A stretch of 45,024 bases of DNA from Lachnospiraceae bacterium (GTDB lineage: Bacteria > Bacillota > Clostridia > Lachnospirales > Lachnospiraceae): the NCBI GenBank assembly GCA_017523785.1, contig JAFWVX010000048.1, positions 1 through 45,024 on the forward strand. Reading direction: 5' to 3'. Of this stretch, positions 1 through 45,024 are shown piece after piece; the first letter of the stretch is position 1; the number at the start of each line of letters is the position of its first letter. The notes below the pieces were generated by a model. It had not been told where the DNA came from, ran no database searches, and saw nothing but the letters and a program-made list of their open reading frames with translations. Made by a program: the position numbers and the translations under genes.

Positions 1-3000
1 CCTCCGCTTGATGGTATATAAGGAACGTAGTTTTGTTTCCACTGCGCGATTAATATAATATTATCACTTAACTCACTTGTATTAGTATATGAGTTTCCAT
101 TTAAATCTTTCCAACCATTAAATGTGTATCCGCTTCTTGAGAATATATTTGTTCTAAGTGCTGTATCATCACCAATAAAGAATGCCTGCTCGACTGTCCT
201 TGCATTATTACTTGAGTCATAGGCAAATGTGATTACTTTTGCATTTGAATCTAATCTCCACTTAGCATAGAGCACGCTGTTCTTTGCTGTAGTTGTTGTT
301 ATATTACTAATTGCTGTTCCATTTAATTCTGAGTCCTCGTACCAGCCATCAAATGTATATGCATACTTAGTTACTTTAGATGAATCTGGAAGTGTTAATT
401 GTGAATTATATTCTCTTGAGCTTGTAGGAGTAAATCCATTTTCCCATGCTCCGCCATTTAAGTTGTAAGTTACATTATATGTTTGATATTCCCACTTTCC
501 ATAAATCACCGTGCCATCTGCTACTACAGTATTTAAATTAAAGTCCCAGACTGTGGTAAATGAACTATCAGTATACCAATTTACAAACTTATAGCCAGTG
601 GCACTTGGATTACTTGGTTTAGTTGCTTTTCTATTATGAACTACATAAGTATTATCTGGTTTATTAGAAATACTTGCAGCATTTGGATGAATTGCTCCAC
701 TAGTCAAATTGAATGTGACATCGTGATTTGTTACATTTTCCCACTTTGAATATATGGTTGTCGCGCGAGTAATGGCGATGCCAAAATTGAATGGAATTGT
801 AAATGTATCATCTAAGTACCATTCTAAGAATGAATAATTTGGTGCTGTTGGAACTACAGTTGGTCGAACTGCATTTCCTCCACTTTCAATATTTTGAGTT
901 GCAGGTTTATTTGTAATAGTTGATTCAGCAGGTGCTACTCCGGTTGTTAAATTAAATATCACCTCATATGAATTAGCCCATTTTGCATAATAAGTTTTAT
1001 TACCTGTAGAAGTGTTGCCTATAGTTGTAACCTGTGTTCCCCATGTGCCGGCAGTTGTTCCATCTGATGTCCACCAGCCTTTAAATACATATCCTGCTCT
1101 TGTCACATCCGTTGGTAGAGTTACAGTGTCTCCATATGTATAACTAGTTACATTACCACTATTAATCGTTCCGCTATTTGTATTTAATGTTATAGTATAT
1201 GTTTCTTTCTCCCACTTAGCATAGTAAGACATGTTTGAGTCAGTATGTGCTGGAACTTCATATATACGAGTACTTGCCATTTCATCACTTTGCTCAAACC
1301 ATCCAACAAATCTATGTCCTACATAAGTCATATTTTCAGCAACTGGAAGAGTTTTACTCTCTGTATATTTTCTCGTTATATCAGGAACAAAATTATTTGC
1401 CCAAGTTCCACCTCGAGTATTAAGTGTAATGCTGTAAGATTTTTCATTCCACTTTGCTACGAATACAAAATTACCTACAGTATTTGCTGAGATGCCAGTA
1501 AGTATTCTCTGACTTGGTTCAGCCTGATTATACCAACCTGCAAATGTATAACCTGTTTTCTTAACTTTTGATGCATCAGGGAATGTTACTGCTTCTGAAT
1601 ATCTTCTACTTGACATAGTTATAGGGTCGAATGATTCCCAACTTCCACCATCTAAGTCAAATGTTATACTATAAGTATTTTCAGTCCACTTAGCATAGAT
1701 AGTATAAGTGGTAGTTCCTTCTAGATAAATATCATCATTATTCTTGTTATATTCACTATTGAATGTAGTATTATCTCTATACCATCCTCCAAAAGTGTAT
1801 CCAGCTTTTACTGGCATAGCAAGATTTTCAGTATATGGATTGTCATATTCTTTATTAAATGATGTTGGACTTACTGTTCCGCCATTTGCATTGTAATTAA
1901 TTGTATATGACTTTGGATTCCATTTAGCATAAATACCATATGCCACTGTACCTTCTTCATAAATATCATCTTTGGTTCTATCGTATGCAATGTTGAATGT
2001 ATTATTATCAATATACCATCCGCCAAAAGTGTATCCTGTCTTTGTAGGATTAGCGATTTCTCCAGTATACGGTGTTCCAAAAGTTTTTTCAAATTCACTT
2101 GAACCAGTGTTTATTCCACCATTTAAATAATAGTGAATTGTGTAATTCTTTGCAGTCCATTTTGCATAGATATAATATGGAGTCGTTTTCCCTTCTTCAT
2201 ATATATCATCTTTTGTTTTGTCATATGGCTTGTTAAATACATTGTTATCTGTAAACCATCCTGCAAAAGTGTATCCTCTCTTAGTTGGCTCAGCAAGTTC
2301 TTCAGTATATGCAGTGTCATATGTCTTGGTAAAAGACTCTGGACTTACACTTCCTCCATTTGCATTGTAATTAATTGTATATGACTTTGGAGTCCATTTA
2401 GCATAGAATGTCGTAGGAGTATCAACACTTACAGAATCATTATATCCACCAACTCTATTTGCAACAGAAAAATCAGTGGCACTTCTATACCAGCCATCAA
2501 AAGTGTAGCCCTTTGTAGTTATATTTGGAAGAGTAATATTAGTCGCAGAAGTAATCTCAATTGAATTAGGTGCGATTCCGCGACCATTTGCATTAAACAC
2601 TATTGCTCTTTTCCAATGAGCTTTTAAAGTAATAGTTGTGCCATCAACACTAACATCTGGCTTATCATCTTTTATAAGTTCGCTGTTGCCTTCGTATTTT
2701 ACATCATTATAATACCAGCCTATGAACTCATAACCTGATGGGATATTAGTTGGTATTGGGAGTGTTATATCAACATTATATTCTTTTTCTATAGGATTTA
2801 TAGCAGTTGCTGCAACCCCATCCAAATCAAATGCTAAGTTATATTTTGCAGTTCTCCATCTTCCATTTAACCTATAACTAGTTAAATTATCATCAGGAGT
2901 TATATACGTAACATTTTCATCTAACTGTCTACAATACCATGCTGTCAAAACTTTTCCTTCAAAACGACTTCCTGCATTATTAATAATTATCTCCGAAAGT

Positions 3001-3290
3001 GATGCTCGTGTAAATGGTAAGTTAAATCGGTAATTATATGGTACAGAATATGAAACTAAACTTATAATATCATCATCATTTTCAAAGAATCCAACAGTAT
3101 ATCTTTTTGCAGACCACAAAGCTTCTAATGTAATGTCTTCAAGTATTCTTGTATTAAAATCAAATGCTTCCCAAACACCTTCCTCGTTTTGTCTTTCCCA
3201 TTGTTTAAATATGTAACCTTTCTTAGTAGGTTCATTTGGTGCCATTACTTTGCCACCTTTTGGTATAGAAACTGTAGCAATTTTCCCATT
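1..3290 (-). repeat. Array of about 13 InlB B-type (Listeria-Bacteroides) repeats inside the protease gene
   Basis: Units of about 217-256 bp (roughly 72-85 codons) recur through the 3' part of the protease gene. Each carries a GG.W-type start, a GY.F.GWY core and a YAKW/AQW end; the AKW codons fall near positions 251, 485, 741, 980, 1210, 1447, 1688, 1920, 2157, 2393, 2610, 2860 and 3115. Units between about 1690 and 2400 are most alike at DNA level: the stretches 1880-1922 and 2352-2394 are almost identical, which points to recent unit duplication or gene conversion. Confidence 0.8.
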
Positions 3291-6200
3291 GTCGTCATAG
3301 TCAAATGTAACTGTAACCATCTCGCCAGCATTCTCTGCTACAGCTATAGGTAAATCACAACTAAAACCTCTAAATGATACTGTTATTTTGTCAACATCTG
3401 GTGTCAAAGCATCATCAAGACTTGGACTAAAAGTAAATTCGTCCTTATATCTCTCATCATATGTAAAATCTCTTGATTCTGTTTCATTTTTTCTATCAAC
3501 ATTATTTGCAGATATTATGAGTCCTGACGGGTCAAATCTTTCTCCAGCAAGATAATTAAGTTTATTTGGCTTGTTTTTTATAGAAATACTATTTAATAAT
3601 CCAGAGAACCAAGGATAGAAATATATTTTTTCATTTTGTCTACTAAGCGTAATGATAACATAGTTGTTTCTAAAATAGAAACTCCAAGGCATATCGCTAC
3701 GAATTCCATCCGCAGTAATATCTCCTACTATTTTTCCTGCTGGCAGCACTACATCTGTTATAGTATCGTGAAATAACATACTGTTATTTTCTCCCATACC
3801 ATATAGATATCCCATAAGTGCACTGCTTAAATCTATATTGTTAATATCTATCCCATCATCACCAGTAGTTCTGTATAGAATAATCGGTGTTCTATTATTT
3901 ACAAGATTATATGCATACGTCTCGTCCATATCCCAAGAATCAACAGCTCCATTAACTGCGATAGGTATTGCCCAACCTTGTTTTAATATTGAAATTGGTT
4001 CAGTGAAATTAGGAGTATTATTGATAGTAATTTTATATCCAAGTTTTGATAAATTCTCTCTGACACCATCTAATGTTTCAAATTCAACAAATTTACTCTT
4101 ATACTTAACTCCTATCAAGCTAAAATCTTTAACAGCATTTACATCACTGTAAAAATTACTCATTACAGTGAAATCATTTTTAGTCTCATTGTTATATACT
4201 ATGTCAGTAGTCTCGCCATTAGTAAATATTAGTCTAACTTTCAACCCACTCAGATCTACTGTTTCTCCGTAGTTGTAAACTGTCTTAGTAGGTTTCTCGA
4301 CCGCAACAACCTTTGAAACTTCAGACCAAGATGCTCTAAGATTTAAGTCGTTGAATAATGTGATACTCTCGCCATCTGCATATAAATTATTATCATCATC
4401 TTCCCATCCTATAAAAATACAATCATCTTTAGTAAATTGATTTTTATTTATAAATGATTGTGATGCATATCTTATGTATTGGTCTTCCATGGTGCCGACG
4501 CCACCATTTCCATCAAAAGTGATGACTCTTGCTTTATTACCAAAGCCTCTAAGTCTAAAACTTATCCCCCAAAGTTTACCGCCGCTAGTTTTCGCTTGAT
4601 TTACATAATCATAATAATCATATCTTGTTCCATTTTTGGTTCCTTTATATGTCTGACCAGACTTTACTTCATTGTAATCATTCAAATATCCGAATGGCCC
4701 ATCTAAATTGTATGAATAGTCAATATGAATTTCAATAGTTCTCTTTGGCTTAATAACTATAGAATAATAACTTCCCTTTTTCAGCTCAATTTTTTTATCA
4801 AGTTCTATAGTGTAATATCCTGCTAGCAATTTTGATACTTCTTGCCTTAGCTTGAGTGTACCATCTTCGCAATTATTCATTGCAGTATCTTTTGTGTAAA
4901 TCTCAATATCAAATAATGATTCAGTAGAATATAACCCAATATTTATAGCTTCAAGAAGTTGATTGTTATCAGAACTAACTTGATACACATGTCCAATACT
5001 ATTATTTACGCTTACATCTATTGAAGATGAAAATGTAGTTGTATCATAATGATAATTATACTCATACTTGCCAGATTTTACTGCATCTACCGCATAAAAA
5101 ACATCACTTAAACTTGTCTCATCATACGAAAGCCAAAAATATCCTCCATCAGAATATCTCCAATCTCCTCCCCAACTATTTCTACATAACCATCCGCCAT
5201 TATTAGTAGCATGAGATTCATCGTACTCACAATAAAAATTAGATGCTGGTATATTATCATCCCATCCTACAATCATAATTGCATGGTTGGCCACAGTCTT
5301 ATCTACAGGAGAAAAGAAAGACCATTGAGTATTTGTATAATTTGCGTCATTAAATGTGTGATAATATTGTCTATTTATATTATCATATCGTGATGATATA
5401 GCAAAATAAGAAAATCCCACAGCACCATGATCAATTATAGCTTTTTTTATTAAATCCTTATTATTTTTATTGATATAGTATGCATTTTCCATTTCATAAC
5501 TATTACTATTAAATGCATATTTACCATCAAGTCCATTATTAATTATATCTGAAACTTTACTATATTCTGTGTCGCCATTTACTTTTACCGCTCCCAAATG
5601 GTTCGTCATCAAATTAGTAGCTGCAGATAAATTTCCTCCTACGTCAGCAAATGACTCTGGTTCTTCTCCATTTTCTCTATAAACACAATCATTAATTGTG
5701 GTATAGTCATTTCCTTCTAAACCTGGCTTATCAAGATTTCCCGAACCATCCGCTGTTACATCCTTTAAATTGTATGTGAAATAGGCAAGTGCAGCCTCAC
5801 TTAATCTTGATTCATCATCATCTGTAGTGAAAATACCTTTTTTTCTTAAGTCGGATTCCATAATTCCTATAGTAGAAAATGCCCAGCAAGTTCCATAAGG
5901 ATTTTGATTTCTAACAGGTGGTATTATTGACACACTACCGTTTGTTTTGGCTCTTGAATCCCAACGAGTAGGGATTTCTTCTTCATTACCAGCACCTAAA
6001 AGTTTCTCTAAAAAATTTTTAGGCTTTTTATCATTAATATACGGCACTGAAAAATCAATGTGAATATTTCCCATAGGATAAACAGGAACTATAAGTTCAG
6101 AAGTGTCACTTGCTGATGCAATTTCGCTCATAGATGCAATACTTGAATATATCTCATAGTTTTCAATTTCTAAATTATTAACTTCTGAAAATGAAGCTAT

Positions 6201-6728
6201 GTCATCTGAAATAGTTTCAGATTCTATAATTTCTTCTTCCACATAAAAATCAGAGTCCGATTGAGTTGCAACGTCATCATATGATAAATCATCGGCTGTC
6301 TCATCAATAGACTCCTCTTCACTTGTTTCTTCTATATTATTTTCTGACTCTTCAATTATTTTTTCAGTTGTTTCTTCATATGTTTCCACTGAAGTTTCAT
6401 CTAACGAAGTTTCATCACTGAAATCAAAAGTTGTTTCTTCTTCAAGCTCTTCTTCATTGAAATTTTCTTTTGATTCATCATCAAAAATTTCAGACTCATC
6501 TTCATAACTTTTCATTTCTTTAGTTTCTTTTGCTACTTCATCGTCAAAAACTATTGACTCGTTAATTTCTTCAGCAGACTCAGTTTCCTCTTCATACTCC
6601 TTGAAATTATTAGTAGTATTTGTCGCAAAAGTTTCAATTGTTTCATCGTCTAATGCAAAATTAGTCATTAGGTTTGTCGCAATCATTGTGACGCAAAGCA
6701 CAGTTGCTACTAATCTTTTAAATCTCAT
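1..6728 (-). CDS. Secreted C1 (papain-type) peptidase with InlB-type repeats, partial
   Basis: Large cell-surface cysteine protease, open at the left edge, so its C-terminus is missing (about 2,242 codons visible). The ATG has GGAGG six bases upstream. Residues 1-24 look like a signal peptide (MRFKRLV then hydrophobic); about 25-190 are an acidic Glu/Thr/Ser/Asp-rich stretch; about 230-530 are a papain-fold domain with oxyanion Gln275, Cys281 (GTCWAF), His482 (NHAIMIVGW) and Asn517 (NSWGG), so the catalytic set is complete. A lectin-like region (about 566-726), one InlB B-type repeat and two Ig-like segments (near 810 and 1060) follow, then about 13 InlB B-type repeats. The last visible residues (YIPSSG) look like a linker toward a wall-attachment end outside the window. 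Likely an adhesin-protease; substrate unknown. Domain limits after the peptidase are estimates by eye. Confidence 0.85.
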   Translation of the reverse strand, partial: MRFKRLVATVLCVTMIATNLMTNFALDDETIETFATNTTNNFKEYEEETESAEEINESIVFDDEVAKETKEMKSYEDESEIFDDESKENFNEEELEEETTFDFSDETSLDETSVETYEETTEKIIEESENNIEETSEEESIDETADDLSYDDVATQSDSDFYVEEEIIESETISDDIASFSEVNNLEIENYEIYSSIASMSEIASASDTSELIVPVYPMGNIHIDFSVPYINDKKPKNFLEKLLGAGNEEEIPTRWDSRAKTNGSVSIIPPVRNQNPYGTCWAFSTIGIMESDLRKKGIFTTDDDESRLSEAALAYFTYNLKDVTADGSGNLDKPGLEGNDYTTINDCVYRENGEEPESFADVGGNLSAATNLMTNHLGAVKVNGDTEYSKVSDIINNGLDGKYAFNSNSYEMENAYYINKNNKDLIKKAIIDHGAVGFSYFAISSRYDNINRQYYHTFNDANYTNTQWSFFSPVDKTVANHAIMIVGWDDNIPASNFYCEYDESHATNNGGWLCRNSWGGDWRYSDGGYFWLSYDETSLSDVFYAVDAVKSGKYEYNYHYDTTTFSSSIDVSVNNSIGHVYQVSSDNNQLLEAINIGLYSTESLFDIEIYTKDTAMNNCEDGTLKLRQEVSKLLAGYYTIELDKKIELKKGSYYSIVIKPKRTIEIHIDYSYNLDGPFGYLNDYNEVKSGQTYKGTKNGTRYDYYDYVNQAKTSGGKLWGISFRLRGFGNKARVITFDGNGGVGTMEDQYIRYASQSFINKNQFTKDDCIFIGWEDDDNNLYADGESITLFNDLNLRASWSEVSKVVAVEKPTKTVYNYGETVDLSGLKVRLIFTNGETTDIVYNNETKNDFTVMSNFYSDVNAVKDFSLIGVKYKSKFVEFETLDGVRENLSKLGYKITINNTPNFTEPISILKQGWAIPIAVNGAVDSWDMDETYAYNLVNNRTPIILYRTTGDDGIDINNIDLSSALMGYLYGMGENNSMLFHDTITDVVLPAGKIVGDITADGIRSDMPWSFYFRNNYVIITLSRQNEKIYFYPWFSGLLNSISIKNKPNKLNYLAGERFDPSGLIISANNVDRKNETESRDFTYDERYKDEFTFSPSLDDALTPDVDKITVSFRGFSCDLPIAVAENAGEMVTVTFDYDDNGKIATVSIPKGGKVMAPNEPTKKGYIFKQWERQNEEGVWEAFDFNTRILEDITLEALWSAKRYTVGFFENDDDIISLVSYSVPYNYRFNLPFTRASLSEIIINNAGSRFEGKVLTAWYCRQLDENVTYITPDDNLTSYRLNGRWRTAKYNLAFDLDGVAATAINPIEKEYNVDITLPIPTNIPSGYEFIGWYYNDVKYEGNSELIKDDKPDVSVDGTTITLKAHWKRAIVFNANGRGIAPNSIEITSATNITLPNITTKGYTFDGWYRSATDFSVANRVGGYNDSVSVDTPTTFYAKWTPKSYTINYNANGGSVSPESFTKTYDTAYTEELAEPTKRGYTFAGWFTDNNVFNKPYDKTKDDIYEEGKTTPYYIYAKWTAKNYTIHYYLNGGINTGSSEFEKTFGTPYTGEIANPTKTGYTFGGWYIDNNTFNIAYDRTKDDIYEEGTVAYGIYAKWNPKSYTINYNANGGTVSPTSFNKEYDNPYTENLAMPVKAGYTFGGWYRDNTTFNSEYNKNNDDIYLEGTTTYTIYAKWTENTYSITFDLDGGSWESFDPITMSSRRYSEAVTFPDASKVKKTGYTFAGWYNQAEPSQRILTGISANTVGNFVFVAKWNEKSYSITLNTRGGTWANNFVPDITRKYTESKTLPVAENMTYVGHRFVGWFEQSDEMASTRIYEVPAHTDSNMSYYAKWEKETYTITLNTNSGTINSGNVTSYTYGDTVTLPTDVTRAGYVFKGWWTSDGTTAGTWGTQVTTIGNTSTGNKTYYAKWANSYEVIFNLTTGVAPAESTITNKPATQNIESGGNAVRPTVVPTAPNYSFLEWYLDDTFTIPFNFGIAITRATTIYSKWENVTNHDVTFNLTSGAIHPNAASISNKPDNTYVVHNRKATKPSNPSATGYKFVNWYTDSSFTTVWDFNLNTVVADGTVIYGKWEYQTYNVTYNLNGGAWENGFTPTSSREYNSQLTLPDSSKVTKYAYTFDGWYEDSELNGTAISNITTTTAKNSVLYAKWRLDSNAKVITFAYDSSNNARTVEQAFFIGDDTALRTNIFSRSGYTFNGWKDLNGNSYTNTSELSDNIILIAQWKQNYVPYIPSSG

Positions 6729-6815
6729 TTAGTTCCTCCGCAAAATTAAAACATCACCTATTTCTATGCTTTTGAAAATAGGCTTAGGGTTTAAATATAA
6801 TTAATTTACTGGTAA

Positions 6816-6846
6816 ATTATAGCATATTTTTAATTATTTTTTTACA
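6816..6846 (-). promoter_or_regulatory. Possible promoter of the surface protease gene
   Basis: A perfect TATAAT lies at 6821-6816 on the minus strand in the very AT-rich gap upstream of the protease gene; the -35 region (TGTAAA, 6846-6841, 19-base spacer) is poor. The roughly 80-base leader carries a hairpin at 6757-6782 with arms CCTATTT and AAATAGG. No recognised riboswitch. Tentative. Confidence 0.35.
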
Positions 6847-6937
6847 TTTTTTTAAGCATTTTTATTAAGAATTTTTTAATTTTTATATCTTAAAATGTTG
6901 TAAATTCTGCATTTTTTTTGGTATTTCAAAAAATCAC

Positions 6938-6966
6938 AAAAAAAGAGTAGGCATTCATGCCTACTC
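6938..6966 (-). terminator. Rho-independent terminator after groEL
   Basis: Perfect inverted repeat with arms GAGTAGGCAT and ATGCCTACTC around a 2-base centre (6945-6966), followed on the minus strand by seven T residues. It lies about 20 bases past the groEL stop codon and closes the groESL transcript. Confidence 0.9.
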
Positions 6967-6986
6967 AATCAACATAGTTAAATTAA

Positions 6987-8618
6987 TTACATCATTCCGC
7001 CCATGCCGCCCATACCGCCACCTGCTGGCATTGCTGGTGCTGGCTCTTTTATATCAGCAACAACTGATTCTGTAGTAAGAAGTGATGATGCAATAGATGC
7101 TGCATTTTGAATTGCAGATCTTGTAACTTTTGCTGGATCAATGATACCAGACTTAACCATATCTACATATTCTTCTTTATATGCATCAAATCCCATTCCA
7201 GCTTTATCATTCTTCACTTTTTCAACAACAACTGATCCATCAAGTCCTGCATTTTCAGCTATAGTCTTAAGTGGAGCAGAGAGTGCTTTAAGAACTACCA
7301 TAGCACCTGTCTTTTCATCTCCCTCAAGTGAATCAACTAATTTTTGAACATCAGGTATTGCATGGATATAAGTTGTTCCACCGCCACCTACAATTCCTTC
7401 TTCTACAGCTGCACGAGTAGAGTTAAGCGCATCTTCCATACGAAGTTTTGCTTCTTTCATTTCTGTCTCTGTAGTAGCACCAACTTTTATAACTGCTACA
7501 CCACCTGCTAGTTTTGCTAAGCGCTCTTGGAGTTTTTCTTTATCAAAATCAGATGTAGTAGTAGAGATTTGAGCTCTTATTTGTCCTACTCTATATTTAA
7601 TAGTTTGCTTGTCACCAAGACCATCAACTATTATAGTGTCATCCTTTGTAATTTTTACTGACTTAGAACGACCGCAATCTTTTATAGTAGCTTTCTTAAG
7701 TTCAAGACCAAGTTCATCACTTATAACTTGTCCACCTGTAAGAATTGCGATATCTTGAAGCATTTCTTTTCTTCTATCACCATAGCCTGGAGCTTTTACT
7801 GCACATACATTAAATGTTCCACGAAGTTTATTTACTATGAGAGTTGTAAGAGCCTCTCCTTCAATATCTTCCGCTATGATAAGAAGTTTAGAACCTGACT
7901 TAACAACTTCTTCAAGAAGTGGCAAGATGTCTTGAATATTTGAAATCTTCTTATCTGTGATAAAGATATATGGATCTTCCAATGTGCACTCCATCTTTTC
8001 CATATCTGTGCACATATATGGGCTTAAATAACCTCTATCAAACTTCATACCTTCTACAAGGTCAAGTTCTGTTTTCATAGTTTTAGACTCTTCAATAGTA
8101 ATAACACCATCTTTGGAAACTTTTTCCATTGCATCTGCTACCATTGCACCAACTTCATCATCGCCTGATGATATAGCTGCAACTTTTGCGATTTGATCTT
8201 TTCCGCCAACTGGAGTTGATTGCTTCTTGATTGACTCAACTACTGTGTCAACAGCCTTTTTAATTCCCTTTCTTAAAATGATTGGGTTTGCACCAGCTGC
8301 GAGGTTCTTAAATCCTTCATCGATTAATGCACCTGCAAGAACAGTTGCTGTAGTAGTACCATCACCTGCTACATCATTTGTCTTGCTTGCAACTTCCTTT
8401 ACAAGTTGAGCACCCATGTTTTCAAACTCATCTTTTAACTCTATCTCTTTAGCGATAGATACACCATCATTTATAATTTGTGGTGCACCATAAGATTTGT
8501 CTATAACTACATTTCTTCCTTTGGGTCCAAGTGTTATAGATACAGCTTTAACAACTTGGTCAACACCCTTTTTTAAAGCCTCTCTTGCTTCTACTCCATA
8601 TTTTAATTCCTTAGCCAT
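6987..8618 (-). CDS. groL: Chaperonin GroEL (60 kDa)
   Basis: ATP-driven folding chamber of the cytosol, working with GroES. The 543-residue product is full length. It starts MAKELKYG, has the nucleotide-binding [11 protein letters not shown] motif near residue 85 and the usual Gly-Met tail ([10 protein letters not shown]). It follows groES by 14 bases with an AGGAGG-type RBS in the gap and ends at a strong terminator, so groES-groEL form a two-gene operon controlled from the CIRCE-bearing promoter upstream of groES. Nothing unusual in the sequence. Confidence 0.98.
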
Positions 8619-8632
8619 AATTATTTACCTCC

Positions 8633-8917
8633 TTACTCAACAACAGCGAGTATATCACTTTGTTTGAGAATTACATACTTAACCTTGTCGATTTCAACTT
8701 CTGAACCTGAGTATTTGCTGTAGATAACATCTTGTCCCTCTTTAACTTCCATCTTTACTTCATTTCCATCTACAAAGCCACCTGGTCCTACAGCTACGAC
8801 CTTGCCTTGCATTGGCATCTCTTTATCGCTGCCTGGAAGAACTATTCCAGATGCAGTTGTTTGCTCTTGCTTTTTTTGCTCAAGAACTACTTTGTCAAAT
8901 AATGGTTTTAATTTCAT
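8633..8917 (-). CDS. groS: Co-chaperonin GroES (10 kDa)
   Basis: Lid of the GroEL chamber. The 94-residue product starts MKLKPLFDKVV, contains the mobile-loop region (TTASGIVLPGS) and the roof segment. I chose the ATG at 8917, not the longer frame reaching 8941, because AAGGAGG lies 7 bases before it and the extra codons come from a palindromic repeat element that forms the leader. The mRNA starts about 100 bases upstream at a CIRCE-controlled promoter, so heat and folding stress probably regulate it through HrcA. Confidence 0.97.
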   Translation of the reverse strand: MKLKPLFDKVVLEQKKQEQTTASGIVLPGSDKEMPMQGKVVAVGPGGFVDGNEVKMEVKEGQDVIYSKYSGSEVEIDKVKYVILKQSDILAVVE

Positions 8918-8925
8918 ATTTATCC

Positions 8926-8980
8926 TCCTTCGGGCTCGCAATGCTCACCCCTACGATTACGGGGAAATGCAGTTGCCCAT
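8926..8980 (-). repeat. Palindromic repeat copy A (two units) in the groES leader
   Basis: Minus-strand unit GTAGGGGTGAGCATT followed by GCGAGCCCGAAGGAGG, whose right end is the groES RBS, plus a decayed second unit (about 8957-8979). Same family as the copies at 22401, 23004, 24883 and 29436. It lies inside the transcribed leader. Confidence 0.75.
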
Positions 8981-9002
8981 ATAACATTTTATTACATTAT
9001 AA

Positions 9003-9026
9003 ATGCCTCTTAATACTAAGAGGCAT
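9003..9026. promoter_or_regulatory. 24-bp palindrome at the groESL transcription start
   Basis: Ten-base arms ATGCCTCTTA and TAAGAGGCAT around a 4-base centre, beginning at the last base of the -10 box and spanning the expected start site. It cannot act as a full RNA hairpin because the 5' arm begins before the transcript; it could be an operator for a second regulator. Function inferred only. Confidence 0.45.
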
Positions 9027-9053
9027 TATATCACTTTTTGTTAGCAATGTCAA
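9025..9053 (-). promoter_or_regulatory. Sigma-A promoter of groESL
   Basis: TTGACA at 9053-9048, 17-base spacer, TATAAT at 9030-9025: a consensus housekeeping promoter. The -35 box lies inside the CIRCE operator. Confidence 0.92.
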
Positions 9054-9067
9054 GTGTCGAGTGCTAA
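9041..9067. promoter_or_regulatory. CIRCE operator (HrcA site), one half degenerate
   Basis: On the minus strand: TTAGCACTC, nine bases, CATTGCTAA. The left half matches the CIRCE consensus exactly; the right half matches 7 of 9 (consensus GAGTGCTAA). The element overlaps the -35 box, the classic arrangement for HrcA repression. Confidence 0.9.
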
Positions 9068-9085
9068 TATTTACTGGACTTTTAA

Positions 9086-10663
9086 TTAGAATATTAAATA
9101 CATATCCGCAAATATTTTTATATCATTTATCTCATATATATCTATAACCCTGTTGTCCTTACTAAATTTTCCAACAATTCCTATTGGTTCAGGCACTTCG
9201 CCCCCTCTACTATACTGATCAATATCAACTTTCAATTTTACTGGCTTATATCTAAGAGTTAAAAGAGAACAATCCGTTACATCTATTAGTGCATTATTCT
9301 TCATTGGTTTAGATGCTGTAAGATCTTGGATCTTAACTCCATCTTTAAATACTTCAATTTGAGCATTTAAATCATTATTATTCTCAGCCCAAAAGTCAAT
9401 TAGTAGATATGATGATGCATCTGTTTTTATATTAACTTCTGACACACCTCTGCCTTTTTTATTTTCAAATAATATATGGCTCACCATATTTGATTCATCT
9501 GCGGCTCTACTTTTTATGAAGTCACCATAAACATCACCTAATTCTTGTTTATGTAACACAAAATAATGTATGCCATTACTATTTACATGTGCATCCTTAT
9601 TGGTATAGTATCTTGAATTTTTTCCTCTTCCTTCTGTATCTGCAATTGGTACATTTATAGTCTCAATATTATACTCTATCTTTGCAATTCCAGTCTGTCC
9701 AGGTGTCACAGCAAATTCACCTATACCAGAATCTTTAGAATATATATAATTGCCATTTTGAACCGTGTTAGGAACAAACTCTTTTGGCTTATTTCTATTT
9801 TCCACAACTTCCCATATATCAACAAGTCCTTTATCATTTGCAGCACTCGCCGCTTGTGCAATAGCAGAAGTGCGTCCCAATTCTTGATTTACGAAATCAC
9901 TGTTATTATTAATAAATGTTGCATTAGACAATTGATCGTCAGTAGGATTAGCTATTGAAATTCTATTTCCTGCTGAATCTATACCAAATCCTTCCGAATC
10001 ATATGTTTGACTTGAAGTTTTTTCTTTACATCTTGAAACTGTTTGAGATTGAACAACTCTAATTAGGTAATATTTTGAATCACCTGGTATAACATTATTA
10101 ATATAGTATTTGCCATCAGGTAATAGTGATTGTGATTTGTGCACATTATCAATAACAACAAATTTTAATGTTTTATAAATTAGATAGTTATTTGTTTCAT
10201 AGGTAAATGTCTCTTTTGTCAAATACTCATCTCTCTCCAATTTTAATGCTTGGGCATCATAATTACCAGTAGCTGCATAATTGGCTATTAGTGCATCAGT
10301 CTCTTCTATAAACTTATTCTTTTCTATTTCAAAATCACTATCTGCACTATCGGCTCTTTTTAAAGCCTCTCCAAATAACTTTACAAATTTTTCGCTTGGG
10401 TTATCAGAATTAGAATTTTCATTTATTGTGCTTATTTTATTTATAACTTTCGAGTTTCTACCACCGCTAGTTTCGCTTATAGGTACTACTCCACCGCTTT
10501 TCATTAACTTTAAATCATAATCAGCATCAATATAGACACATGTTATACGCTGTATTTCTACAGTTCCATTAAAATAATTAGCATATGAAAATGTCGAAAG
10601 CAACATCACAAACATCAACACAAATAATGATTTCAAAAGTTTTGCGCTCTTATTCTTTTTCAT
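9086..10663 (-). CDS. Secreted protein of unknown function, 525 residues
   Basis: No family recognised. The ATG at 10663 (MKKNKSAKLLK) follows AGGGGAT and begins a standard signal peptide (Lys-rich head, hydrophobic core, SYA cleavage site near residue 28), so I prefer it to the frame opening at 10699. The mature part is hydrophilic, rich in Asn, Ser and Asp, with no other membrane segment. The C-terminal third reads like beta-sandwich material (alternating hydrophobic strands such as SSYLLIDFWAE). It lies 52 bases after the C39-like membrane protein gene and may share its transcript, suggesting an envelope role. No terminator is visible between its stop and the groESL promoter. Confidence 0.75.
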   Translation of the reverse strand: MKKNKSAKLLKSLFVLMFVMLLSTFSYANYFNGTVEIQRITCVYIDADYDLKLMKSGGVVPISETSGGRNSKVINKISTINENSNSDNPSEKFVKLFGEALKRADSADSDFEIEKNKFIEETDALIANYAATGNYDAQALKLERDEYLTKETFTYETNNYLIYKTLKFVVIDNVHKSQSLLPDGKYYINNVIPGDSKYYLIRVVQSQTVSRCKEKTSSQTYDSEGFGIDSAGNRISIANPTDDQLSNATFINNNSDFVNQELGRTSAIAQAASAANDKGLVDIWEVVENRNKPKEFVPNTVQNGNYIYSKDSGIGEFAVTPGQTGIAKIEYNIETINVPIADTEGRGKNSRYYTNKDAHVNSNGIHYFVLHKQELGDVYGDFIKSRAADESNMVSHILFENKKGRGVSEVNIKTDASSYLLIDFWAENNNDLNAQIEVFKDGVKIQDLTASKPMKNNALIDVTDCSLLTLRYKPVKLKVDIDQYSRGGEVPEPIGIVGKFSKDNRVIDIYEINDIKIFADMYLIF

Positions 10664-10715
10664 CCCAATCCCCTTTCTATTTGCATAAAAGCACACCATA
10701 TGAGGTGCTTAATAA

Positions 10716-11579
10716 CTAATAATATTTATCAAGAATCAAGAAACATTTATTTGACTTAGCATGGGCAGCTGGCTCCTCAACAAAGAAGTCGCCAAAAGTC
10801 CATTTTTCGTCAAATTCACTTGCATTCACATTGCTGATACCTTTTGAATTGTCAGGATCAGCCATTGTTATGACATCATCAGATGAATCAGCCGTAGACT
10901 TATTGTCATAACCAACCACCAATGACCAATGACCAGGTTTTTTATTCCAACCAACAACCACTGGGTATCCCGCTTTTACACTTTCCTCTATGAGTTTAAG
11001 TCCAACCTCGACATTTTGTAACTGTGGTATATTTTGATATGAACTGTCATCATAAAATTTAAACTTAAGTGTAGAGAATATTTCTTTGAACTGATTTACA
11101 CAAGTTCCCTTATGGTATTTAGCATGTTGTGACTTCATACTTTCCACTATCTCTTCAGTAAACACTCCATCTTTGCCATAGAATGACAATACATTTAAAA
11201 TTGTAGCAGGTCCACTCGAATTAGCATTTCCCTGTCTAAATAATTTGAAAGTGCTTGGCAAATTCAAACTATAAGCATTTTCATTAACTGCAGTGTCGCC
11301 ACTTAACATTTCACTGATTACATTGTTCTCGTTTGTCAAAGTTGGTGCCTTTGGTTTCTTAAAACTTACAAAGTAAATTATAAGAAGAACTATAATCGCA
11401 ATCACTAAATAGAATGCCATTTTCAAATCGAAATTTCTATTCTTTTTTGCAGCCTGCTTTTCATTTGACTTCGCTGAGCTTACCTTAGTAGCAACCTTTG
11501 CTGTAGTAGTTTTCTTAGTTTTCTTTGCTACGGTATCTTTCTTAACCGCCTTTGTATTTTGCTTTTTAATATTACTCAT
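10716..11579 (-). CDS. Membrane-anchored C39-like protein lacking the catalytic cysteine
   Basis: 287 residues. About 1-50 is a Lys/Ala/Thr-rich basic cytoplasmic head, about 52-71 one membrane helix, the rest an outside domain resembling peptidase C39-like/papain-fold proteins: the Gln region (FRQGNANSSGPATILNVL) and the His motif GHWSLVVGYD are present, with ADPD behind. Where the family has Cys-Gly-Pro-Ala, this protein has Ser-Gly-Pro-Ala, using codon AGT, one base from TGT. It is therefore probably inactive as a cysteine peptidase and may bind or sense a peptide. The start codon overlaps the stop of the EF-G-like gene by 8 bases, so the two are co-transcribed. Family assignment is by motif only. 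Confidence 0.65.
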   Translation of the reverse strand: MSNIKKQNTKAVKKDTVAKKTKKTTTAKVATKVSSAKSNEKQAAKKNRNFDLKMAFYLVIAIIVLLIIYFVSFKKPKAPTLTNENNVISEMLSGDTAVNENAYSLNLPSTFKLFRQGNANSSGPATILNVLSFYGKDGVFTEEIVESMKSQHAKYHKGTCVNQFKEIFSTLKFKFYDDSSYQNIPQLQNVEVGLKLIEESVKAGYPVVVGWNKKPGHWSLVVGYDNKSTADSSDDVITMADPDNSKGISNVNASEFDEKWTFGDFFVEEPAAHAKSNKCFLILDKYY

Positions 11580-13662
11580 CTTTCTCCGCCTCTCTCATTG
11601 CTTTTGCTTTCTCAACTTCTTTATCGCAGATATCCTTTGGTGCTTCCTCATATCTTGCGAACTCATATGAGAATGCTCCTGTACCACCTGTCATAGAACT
11701 AAGTGTAGTTGTATATTCATACATTTCCATCTGAGGAACTTCTGCCTCTATCTGAGTCTTCTTAGTTTGAGTAGGATTCATTCCGAGAACTCTTCCTCTT
11801 CTCTTAGTTAAGTCTCCGATTACATCACCAGTAAACTTATCATCAACTTCAACTCTTACAGTAACTATTGGCTCAAGTAGGCATGGACTTGCTTTCATAA
11901 ATCCATCTTTAAATGCTCCGATAGTAGCGAGCTTGAATGCCATTTCTGATGAATCAACCTCATGAAATGAACCATCATAAAGCACTGCCTTAACTCCAAC
12001 TACTGGATATCCAGCAAGAGGTCCTTTCTCACAACATTCTGCAAGACCTTTTTCAACTGCAGGGAAGTAATTCTTTGGAACCGCTCCACCTACAACCTCT
12101 GTTCCGAAATCAAACGCATTATCAAAATCATTTGATGGTGAGAATCTCATCTTTACATGACCATATTGTCCGTGACCACCTGATTGCTTTTTATGTTTAT
12201 ATTCTACATCTGATGTTTTTCTAATAGTTTCTTTAAATGCAACTCTTGGCTCCTCAAGAATGATTTCAACCTTATACTCATTTAAGAGACGGCTTGCAAT
12301 CATCTCAAGTTGAAGATTTCCTATACCATAGAGAAGCATCTGATGGTTTGCAGTGTCATTTACAGATCTCAAAGTCAAATCTTCTTCACAGAGTTTTGCA
12401 ATTGCTTGAGCGAGTTTATCAATCTCACTCTTCTCTTTTGCTCTATATGCCTTATATGTATATGGTTTAGAAATCTCAGTCTTTGCAAACATTACAGGAA
12501 GTGTCTTAGTCGCAAGTGAGTCACCTGTCTTAGTATTTGAAAGTTTTGCGAGAGCTCCTATGTCGCCTGCGTGAAGTTCAAAAACTTCTTGAGCCTTATT
12601 TCCAGAAAGAACATAAATCTTTCCAATCTTAACATCTTCCTCTCTTGTCACATTGTAGAGTAAGTCGTCAGTTTTAAGAACTCCGCTACAAACTTTTATA
12701 AATGAATATCTTCCGATATATGGGTCAACCATAGTCTTAAATACATATGCTGACTTTTGTTTAGAGAAGTCGTAGTTTAATCCAACCAACTCATTTGTGT
12801 TTTTATTGATACCATTTAATTCTTTTTGATCTGGTGATGGGAAATATTTAATTATGTCATCAAGAGTGGTATAAATACCTTGAGCAAGCATATTAGATCC
12901 CATTCCCATAAGAACTATTGAACCATTGCAGACATTATTTTTAAGAGCTGAACGAATCTCAAACTCAGAAAACTCTTCACCTGCAAAATATCTATTCATC
13001 ATATCTTCTGATGTCTCTGCAACTGATTCAAGAAGTATTGCTCTATACTTCTCAAGATATTCTAAGTTGTAATCAGGAATATCACACTCAATCGCTTGGT
13101 CACCCTGCCATTTATATGCTTTTCTTGAAATGATATTTACATAACCTACAAACTTTTAATTTTCACGGATTGGAAGATTAACAGGTGCAACTTTTTTACC
13201 AAAAAGTTCTGTAGCATCATCAACAACTTGTCTAAATGATGCATTGTTATCATCCATATTGGTAACATGAATAAATCTTGGAAGTTTATATTTGTCGCAC
13301 ATATCCCAAGACTTCTTAGTGCCTGCTTGAATTCCTGCCTTTCCATTTACAACTATTACTGCAGCATCAGCTATACCACAGGCCTCTTCAACTTCACCTA
13401 CGAAATCTGAAAATCCTGGAGTGTCAATAACATTTATTTTTCTGCTATCCCACTCAAGTGGAATGACAGATGTTTGACAAGAAATTTTTCTCTTTTGCTC
13501 TTCCTTTCCAAAGTCTGAAATAGTGTTTCCCTCATCAACAGAACCCATCTTGTCAGTTATCTTTGCAACCTTTGCGATGGCTTCAACCATTGACGTTTTT
13601 CCTGAACCACTATGTCCGAGTAAAACTACGTTTCTAACTTTGTCGGTAGTATAAATCTTCAT
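11572..13662 (-). pseudogene. EF-G-like translation GTPase interrupted by in-frame TAA
   Basis: Paralogue of elongation factor G, about 697 codons. Residues 1-168 hold the G domain: P-loop GHSGSGKT, switch II DTPGF, and a G4 region reading TNMDD where classical EF-G has NKMD. A TAA at 13158-13156 follows PIREN. The same frame continues without a break (KFVGYVNIISRKAYKW...) into domains II-V, including GGHGQYGHVKM and the C-terminal GRVLGM region, ending at 11572. No frameshift: one stop codon is the only defect. The upper ORF has a good RBS (GGAGGGTAAT). A second ATG pair at 13002 gives a downstream ORF but would yield a factor without the GTPase. Nonsense mutation, sequencing error or readthrough cannot be told apart here. 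Confidence 0.8.
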
Positions 13663-13761
13663 ATTACCCTCCTAAAAATTATTTATAATTTAAAAATATA
13701 TTTACAGACATTGTCTATATTCTACCACATTTTTTGATAAGTTTTAAGAAAAATTTAATAA

Positions 13762-13785
13762 AAAAAGGCTTTTTAGGCCTTTTTA
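13762..13785 (-). terminator. Terminator overlapping the end of nth
   Basis: AAAAAGGC and GCCTTTTT arms with a short loop, followed by a T run. The nth stop codon (TAA, 13775-13773) lies inside the loop, so the gene's last codons form the terminator's left arm. Confidence 0.8.
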
Positions 13786-14405
13786 CATAGTTTATATAGT
13801 GGGCAAATGTCACATTTTGGGCGCCTCGCGATGCAGATTTCTCGCCCAAGGGCTATAATGTGAGTGTTCCAGAGTTCCCAGTCTTTTTTAGCTACTATTT
13901 CCTTAAGTTTTTCTTCAATCTCGCGGACGTCCTTTGTGTTTAGATTAAATAGAATATTTGAAATTCTCGCCACATGCGTGTCTACCGCCATAGCCGGAAT
14001 GCCATAGAGATGACTAATTACAACACTCGCTGTCTTTCTACCAACACCTGGAAGTTTTACCAAGTAATCAAAATCTTTTGGAATCTTTGAGTCAAAATCA
14101 TTTATAAGCATTCTCGCACAAGCTATTATGTTTTTTGCTTTGTTATGAAAAAATCCAACTGAGTGAATGTCTATCTCCAACTCCTTTTGTTTTACATTTG
14201 CAAATTTGTGAAGTGTGTCATACTTTTTATACAACTCTTTTGTTACGATATTAACTCTCGCATCAGTGCACTGAGCTGACATCATAACTGCAAATAAAAA
14301 TTCATATGGTTTATTTTTATGATAATGCAAATATAATGGTATCTCTTTGCCATATTTCTTTTTTAAGATTTTTACTATTTCTTTTGCCTTATCTTTATTT
14401 AACAT
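13773..14405 (-). CDS. nth: Endonuclease III
   Basis: Base-excision repair DNA glycosylase/AP lyase for oxidised pyrimidines. 210 residues, normal length. The helix-hairpin-helix with catalytic Lys is LPGVGRKTASVV; the catalytic Asp is in MAVDTHVARI; the C-terminal 4Fe-4S cluster has four cysteines spaced C-x6-C-x2-C-x5-C (from CIARRPKC to LCKKA). It starts one base after the stop of the EamA transporter gene, so it is the second gene of that operon, and ends within a terminator. Confidence 0.96.
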   Translation of the reverse strand: MLNKDKAKEIVKILKKKYGKEIPLYLHYHKNKPYEFLFAVMMSAQCTDARVNIVTKELYKKYDTLHKFANVKQKELEIDIHSVGFFHNKAKNIIACARMLINDFDSKIPKDFDYLVKLPGVGRKTASVVISHLYGIPAMAVDTHVARISNILFNLNTKDVREIEEKLKEIVAKKDWELWNTHIIALGREICIARRPKCDICPLYKLCKKA

Positions 14406-14406
14406 T

Positions 14407-15369
14407 TTATTTCTTTTTAAACTTTGATAATAAATTTTCTAAAAATGATTGTTTAATTCCTAACTCTTTATCAGTCTTACTCAATTCATTGAAAAGAGTT
14501 GATCCCAAGATTAAAATCGCACCAAGGAACTGCAACGCAGTCATACTTTCTCTCAAAACAAAATATGATAGTAAAAGTGCAACCACAGGGTCTATATAAG
14601 TAAGTATCGCAACTGTCTCAGCCTTAAGTCTTGATACTGCATTGAAATAATGAACATAACAAAAACCGGTGTGAAAGAAACTTAAGACAAGCATACATAA
14701 CGCGCCTATCATAACTTTATTTGCAGGAAGACTTTTATCAAAGAAAAAACTTTTCTTTTCAATAAAGGCGATGTAGATAGCCATAATTATAGTAGAAAAC
14801 ATAAATTGGAAAATCACTTTATCATGAGTTTCAATATGTTTCAACTTTCTATTGAATGTGACTATGAGCGCATAGAAAATCGCACCGAGTATTCCATAGA
14901 CACAGCCAAGAACTTCATTTGACCTAATACCAGAATTTATAACATTTGATACAAGAATCACTCCGATAGTTGCTACAAGTATACAGAATCCACTCTTGAT
15001 AGTTATTTTCTCATTGAAAACAAATGCTGCAATGATTAACAAAAATATTGGCATCATGTTGTAGCAAACTGTTCCTATAGCAACTGAAGAAACTTTAAAT
15101 GCCTCAAACTGCAAAACCCAATTTAGTGCCATAAAGAATCCTGTAAATACTAGGACACCAAAATTTTCTCTCATTGATTTAACATTTACATCTTTACCAA
15201 TCAGTTTAATCATCACTATGATAAAGATTCCACCAAGTAACGCCCTGTAAAAAGTTATTGCGGCTGAACTAAGTGGTATAAAATGAGTAAATAATCCAAC
15301 TGTTCCAAAAGTTGCTGATATAAATGTTAATTTTAGTCTTTCTCTTTTTAAGTCCATTTGTTTTTCCAT
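14407..15369 (-). CDS. EamA/DMT-family transporter
   Basis: Ten-helix drug/metabolite-type exporter, 320 residues, made of two EamA halves (helices about 10-140 and 155-300); conserved helix ends such as FYRALLGG and the second-half TYIDPVVALLLSY fit the family. Substrate not predictable. Upstream TATAAT lies only six bases from the first ATG, with TTGCTT 17 bases before it, so the mRNA would begin at or next to the ATG (leaderless), or translation starts at the second ATG (15357, MDLKRE). Co-transcribed with nth. Confidence 0.88.
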   Translation of the reverse strand: MEKQMDLKRERLKLTFISATFGTVGLFTHFIPLSSAAITFYRALLGGIFIIVMIKLIGKDVNVKSMRENFGVLVFTGFFMALNWVLQFEAFKVSSVAIGTVCYNMMPIFLLIIAAFVFNEKITIKSGFCILVATIGVILVSNVINSGIRSNEVLGCVYGILGAIFYALIVTFNRKLKHIETHDKVIFQFMFSTIIMAIYIAFIEKKSFFFDKSLPANKVMIGALCMLVLSFFHTGFCYVHYFNAVSRLKAETVAILTYIDPVVALLLSYFVLRESMTALQFLGAILILGSTLFNELSKTDKELGIKQSFLENLLSKFKKK

Positions 15370-15375
15370 ACGATA

Positions 15376-15404
15376 ATTATAGTTTTTATAATAAAAAAAA
15401 GCAA
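15376..15404 (-). promoter_or_regulatory. Promoter of the EamA-nth operon
   Basis: TTGCTT (15404-15399), 17-base spacer, TATAAT (15381-15376). The -35 box is part of the terminator hairpin of the metal ATPase gene upstream. Start site predicted near 15369, the A of the start codon. Confidence 0.65.
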
Positions 15405-15419
15405 TTACAATAATTGCTT
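15393..15419 (-). terminator. Terminator after the metal ATPase gene
   Basis: Arms AAGCAATTA and TAATTGCTT around a 3-base loop, followed by eight T residues on the minus strand, about 30 bases past the ATPase stop codon. Confidence 0.8.
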
Positions 15420-15447
15420 CTTTTTACTATGTTATATAAAGTATAAA

Positions 15448-17412
15448 CTAAATCCTTTTGATTGACTTATGCATATACAGGAGTCTCACACTATTTATGA
15501 CCGCCAGGATCATGACACCTACATCTGAAAATACTGCAAGCCACATATTTGAAATGCCGATAATTGATAATATGAGAACTAGAACTTTTATACCAATTGA
15601 TATAGCAATATTTTCATAAACAATTCTCATGGTAACTTTACTAAGTTTATAGGCAATAGGCACATTTATGACGTCATCATCCATAAGAACTATGTCAGCC
15701 AAATCTATCGCAGCAGCTGACCCCATAGCCCCCATTGCGATACCGACATCAGCTCTTGTGATACATGGTGCGTCATTTATGCCATCGCCGACGAAGGCAA
15801 GTTTCATATCTTTAATGGCATTTTCTAAAATATTTAATTTATCATCAGGCAATAGTGCTGCATGATATTCGTCAATCCCAATTTTTTCCGAAACATCTCT
15901 CGCAATCTCTTCTCTATCACCAGTTAGCATCATGGTTTTTGTGACACCATGTTTCTTGAGACTAGTAATTGACTTTTTAGAATTTTCTTTTATAACATCA
16001 TTTATGAGAATGTGACCGACATATTGTTTGTCAACTGCGACGTGGACTATAGTGCCAATGTCTTTACATTCTATATAATCAACTCCATCGTCCTTCATCA
16101 GTTTATCATTTCCAGCGAGGACAACTTTTCCTTCTATAACTCCGCTTAAGCCTCTGCCACCTATTTCTTTTACATCACTTACTATAGAACTATTTATTTC
16201 TTTTCCGTAATATTTCAAAATTGATTTCGCAATTGGGTGGTTAGAGAAAAACTCTATATGAGATACAAGTCTAAAAAACTCTTCTTCATTTAAGCTGCAG
16301 TGGTGGACACCTACCACTTCAAAAACTCCCTTAGTCATAGTTCCTGTTTTGTCAAATGCAAATGTTTTAACTTTTGAAAGAGTTTCTATGTAATTTGAAC
16401 CTTTAACCAAGATGCCAAGTTTACTTGCAGTGCCAAGTGATGAGAAAAATGCAAGTGGAACACTTATAAGTATCGCACAAGGGCAACTAATTACAAGGAC
16501 AGTGAGTGCTCTATATGCCCATGTAGAAAACTCAGGGCTTGTCTTAAATACAAAAAACTGTAAAGCAACAGGAATGACAAAAGTCAGAAGTGCTATAAGG
16601 CAAACTATAGGTGTATATATTTTTGCAAAACTTGAAATAAAGTTTTCAGAATTTGATTTTTTCTCTGTTGCATTTTCAATTAAATCTATGATCTTGCTCG
16701 CAGTTGAATCTTTAAATTCTTTTGTAGTTTTTATCTTGATAAGATTTTCATTGTTGATTAGTCCGCTTGATACATTGTCGCCTACTGTCACATATCTCGG
16801 TATACTCTCGCCAGTTAAGGCTGAAGTATTTAACATAGTGGCACCATCAACTATCTCACCATCTAGTGGAATCTTCTCAAATGGATTTACAACTATGGTC
16901 TCACCAATCTGAACTTCAGATGGCTCAACCTTTTCTATCTTGCCATTTCTTAAAACGTTTGCAAACTCAGGCGTAATGTCAACCAACTCCTTTATGCTAT
17001 CTCGACTCTTGTCCATAGAATAATCTTGAAAAAGTTCGCCGATTTGATAAAACACCATTACTGCAACAGCCTCTTGATAGTCACCAAGAATAAATGCACC
17101 GATAGTCGCGATGGACATAAGAACGGTCTCGTCCATTGCCTCAAGTTTGACAATTCTCTTGAATGCATTTAACAGAACTTCGTAACCGACAATAAGATAC
17201 GCGATTAAATAAAATGCGAGTTTTACAATTGGATTACTAAACAAAATTAGACCATCCACTTGATGGTCCAGTATGACTCCGATAATTACTATAATAACTG
17301 ATATAGCGATTCTAATTATAGATTTTTTATTGTATTCCTTCTCGGAAGTTTCTTTGCAGCCTCAGCCGCTGCTACATTTTAACTTTTGAGTTTCCATACA
17401 ATTACAACTCAT
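15448..17412 (-). CDS. Heavy-metal P1B-type ATPase (CadA/ZntA-like) with in-frame TGA near the start
   Basis: Metal cation exporter of the inner membrane. From GTG 17259 there are 603 codons with all P-type motifs: LTGES, the ion-binding SCPCAI, DKTGT phosphorylation site, NHPIAKS and GDGINDAP. The same frame is open further up to ATG 17412 (MSCNCMETQKLKCSSG, TGA, GCKETSEKEYNKK), with AGGAG 13 bases before it. This leader is Cys-rich, as in clostridial CadA-like pumps that begin with a Cys/His metal-binding tail, and the next stretch (SIIRIAISVIIVIIGVIL) supplies the first membrane helix missing from the shorter ORF. The sole obstacle is the TGA at 17364-17362, where a Cys codon would fit. 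It could be a mutation, selenocysteine, or mark a shortened protein. No HMA domain seen. Confidence 0.85.
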
Positions 17413-17496
17413 TTATGTTCTTAGCTCCTATAATTTTAATAATACTAATTTGTCGTTCTTTTACTGTTATTATTTTACTATTTTTATTTTACTATT

Positions 17497-17524
17497 ATTA
17501 TATAATAAATATATTAATAATCAA
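17497..17524 (-). promoter_or_regulatory. Promoter of the metal ATPase gene
   Basis: TTGATT (17524-17519), 16-base spacer, TATAAT (17502-17497). The -35 box overlaps the end of the YdeI-like gene. Just downstream are three imperfect 14-base tandem copies starting (T/C)AGTAAAA (about 17454-17495), which could bind a metal regulator or be simple AT-rich sequence. Confidence 0.55.
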
Positions 17525-18092
17525 GTAGCCTGCCGTAATCGTTCCACTCGCCATACATCTTGCCAAGTAGGGTTTGCTCTATAAGATGCTTTAGTGACTT
17601 TTTGTAAATTTCAGGATTAGACTTTTTGTAAAATGATATGTTGTATGCCCTTACTCTCTTATACAAATCAGGGAATTCGTTGAACTTATCCCAAGCCTTT
17701 GCTTTCTTTAAGGCTGCTACGATGTCCTTGTCAATTTTGTAGAAATCCATCTTTGGAAGAACATTTCTTCCATCATCAGTCATGAGTCCAAGTTTCTCAA
17801 GTCGCCTAACTCGCTCTTTGTTGAGTTCGGTCCACTTGCTGTTTTTTCTTCTAGGACTAAATCTTTGGTAGCGAATGCCATCAATTACTTTTTGAGAGCT
17901 GTCTATCCAACCAAAGCAAAGTGCAACTTCGACTGCATCAAGATAGTAAAATGCTTTCTTGTCGACTGGGCGACCTTTCTTTACATTCAAATAGCATTCT
18001 GAACGAGTGGCGTGGTTCTTTGATAGCCAGGTTCGGAAGGCTTTGGCAGATTTAATATTTAAAATATTTATATTTTCAATTTGCGATACCAA
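17514..18092 (-). CDS. YdeI/OmpD-associated family protein
   Basis: 192-residue cytosolic protein of the YdeI/OmpD-associated group (bacteriocin-protection-like; biochemical role unknown). Family marks: the N-terminal SKAFRTWLSKNH, the LDAVEVALCFGWIDS block, RYQRFSPRRKNSKWTELN, and a C-terminal helical tail. Start is probably TTG 18092, with AAAGGA nine bases before it; no ATG suits. It sits 16 bases after the NUDIX-RHH gene and is the last gene of the RelB-PIN-NUDIX::RHH-YdeI operon, which ties it to a stress or toxin context. Confidence 0.82.
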   Translation of the reverse strand: MVSQIENINILNIKSAKAFRTWLSKNHATRSECYLNVKKGRPVDKKAFYYLDAVEVALCFGWIDSSQKVIDGIRYQRFSPRRKNSKWTELNKERVRRLEKLGLMTDDGRNVLPKMDFYKIDKDIVAALKKAKAWDKFNEFPDLYKRVRAYNISFYKKSNPEIYKKSLKHLIEQTLLGKMYGEWNDYGRLLDY

Positions 18093-18108
18093 GCGATCTT
18101 TCCTTTCG

Positions 18109-18636
18109 TTATGTAGTTAAATCAAATGGAAATCGTCCTTCACTAACAACTTTGTTAATAAATAACAAAATGGCTTCGGTCATTGTTATACCCATATCTT
18201 CACAAATTTTCTCAAACTTCTCTTTAATATCATCGTCAATCTCGACAGTAATATAACTATACTTTAAATTATCAAGAATGGGTTTATCTGCTTCCATAAA
18301 GTCTTTCTCATCAATCTCAGATGGTTCTAACCACTTAGATGCCAAATGCTCAGTTAATTCGAGCTTGCCACTTACGAGACTACATATGAAAAACTTTACA
18401 TTTAATACCATGTCGTCTCTCACATCCTCTATCTCATCAAAGAATCTTTCAACCTTAACTTCTGATTTTAATTCCTCTTTAATCTCACGTACTACTGCCT
18501 CTTCAGGAGTCTCTCCAACTTCAACTTTGCCACCAGGGAACTCCCACTTACCTTTGAATTCTCCAAAGCCTCGTTGGGTTATAAAGACTTTGTTATTCTT
18601 TTTTATGATTGCTGCGACGACGTTTACTTCTTTCAT
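18109..18636 (-). CDS. NUDIX hydrolase fused to a C-terminal RelB/DinJ-type RHH domain
   Basis: 175 residues in two parts. Residues 1-123 are a MutT-like NUDIX enzyme of the CTG-pyrophosphohydrolase type (FPGGKVEVGETPEEAVVREI, REIKEEL), with the catalytic box complete, so it should hydrolyse a (d)NTP or a damaged one. Residues about 125-172 match the ribbon-helix-helix head of RelB/DinJ antitoxins: strand YITVEIDDD, then helices with MGITMTEAILLFINKVV and the signature RFPFDL. The toxin-binding tail that normally follows is absent. It lies 10 bases after the PIN toxin gene. By analogy with NrtR (NUDIX plus winged helix) it may be a nucleotide-sensing DNA-binding regulator; that role is inference. 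Confidence 0.85.
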   Translation of the reverse strand: MKEVNVVAAIIKKNNKVFITQRGFGEFKGKWEFPGGKVEVGETPEEAVVREIKEELKSEVKVERFFDEIEDVRDDMVLNVKFFICSLVSGKLELTEHLASKWLEPSEIDEKDFMEADKPILDNLKYSYITVEIDDDIKEKFEKICEDMGITMTEAILLFINKVVSEGRFPFDLTT

Positions 18637-18646
18637 AATACTCTAC

Positions 18647-19033
18647 CTATTTTACATTGTCACCTAATTCTTCCGATTTTAATTCTTTTTCCAACTTTTT
18701 ATCATAAGTGTGTATTTTATCATTTAATAATTTGTGTCTTGCAACTAGAATACAGTCAACAAAATCAAGTTTGGTTCTTCCGAATATTCTTGCAGCATTT
18801 ATATATATTTGCTTGTCTATCATTTCAACATCTTGAAGCAAATCTAAAATTGCAAAGTAAATTTCTTTTCGCTCAGTTTTATAAACTTTAGAAAGCACAT
18901 AGACCATCTCAACTATGCATTCTGGAAGAGTGTATGCACCTTCATCAATTATTTCTTTCGCTTTAACAGCTAAATTATAATCATCTTGAATTAAATATCT
19001 TAAAGTTATATTAGTATCTATTATCTTTAGCAT
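18647..19033 (-). CDS. PIN-domain toxin (VapC-like RNase)
   Basis: 128-residue PIN-fold endoribonuclease toxin. Acidic active-site residues visible: Asp6 in IIDTNITLRYL, Glu in IVEMVYVLSKVYK, Asp in KLDFVDCILVARH and the last Asp in TYDKKLEKEL. Its start overlaps the end of the RelB-type antitoxin gene by 23 bases, the usual tight coupling. VapC normally pairs with other antitoxin folds, but RelB-PIN pairs are known in Firmicutes. Target RNA unknown. Confidence 0.88.
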   Translation of the reverse strand: MLKIIDTNITLRYLIQDDYNLAVKAKEIIDEGAYTLPECIVEMVYVLSKVYKTERKEIYFAILDLLQDVEMIDKQIYINAARIFGRTKLDFVDCILVARHKLLNDKIHTYDKKLEKELKSEELGDNVK

Positions 19034-19292
19034 ATTCCTCTGCTATTGCCTCCCCTAGTAATTCTCTTTCATGCCCAATAATTGCTGGATTAGCATATTT
19101 TTTTAGTGCACCAAATGCTTTATGTTTTTTCACTTTATTCACGGAAAAAGGTATGGCTTGTTCATCCACACTTTTTTTTGCAAATATTCTAACAGCTTCG
19201 GCAAAACTTGTGCCGAGTTCCTCATAAAGTTTTTCAGCTGCTTCTTTAAGTTCTGTATCCATTCTCACTTGTAATACTGATTGCATTGCCAT
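19011..19292 (-). CDS. RelB/DinJ-family antitoxin
   Basis: 93-residue antitoxin for the PIN toxin. N-terminal RHH strand SVLQVRMDTELKE, helices with LGTSFAEAVRIFAKKSV and the family IPFSV motif; the C-terminal half (ALKKYANPAIIGHERELL) is the expected toxin-wrapping tail. I chose ATG 19292 (MAMQSVLQV) because GGAGG lies 6 bases before it. The promoter upstream carries a perfect inverted repeat between -35 and -10, so the complex probably represses its own operon. Confidence 0.9.
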   Translation of the reverse strand: MAMQSVLQVRMDTELKEAAEKLYEELGTSFAEAVRIFAKKSVDEQAIPFSVNKVKKHKAFGALKKYANPAIIGHERELLGEAIAEEYAKDNRY

Positions 19293-19308
19293 AGTGAACC
19301 TCCTATTT

Positions 19309-19345
19309 GTAATACAATTATAATACAATGTTTGTATTATGTCAA
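19309..19345 (-). promoter_or_regulatory. Autoregulated promoter of the RelB-PIN operon
   Basis: TTGACA (19345-19340), 17-base spacer, TATAAT (19322-19317): consensus. The spacer is a perfect inverted repeat (19320-19340; arms ATAATACAA and TTGTATTAT, 3-base centre). A further TAATACAAT half-site at 19310-19318 repeats with an 11-base period, one helical turn, as expected for RHH dimers binding side by side. Confidence 0.85.
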
Positions 19346-19436
19346 TTATAATATTGCATCGTCAAAAAACGTTGATTTTTGGCAATATGGAACGTCAAAA
19401 ACACTGATTTTTAGTAAATAATTTATTGCCAAACTT

Positions 19437-19467
19437 TTTAAATAAAAAAAGGCATTTAGCCTTTTTA
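19437..19467 (-). terminator. Terminator downstream of the 216-residue secreted protein gene
   Basis: AAAAAGGC and GCCTTTTT arms around TAAAT, then a T-rich run on the minus strand. It separates the secreted protein gene from the RelB-PIN promoter. The A and T runs on both sides make it work in either direction. The stretch 19346-19565 has no gene I believe in. Confidence 0.75.
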
Positions 19468-19565
19468 ATAGATGTTTAGGGTGTGTTAAGAATGTGAAAA
19501 AAATAATAAAGTCCGTCCCAGTTATTTTTAAAAAAATAATCTTTTTCATATTACTTATACCCCAA

Positions 19566-20216
19566 TTATTTAAATAGCGGCGAGCCACCATAATTATTTT
19601 GTTCATATTCTAATATTTTAGGATCATCATAAGTTCTAACGTCTGAAACTTTTATAGCAGTTGATATATCAGATACTCTATAATTTGTTTCATTCATATA
19701 ATCTATATCACTTTGACTTAATGGTGATTGTTTTAATAATTTATTATCTATCCAAAATCTAGCTAAATCATCAAAAGTATCTCCATAATTAGGAAACTCA
19801 TTTGGAAAATCTAGAACACATTTTTTATAACTATCACAATGGTCTTTAAAGAAAGTTTTTCTATATTCTAAACTATGATATGTATCTGTCCAATCACCTT
19901 TTAAATTTTTATAATATGCTTCTTGTGATGCATATAATGGGTAATCGCGTCCACCTGTTGTATTAATATCTTGTTTTATAATTTCTTGAATATTATTTAA
20001 TTCATCTTTAAATGGAAAATAATTTTCCCTATTTACATCATAATAAACCCAATGTGCATCTGGATTATTTTGCATTTCATTTAGTCCATTTTTTATTTGT
20101 TGTGTTCCATATGCATCAGAATAAAAGGAACCATCAGATTGTGATGTTATCCAATCTGCATAGCAAACTGAATTTATTGTAAATACAAATAATAATAAAA
20201 ATAAAATATTTTTCAT
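19566..20216 (-). CDS. Small secreted protein of unknown function
   Basis: 216 residues, no family recognised. Clear signal peptide (MKNILFLLLFVFTINSVCYA, cut before DWITS). The mature part is rich in Asp, Tyr and Asn, with one close Cys pair (DHCDSYKKC) that could form a disulphide and no membrane helix. Base composition is even more AT-rich than the flanking housekeeping genes, fitting an acquired island. It follows the BrnT gene pair by 32 bases and ends before a terminator; possibly a passenger of that operon. Confidence 0.7.
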   Translation of the reverse strand: MKNILFLLLFVFTINSVCYADWITSQSDGSFYSDAYGTQQIKNGLNEMQNNPDAHWVYYDVNRENYFPFKDELNNIQEIIKQDINTTGGRDYPLYASQEAYYKNLKGDWTDTYHSLEYRKTFFKDHCDSYKKCVLDFPNEFPNYGDTFDDLARFWIDNKLLKQSPLSQSDIDYMNETNYRVSDISTAIKVSDVRTYDDPKILEYEQNNYGGSPLFK

Positions 20217-20248
20217 AATTATTTTTTCTCCTTTTTACTTTCAAATAA

Positions 20249-20446
20249 CTAAACTAATCTTACCAATGTTTTATCAATTAAAACTTTAAAATCATCTTTT
20301 GGCATTTTACAATCTTCATAAAGCAAATCTAATACCATTTCAATTTTTTCTTCATTTGATATTTTATCAATATATGGATTTTTAACAGCCGTTTTCCAAT
20401 TTATTCTTTTTGTTTCATTTAATGGGTCAACATTAATAGCTTGCAT
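20249..20446 (-). CDS. Small partner of BrnT, candidate antitoxin of unknown fold
   Basis: 65 residues, overlapping the end of the BrnT gene by 14 bases, exactly where BrnA antitoxins are encoded. It does not look like BrnA: no ribbon-helix-helix pattern and no HTH are visible. The visible features are a polar N-terminus (DPLNETKRINW) and an acidic helical second half (NEEKIEMVLDLLYEDC). An acidic protein coupled to a basic toxin fits an antitoxin, but this is inferred from position only. Confidence 0.6.
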   Translation of the reverse strand: MQAINVDPLNETKRINWKTAVKNPYIDKISNEEKIEMVLDLLYEDCKMPKDDFKVLIDKTLVRLV

Positions 20447-20720
20447 AATAATCCTCCCTTTCTTCTTTTTTGGCTTTTCGAGCGGAAAATATTCTTATGG
20501 TATCTTCGAATCTTTCGCAAAAGCAAACTAACAATAAATTATTATAAATGCTTTTGCCTAAAGCATAAAATCTATCTTCAGTTGCGTCAATATTTGTATG
20601 ATTATCATCATTCCACCTAATCATATGTTTGTCTAAAAATATTGTTTTTGCTTCCTTAAAAGAAACATGATGTTTCCTTATATTTTCTTTATATTTATCA
20701 ATATCCCAATCAAATCTCAC
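20433..20720 (-). CDS. brnT: BrnT-family toxin
   Basis: 95-residue RelE-fold ribonuclease toxin. BrnT marks: FDWDIDKYKENIRKHHVSF at the N-terminus, the RFYALGKSIYNNLLLVCFCER strand region (read in two parts), and the C-terminal RIFSARKAKKEERE with the conserved Ser-Ala-Arg-Lys. Start is GTG at 20720 with GGAG before it. First gene of a short operon with the 65-residue partner, which overlaps it by 14 bases. Confidence 0.88.
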   Translation of the reverse strand: MRFDWDIDKYKENIRKHHVSFKEAKTIFLDKHMIRWNDDNHTNIDATEDRFYALGKSIYNNLLLVCFCERFEDTIRIFSARKAKKEEREDYYASY

Positions 20721-20763
20721 TCTGTACTCCGAAAAATTGTAATTTCAAACTAATTCTATTTAT

Positions 20764-20792
20764 ATTATACAAATTATTTTTAATGTTAGCAA
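20764..20792 (-). promoter_or_regulatory. Promoter of the brnT operon
   Basis: TTGCTA (20792-20787), 17-base spacer, TATAAT (20769-20764). Confidence 0.6.
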
Positions 20793-20873
20793 TAATAAAA
20801 TTTGTCAGCTTTTTATTATCTTTCAAAAATTTGGGCGTAAGTTGGGCGTAAATTCTGACACTAAATCTAAAAA

Positions 20874-22394
20874 TTACTTATTTTTTTGGTCTTTTTGGTC
20901 AAGTGATTTAAGTGTTGGGAACAACAACACATCCCTTATCGCCTGACTATTTGTCATCAACATCACCAACCTATCAATTCCATACCCAATTCCGCCTGTT
21001 GGTGGCATACCAATCTTGAGAGCTGTAAGGAAGTCTTCGTCTATACTGTTTGCCTCTTCGTCGCCGAGTGCTTTTAATTTCTCTTGAGCCTCAAATCTTT
21101 CTCTCTGGTCTATTGGGTCATTTAATTCTGAGTAGGCATTTGCCATCTCGTAACCATTTATATAAAGTTCAAATCTCTCGGTGAGTTCTGGATTGCTTGG
21201 TTTCTTTTTAGTGAGAGGTGATACCTCTATAGGATGATCTATGACAAAAGTTGGCTGTATAAGTTCTTTCTCTACAAATTCATCAAAGAAAAGATTTAAT
21301 ATATCGCCCTTCTTATGATGCTCGAGATATTCTACATTTTTCTCTTTTGCAATTTTCTTTGCCTCATCGTCAGTTTTGATAGTAGAGAAATCAACTCCGC
21401 TATATTTTTTAACTGCATCCATCATAGAAATTTTTGCAAAAGGCTTTTCCAAATCAATCACATTGTCGCCATACTGAAGTTTTAAACTTCCTACAACTTT
21501 CTCTGCCACATGCTTAAACATAGATTCAGTAAGTTCCATCATTCCCTCATAATCAGTATATGCCTGATAGAGTTCCATAAGAGTAAACTCTGGATTATGC
21601 TTTGTGTCAGTTCCTTCATTTCTAAATACACGGCCTATCTCATAAACTCTCTCAAGTCCACCAACTATAAGTCTCTTAAGGTAAAGTTCAAGTGAGATAC
21701 GAAGTTTTCTATCTTCATCTAGTGCATTAAAGTGAGTTTCGAATGGTCTTGCATTTGCGCCGCCTGCATTTTCTACAAGCATAGGAGTCTCTACTTCTAT
21801 AAAATCTCTACCATCTAAAAAGTTTCTAATTTCTTTTATAATTTTAGATCTCATTATAAATGTCTTTTTAACTTCAGGATTCATTATAAGGTCTATATAT
21901 CTCTGGCGGTATCTCAAATCTCTATCTTGGAAGCCGTGGAATTTTTCAGGAAGTACAGCAATAGACTTAGATAGTAATACTACTTCTTTAGCATGCACAG
22001 ATATTTCTCCAGTCTGAGTTTTGAAAACAAATCCCTTAACACCTATTATGTCTCCAATATCAAACTTCTTAAAATCTTTATATGCATCTTCTCCAATGTC
22101 ATCACGAGCTACATATAATTGTATGTTGCCATCTCTATCTTGGATATTTGCAAATGAAGCCTTTCCCATAACTCTTTTAAGCATGAGTCGACCTGCGAGT
22201 GATACAGTCTTTTCATTAAATGCATCAAAATTATCCTTTATTTCCATGCTATGATTTGTTACATCATATTTGGTAATTTCAAAGGGATTCTTGCCTGCTG
22301 CAAGCATCTCATTTAATTTATCTAATTTTGCTTTTTCGAGTTTGTTGATATCCTCTTGGGTTTGTTCTTTAACTTCTTTGATTTCTTCTGACAT
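20874..22394 (-). CDS. lysS: Lysyl-tRNA synthetase (class II)
   Basis: Charges tRNA-Lys. 506 residues, normal length: N-terminal anticodon-binding OB-fold ([17 protein letters not shown]), then the class II core with motif 2 [14 protein letters not shown] and motif 3 [12 protein letters not shown]. It follows greA; the 114-base gap is filled by three palindromic repeat units, the last ending in AAAGGA that serves as its RBS. Most likely read from the greA promoter. No terminator is obvious in the 100 bases after its stop. Confidence 0.97.
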
Positions 22395-22400
22395 ACAATT

Positions 22401-22506
22401 CCTTTCGGGCTCCGCAAGTGCGAAACAGTCCAGTGGACTGTTTTGCCCCTACAAAGGGCTCGCAGCGTTCGCCCCTACGCTGCGGGAGGATGATATCCTC
22501 CCCTAC
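22401..22506 (-). repeat. Palindromic repeat copy B, three units filling the greA-lysS gap
   Basis: Units at 22483-22506 (arms GGGAGGAT and ATCCTCCC), 22456-22478, and a longer one at 22401-22452 with an inner CAGTCCACTGGACTG palindrome, ending GAGCCCGAAAGGA. The array starts two bases after the greA stop codon and runs into the lysS RBS. Confidence 0.75.
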
Positions 22507-22508
22507 GG

Positions 22509-22997
22509 TTATGAAACTTTAAGTACCTGGACTTTGAGGCTTCCACGAGTTAGTTTAACCTCTATCTCATCGCCCTTCTTTTTGCCAAGAAGTGCTGAGC
22601 CAAGTGGTGACTCATTTGAGATTTTGCCATTTAAGCTATCTGCCTCAGTTGCGCCTACTATATCATATTCTATTTCTTCATTAAGTTTAACATCAAGAAT
22701 CTTTACATGGCTACCAATACCGATAGTGCCCTTCTTTAAGTCAGCCTTATCTACGACCTCAGCATTTTTCAAGATATTCTCTATCTTTTCGATTCTTGCT
22801 TCTATATCTCTTTGCTCATCCTTTGCTGCGTCATATTCGGCATTTTCAGAGAGGTCGCCCTGCTCTCTTGCTTCTTTTATTTTTTGTGCAATTTCTTCTC
22901 TTTTTTGGCCCTTTAAAAATATGAGCTCTTCCTCATACTTCATTAAACCTTCTTTAGAAAGTTGCTGTCTCTTTTCTACTACATTATTCTCTTCCAT
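22509..22997 (-). CDS. greA: Transcription elongation factor GreA
   Basis: Rescues backtracked RNA polymerase by stimulating transcript cleavage. 162 residues: N-terminal coiled coil (LSKEGLMKYEEELIFLK to NAEYDAAKDEQ, with the acidic tip DLSENAEYD) and C-terminal FKBP-like domain (SPLGSALLGKKKGDE). I place the start at ATG 22997 (MEENNVV), with AAGGAG seven bases before it; the longer frame to 23075 is repeat sequence and promoter. Heads the greA-lysS operon. Confidence 0.96.
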   Translation of the reverse strand: MEENNVVEKRQQLSKEGLMKYEEELIFLKGQKREEIAQKIKEAREQGDLSENAEYDAAKDEQRDIEARIEKIENILKNAEVVDKADLKKGTIGIGSHVKILDVKLNEEIEYDIVGATEADSLNGKISNESPLGSALLGKKKGDEIEVKLTRGSLKVQVLKVS

Positions 22998-23003
22998 GTT
23001 GTT

Positions 23004-23033
23004 CTCCTTCGGGCTCGCAATGCTCGCCCCTAC
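23004..23033 (-). repeat. Palindromic repeat copy C, one unit, greA leader
   Basis: Single clean unit: GTAGGGGCGAGCATT then GCGAGCCCGAAGGAG, identical in its core to the first units at 24883 and 29436. It lies between the greA start site and start codon and provides the RBS. Confidence 0.8.
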
Positions 23034-23045
23034 TAATGACGATAG

Positions 23046-23074
23046 ATTATATAAAATTATTTGGCTTTTGTCCA
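23046..23074 (-). promoter_or_regulatory. Promoter of greA-lysS
   Basis: TGGACA (23074-23069), 17-base spacer, TATAAT (23051-23046). Transcription should begin near 23039, just before the palindromic repeat. Confidence 0.8.
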
Positions 23075-23078
23075 CATT

Positions 23079-23531
23079 TTATTGAAGTTTTTTAGGCCTT
23101 ATTATACTGTCATTATAGGCTTTTATGGCATTAAATTCCTCCATATCCTTATACATCTTGTATTCCCTATCAGACACTATTTTAAAGGAATATTGTATTG
23201 TTTTATCGACTATTTGCTTGTCCTTATCCACTATTTTGTATTCAAAATTGAATATAAATATGCAGGCATTTAGCCTATTTGTCGCCTTTAGGACTGTAAA
23301 TGCCGCTTCTGGCACTATATTTATGTCCTTTCCACTAGAATATAGGGTATCAAGGCACCTAATCTTAATATTCTTATTCTTTATAGACCTATAGTAATAT
23401 ATCTTGAGCAGTGCCTGCCTAGGGCTCATATTGGTATTGACCAAGTTAAAACTAATTGGTACATTTTCCCTCACAATATAGGTATATATATTGCTCTTGG
23501 TAAATGGATCAATAACAGCATTGGTCAACAC
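23079..23531 (-). CDS. Hypothetical protein, probably a secreted protein with a broken 5' end
   Basis: 150 residues from GTG 23531; no family recognised. The frame stays open further up to 23651 (CLNLVFATSNPGNTRV...), reading like the end of a signal peptide with an AT-S cut site, but has no start codon there. The missing signal-peptide head (VILSSIVASFF) is present in the neighbouring frame, as the last codons of tyrS, just before a run of seven T residues. A one-base slip in this run would split one secreted-protein gene. The mature region has alternating hydrophobic strands and ends SIIRPKKLQ. Possibly a pseudogene. Confidence 0.55.
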   Translation of the reverse strand: MLTNAVIDPFTKSNIYTYIVRENVPISFNLVNTNMSPRQALLKIYYYRSIKNKNIKIRCLDTLYSSGKDINIVPEAAFTVLKATNRLNACIFIFNFEYKIVDKDKQIVDKTIQYSFKIVSDREYKMYKDMEEFNAIKAYNDSIIRPKKLQ

Positions 23532-23626
23532 ATACTCATTATCTTTAAGATTAATGGTAATGTCTAGACTCTCTTCTCCTTGTATAACCCTAGTATTACC
23601 TGGATTAGAAGTTGCAAATACTAGGT

Positions 23627-24877
23627 TTAAGCAAAAAAACTTGCAACTATACTAGATAAGATTACTCTTATGAAACTTTTCTTTCCTCTCTTAATAACTA
23701 CACCCTTATCTTTTAATTTATCTTTTTCAATTGCCATTTTTACATCAGTTACTTTTTCATCATCGACGAGGACTCCGCCCTGTTCAATGTTTCTTCTTGC
23801 ATCGCCATTTGATGTGCAGAGTTTTGAAAGCACGAGTGCCTTTACTACATCTATTTTGCCATCAACCAAATCTGATTCTTTAACTTCAAGTTTTGGAATG
23901 TCAGCCGAATCCATGTTTCCGCCGAAGGCAAGTTTTGCTGCCTTGTCACACTTATCAGCCTCTTCATCACCATGCACAAGTTTTGTAAGTTCGTATGCAA
24001 GTATGGTCTTTGCCTTATTTAACTCTGCACCCTTCCAATGTTCCATCTCTCTAATCTGTTCCATAGGTAAGAATGTGAGCATCTTTATACATTTGATTAC
24101 ATCTGCATCATCTACATCTCTCCAATATTGGTAGAAGTCATATGGCTTTGTCTTATTTGGGTCAAGCCATACAGCACCACCTGCAGTCTTACCCATTTTC
24201 TTTCCATCTGATTTTGTAAGAAGTGTGATAGTCATCGCATGTGCATCTTTACCAAGTTTTCTTCTTATAAGTTCTGTACCAGCGAGCATATTTGACCACT
24301 GGTCATCGCCGCCAAACTGCATATTGCAACCATACTTTTGATACAAACTATAGAAGTCAAATGCCTGCATTATCATATAGTTAAACTCTAAGAAAGTGAG
24401 ACCTTGTTCCATTCTCTGCTTATAGCACTCAGCTGTGAGCATTCTATTTACACTAAAATGTGGTCCTACATCTCTCAAAAATTCTATGTAATTTAAATTT
24501 CTAAGCCAGTTGGCATTATTAACCATCATGGCTTTTCCTTCACCAAACTCAATAAATCTCGCCATCTGCTTTTTGAAACATTCGCAGTTGTGGTCAATGT
24601 CTTCAACAGTAAGAACCTTACGTAAATCAGTTCTACCAGATGGGTCTCCGACCATACCAGTTCCACCACCAACTAAAGCTATAGGGCGATTGCCTGCAGC
24701 TTGTAGTCTTTTCATAAGGCAGAGTGCCATAAAGTGACCGACATGAAGTGAGTCAGCAGTTGGATCAAAACCAATGTAGAAAACTGCCTTGCCTTCATTT
24801 ATCATTTTTTTGATTTCTTCTTCGTTAGTCACTTGAGCGATAAGTCCACGCTCGACTAATTCTTCATATAATTGCAT
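23627..24877 (-). CDS. tyrS: Tyrosyl-tRNA synthetase
   Basis: Charges tRNA-Tyr. 416 residues: class I Rossmann core with the HIGH-type motif (SLHVGHFMAL) and KMSKS-type loop (KSDGKKMGKT), then a C-terminal S4 RNA-binding domain. I start it at ATG 24877 (MQLYEELVERG), RBS AAGGAG supplied by a palindromic repeat; the frame to 24964 is translated repeat (VGADIIRP, GEHCEPEGE), not protein. The last residues (ILSSIVASFFA) are not TyrRS-like and look like a signal peptide, so the native stop may have been lost by fusion to the next gene. Confidence 0.96.
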   Translation of the reverse strand: MQLYEELVERGLIAQVTNEEEIKKMINEGKAVFYIGFDPTADSLHVGHFMALCLMKRLQAAGNRPIALVGGGTGMVGDPSGRTDLRKVLTVEDIDHNCECFKKQMARFIEFGEGKAMMVNNANWLRNLNYIEFLRDVGPHFSVNRMLTAECYKQRMEQGLTFLEFNYMIMQAFDFYSLYQKYGCNMQFGGDDQWSNMLAGTELIRRKLGKDAHAMTITLLTKSDGKKMGKTAGGAVWLDPNKTKPYDFYQYWRDVDDADVIKCIKMLTFLPMEQIREMEHWKGAELNKAKTILAYELTKLVHGDEEADKCDKAAKLAFGGNMDSADIPKLEVKESDLVDGKIDVVKALVLSKLCTSNGDARRNIEQGGVLVDDEKVTDVKMAIEKDKLKDKGVVIKRGKKSFIRVILSSIVASFFA

Positions 24878-24882
24878 ATATT

Positions 24883-24967
24883 CTCCTTCGGGCTCGCAAT
24901 GCTCGCCCCTACAATGCGGGCGGATGATATCCGCCCCTACGCAGGACGACAGAATGTCGTCCACTAC
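24883..24967 (-). repeat. Palindromic repeat copy D, three units filling the MBOAT-tyrS gap
   Basis: Units 24941-24967 (arms GGACGACA and TGTCGTCC), 24913-24940 (arms GGGCGGAT and ATCCGCCC) and 24883-24912 (the RBS-bearing unit). The array begins two bases after the MBOAT stop codon. Confidence 0.8.
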
Positions 24968-24969
24968 GA

Positions 24970-26376
24970 CTAGAAACGGAAGTAGATGAATGGATTGAAT
25001 CCTGATGTGAGCATCTCTATAACTGCATAGACAAACATCACTATTACTATCAGGTCAACCAAGATAAATCCGAATCTTGATTTATATAAATAATTTTTAA
25101 TTTTTGAAAACATTGGTGTCAAGTATAGTATCGATGTCACAAAGCAAACCATGAAATATGGATTGTAGACTTCATTTACAAGTTCTCGAGTAGAATAATT
25201 GTACAGTGGATCGCTTAATGCTCCATGTATAAATAGTTGAACCTGCTCCAAAGTCTCAAGCCTAAATAATATCATTCCTATATTCCACACTATGAATACA
25301 TAAATTATTCCTATGGTCTGCGGAATTTTTATTTTCATTTTGGTTCTTAATATTCGTTCTATCACTAGGAATAATGCATTATATAATCCCCAAAATAGAA
25401 AGTTGAAACTTGCTCCATGCCAGAAACCTGAAAGTGCAAAAACTATCGTGAGATTTATGCATGTGATGAGTAATCCTTTCCTACTTCCACCAAGTGGTAT
25501 ATACACATAGTCTCTAAAGAATGATGAAAGCGATATGTGCCACCTAGTCCAAAACTCCGAGATGCTCGTTGACAAAAACGGCATATTGAAATTCTCAGGG
25601 AATGAAAAACCGAAAATCTTTCCTATGCCTATCGCCATATCTGAGTATGCCCAGAAGTCAAGATATATCTGCATGCTGTAGCATATTATTACAAATGATG
25701 AGAGCAGAGGTCCCATCTCATAATATCCAAGTTCTGTAAATGCTAAGTCCGCGATTCTTCCGAGTGAATTTGCAAGCACAATCTTTTTTGCAAAGCCCAC
25801 CATAAATCTCATTATTCCATCTGAAAATGATGTAAATATGGTTCTTCTCTTTTTAAGTTCAAGTTCTATAGTACTATATCTAACTATAGGTCCTGCTATA
25901 AGTTGCGGAAATAACATTGTAAATAGTGCAAAATCTATAATACTATTACTTGACTTAACCGACCTTCTATGTACATCTGCAAGATATGACAAAACCTGAA
26001 ATGTATAAAATGAAATTCCAATAGGAAGTTTTATATTTGTAGCATTTTCAGCCCCAAAAAAGAATCCAGTAAATAAGTTCATATACTTATAAACTATAAG
26101 TAGTCTCACATTCATAAGTATAGAAATTATAAATACAATAGTTCTTAAATATTTATTTTCAACCAAGTCAACAATTTTTGAAAATATAAAATTCAAAACT
26201 ATTGACACAAGTAGTATTGGTAAAAAGTCTATGCTGCCATATGAGTAAAAAATTATTGAAAATATAAGTAGGCAGACATTTTCAGCTTTGATATTGCCAA
26301 ATAAATTAGTGAGCAAGTAACAAAGTAAGCATACTGGCAAAAATAGAAATAAGAATATCGGAGAAGAAAATACCAT
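24970..26376 (-). CDS. MBOAT-family O-acetyltransferase (AlgI/DltB-like)
   Basis: 468-residue membrane enzyme with about ten helices that moves acyl (probably acetyl) groups across the membrane onto an exported glycan. Family features: N-terminal MVFSSPIFLFLFLPV, the RYSTIE/ELKKRR region, WTRWHISLSSFFRDYVYIPLGG and the catalytic His in WHGASFNFLFW. It starts directly after the stop of the DHHW protein gene, its usual partner in acetylation of surface polysaccharide. Substrate unknown; the closest pattern is the AlgI group. Confidence 0.92.
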   Translation of the reverse strand: MVFSSPIFLFLFLPVCLLCYLLTNLFGNIKAENVCLLIFSIIFYSYGSIDFLPILLVSIVLNFIFSKIVDLVENKYLRTIVFIISILMNVRLLIVYKYMNLFTGFFFGAENATNIKLPIGISFYTFQVLSYLADVHRRSVKSSNSIIDFALFTMLFPQLIAGPIVRYSTIELELKKRRTIFTSFSDGIMRFMVGFAKKIVLANSLGRIADLAFTELGYYEMGPLLSSFVIICYSMQIYLDFWAYSDMAIGIGKIFGFSFPENFNMPFLSTSISEFWTRWHISLSSFFRDYVYIPLGGSRKGLLITCINLTIVFALSGFWHGASFNFLFWGLYNALFLVIERILRTKMKIKIPQTIGIIYVFIVWNIGMILFRLETLEQVQLFIHGALSDPLYNYSTRELVNEVYNPYFMVCFVTSILYLTPMFSKIKNYLYKSRFGFILVDLIVIVMFVYAVIEMLTSGFNPFIYFRF

Positions 26377-27525
26377 CTATATTTCCCCCTCATGCTCTAT
26401 CAAATAATCTAAAAATCCAAATGTGGCATTATATACATTTAACTCGTTAATCTCTAGCACAAACACATCGGTCTTTTTTAGATGCTCTATCAAATCAAAC
26501 TTTTCATTTAGTTCGTCATAACTTTCAAAAGGAAAATGGTCTTTATATTTGTTATAAATTAAGTTTTTATTTTCTATGTGATAAACATCACCTTGGACAC
26601 TAAGTGTTGCCTGCGGAAATAAAAGTCCACCTAAGAAACTTCCACCCTGTATGGTGAAGTTTAAATTGTCATTGTCGTAATTTCTATAATCTAATATTGG
26701 TACATAAAACTGCTCATTTGGCTTATCGTATATATTTAAAACATTAAATAAATCTGCATCTGGATATACTGCCACATCCGATGGCGAAGCCTTCACAGTG
26801 ATGCTTGGAATTTTTATATCCAGAGTCCTTCTCATATGACTATGAAGTCCGAGTCCTATGAGGTTTGCCTTATATGTAGACCAGTGATGGCTACTATTAT
26901 AGAAGAGTGGCACTTCGCCGTCTACAATTCGAGCCTTATTACTATCTATATAATTTATGGTGTCAAAATAATTTAGATTAGTATTTTTTAATGCGATGAT
27001 GAGCTTGTCATATGGAAGCATTTCATCATAATTTGTTCCTTGATTTTCATAAAGCATTATAACATCATCAGCAAATGGCAGTGTTCCATTATAATATCTT
27101 GGCTTAGTTGGAGTTAAGATTATCAACAACTTCTTTTCTTTCTCTTTACAAATCTCATTGAACTTGTTTAATCTCTCAATCAAACTATCAATATCTGCAT
27201 TACTAACACCATGAAGTTTGTGATAATAATAATTTAAAGTCTCTGTTGAAAATAATGTGTCTCCAACTTTTGTGATACTGTTATTTGGTGAAATGTCAAA
27301 AAGTGAATAAAGTAATTGGTTTTTAGTTCTTACATGTATCGACCTGCCAGGAAAGTTTTGAATAATATAGTCATCTATTTTTTCAAAACTAAACTCTACC
27401 TTCTCTTCTGCACCTGACAAATTGTTTTCTATACCCAAAAACTTAGCAGCCCATGGATATGCAATAACTACTAGAAAGAAAAAAGTTAATAATACATTTT
27501 CAATTACTTTTTTTAATTTCATCAA
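26377..27525 (-). CDS. DHHW-family (AlgJ/AlgX-like) SGNH-type protein
   Basis: 382 residues: one N-terminal membrane helix (VLLTFFFLVVIAYPWAAKFLG), then an extracytoplasmic domain with the KTKNQLLY-type region and the SSHHWSTYKANLIG motif of the DHHW/AlgX family, which completes O-acetylation of glycans with an MBOAT partner. The frame opens with TTG 27525, next to the thyA stop; ATG 27522 (MKLKKVIEN) is the likelier start. No good RBS, so translation is probably coupled to thyA. An upstream GDS-type serine motif was not clearly found. Confidence 0.82.
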   Translation of the reverse strand: MMKLKKVIENVLLTFFFLVVIAYPWAAKFLGIENNLSGAEEKVEFSFEKIDDYIIQNFPGRSIHVRTKNQLLYSLFDISPNNSITKVGDTLFSTETLNYYYHKLHGVSNADIDSLIERLNKFNEICKEKEKKLLIILTPTKPRYYNGTLPFADDVIMLYENQGTNYDEMLPYDKLIIALKNTNLNYFDTINYIDSNKARIVDGEVPLFYNSSHHWSTYKANLIGLGLHSHMRRTLDIKIPSITVKASPSDVAVYPDADLFNVLNIYDKPNEQFYVPILDYRNYDNDNLNFTIQGGSFLGGLLFPQATLSVQGDVYHIENKNLIYNKYKDHFPFESYDELNEKFDLIEHLKKTDVFVLEINELNVYNATFGFLDYLIEHEGEI

Positions 27526-28374
27526 CTAAATTGCCACTGGTATATTTTTTATTTGCTCATTCTTTTGATAGTCTTCTATAATCAAATCATCTTTTACAAA
27601 ATCATAAAATCCTTTTTTCTCAGGATTGAGACTTACCTTTGGTGCTTGGAACTGAGGTCTCTTAAGCATTTCCTCAATTATAGGCACATGTCTATCATAG
27701 ATATGACAGTCAGAAACCATATGAATAAGTTCGCCTGGAATCATATCACACTCTCTTGCAAGCATCATTATGAGAAGTGCATACTGGCAGACATTCCAGT
27801 TATTTGCAACGAGCACATCACTTGAACGCTGATTTAAAAGTCCATTTAAAACAAGCTTGTCACTATTTTTATCTTTAGTGACATTGAATGTCATAGAGTA
27901 GGCACAAGGATATAAATTCATCTCATGCAAATCTTGGTGGACATAGATGTTTGTCATTATTCTTCTTGAGTAAGGATTATTTTTCAAATCAAATATTACT
28001 CTATCTACTTGGTCGAACTCTCCCTCTTTATATTTGAGTTTCACTCTAAGTTGATAGCCGTAAGCCTTTCCGATAGTATGGTCTTCGCCAGCCCACTCAT
28101 CCCAGATGTGAGAACCTAAATCTCTTATATCATTTGACTTCTTTTGCCAAATCCAAAGTATCTCATCAAAACAGCTCTTAAGTCCTGTAGGTCTAAGTGT
28201 GATAGCAGGGAACTCATCTCTCAAATCATAACGATTGCAGACACCAAACTTTTTGATAGTGTATGCAGGAGTTCCATCCTCCCAATGTGGTCTAACTTTT
28301 TCTCCCTTTGTGTCAGTTCCATTATCTAAAATGTCCCTGCACATTTTAACAAATAAGACATCTGCCTTACTCAT
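27526..28374 (-). CDS. thyA: Thymidylate synthase ThyA
   Basis: Folate-dependent conversion of dUMP to dTMP. 282 residues, slightly longer than the usual 264. Catalytic Cys in LYPCAYSMTF; dUMP-binding QRSSDVLVANNWN; C-terminal end HIYDRH-type nucleotide contact. The phosphate-binding Arg pair is in NPYSRRIMTN. It lies 24 bases after the lipoprotein gene and directly before the glycan acetylation pair, an odd neighbour explained only by operon packing. Confidence 0.95.
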   Translation of the reverse strand: MSKADVLFVKMCRDILDNGTDTKGEKVRPHWEDGTPAYTIKKFGVCNRYDLRDEFPAITLRPTGLKSCFDEILWIWQKKSNDIRDLGSHIWDEWAGEDHTIGKAYGYQLRVKLKYKEGEFDQVDRVIFDLKNNPYSRRIMTNIYVHQDLHEMNLYPCAYSMTFNVTKDKNSDKLVLNGLLNQRSSDVLVANNWNVCQYALLIMMLARECDMIPGELIHMVSDCHIYDRHVPIIEEMLKRPQFQAPKVSLNPEKKGFYDFVKDDLIIEDYQKNEQIKNIPVAI

Positions 28375-28398
28375 ATTATGCCCTCCATAATAATAGTA

Positions 28399-29430
28399 TT
28401 ATTTATAACTTATATCTGTGATAATTTTCTTGCCGTTCTTTTTAGAAAGTTTTACAAATATTTCTGTCGCACTTTCGCTGCCCAAATCATAAGTCACTTT
28501 CAACTTTCCATTTCCCTCATCATCAACCTGCAAGGTATCAAGCATTGACTCAGTTACATCTTGAGCATTTATAATCATGTCGGCACCTGCATCCATAGTC
28601 ATTTCATCAATCTTAGCAATTAAATCATTAGTCATATATTTATTTTTCAAATTCTCAAGTCTTTGTGGCATGTCATTTAAAACATCATCCTGTCTAATCT
28701 CATAAAAATATGCATTATAGAAATTATATAAAAACTCTGCATCACTTATATCATCAAGTAATATAACGGGCCAGCCATAGTCCTTTATACCAGAGAATTT
28801 TAACTTGTTTTCTTTTGCATACATCTTGGCATACTCAATTCTAAGTTTCTCTGACTCGTCATTTGTTGAGCCATATATTTTTTTAGCAAGTGACTCATCG
28901 CCACCACAGATTTTTACAAGGCTCTCCCAGTTTTTTGAACCATCCTCAGCAAATTCTTTACTTACAACTGTTATCTTTCCGTCCTCATCTTTCAAATGAT
29001 AGCAACCTGGATTTGAACTACCATTTTTTGTATTGAAGACAGTTCCATACATTTCATATCCGTAAATCCAAAAGTTTCCATAGAACTTAATATCATTCTT
29101 GTCATCTAAATCTTTCTTAACGATATATGGAGTTGGAATTTCAACTGCTCCTTGATTTCCAAACAAATCTTCTGACATAAGAACCATGTCATCAGTTATT
29201 GCTTTCATATAATCATCATCCTCTGTATATACAAATTTAACATCAGGATTAAATGCAAATTCTCTTTCAGTCATTCTATTAACTGACTTTTCAACTTCGT
29301 TTTTTGAATTGTCTGCTTTTGTAGTCTCTACAACCTTAGTATCCGAACTTGAGTCAGCGACATTTGAAGCATTCTTCGCACATGAAGTCATCATTCCTAA
29401 AACCAACAATACCAATAATAATTTTTTCAT
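28399..29430 (-). CDS. Lipoprotein of unknown function
   Basis: 343 residues. Lipobox MTSC at residues 15-18 after a hydrophobic stretch; then a Ser/Asp/Lys linker and an alpha/beta extracytoplasmic domain with no family I recognise. Acidic overall, with one long helix region (LRIEYAKMYAKENKLKF). First gene after the uraA terminator; its RBS comes from a palindromic repeat. It leads into thyA. Confidence 0.8.
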   Translation of the reverse strand: MKKLLLVLLVLGMMTSCAKNASNVADSSSDTKVVETTKADNSKNEVEKSVNRMTEREFAFNPDVKFVYTEDDDYMKAITDDMVLMSEDLFGNQGAVEIPTPYIVKKDLDDKNDIKFYGNFWIYGYEMYGTVFNTKNGSSNPGCYHLKDEDGKITVVSKEFAEDGSKNWESLVKICGGDESLAKKIYGSTNDESEKLRIEYAKMYAKENKLKFSGIKDYGWPVILLDDISDAEFLYNFYNAYFYEIRQDDVLNDMPQRLENLKNKYMTNDLIAKIDEMTMDAGADMIINAQDVTESMLDTLQVDDEGNGKLKVTYDLGSESATEIFVKLSKKNGKKIITDISYK

Positions 29431-29435
29431 AAAAA

Positions 29436-29541
29436 CTCCTTCGGGCTCGCAATGCTCGCCCCTACAGTTTACTTATCCCTACGAATTGGCTCGCATTACT
29501 ATCCCACACAAACTAGGGCCAACATAGTTCGCCCACGCCCC
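29436..29541 (-). repeat. Palindromic repeat copy E, one clean and three decayed units
   Basis: 29436-29465 is the clean RBS-bearing unit. Further units at 29466-29482, 29483-29509 and 29510-29541 keep the GTAGGG/GTGGG start and GCCC-like end but have lost arm pairing, showing decay of older copies. Confidence 0.65.
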
Positions 29542-29544
29542 ACT

Positions 29545-29550
29545 ATTATA
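29545..29550 (-). promoter_or_regulatory. -10 box of the lipoprotein-thyA operon
   Basis: TATAAT directly upstream of the decayed repeats and just after the uraA terminator. The -35 position is only a T run from that terminator, so the promoter is weak or needs help. Confidence 0.4.
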
Positions 29551-29566
29551 GCATAATTATAAGAAT

Positions 29567-29594
29567 AAAAAAAGAGCGAGCCGAAAGCCCGCTC
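29567..29594 (-). terminator. Terminator after uraA
   Basis: GAGCGGGC and GCTCGCTC arms (one G-T pair) around TTTCG, then seven T residues; 18 bases past the uraA stop codon. Confidence 0.85.
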
Positions 29595-29611
29595 AAATAT
29601 ATATGCCTTAA

Positions 29612-31030
29612 TTAGTCTTGAAACTCGTAGTCTTTTCCTGGAAGAACAGCATTTAAAACGATACCAAATACAGCCGCACAAGCAAGTCCTGAGAATGATA
29701 AGCCAGTATTTTGACTAAGTCTAAACACGATTGGGAAGTAGTTGAATGCAAGACCTGAAACAAGAATGATTGCTGCAACGAGTACATTTCTCGCCTTTGA
29801 AAAATCTACTCTATTTTCAACTAAGTTTCTAAGTCCAACAGCAGAAATCATACCATAAACTATAAATGATATTCCGCCGATTACTTCATTTGGAATTGTG
29901 CTGATGAAATTATCAACAACTGGGAATACTGAAAGTGCTATTGCAACTAAAGCTGCAATTCTTAAAACAAATGGGTCATAAACACCAGTAAGTGCTACAA
30001 CACCAGTATTCTCTGAGTAAGTTGTGTTAGCTGGTCCACCAATTAATCCTGCAAGTGATGTTCCTATACCATCGCCTATAAGAGTTCTTGAGAGTCCTGG
30101 GTCCTTGATGAAATTCTTTCCACAAGTTGCTCCAATAGCAGCAACATCACCAATATGTTCTATCATTGCAGCAAGAGCAACAACTACGAAAGTAATAATT
30201 GCACTTGGTTCAAACTTTGGCAGATGGAATGGTGGCAGTGCAAAAAATGCATTTCCAACATTCAGTGCCCCTGGAACTTCTGATGCATTATGAACTAAAA
30301 GATTTTTAAACTCAATCGGTGGCGCCATATGGAGAACATTTCCCCAAATAATTGCGAAGACATATCCGACTATTATTCCGATAAGGATAGGAAGAATTTT
30401 CATCATTCCCTTTCCCCATATGCTACAAATCATAACTGCCAAAATTGTAACTATAGCAATCACAAATGCATATGGTGTTGCAGTTCCTACAGGGAATCCA
30501 TTTGAAACTACTGGTATTTGATTGAGATAGTTTCCTTCCTCAAGAGTCTTTCCCCAGATGAACTGAACTGAATTACTAATAACATTATTTAATGCTGAAT
30601 AAGCAAGATTAACTCCGATAAGAATAATTATTGGTCCTGTAACTACTGGTGGGAATAAAGTCATCACTCTCTTTACTCCAAATACATAAATCAGTACTGC
30701 GAGGATTACATAAATTCCACCCGCACATACTATACCACCTGTAGCATATGGAAGAAGTTCTGGATTACCATTTGCGACTGAAGCGAATGCTCCAAGGAAT
30801 GCGAAAGACGAACCAAGGAAAATAGGTACCTTACCTTTCGTTACAAAATGGAACCATAGAGTTGCCACACCTGCACAGAAAAGTGTAACTGAAACTGAAA
30901 GTCCTGTAAGAAGTGGAACTAAAACTGTAGCTCCGAACATAGCAAATACGTGTTGGAGACCTAGTAGAACAGTTGGCCCCATACCTAGTTGTTTCCTTGC
31001 ATCATAGATGCCAATTTGAGTTGCTGCCAT
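29612..31030 (-). CDS. uraA: Uracil/xanthine permease, NCS2 family
   Basis: Proton-coupled nucleobase importer with 14 helices, 472 residues. UraA-like features: N-terminal QLGMGPTVLLGLQHVFAMFG, the substrate-site glutamates in AMIEHIGDVAAIG and TTYSENTGVVALTGV, and GMISAVGLRNLVENRVDF. RBS GAGGGAGGG is strong. No PyrR-type attenuator seen in the leader, only a small hairpin (arms AAGCG/CGCTT). Monocistronic, ending at its own terminator. Confidence 0.93.
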   Translation of the reverse strand: MAATQIGIYDARKQLGMGPTVLLGLQHVFAMFGATVLVPLLTGLSVSVTLFCAGVATLWFHFVTKGKVPIFLGSSFAFLGAFASVANGNPELLPYATGGIVCAGGIYVILAVLIYVFGVKRVMTLFPPVVTGPIIILIGVNLAYSALNNVISNSVQFIWGKTLEEGNYLNQIPVVSNGFPVGTATPYAFVIAIVTILAVMICSIWGKGMMKILPILIGIIVGYVFAIIWGNVLHMAPPIEFKNLLVHNASEVPGALNVGNAFFALPPFHLPKFEPSAIITFVVVALAAMIEHIGDVAAIGATCGKNFIKDPGLSRTLIGDGIGTSLAGLIGGPANTTYSENTGVVALTGVYDPFVLRIAALVAIALSVFPVVDNFISTIPNEVIGGISFIVYGMISAVGLRNLVENRVDFSKARNVLVAAIILVSGLAFNYFPIVFRLSQNTGLSFSGLACAAVFGIVLNAVLPGKDYEFQD

Positions 31031-31091
31031 AAACCCTCCCTCTCGTTTTTAAGCGTCGACCGCTTTATTTTTTATCGCAACATCTATATAT

Positions 31092-31120
31092 ATTATACTA
31101 CATAAGCACTATAAAATAAA
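31092..31120 (-). promoter_or_regulatory. Possible uraA promoter
   Basis: TATAAT at 31097-31092 with a weak TTTATT 17 bases before it. Confidence 0.4.
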
Positions 31121-31149
31121 TAATGAAATTTTATGTGAGTTTTAACTAT

Positions 31150-32346
31150 TTATCTATTTCCAAAGAATAAGAGTAACATTCCTGCTGCAACTGCTGAACC
31201 AATAACACCTGCGACATTTGGTCCCATCGCGTGCATGAGTAAGAAGTTTGTTGGATTATATTTAACACCTTCTTTTTGTACAACTCTTGCTGCCATAGGA
31301 ACTGCCGAAACTCCTGCTGCACCAATCATCGGATTTATCTTACCCTTAGTAAAGAAGCACATTATCTTTCCTATGATAACGCCTGCTGCAGTACCAATTG
31401 AAAATGCTATGAGTCCAAGTACTATAATCTTTATAGTGTCAGGTGTGAGGAAATGGTCAGCCGATGCCTTAGCACCTACAGTCACTCCGAGGAAAATAGA
31501 AACTATATACATAAGTGCATCTTGAATAGCCTTTACAAGAAGTGGAACTCTTCCTGACTCTTTTAATAGGTTACCAAGCATAAGCATACCAATAAGTGAT
31601 GTCGCATCTGGAAGTAGTAAACAAGTAAATATAGTAACAACTATAGGGAAGATAATTTTCTCAGTTTGAGAGACCTCTCTAAGTTGTTCCATTTTAATTA
31701 CTCTCTCCTTTTCAGTAGTCAAGAGTTTAATTATTGGTGGCTGAATCATTGGCACAAGTGCCATATATGAATATGCTGCAACGGCTATAGAACCTAAGAG
31801 TTGTGGTGCAAGTTTAGATGTAAGATAGAGTGCTGTCGGTCCGTCTGCTCCACCGATGATTCCTATAGATGCTGCCTCTGGTCCTGTAAAACCTAAAAAT
31901 ATCGCTCCTATAAATGTGAAGAATATGCCAAACTGTGCTGCAGCTCCAAGAAGTAAAGACCTTGGGTTAGCAATAAGTGGTCCAAAGTCTGTGCCTGCAC
32001 CTATACATAAGAAAATAAGTGGGGGATAGATGCCGAGGTCGATTCCTTGGAAAAGATAGTAAAGAAGCCCTCCCTTTACATCTCCAAGCGGACCATTCAT
32101 AAGCCCTGCAATCGGAATATTTACAAGTAACATTCCAAATGCAATTGATATAAGTAAATATGGCTCGTATTCTTTTGCTATGGCAAGATAAAGCAAGACA
32201 CATGCAATAAATATCATTATTACATTTCCAAATGGCAAGAGCACACCCTCTTTAAATATTGGGTTAAAGAAGTCATAAAATCCCGTCCCCTGCCAGAAGG
32301 TTACCAAGGTATCTATTATATTATTTGCCAAAAAAAGTCCTTGCAT
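31150..32346 (-). CDS. mmdB: Sodium-pumping decarboxylase beta subunit
   Basis: Membrane subunit that couples decarboxylation of carboxybiotin to Na+ export; 398 residues, about nine helices. Family motifs: [34 protein letters not shown] (two parts), and [18 protein letters not shown]. The same subunit serves oxaloacetate, methylmalonyl-CoA and glutaconyl-CoA decarboxylases; the alpha subunit upstream points to the methylmalonyl-CoA type. Start MQGLFLANN with AAGGAG. Last gene of the mmd operon. Confidence 0.94.
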
Positions 32347-32379
32347 ATTAACTCCTTCTATAATAATCGTGTGAGTTTT

Positions 32380-32766
32380 TTAGCCAATGTCAAGCAACAC
32401 ATCACCAGCTGCAACCTTTGCTCCTGCTGATACATGAATTGCCTTAACTGTTCCTGAAGCATTTGCTGGTATGTCATTTTCCATCTTCATTGCTTCTATG
32501 ACAGCAACTACATCTCCAGAGTTAACACTGTCGCCTACTTTAACTTTGATAGTTTGAACTGTTCCTTGAAGTGGTGCCACAACTGAACTTGCTCCAGCTG
32601 ATGGCTTTGGTCCTGATGATGCTGCAGGTGCTGGCGCTGCCTTTGGTGCAGGTGCGGGTGTAGACACTAGTGCTGCTACAGGTGTAGCTGATACTATAGA
32701 ACCACCTACTTCCTCTACTTCAACTTCGTGCATTACTCCGTCAACTTTTATATTAAACTTTTTCAT
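32380..32766 (-). CDS. mmdC: Biotin carboxyl carrier (gamma) subunit
   Basis: Carries CO2 on biotin between the carboxyltransferase and the membrane pump. 128 residues from ATG 32766 (MKKFNIKVDG): an N-terminal strand segment, a Pro/Ala linker (about 40-60) and a C-terminal biotinyl domain with the modification Lys in EAMKMEND. A further ATG at 32772 is only two bases from AGGGGG, so the inner one is preferred. Six to twelve bases after the delta gene. Confidence 0.95.
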   Translation of the reverse strand: MKKFNIKVDGVMHEVEVEEVGGSIVSATPVAALVSTPAPAPKAAPAPAASSGPKPSAGASSVVAPLQGTVQTIKVKVGDSVNSGDVVAVIEAMKMENDIPANASGTVKAIHVSAGAKVAAGDVLLDIG

Positions 32767-32778
32767 CTTCATATCCCC

Positions 32779-33147
32779 CTATTTATTAATTTGTGCGAGT
32801 AGTCCTCGTTCTGACCATGTTGTTCCTTTTTGAGGCACTCGTCTAATTTTAGTTATTCTTATATTATCAACTGTAGTTCCTAAGTATGCTGCTATCGCTG
32901 CCGCTATTACAACTACCGTATCATCACTTTTCTTATTTGTCGCTGGTTCAGAAACAGTAGTATTGCTTGCTTCGACTTTAACTTTTTTCGCTTTAACATT
33001 TCCATTAAGGAAAAATGCTGTTATGTCTATCAAGTATGAAATGATTAGGAGAACCAAGAACACTACAGCCATTGCGAATAATGAAATGAATAACGCCTGA
33101 CCAATTTCTACTTTATCACCATACATCGCTAAATAAAGCCCTTGCAT
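32779..33147 (-). CDS. mmdD: Decarboxylase delta (OadG-like) subunit
   Basis: 122 residues with one N-terminal membrane helix (ALFISLFAMAVVFLVLLIISYL) read as two parts, a charged linker and a C-terminal AAIAAYLGT...VPQKGTTWSERG tail typical of the small subunit that holds the complex together. Between mmdA (15-base gap) and the biotin subunit. Confidence 0.85.
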   Translation of the reverse strand: MQGLYLAMYGDKVEIGQALFISLFAMAVVFLVLLIISYLIDITAFFLNGNVKAKKVKVEASNTTVSEPATNKKSDDTVVVIAAAIAAYLGTTVDNIRITKIRRVPQKGTTWSERGLLAQINK

Positions 33148-33162
33148 ATGCTTCTCCTTTCA

Positions 33163-34707
33163 TTACAATGGAATATTTCCATGCTTTTTATTTGCCTTGT
33201 GAACAACCTTTGTTTCAAGTGTGTCAAATGCTGCAATTAACATCTTTCTTGTAGTAGCTGGTTCTATAATATCATCCACATAGCCACGACTTGCAGCGAC
33301 ATATGGATTCATAACCATGTTTTCATATTCTGCAATTTTCTTTACTCTCTCATCTTGAGGATTCTCTGCATCTTTAATTTCTTTTGCATAAACAATATTC
33401 ACAGCACCTTCAGAACTCATAACTGCAATTTCAGCCTCTGGCCATGCGTAGACTAAATCAGCACCTAAATATTTAGAACCCATACTTACATATGCTCCAC
33501 CATAAGCCTTATTAGTTATGACAGTAACCATAGGAACTGATGCCTCTGAATATGCAAATGCAATCTTTGCAGCATGTCGAATAATTCCGCCATACTCTTG
33601 CTCTTTACTTGGTGAAAATCCTTTCGCATCTACAAGAGTGAGTATCGGAATGTTGAAGCAGTCGCAAGTTCTTATAAATCTAGCTGCTTTATCAGATGCA
33701 TTTATATCTAGGTTTGCATCCATACACATCGGTTGACTTGCTACTATACCAACCGACTTTCCACCGAGACGAACGAAACCTGTTAAAATATTTTTTGCAT
33801 ACTCTGCTTGTGTTTCAAAAAATTCGTTATTGTCTGCGATTGCTCTTACGACTTCTTTCATGTCGTAAGTCTCATTTGGATTTTCTGGAACTATCTCATT
33901 TAACTCTGGACTCAATCTATTTAAATCATCATTACATGCAAATTCCTCTGCCTTCTCCATATTATTTTGTGGCAGATAAGAAAGTAAAGTTTTGATTTGC
34001 TCTATGCAAGCATCTTCATTTGCAGCATGGAAATGTGCAACTCCTGAAATTGAATTATGAGCCATTGCACCACCAAGTTCCTCGGCTGATATGTTTTCAC
34101 CTGAAACTGTAGATATAACTTGAGGTCCTGTGACAAACATTTGAGAAGTGCTTTCTACCATAAAAATAAAGTCAGTGATTGCAGGTCCATAAGTAGCAAC
34201 ACCTGCACAAGGTCCCATAATGACTGAAATTTGAGGAATAACGCCTGACGCTAAAGTATTATTATAGAAGATTTTTCCAAAACCCGTGAGTGCATCTAGA
34301 CCTTCTTGAATTCGAGCACCACCTGAGTCACTTATACAAATCATCGGAGCACCAACCTTCATCGCTGCCTCTTGGCATTTTATAATTTTATCTGCATGCA
34401 TTTCTCCAAGTGAGCCACCTATTACAGTGAAGTCTTGAGATGATGCGTATACAAGTCTACCATTGATCTGTCCGTAACCAGTTACAACACCTTCAGCAGG
34501 ACTCTCTTTCTTGTCCATTCCAAAATTAACACATCTATGTTTTACAAAAAGTCCTATCTCAACAAAAGTACCAGCGTCAAAAAGTTTTTCCAACCTCTCT
34601 CTCGCTGTCATCTTGCCCTGAGAATGTTGTTTCTCAATAGCAGCATCGCCTCCGCCTTTACGAAGTTTAGCCTTGAGTTCATTCAATTCAGTTAACTTCC
34701 TAGACAT
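33163..34707 (-). CDS. mmdA: Methylmalonyl-CoA-type carboxyltransferase, alpha subunit
   Basis: 514-residue crotonase-fold carboxyltransferase (two halves) that moves CO2 from an acyl-CoA to biotin. Motifs: GKMTARERLEKLFDAGTF at the N-terminus, SDSGGARIQEG and MGPCAGVATYGPA in the first half, DAKGFSPSKEQEYGGIIRH and AYGGAYVSM in the second. Could be methylmalonyl-CoA or propionyl-CoA specific; the gene order alpha-delta-gamma-beta matches Mmd of Veillonella. Energy from decarboxylation of succinate-derived methylmalonyl-CoA is stored as a sodium gradient. Confidence 0.92.
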   Translation of the reverse strand: MSRKLTELNELKAKLRKGGGDAAIEKQHSQGKMTARERLEKLFDAGTFVEIGLFVKHRCVNFGMDKKESPAEGVVTGYGQINGRLVYASSQDFTVIGGSLGEMHADKIIKCQEAAMKVGAPMICISDSGGARIQEGLDALTGFGKIFYNNTLASGVIPQISVIMGPCAGVATYGPAITDFIFMVESTSQMFVTGPQVISTVSGENISAEELGGAMAHNSISGVAHFHAANEDACIEQIKTLLSYLPQNNMEKAEEFACNDDLNRLSPELNEIVPENPNETYDMKEVVRAIADNNEFFETQAEYAKNILTGFVRLGGKSVGIVASQPMCMDANLDINASDKAARFIRTCDCFNIPILTLVDAKGFSPSKEQEYGGIIRHAAKIAFAYSEASVPMVTVITNKAYGGAYVSMGSKYLGADLVYAWPEAEIAVMSSEGAVNIVYAKEIKDAENPQDERVKKIAEYENMVMNPYVAASRGYVDDIIEPATTRKMLIAAFDTLETKVVHKANKKHGNIPL

Positions 34708-34724
34708 TATATTCCTCCCACGAA

Positions 34725-34994
34725 TTACTTTATTATACTAGTAACTTCATCAAATGGCTTTCTTAAACTTGCAGATGTGGCATTTATGCCAGCATTTAAA
34801 ATGTTTGTAATGTCAGTGTCAGGGATTGCATCCTCTGTAAAATACTGTGCAGTCTTGCCAGTGATTAGCAACTCTTTATTAGTTGCAGAACTTGCTTGAC
34901 TTGAGCAGGCAAATGCAACTGCCATACATTCAAGTACCAAAATTACTGATATAGCCTTTCTAAAATTGATTGTTTCTTTTAATATTTTTCTCAT
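34725..34994 (-). CDS. Small lipoprotein, possibly a truncated nitroreductase
   Basis: 89 residues from ATG 34994 (MRKILKE). Hydrophobic segment ending AFAC looks like a lipobox, then SSQASSATNK, then a segment (DTDITNILNAGINATSASLRKPF) that resembles the start of nitroreductase-family proteins and stops abruptly. Either a short native lipoprotein or the head of a deleted FMN protein. It is 17 bases before mmdA in the same transcript. Start chosen because the frame to 35066 runs through a terminator. Confidence 0.55.
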   Translation of the reverse strand: MRKILKETINFRKAISVILVLECMAVAFACSSQASSATNKELLITGKTAQYFTEDAIPDTDITNILNAGINATSASLRKPFDEVTSIIK

Positions 34995-35010
34995 ATTTGA
35001 CCTATTCTTT

Positions 35011-35037
35011 AAAAAAAACTCCGAGATAAACTCGGAG
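35011..35037 (-). terminator. Terminator/attenuator ahead of the mmd operon
   Basis: Arms CTCCGAG and CTCGGAG around TTTAT, followed by eight T residues; only 16 bases then remain before the lipoprotein start codon, too few for a promoter. mmd expression therefore depends on readthrough of this site. Confidence 0.85.
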
Positions 35038-35069
35038 CATAAATTTTGTAGCTTATAATAACGCAATAA

Positions 35070-35240
35070 TTAGAATCCTTTCATATAGCATCCAAGAGCA
35101 AGAATAACTGAAGAAGCAACAACTACCCAATATTGATATGCACTTACAAATGGAATTGCTACAAAGTGTGCTACAACACCTACGATAAGTAAAACTACTG
35201 CTAAGCAAAATGTAAATTTCTTTGGTGCGCTTAATTTCAT
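35070..35240 (-). CDS. 56-residue membrane protein upstream of the mmd operon
   Basis: Short gene with strong RBS (AGGAGG, 10 bases before the ATG). MKLSAPKKFTF, then two hydrophobic helices (about 11-31 and 37-52) and the end CYMKGF. I believe similar small proteins exist in clostridia but know no function. It has its own promoter (35270-35299) and is followed by the attenuator-like terminator, so it could be a leader gene for mmdADCB. Confidence 0.75.
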   Translation of the reverse strand: MKLSAPKKFTFCLAVVLLIVGVVAHFVAIPFVSAYQYWVVVASSVILALGCYMKGF

Positions 35241-35269
35241 AGATTTACGCCTCCTATTGATTTTTCTAT

Positions 35270-35299
35270 ATTATAACATAAAAATGGGCATTTTTTCAA
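35270..35299 (-). promoter_or_regulatory. Promoter of the 56-residue gene (and mmd operon)
   Basis: TTGAAA (35299-35294), 18-base spacer, TATAAT (35275-35270). Confidence 0.7.
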
Positions 35300-35321
35300 C
35301 TAAAAATAATATTTAAATCTA

Positions 35322-35639
35322 TTAGTATATGATTTTTGCATATGAATCAATATCCTCTTTTAAATAATTATTTTTTATATTGTCATAATCTAATAAACTA
35401 ATAATAGTTAGTGTTCTTATATCATCAATCTCATCTTTAAGCTTTTTAATATTTTTCACACCTTTTACAACTATATCTAAATCACTACCCTGTCTCTCAG
35501 TCTTTTTTGCATATGAGCCAAACAAATACAAATGAGAAACATCATTGTTCTTACATATATTCTCAATTTGTGCCAACAAATTTACAATTTTTTTATCTTC
35601 GACTAATGTCATAAGCATATTATTGCATAATTTCAGCAT
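35322..35639 (-). CDS. MNT-type minimal nucleotidyltransferase
   Basis: 105 residues with the polymerase-beta-type signature LYLFGSYAKKTERQGSDLDIVV: Gly-Ser followed by the metal-binding Asp-x-Asp. Such MntA proteins are usually antitoxins that AMPylate a HEPN ribonuclease; no HEPN gene is adjacent, so this is a solitary copy. Start uncertain: MLK at 35639 has no RBS, and MTLVEDKK (35612) would also do. Downstream of the HipB-like gene. Confidence 0.82.
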   Translation of the reverse strand: MLKLCNNMLMTLVEDKKIVNLLAQIENICKNNDVSHLYLFGSYAKKTERQGSDLDIVVKGVKNIKKLKDEIDDIRTLTIISLLDYDNIKNNYLKEDIDSYAKIIY

Positions 35640-35685
35640 TTTATCAATATTTAATACTATAATGCATGCCCAGCAGAAACTTTAA

Positions 35686-35781
35686 TCACTTGGCAAGTGA
35701 GCATTTTTGCGTTGTCACTTGCCAAAAACATACTGTGTCAACGATGAGTGTAGCTTTGTTTTTTAGGGTATAGTTAATCAT
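35686..35781 (-). pseudogene. Stub in the hipA position (31 codons)
   Basis: ATG 35781, 21 bases after the hipB-like stop, with GGGAAG before it, opens a 31-codon frame (MINYTLKNKATLIVD...) that ends TGA. The head resembles the start of clostridial HipA-like proteins but the rest is lost. It ends inside a hairpin (arms TTGGCAAGTGA and TCACTTGCCAA, 35690-35725). Read as the remains of a deleted toxin gene; low certainty. Confidence 0.3.
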
Positions 35782-35802
35782 TATTGTTAACTTCCCAATG
35801 TT

Positions 35803-36129
35803 TTAATCATATATCTTTTGCTTTGATGCTCTCTTCCTAACTTTCAGCTTTAAGTCTTGCAAGGTTCTACCAAGTTTATCATCACTTACAATTTTCAACA
35901 GTTCTTTGTCCATACCACTTAGCGCCTGAAGAACTGAGGCGTAAATGCCAATAGCAACATAAGGCGAACCTTTTTCGACCTTCCAAATTGTTGCTCTACT
36001 TACACCTGACCTCTCGGATATAAGTTTAACTGGCAAATCCCTTCTAAGCCTTGCTAATTTAATTTGTTCGCCCATAGTCTCAAGGATTCTTGCTGTTTTG
36101 GGCATAATTACTACTGATTTTTTTGCCAT
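35803..36129 (-). CDS. HipB-like XRE-family regulator
   Basis: 108 residues. HTH_XRE in about 18-70 (EQIKLARLRRDLPVKLISE, RSGVSRATIWKVEKG). The tail ELLKIVSDDKLGRTLQDLKLKVRKRASK is the one seen in HipB-type antitoxins next to HipA kinases. No intact hipA follows. A 15-bp perfect inverted repeat brackets its promoter, fitting self-repression. Confidence 0.85.
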   Translation of the reverse strand: MAKKSVVIMPKTARILETMGEQIKLARLRRDLPVKLISERSGVSRATIWKVEKGSPYVAIGIYASVLQALSGMDKELLKIVSDDKLGRTLQDLKLKVRKRASKQKIYD

Positions 36130-36147
36130 TTTTTACCCCACGGTATC

Positions 36148-36204
36148 ATAATGTTTATAATATTAAACTATTTTGCACAAAATATCAAGTATTATAAACA
36201 TTAT
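36148..36204 (-). promoter_or_regulatory. HipB-like operator and promoter
   Basis: Perfect 15-bp inverted repeat: ATAATGTTTATAATA (36148-36162) and its complement (36190-36204), 27 bases apart. Between and overlapping them on the minus strand: TTGATA, 17 bases, TAATAT. The right arm abuts the T tract of the ncRNA terminator. Confidence 0.65.
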
Positions 36205-36241
36205 AAAAAAACAAAAAGCCAAGTTTGCTTAAACTTGGCTT
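36205..36241 (-). terminator. Terminator of the ncRNA
   Basis: Eleven-base arms AAGCCAAGTTT and AAACTTGGCTT with a 4-base loop (36216-36241), then a T-rich tract. Confidence 0.92.
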
Positions 36242-36420
36242 AAAATAGATATTGAGAGACTCGAACTCTCATCTCACCACAAGGGCGAATCTTACCTTCG
36301 TTGCTCGTAAGTCTATAACGACTTAAATACGGACCGCTTGACAACAAATATCTATGCCCGGAATTAGTTTCCTAATTCTACGCCCTACCACCAGGACTTT
36401 TGTGGTTTACCATAATGTAG
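36205..36420 (-). ncRNA. Pseudoknotted structured RNA with tRNA-like arms, probably raiA-motif
   Basis: About 215 nt ending in its own terminator. Helices seen: a 9-bp closing stem (36245-36253 with 36347-36355); a T-arm-like hairpin 36254-36270 (GAGAG stem, TTCGAGT loop); a GTTG/CAAC stem (36300-36303 with 36342-36345) containing a hairpin TAAGTC/GACTTA (36308-36325); a hairpin GAATTAG-GAAA-CTAATTC (36361-36378); and a 12-bp pairing of 36276-36287 with 36381-36386 plus 36401-36406, which crosses the closing stem and so forms a pseudoknot. Size, clostridial host and pseudoknot fit the raiA-motif RNA, whose loss affects sporulation and aggregation in Clostridium. Alternative: a Y-RNA-like RNA. 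5' end uncertain. Confidence 0.6.
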
Positions 36421-36442
36421 ACAAAATGTACTACTACAGCTG

Positions 36443-37258
36443 GGGACGTTATAAATTATTTCACAAGATTTAATATTAATAATTACTCATTTTTAACATA
36501 GAATTAGTAATCTATTATGTTGATTTGTTATTGAGATTCATTGTTAAATATGTAAAAAAGGCAGAATTATAATTACATATAAATCAGTAAATTAACTTAT
36601 TCCTTATAAATACATTTGTTTTGTATTTGCAATATCATGAAGGAAAAATTTATTAGAACAATAACCAAACTCATTCAATATTTTTTGTCATAACCATCCA
36701 ATGTATGGGCTATTTACATATATAGTATATGCAGACTTATCTTTCCCATTAAAATCATTCGTTTGTTGTAATGTTCATTCATATTAGCCTCCTATTATTG
36801 ATATTATACAACAATGTGCACCCAAAATCTATACATTAACCTTTATAAAACCTAAGCAAACTATGTAAGCCATATAGTCTATTTTATTATTTTATGGGCT
36901 AAGAAACCAAGACTATCCAAATGTAAATTTTGCTTTAACTAACATGACCGTTTAAAAAACGATCATTATCCTCAAGAACTTACCTTGAATAGTGATGCGA
37001 ATTATTTAAAGCGAACTTGTTGTGAATTGGCTTCATTTCGTAGCTATCGATTTTGCGAATGCGTGCATTTTAATATATTAATATCAATGTTTCCATTAAT
37101 ATTTCATCGATAATAATTTAAAAATGTATTTCATTATAAGGCGCTGCACCTCATAACACTTATGCAAAAAATCTAGTCATACAATATTAAACTATTTTCA
37201 AGCAACAACTCACAAATGAACAATCTCGGCTTCCTAGCCCATAAAATATGGGCCTAGA
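36443..37258. other. Long AT-rich stretch without a recognised gene
   Basis: About 800 bases. No ORF over 60 codons with a start, no RBS-led gene recognised. A plus-strand frame of 56 codons with no start (36953-37121) and an 18-codon cationic peptide (36637-36693, no RBS) are present. Near its left edge it should hold the ncRNA promoter. Looks like decayed DNA or unrecognised RNA. Confidence 0.5.
37218..37255 (-). terminator. Possible terminator after the 201-residue gene
   Basis: CTAGGCCCATA and TATGGGCTAG arms just past the stop codon at 37259; no clear T run, so termination is uncertain. Confidence 0.4.
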
Positions 37259-37864
37259 TTATTCTTGTAAAAGATTTTCAACGCTTGCATGAATACTCCA
37301 TCTTGGAGTATAGTCTATATCTGTAGTCGTGTTGAATGTATCAATCCTTTCAGAAATTTCATCTGCTATATTTGTATATTTGTCAAGGTTATCAAGATAA
37401 TATTTTGTATCATACTTTGGAGTAGTGACAACCTCTACATCATATTCATATGCGCCTACACCATCTGTGCCCTTAATGTATCCTGATGCTCTCTTAATTC
37501 TTGTGTTCTTTACGCTATTTCTACTTCCTAGTTTCAATGCACTTATTAGAACCCTGTAACTTTTGTTTATACTTAACATAGTGTCCGATATACCATTTTC
37601 ATTTTTAGCCTTTTCAATCAAGTTATAAATTTTTTTCTTTTCATCAATTATATCTACCCACAACTTAAAGCAATCATCATAAGTGTACTTCTTGTCTTCA
37701 TTCACAATCTCTCTTGTCTCGTCTTGTTCTGTAGAAATAACTTCACTTTTCTTATGATATTCTGTTGTCTTCGTAAATAAATCTGACTTTGACATCTCAC
37801 TTACGATGTCATCCTCCCACTTTGTCATAGTATTTAAATAATGATAAATCTCTTTTACTTTCAT
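37259..37864 (-). CDS. Unknown 201-residue protein, co-regulated with the MoxR-VWA genes
   Basis: Family not recognised. Mostly helical and charged: a coiled-coil-like N-terminal half (KWEDDIVSEMSKSDLF, KLWVDIIDEKKKIYNLIEKA), a central basic segment (KLGSRNSVKNTRIKRASGY) and an acidic C-terminal helix. No signal peptide or membrane helix. RBS GAGGAGAG. Its promoter has the same palindrome, spacer and -10 layout as the promoter of the MoxR gene 5 kb away, so it probably belongs to the same response. Could be an RNA- or tRNA-binding accessory factor, but nothing in the sequence proves that. Confidence 0.75.
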   Translation of the reverse strand: MKVKEIYHYLNTMTKWEDDIVSEMSKSDLFTKTTEYHKKSEVISTEQDETREIVNEDKKYTYDDCFKLWVDIIDEKKKIYNLIEKAKNENGISDTMLSINKSYRVLISALKLGSRNSVKNTRIKRASGYIKGTDGVGAYEYDVEVVTTPKYDTKYYLDNLDKYTNIADEISERIDTFNTTTDIDYTPRWSIHASVENLLQE

Positions 37865-37929
37865 ATTCTCTCCTCTTCAAAGTATGAGCAAATTATTTGC
37901 TACAACTTTATATATGATTTGATAATACT

Positions 37930-37992
37930 GTTATATCACATTTCTTAATATATTTGTTAAACTCGCAGTTTATTTTATCAAACTTATAGTTT
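37930..37992 (-). promoter_or_regulatory. Promoter and two operators of the 201-residue gene
   Basis: TATAAC (37935-37930), 17-base spacer, AACAAA (37958-37953) overlapping palindrome TTAAACT-CGC-AGTTTA (37957-37972). A second copy, CAAACT-TAT-AGTTTAA, lies at 37979-37994. The first copy matches 42747-42763 in sequence and in spacing to the -10. Confidence 0.65.
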
Positions 37993-38033
37993 AATAATTT
38001 AATTAATTTATAATTTCATTTTCAAAAATCTAA

Positions 38034-39179
38034 TTAGTTCGGCGACTTAAAATTATACACAGGTTTTAAATGATCTACTATAACTCCAGTCTCAACGATT
38101 AGTTCCTTTATCTCTTCACCATCTTTATATGCCATTGGGCTTTCATCAAGTGTCTTTGGAGTAATACAATCGCTATGGATACCCTTCATTGATTCTTTAT
38201 AATCTTTCATTGAAAGTTCTGCAAATGCTTTTGTTCTTGAGTAAACTCTACCAGCACCATGTGGTGCAGAATTATTCCAGTCCTCATTTCCGAGTCCTCG
38301 AACAATAAACGAACCATAAGCCATGTTGATGGGAATTAAAATTGTCTCATCTTTCTTGCATGACACTGCGCCCTTTCTTATAATCATATCATCTTGGTTA
38401 ATATAATTATGAACTGTAGTGAATGATTCTGCTTCGTCAAATCCCATCTCATCAATTATTATATCTGCCATGGTTCTTCTAGAAAGTCTTGCGTATTCAT
38501 CGCAGTATTTTGCAAATCTCAAATAGTCTTCCGCATCCTTTCCATCGATAAAGCTTAACTCTTTATCTTGACCTTCTCCATAACAATGCTTTTCTATTGC
38601 CATTCTCTGATAATATTCAGCAAGCAACAATCCTATATTTCTCGAACCTGAGTGAATGATTAAATAATTTGCGTCCTCACCCTTTTCTATACTTATGAAA
38701 TGATTTCCACCGCCGAGAGTACCAATCTTTTTCAATTGGTTTTCATATTCGACACCAAGCATTGAGCTCGCTTCTTTTGTCATATCAACAATGTAATCAT
38801 TGTCAGAAACTTTTCTATAAACTTCTTTTCTTACTCCACCAGCGCCAGTTGGAATATAATTTCTTATAACTTTATCAAGCTTAAGATAATCTCTATCATT
38901 TTTAGTTTTATTTAACTTAACACAGAGCATTCCGCAGCTTTGGTCTACACCAATTAGATTTGGTATAATTTCACCATTTTTAGGCATTGTGCTAGTAAAT
39001 CCAATGACGGACCCTTTCCCGCTATGACAATCTGGCATTATCCTTATGCTCGCACCATCAAATATAGGATGGTCCACTACTCTTTGTACTTGCTCAACAG
39101 CCTTCTCATCCAATGTCTTCGCATAAATTTTTGCATTTGTAAATTTTCCATTTAGTTCAATCATATTATATAAAGCCAT
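38034..39179 (-). CDS. rtcB: RNA ligase RtcB
   Basis: GTP- and Mn-dependent ligase that joins 2',3'-cyclic- or 3'-phosphate to 5'-OH RNA ends, used in RNA repair. About 380 residues, the short bacterial type. Motifs: MPDCHSGKGSVIG, GVDQSCGMLCVKL, GTLGGGNHFISIE, IHSGSRNIG and SAPHGAGRVYSRTKA (metal ligands and the guanylated His). Start unclear: ATG 39179 is too close to AAAGGA; MIELNGKF (39164) matches the usual family start; GTG 39188 also opens the frame. It follows the HTH gene by about 30 bases, with a TATAAT-like box between them, and is the last of the MoxR-VWA-HTH-RtcB group. Confidence 0.93.
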   Translation of the reverse strand: MALYNMIELNGKFTNAKIYAKTLDEKAVEQVQRVVDHPIFDGASIRIMPDCHSGKGSVIGFTSTMPKNGEIIPNLIGVDQSCGMLCVKLNKTKNDRDYLKLDKVIRNYIPTGAGGVRKEVYRKVSDNDYIVDMTKEASSMLGVEYENQLKKIGTLGGGNHFISIEKGEDANYLIIHSGSRNIGLLLAEYYQRMAIEKHCYGEGQDKELSFIDGKDAEDYLRFAKYCDEYARLSRRTMADIIIDEMGFDEAESFTTVHNYINQDDMIIRKGAVSCKKDETILIPINMAYGSFIVRGLGNEDWNNSAPHGAGRVYSRTKAFAELSMKDYKESMKGIHSDCITPKTLDESPMAYKDGEEIKELIVETGVIVDHLKPVYNFKSPN

Positions 39180-39210
39180 TCCTTTCACAATATATTATAC
39201 TATACTTTTA

Positions 39211-39507
39211 CTACATAAAAGTAATCTTGTAGTTTAACAAATAGCAAAAATCCTGCTCATCGCAGAGCAGGATTCTGTCTATACTGACTTCATAAAGTGT
39301 TGAAAGGGCGATTAGATTTGACATATTAGGAAGTTTGAGTCCCTTTTCCCAATCGTAGATTGCATTTGGATAGTCAAATCCGAAAAAGTTTTGTAAGTCA
39401 CGCACTGCCAAGTTGTTTTTTGTTCTTAGTTTTTTTAATATCTTGCCAGTGCTCTTCAAGTTTACATCTGGCGCATCATAAGCGCTAAAACTCCTTAAAT
39501 CCTTCAT
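39211..39507 (-). CDS. XRE-family HTH regulator next to rtcB
   Basis: 98 residues with an HTH in about 20-75 (GKILKKLRTKNNLAVRDLQ, NFFGFDYPNAIYDWEKG) and a short tail. Size and context suggest a local regulator of rtcB and perhaps of the palindromic promoters at 37.9 and 42.7 kb. Has its own promoter upstream. Target binding is inference. Confidence 0.82.
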   Translation of the reverse strand: MKDLRSFSAYDAPDVNLKSTGKILKKLRTKNNLAVRDLQNFFGFDYPNAIYDWEKGLKLPNMSNLIALSTLYEVSIDRILLCDEQDFCYLLNYKITFM

Positions 39508-39578
39508 ATTATTCTCCTATAGCAATGTGAAGAATAGCCTTATTGCTATTCATATGATGGCTCATGTAGGCATTTGAG

Positions 39579-39607
39579 AATATAACATATTTAGAACTTA
39601 AACTCAA
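39579..39607 (-). promoter_or_regulatory. Promoter of the HTH-rtcB pair
   Basis: TTGAGT (39607-39602), 17-base spacer, TATATT (39584-39579). The -35 overlaps a TTAAACTC half-site (39599-39606), half of the palindrome found at the two related promoters. The leader forms a hairpin with arms GAATAGC/GCTATTC (39532-39551). Confidence 0.5.
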
Positions 39608-39665
39608 TATAATTTCTATAAAATATTTCTTTCAATTTCATTAAGTAAAACTTGATAACAAAATT

Positions 39666-41579
39666 TTATCTTTTATCACTATAGTAAAACACTTCCCCCT
39701 TCGCCTTAAACGGCAACGCACTACCTCTTGGTATTAAAAATGCATGCTCTGAATTTATACTCAAATCTGATTCGATATATCCGTCAGTTATAATAAGTAT
39801 TGGCGCCTTCTTAGGAAAATCTTTTGCCTTTTCAAGTAAGTTAACTGCAGGTTGCAAAATTGTTCCACCTCTTCCTTTAACCACTACTCTGCCAGCTATA
39901 TCTTCTGGACTTAAGTAACCTACGTCATATGCATTTGCATCACAGAATACCACTCTCACCTGTTCAACGTCTTTTGCATTTGAATAACTCGCTATAGAGC
40001 CAAGTGCCATACCGAGATCTTTTGCGGACATTGAACCTGAAGTATCAACTATTACTCCAAATGTTCTAAAACTATGTGTGTCTTTTGGAACAGTTCTTGG
40101 TCTCGGTATATCTGGAGTTGTTGACTGCCTTCTACTTGGTCTCGCATATGACCTATGTTTTTCTATTGGCGAAAAATATCTTTCAAACCAATTGGCAAGC
40201 TCAACGTCCCAAGGTATTGCCGGCATAGAAAGTGCCTTAATCTCTTCTTCAAGTCCTGCAGGTAGATACCCTCTTCCCTTTTCTTTATGATATTCTAGTC
40301 CCTGCCTCAATGCATTTTTGCAAAATTCATCTAATGATACACTTTCATTTCCGAAATTATTATTTCCTGTTCTTTCCCCGCGGCCTATTATATCTCCAGC
40401 GCCATCTCCTCTAAATGTTTCAAAATTTTTGCTTTTCTTTAAATTCCTCGTTATCTCGTCATAAACTTCTTCCGTAGATTTGCCCCTTAAACTTTCATCG
40501 TATAATACACCGATTTTAGGCATTACCCCTACATTCATTTCACACAGCCATAAGTTAATTATAAAATCACAAGCTACATTCCATAAATATTTATCTCTAC
40601 CCTTGCACCTCTCTTCATGGCATAGACCTGCATGCAGATACTCATGAGCTAACACAAACTTCCACTCGTCATAACTCAGTTCACAAACTGGATTTATGAT
40701 AATTTCTCTATTATTAACATCTATCGCAGCAACACTTACTTCATATATATTTGCTATTCTCTTATCGTTTATTATTTTAAATGATGCTGCAAGCCCACCA
40801 AGCAAGGGATAACTACTTATAAACCAACTCGCTGCCTTGCCATAAAGTGTTTTAAGGTCGAATTTACTGTCCTTTTCAACAAATGACTTTTCACTTACTA
40901 TTTCAACTGCCTCTTTTACTGACTCACTTATTGCTTCTGAAAAATCATTTGCATAATCATTTACCCCATCAGCAGGAAGCAAATCATCCAAACCTGCCAT
41001 ATCTAAGTGGTCAACATTTGCAACTCCATAAATTTGTTTGTAATCACTTTTATTATTTATCAAATAATTATATATACTTATCTCATCATGCAAATCCGCT
41101 GGTATCTCATTATCATCAAGTGGTCTAAGTGGTGTTCCAAACTTAATGTCACTTAGAAATTTAGTTATATAAATATCGCAGGCCTTATTCCATATTGATT
41201 TATCAAATGAGGTAACTTTTTTTTCTTTTCCGTCATTATCAATAATCATATAGCCAGGAACTTTTTCTACTGTAAAATGACCAAAGGCAAGATGCAAATA
41301 GTTATGTGCTATTATGAATGCCCATTCTTTTGGTGATAACATAATATTACTATTCAATTGAATTCTCACTCTAAAATAATAACTTTTTGGGGTATACTTA
41401 TCCTTTTTATATTCAAAGCTAACAAATGAAATCAAGTCCTTCCCCATTTCCTCTTTTGTTCTTGTAAATATATCTACAAAACCGATACAATGCTTAAATA
41501 GAGGATGTGATTTAACTATTTTCTTTCCCTCTTCAATATTCTCTAAAGTTTTACTAATTTTTTTAATATCTTTCTTCAT
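39666..41579 (-). CDS. VWA-domain protein with tandem zincin-like (DUF2201-type) domains
   Basis: 637 residues. Two metallopeptidase-like domains of the DUF2201 group in tandem: the second has a complete HEYLH (312-316) with His321 behind and a WNVACD block; the first has HNYLH (92-96), Glu replaced by Asn, His101 retained and WNKACD (130-135), so it is probably inactive. A linker rich in Gly/Arg follows. From about 502 comes a VWA domain with MIDAS DTSGS (512-516), the Thr in GRGGT and Asp599 (IITDG). It forms a pair with the MoxR ATPase (one-base gap), as MoxR-VWA chaperone pairs do. Close to rtcB, so a role in RNA-repair complex remodelling is plausible but unproven. Confidence 0.9.
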   Translation of the reverse strand: MKKDIKKISKTLENIEEGKKIVKSHPLFKHCIGFVDIFTRTKEEMGKDLISFVSFEYKKDKYTPKSYYFRVRIQLNSNIMLSPKEWAFIIAHNYLHLAFGHFTVEKVPGYMIIDNDGKEKKVTSFDKSIWNKACDIYITKFLSDIKFGTPLRPLDDNEIPADLHDEISIYNYLINNKSDYKQIYGVANVDHLDMAGLDDLLPADGVNDYANDFSEAISESVKEAVEIVSEKSFVEKDSKFDLKTLYGKAASWFISSYPLLGGLAASFKIINDKRIANIYEVSVAAIDVNNREIIINPVCELSYDEWKFVLAHEYLHAGLCHEERCKGRDKYLWNVACDFIINLWLCEMNVGVMPKIGVLYDESLRGKSTEEVYDEITRNLKKSKNFETFRGDGAGDIIGRGERTGNNNFGNESVSLDEFCKNALRQGLEYHKEKGRGYLPAGLEEEIKALSMPAIPWDVELANWFERYFSPIEKHRSYARPSRRQSTTPDIPRPRTVPKDTHSFRTFGVIVDTSGSMSAKDLGMALGSIASYSNAKDVEQVRVVFCDANAYDVGYLSPEDIAGRVVVKGRGGTILQPAVNLLEKAKDFPKKAPILIITDGYIESDLSINSEHAFLIPRGSALPFKAKGEVFYYSDKR

Positions 41580-41580
41580 A

Positions 41581-42666
41581 TTATGCTGCTGGTGTTTGAA
41601 CCAATCTTGGCAAATCTCTAACTATCTCAAGCATGAACCAGTCTGGCAATTTATGTTCATCATCATTTGTAACTACCATCTGTGCCAATTCAAAACTTAT
41701 CACAGACAAATCTTTAATAAGCGCTTTTGCCCTATGAGTTAGGAATTGAGCATCTTTACTCATTTTTGTTTTATCTTCTGGAAGTTCTGTGACAAGCTTT
41801 CCTCTAAATGACTGTGATAAGAAATATAAAACATCTCTATCCTCTGGTTTATCTGGCCATCTCATGTCACCTTTAATAATGTCATTTAACATATGTTTAT
41901 TACTTAACTGCTTTGTATATGCTATAAACATACCAGCATGACTTGAAGAAACACATCCATAAACTATCGCTTTCAAAAATTCTGAATCAATATCTTTACT
42001 CTCCCCATTTACAACTTCTCCAGCATGACACTCTTTTAATGCATCACTTAGCATATGCCAAGAACGAGGTGTAGAATATGGTTCCTCTGTTTTTGGCGGC
42101 TCAGAAAATAAATGGTCAGGTCTTTCAGTTATATAATCAATCACCCACTTATGGATATTATTTTCATATGCCCAGCTTATCCATTGGTTCACATTTACTT
42201 TTAACTCCACATGAAACATTCTATTTATCAAAGCCGATGACATAGTTTTAACTATTGCAGAATCTTGTTGTCTATTTCCCGCGCCAATTACGACTGAGCC
42301 TTGTGGCAAATGATATTCTCCTATTCTTCTCTCATGTATCAAACTATAAAATGCTTTCTGCACTTCTTGCGAGCATGCGTTTAATTCATCAAGAAATAAA
42401 ACATAGGGCTCTTTTCTTGCTATCATCTTTGGTGGCAAAAACTCTGAGGTCTCTCCTTTTATCTGCGGTATGCCAATTATATCCTCAGGTGCAAGTTGAC
42501 TGCCAAGTAGCGAAACACATGGAAGTCCAATCTCATTTGCAAATTTTTCAACCAAAGCCGACTTGCCTATGCCTGGTGCTCCCCATATGAACACCGGTCT
42601 TATAGGTGCGACATTTAATAGTATCTCCAACAATTCATTTTGATTTACTTTTAATGCTAAATTCAT
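41581..42666 (-). CDS. MoxR-type AAA+ ATPase
   Basis: 361 residues. Walker A GAPGIGKS (29-36), Walker B VLFLDELNAC, sensor 1 VIGAGNRQQD; arginine-rich finger region NRMFHVELKV. MoxR ATPases act with VWA proteins to insert metal or remodel partners; the VWA protein is directly downstream. RBS TAGGAG. Upstream lie a hairpin and a palindrome-bearing promoter. Confidence 0.93.
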   Translation of the reverse strand: MNLALKVNQNELLEILLNVAPIRPVFIWGAPGIGKSALVEKFANEIGLPCVSLLGSQLAPEDIIGIPQIKGETSEFLPPKMIARKEPYVLFLDELNACSQEVQKAFYSLIHERRIGEYHLPQGSVVIGAGNRQQDSAIVKTMSSALINRMFHVELKVNVNQWISWAYENNIHKWVIDYITERPDHLFSEPPKTEEPYSTPRSWHMLSDALKECHAGEVVNGESKDIDSEFLKAIVYGCVSSSHAGMFIAYTKQLSNKHMLNDIIKGDMRWPDKPEDRDVLYFLSQSFRGKLVTELPEDKTKMSKDAQFLTHRAKALIKDLSVISFELAQMVVTNDDEHKLPDWFMLEIVRDLPRLVQTPAA

Positions 42667-42683
42667 TTATTAACTCCTAAATA

Positions 42684-42707
42684 AAATCCCATCTTGTGAT
42701 GGGATTT
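42684..42707 (-). terminator. Hairpin: terminator of the permease gene and head of the MoxR mRNA
   Basis: Arms AAATCCCATC and GATGGGATTT around ACAA, then TTATTT. It lies just after the MoxR start site predicted from the -10 box, so the MoxR mRNA would begin with it: it may stabilise or attenuate that mRNA and also end upstream transcription. Confidence 0.7.
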
Positions 42708-42719
42708 AAATTATTATTC

Positions 42720-42763
42720 ATTATAACATTTATATTTAATTTTTTGTTAAACTCATAGTTTAA
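42720..42763 (-). promoter_or_regulatory. Promoter and palindromic operator of the MoxR-VWA genes
   Basis: Perfect palindrome TTAAACT-ATG-AGTTTAA (42763-42747), AACAAA, 17-base spacer, TATAAT (42725-42720). No consensus -35, so an activator at the palindrome is likely. Same layout at 37.93-37.97 kb. Confidence 0.7.
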
Positions 42764-42778
42764 TTAAAAGTTAATCAT

Positions 42779-43891
42779 TTATCGCAGACATATCGCCATT
42801 ATTACTATTGACTCTATAGCCATAAATATAATATTTATAAACGTGAACAACAAAAGATATTTTCCGATACGCTTAGGATTTAGAGCAGCGTAATTTCTAA
42901 AAGTTATAAGCGATGCAAGCGATGCTATTAGAGTGCCAAGTCCGCCAATATTTACACCATAGAGAAGTGGAATGTAATTTTCAGTAAATTTTGATAAGAG
43001 AATACTGGTTGGGACATTTGACATAAACTGGCAAGAAAGTAAAGTCGTGAAATAAATATTTTTGTCTAGCAAGTTAGAAAAGAAAACATTTACAGAAGGA
43101 ATCCTTGAAAGATTTGATGAAAATATAAAAAAGAAAACAAAGGTCATAAGTAGGCTGTAATCCACATTTCTAAAAGCGTGCCTGTCGAGCAGGAATATCA
43201 TAATTGAAATGACAATGAGTCCTATGATAAGCGGAATATATCTAAAGACAACAAATATGGCAAGCACAAAAAGAAAAATGTAAACTCGCTGTTTGATTTT
43301 ACTAGTTTTTATATCTTGGCGATTGAGTACCAATTCGTCATCGCCGATAAATAGCGCAGTTAGATACAAAAGTATGATTGCCACGATGAATGGGATTGCC
43401 ATAATTTTCATAAACTCCGCATTTCCAATATTGTACTTGGTATAAATATACAAGTTTTGCGGATTGCCAAAAGGTGTGAGCATGCCGCCAAGGTTAGCGG
43501 CGATATTTTGCATAATGAATACAAATGCTTCTTTGTCCTCATTGTTTGTTTCTTTTAACACCAGATAACCGAGCGGCAGAAAGGTAATTAATGCCATGTC
43601 ATTTGCAATAATCATCGAGCCGACAAATGTTATCGTTATCAATGCTATGTAAGACTTTCTTAAAGTATTGAACCTTATAATTATGTGTCTCGCAACTGCA
43701 TAGAAAAAATTTATATCTTTAAATGCACTGATTATGCATGACATTATAAATAAGCACGAAATAGTTTTGTAATCTATATAATGAAGATATTGCTTGTCAA
43801 TCGGCACTAAAAAAATAGTAGCCATCGCCAAAATGAATGCTATGATGGCTACCATGTTGCCTAATACAAAATTTTTTAACTTAATGAGCAT
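42779..43891 (-). CDS. SLC13/ArsB-NhaD-type anion permease
   Basis: 370-residue integral membrane protein with about ten helices, of the citrate-transporter/ArsB superfamily. Conserved features: NDMALITFLPLGYLV in the first half and SNVPTSILLSKFTENY in the second (the paired reentrant NDxx/SNxx loops), plus ANLGGMLTPFGNPQNLYIY. Shorter than the usual 420-450 residues. Substrate unknown. Ends at the hairpin before MoxR. Confidence 0.85.
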   Translation of the reverse strand: MLIKLKNFVLGNMVAIIAFILAMATIFLVPIDKQYLHYIDYKTISCLFIMSCIISAFKDINFFYAVARHIIIRFNTLRKSYIALITITFVGSMIIANDMALITFLPLGYLVLKETNNEDKEAFVFIMQNIAANLGGMLTPFGNPQNLYIYTKYNIGNAEFMKIMAIPFIVAIILLYLTALFIGDDELVLNRQDIKTSKIKQRVYIFLFVLAIFVVFRYIPLIIGLIVISIMIFLLDRHAFRNVDYSLLMTFVFFFIFSSNLSRIPSVNVFFSNLLDKNIYFTTLLSCQFMSNVPTSILLSKFTENYIPLLYGVNIGGLGTLIASLASLITFRNYAALNPKRIGKYLLLFTFINIIFMAIESIVIMAICLR

Positions 43892-43939
43892 TGAAACTTA
43901 TATAATAATGACTTAGCAAATTTTTAATGATTTGAAAAA

Positions 43940-44500
43940 TTATTTAGTCACAGTTACTTTATCATTTCTTCTATGTATTCTAACAAGCCCCATCTTATGA
44001 AGTGCGAGCATAAATGAAGGAATGAAAATTAATTGGAATACAATCCCTGGGATTGCATTTAAAAATGCTCCTGCCATAAACATTTGCCAAGTAAATGCTT
44101 TGCCATTTATTCCAAGTAAAATAATTTGAACTATTCCCCATACAACTCTTCCAAGAAGCATCGCAATGATTAGTGATTCATAAAGTGCGATGATACATTT
44201 CCATCTTGAATTTTTATACATAAATCCAGAAACAAATCCGTAAGTTGCAAGTTCAAAACTCATTGCAATTGCTGTAGGATAAAGTGGTGGCATTCCAAAT
44301 ATGAAATGTCTCATGATTGGAAGAATTAATCCAATGATTAAACCATAGACTGGTCCAACTATTAGCCCACATAAAAATACAGGTAAGTGCATTGGTAAAA
44401 ATGCATTTCCAAGTTGTTGCAACTGTCCTGTGAGTAGAGGTAACACTAATCCAAGTGCAAGAAATAAAGCTGACAATGTTAAATTTTTTGTAGTTTTCAT
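43940..44500 (-). CDS. ECF transporter S component
   Basis: 186 residues, six helices; substrate-binding subunit of an energy-coupling-factor vitamin importer. The segment LPMHLPVFLCGLIVGPVYGL and the MPPLYPTAIAMSFELATYG block are typical of the S-component family (pantothenate-like group is possible). The ATPase/T-subunit genes are not here, so it belongs to the shared-module type. RBS AGGAGG; TATAAT at 44534-44529 upstream. Confidence 0.85.
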   Translation of the reverse strand: MKTTKNLTLSALFLALGLVLPLLTGQLQQLGNAFLPMHLPVFLCGLIVGPVYGLIIGLILPIMRHFIFGMPPLYPTAIAMSFELATYGFVSGFMYKNSRWKCIIALYESLIIAMLLGRVVWGIVQIILLGINGKAFTWQMFMAGAFLNAIPGIVFQLIFIPSFMLALHKMGLVRIHRRNDKVTVTK

Positions 44501-44528
44501 TTTGTAATCCTCCTTTTTAAGTATAGAT

Positions 44529-44534
44529 ATTATA
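44529..44534 (-). promoter_or_regulatory. -10 box of the ECF S-component gene
   Basis: TATAAT about 30 bases before the start codon; the -35 position lies in the T tract of the tRNA terminator and matches poorly. Confidence 0.45.
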
Positions 44535-44550
44535 ACACATTTTTGAAAAA

Positions 44551-44576
44551 TAAAAAAACGAGTTGGAAACTCGTTT
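44551..44576 (-). terminator. Terminator of the rRNA-tRNA transcript
   Basis: Arms AAACGAGTT and AACTCGTTT around a 3-base loop, followed by seven T residues, directly after tRNA-Asn. Confidence 0.9.
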
Positions 44577-44584
44577 TGTCGATG

Positions 44585-44658
44585 CTCCCCGAGTAGGACT
44601 TGAACCTACGACCTACCGGTTAACAGCCGGTCGCTCTAACCAACTGAGCTATCGAGGA
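44585..44658 (-). tRNA. tRNA-Asn (GTT)
   Basis: 74 nt cloverleaf: acceptor TCCTCGA with TCGGGGA, D arm AGCTCAGTTGGTTAGAGC, anticodon stem-loop CCGGCTGTTAACCGG (anticodon GTT), T arm GTAGGTTCAAGTCCTAC, discriminator G. CCA is not encoded. It is the last gene of the ribosomal RNA transcript. Confidence 0.97.
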
Positions 44659-44714
44659 ATATTTTCTTTGTCCAACAAAAATTGCATACAAGAAATGAAA
44701 CTTAAATCATGAGA

Positions 44715-45024
<310 letters not shown>

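Follow-up and report, generated by a model that had tools for sequence, protein, structure and literature searches.

The window, by which we mean the whole stretch of 45,024 nucleotides of Lachnospiraceae DNA that was analysed, carries on its minus strand genes for an RtcB RNA ligase, a small helix-turn-helix (HTH) protein, a MoxR-VWA pair and a 201-amino-acid protein, together with short palindromes at promoters:

42747-42763, minus strand: putative moxR-VWA operator, palindrome TTAAACTATGAGTTTAA, of the form TTAAACT-N3-AGTTTAA
42720-42725, minus strand: moxR -10 element TATAAT, 21 bases from the palindrome (CAAA plus 17)
42684..42707, minus strand: hairpin AAATCCCATC-ACAA-GATGGGATTT in the moxR leader, between the -10 element and the start codon (z -3.9)
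41581..42666, minus strand: MoxR-type AAA+ ATPase, 361 amino acids (AAA_5, 54 bits)
39666..41579, minus strand: metallopeptidase/VWA protein (DUF2201), 637 amino acids, one base past moxR on the same strand
39579..39607, minus strand: HTH gene promoter TTGAGT-N17-TATATT, with a half-site only (AGTTTAA, 39598-39604)
39211..39507, minus strand: XRE-family HTH protein, 98 amino acids, candidate operator-binding regulator
39249..39274, minus strand: intrinsic-terminator hairpin at the 3' end of the HTH open reading frame, upstream of the rtcB promoter (z -4.9)
39221-39237, minus strand: putative third operator, TTAAACTACAAGATTAC, with two mismatches, directly 5' of rtcB
39194-39199, minus strand: rtcB -10 element TATAAT, 21 bases from TTAAACTACAAGATTAC
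38034..39188, minus strand: RtcB RNA ligase (PF01139), open reading frame of 384 amino acids from a GTG at 39188
37978-37994, minus strand: second palindrome at the 201-amino-acid gene, TTAAACTATAAGTTTGA, lying exactly 21 bp farther upstream than the proximal palindrome
37957-37973, minus strand: putative operator of the 201-amino-acid gene, ATAAACTGCGAGTTTAA
37930-37935, minus strand: -10 element TATAAC of the 201-amino-acid gene, 21 bases from the proximal palindrome (CAAA plus 17)
37259..37864, minus strand: 201-amino-acid protein without a named family

RtcB covers PF01139 in full (profile positions 1-425 of 426, 184 bits), and comparison with relatives indicates that its start is probably the ATG at 39164. 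The HTH gene lies immediately upstream of rtcB; an HTH_3 domain (24.6 bits against a Pfam cut-off of 23) places its product in the XRE, or Cro-cI, family, and no sensor domain was detected in it with Pfam or NCBIfam. The 201-amino-acid protein fell into no family in Pfam, NCBIfam or PADLOC and gave one weak match in PHROGs (E 0.13), the function of which is unassigned. Its relatives were found in three other genomes among the 150 of the family searched and on 22 viral contigs; an RtcB query against viral contigs found no relative. The hairpin in the moxR leader scored as terminator-like on the plus strand only and is possibly an attenuator with a weak T-tract or the end signal for the transporter gene that lies upstream.

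The first-pass annotation had described two promoters with a common layout of palindrome, CAAA, 17 bases and -10 element. Every part that it assigned to moxR, and every part that it assigned to the 201-amino-acid gene, including the second palindrome, is present; however, it overlooked the site that rtcB has of its own. Three genes (moxR, the 201-amino-acid gene and rtcB) share a 17-bp palindrome followed, after exactly 21 bases, by TATAAY. The fixed spacing stands, but CAAA does not belong to the element, since it is absent from the rtcB spacer and the constant feature of the three sites is the 21-base distance. The half-site that had been noted at the HTH promoter does overlap the -35 hexamer; we nevertheless set it aside, because the window holds 26 copies of AGTTTAA (11 on the plus strand and 15 on the minus strand). 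By our own reading, the moxR, 201-amino-acid and rtcB promoters have poor -35 hexamers, spaced 16 to 18 bases from the -10. If transcription is assumed to start 7 bases past the -10, each 17-bp site covers about -50 to -34, with its centre at about -42, and so abuts or overlaps the -35 region.

Occurrence of the promoter layout in the assembly

The assembly scanned comprises 1,215,966 bp (1.22 Mb) and is 56% complete. With one inner base and the last base of the palindrome left free, the pattern palindrome-N21-TATAA was matched with at most one mismatch in three places assembly-wide, all of them the starts of moxR, the 201-amino-acid gene and rtcB. The next-best matches, again in three places, had two mismatches each, and lengthening the spacer by one base left no match in the assembly at up to two mismatches, which upholds the earlier view that identical spacing would be hard to obtain by chance. 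On its own, the palindrome occurs in four places in the assembly at up to one mismatch, three in the window and the fourth within an open reading frame on contig C11. When three mismatches were allowed, the palindrome alone was not enriched in the window (15 matches; mean of shuffles 10.5, standard deviation 3.3).

Relatives of the HTH protein

Among fetched non-self loci encoding relatives of the HTH protein, 16 of 29 had rtcB within 1.5 kb. A scan that allowed 20 to 23 bases between palindrome and -10 found TTNNACT-N3-AGTNNAA with a -10 element, usually at N22, at 33 of 74 HTH loci and no operator-like site at this threshold at the remaining 41; 99 permutations of the half-site gave a mean of 3.2 loci and a maximum of 9. 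Sites were present at 11 of the 20 loci of the first batch, 17 of which had been chosen for holding rtcB, and at 22 of the 54 later loci, chosen mainly by rank. A few of the 37 matches at these loci resemble chance: L132 (wrong strand), L252, L264 (plus strand) and L297. In relatives with sites of the TTATACT class, the palindrome directly adjoins a -35 close to consensus (aTGACA) that is followed by a 17-base spacer and a TGn extended -10; the window sites are unlike these in having N21 rather than N22 and no TGACA.

A search of 240 genomes of the family for the TTATAC form yielded 44 sites, spread over 36 genomes, against 12 for the reversed pattern. By our own comparison an HTH gene is no more than 2.5 kb away from 25 of the 44, and four others either sit beside an HTH gene or precede rtcB; by our own count 15 have neither HTH nor rtcB nearby, and one of these, L345, precedes a PARG gene, whereas no target was evident for the others that were looked at further. 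The equivalent search for the TTAAACT form at up to three mismatches returned mostly noise (141 of 397 genomes matched, the reversed control being about equal by eye), and only matches beside HTH or MoxR genes were taken further. No such palindrome was found in the 250 bp 5' of the relatives' rtcB genes, because the promoter lies farther upstream. Other genes behind such sites in relatives, as named by Pfam and NCBIfam, encode RNA ligase, PARG, phosphoesterase and MoxR-VWA. The window HTH protein fits the RtcB-linked XRE subfamily defined here by its adjacency to rtcB, and the three window sites, at 21 bases, fit the operator form of that subfamily (TTNNACT-N3-AGTNNAA, 21 to 23 bases to the -10).

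The second residue of the recognition helix covaries with base 4 of the half-site. Where this residue is T, base 4 was T in 25 cases and A in one; where it is any other residue, base 4 was A in 10 cases, G in one and T in one (Fisher 3e-7, uncorrected and ignoring kinship, with the residue chosen after looking; an earlier run gave 4e-5). Two rows of this comparison, L290 and L353, are loci fetched on account of their motif. A division into acidic and other residues, tried first, gave a Fisher value of 2e-4 and was dropped, as helix residue 2 fits better.

MoxR loci and 201-amino-acid relatives in other genomes

TTNAACT-type sites gave 12 matches in 9 of 88 MoxR loci (or 8, should L040 and L233 belong to a single contig), against a mean of 0.4 and a maximum of 2 matches in 30 permuted controls. 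The expectation that the palindrome would be kept at the promoters of relatives holds for these loci but not for the other 79, which had no TTNAACT-type site, nor for the relatives of the 201-amino-acid gene, none of which had a site at the gene start. The looser TTNNACT pattern (15 matches in 11 MoxR loci; controls, mean 5.6 and maximum 13 matches) was not above background, and none of 11 congeners had the moxR gene at E <= 1e-60.

Most of the MoxR loci with sites had no HTH gene inside the fetched stretch. All 10 of the 10 MoxR genomes with sites encoded a close relative of the HTH protein (at E 1e-20 or better), against 7 of 14 without sites (Fisher 0.019, for an E threshold picked after the data had been seen); the 10 include L190 and L207, which have the palindrome without a matching -10. 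The helix was N-type in three of these 10 genomes (G118, G025 and G728), another non-T type in G112 and T-type in six, as judged from the higher-ranked HTH loci, which were those read. RtcB2-like and PrfH genes lay near MoxR-VWA in some relatives.

Discussion

In this study, we have described three gene starts that share one palindrome at one distance from the -10 element, and we consider it likely, as the best explanation of the sequence data, that a dimer of the 98-amino-acid XRE protein binds these palindromes and controls rtcB, moxR-VWA and the 201-amino-acid gene together. The palindromes would be operators of the protein encoded at 39211-39507, and its dimer, seated on the 17-bp site at the -35 region, would set jointly the transcription of three units, namely, rtcB (the RNA ligase), moxR-VWA (an AAA+ ATPase and its metallopeptidase/VWA partner) and the 201-amino-acid gene. 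The small regulon proposed in the first-pass annotation, in which rtcB was a doubtful member, remains the best reading, now with a site for rtcB at 21 bases. Its choice of the HTH protein as the candidate binder gains from the rtcB linkage, the sites at HTH loci and the covariation of helix and operator, and we infer that this protein is itself the binder, acting at the -35. This regulon may be the local form of a wider Lachnospiraceae system of small XRE proteins, often RtcB-linked, with similar operators at a fixed distance, behind which would lie RNA-repair genes: rtcB, RNA ligase, PARG, phosphoesterase, MoxR-VWA and RtcB2.

It can be envisioned that the sites are regulatory but are bound by a regulator encoded elsewhere, the HTH gene being merely co-resident in an RNA-repair neighbourhood. 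In the window, only a half-site stands at the HTH promoter, MoxR loci with sites mostly lack an HTH gene in the fetched stretch, and the N-type helix was seen in few of the MoxR genomes with sites among the HTH loci read. However, helix and operator bases covary, and close HTH relatives accompany the MoxR sites at the genome level, and we regard a separate regulator as unlikely. Coincidence in an AT-rich genome, or duplication of one promoter within the cluster, seems very improbable. The relaxed palindrome count in the window is near that of shuffles, and the spacers of moxR and the 201-amino-acid gene have CAAA in common and, by our own count, agree at about 12 of 21 bases, which would fit an old duplication of these two; against this, exact-spacing matches at up to one mismatch are confined to the three gene starts, the rtcB spacer is unlike the other two, and similar sites occur at the HTH loci of relatives. 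A duplicated promoter could, moreover, still be regulated.

A further variant, which falls within joint control by the XRE protein, is that this protein is a plain repressor whose dimer covers the -35 region and shuts out RNA polymerase until RNA damage leads to its removal. We give this somewhat less than an even chance. Promoters of the TTATACT class need no activator, and their near-consensus -35 fits repression equally well; the poor -35 hexamers and strict 21-base register of the window promoters are a better fit to an activator, and no sensor domain was detected in the 98-amino-acid protein. The lambda cI operator at OR2/PRM is about 17 bp long and centred near -42, and the window sites fit this class II activator geometry. 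Activation is slightly favoured over repression for the window promoters, because a 17-bp site at -42 with a poor -35 hexamer resembles that arrangement.

The HTH profile matched six solved sequences, including 3OP9 (5.6e-5), 9SF2 (2.8e-4) and P22 c2 (2R1J; E 0.0015). The window protein resembles the P22 c2 and lambda cI repressors in its XRE/Cro-cI domain and short palindromic operator of about 17 bp; unlike them, it has 98 amino acids and no C-terminal oligomerisation or cleavage domain, and it adjoins RNA-repair genes and has mostly single sites. The rtcBA (rsr-yrlBA-rtcBA) RNA-repair operon of Salmonella (PMC7790460) is controlled by RtcR; this activator has a CARF-AAA+-HTH architecture and binds tRNA fragments. 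The window likewise pairs an RtcB gene with a candidate dedicated regulator; however, this is an XRE protein without a detected sensor, which would act at TATAAT-type promoters with a 17-bp palindrome, and no CARF-AAA+-HTH regulator of the RtcR, sigma-54 type was found among the neighbouring genes scanned. RtcB2-PrfH, a ribosome-repair module (PMC9223846), shares an RtcB-family ligase and, in some relatives, proximity to MoxR-VWA, but the window RtcB scored 79.6 bits against the TIGR03073 cut-off of 271.8, below that for RtcB2, and no PrfH-like or RF-1-type protein was found among the rtcB neighbours scanned.

One joint reading, which we offer tentatively and at rather less than even odds, is that of a Lachnospiraceae RNA-damage response that combines RtcB-linked mini-XRE proteins and helix-matched operators with leader-RNA attenuation before rtcB. 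Its regulon would comprise RtcB, an ATP-dependent RNA ligase, PARG, phosphoesterases, spare tRNA genes, MoxR-VWA, RtcB2-PrfH and the phage-shared 201-amino-acid protein. In many members, the same promoter would make a leader RNA of 200 to 300 nt with a conserved terminator at its end, ahead of rtcB, so that a second, RNA-level sensor, working by attenuation, would decide whether the ligase is made.

We know of no route by which bacteria that lack RtcR detect broken RNA and turn on RtcB, and a literature search found no paper whose title or abstract describes an XRE/operator system for RtcB control. The operator and its candidate regulator make RNA-damage sensing without RtcR directly testable, and the operator offers a DNA handle for unannotated RNA-repair genes, such as those for the 201-amino-acid protein and the 168-amino-acid partner family. 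In conclusion, the putative operators would connect MoxR-VWA pairs, which have no assigned purpose, with RNA repair, and the palindromes before RNA-repair genes in related gut bacteria suggest a control switch for the mending of broken RNA.

Proposed operator sites in the gene cluster

The palindrome TTAAACT-N3-AGTTTAA, followed 21 bases on by TATAAY, precedes three genes of the following cluster in the window, which belongs to an assembly of 48 contigs (1.22 Mb; completeness, 56%).

Gene cluster at 37.2-42.7 kb, all on the minus strand
MoxR-type AAA+ ATPase
DUF2201 metallopeptidase/VWA protein
98-residue XRE-family HTH protein (39211..39507)
RtcB RNA ligase
201-residue protein

The first-pass annotation had reported a shared palindrome and -10 layout at the moxR and 201-residue gene promoters, and both were found as claimed. 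It had overlooked a third site, TTAAACTACAAGATTAC, which lies ahead of rtcB with TATAAT again 21 bases on; this site fits its suggestion that rtcB might belong to the regulon. The palindrome is present at all three sites, but the CAAA that was also described as shared is absent from the rtcB site. The half-site noted at the HTH promoter is not evidence, because its 7-mer occurs 26 times in the window. Across the whole assembly, the combined pattern with up to one mismatch matched at three places, the starts of moxR, rtcB, and the 201-residue gene; the next three matches carry two mismatches, and no match at up to two mismatches was obtained with a spacer one base longer. Four places in the assembly match the palindrome alone (up to one mismatch), three of them in the cluster and one within an ORF; when three mismatches were permitted, the window was not enriched.

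The 201-residue gene promoter (37957-37994) holds two palindromes offset by exactly 21 bp, close to two turns of the helix, a spacing that suggests side-by-side dimers. The 201-residue protein could be assigned to no Pfam, NCBIfam, or PADLOC family, and PHROGs offered a single weak match, to a group of unknown function. Its relatives are encoded on 22 viral contigs (L358-L379; L-numbers denote fetched stretches), 14 of them longer than 85 kb, and one contig (L368) also encodes RtcB. Downstream of the gene, at 36246-36353 on the minus strand, Rfam gave a weak tRNA-like match that scored 24.3 bits, short of the cut-off of 29 (E, 0.19); ARAGORN found no tRNA there.

Operator-like sites in relatives

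Relatives of the window HTH protein, the proposed operator binder, were matched at an E value of <=1e-8 in 130 of 397 family genomes, its own included, and its profile matches six solved sequences, among them the P22 c2 repressor. The rtcB gene lay within 1.5 kb of the HTH gene in 16 of 29 fetched non-self loci; the order is commonly rtcB-HTH in relatives, whereas it is HTH-rtcB in the window. Seventy-four larger HTH loci were read: a first batch of 20, 17 of them picked for holding rtcB, and 54 that largely, though not strictly, followed the ranking (L289-L292, selected by motif, were excluded). RtcB was encoded in 29 of the 74 (17 by choice plus 12 of the 54). A 168-residue partner family, present in six (e.g., L147:4019-4525, L288:2748-3251, and L298:4097-4603), accompanies some TTAAACT-type HTH genes and operators; the L147 member had no Pfam or NCBIfam name.

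With up to one mismatch each in palindrome and -10 and a spacing of 20 to 23 bases, TTNNACT-N3-AGTNNAA plus a -10 gave 37 matches in 33 of these 74 loci (11 of 20 in the first batch and 22 of 54 later), versus means of 3.5 matches (maximum, 10) and 3.2 loci (maximum, 9) for 99 permuted half-sites; three of the 37 matches appear chance-like (L252, L264 plus strand, and L297), and that in L132 lies opposite a true site, on the complementary strand. Alignment of 30 sites, chosen for having N22 and TGA, gives TT..ACT...AGT..AATGACA, then TGn TATNNT, in which the palindrome adjoins a -35 of aTGACA. In rtcB loci, the sites lie approximately 290 to 620 bp upstream of rtcB. The TTATAC form, searched in 240 genomes, gave 44 sites in 36 genomes, versus 12 for the reversed pattern; 25 of the 44 have an HTH gene within 2.5 kb, another two adjoin one, and two precede rtcB. 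Among the other 15, one lies ahead of a microbial PARG gene, and the rest examined had no evident target.

The search of relatives proposed in the first-pass annotation was positive in part: TTNAACT sites at a spacing of 21 or 22 gave 12 matches in nine of 88 MoxR loci (30 permuted controls: average, 0.4; maximum, 2), a count in which L040 and L233 are apparently one contig and some matches are both strands of one site. The other MoxR loci lacked such sites, and the looser TTNNACT pattern did not exceed controls in the 88. These comprise a set of 8 family loci and a set of 80 GTDB loci, with at least two contigs common to both.

Covariation of recognition helix and operator

Where site and HTH gene lie near each other on the same strand, helices with T at the second place (xTPQ) accompany TTATACT in 24 of 25 cases (in the exception, L300, the two are 2.6 kb apart), and those with N, Q, or Y (ENPQ, EQPQ, and DYPN of the window) accompany TTAAACT in five of five (Fisher, 4e-5, with relatedness ignored and the residue picked after inspection). 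In a wider table of 38 sites, in which rows L290 and L353 come from motif-fetched loci, right-half base 4 is T in 25 and A in one for T helices, versus 10 A, one G, and one T for others (Fisher, 3e-7, with the same two reservations). YHW helices have a changed right-half base 3 in 4/4 cases, versus 6/34 others (Fisher, 0.003, relatedness ignored). The second helix residue would correspond to a base-contacting position in repressors of the P22 c2 type.

A close HTH relative was found in 10 of 10 MoxR genomes with sites (including L190 and L207, which have the palindrome without a matching -10), versus 7 of 14 without (Fisher, 0.019, threshold set afterwards). Among the higher-ranked HTH loci of these ten genomes, however, an N-type helix was seen in only three (G118, G025, and G728), another non-T helix in G112, and T at the second place in six, a comparison of little weight in either direction. 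The G728 protein is 42% identical to the window HTH protein.

Leader RNA in relatives

In many relatives a 200- to 300-nt leader runs from promoter to rtcB and terminates at a conserved hairpin, CCGCTTATC...GGCGG-T, a terminator; no leader of this kind lies ahead of rtcB in the window. By rule, a terminator-like hairpin was found at 33 of 57 sites (some not before rtcB), and a small ORF with GGAAAGG before its start codon was found at 24. For 20 leaders picked for holding the hairpin, RNAalifold predicted the hairpin alone (11 pairs, five with two-sided changes). The layout is a local hairpin, then GGAAAGGA, then a small ORF (about 45 codons), and last the terminator CCGCTTATC...GATAGGCGG-T; examples, which lie downstream of the operator promoter and ahead of either rtcB or the HTH gene, are L140:3532-3820, L143:6690-6985, L145:6985-7268, L352:1853-2126, and 16 others. 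Several leaders have GATAAGCGG in their 5' end, a possible antiterminator that is complementary to the first arm of the terminator. At the gathering threshold, Rfam named no such leader RNA in L129, L131, L132, L134, L137, L140, L143, or L145. In L234 (2891-3001), a drum RNA (RF02958) lies about 55 bases past the -10 of an operator-type promoter with its palindrome at 2791. The leader is a lead outside the main finding.

Regulation and function

If transcription starts 7 bases downstream of the -10, the operators of the window would extend from about -50 to -34 and be centered at -42, the position that lambda OR2 occupies with respect to PRM. The poor -35 hexamers at the usual spacing and the strict register of the window promoters make us lean slightly toward the HTH protein acting there as an activator; repression would fit as well with relatives' promoters, which carry a near-consensus -35. 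Regulator and target look like separate transcription units, since a promoter of its own serves the HTH gene and a terminator hairpin precedes the rtcB promoter. In the moxR leader, a stable hairpin lies right after the expected start. By analogy with RtcR (PMC7790460), broken RNA would be the obvious candidate for the signal.

The literature searched on RtcB, MoxR/vWA, PrfH, and XRE HTH proteins in Lachnospiraceae, Butyrivibrio, Clostridi-, and Firmicutes contained, by title and abstract, no description of such a system, although a prior account may exist.

The tRNA genes present in 9 of 25 scanned loci include same-strand clusters immediately adjacent to rtcB-HTH, on one side or the other (L141:1519-1853; L145:4750-5150 and 6732-6982; L143:4880-5105). 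RNA-repair profiles found behind sites or near HTH genes comprise RtcB, RlaP, PrfH, RNA ligase, PARG, calcineurin-like phosphoesterase, and KptA/Tpt1. Of the MoxR-VWA loci, 5 of 8 from the family and 27 of 80 from GTDB, where many contigs are short, include an RtcB gene within the sequence fetched. It therefore makes sense to regard MoxR-VWA, RtcB, and the 201-residue protein of the window as a putative single RNA-repair unit.
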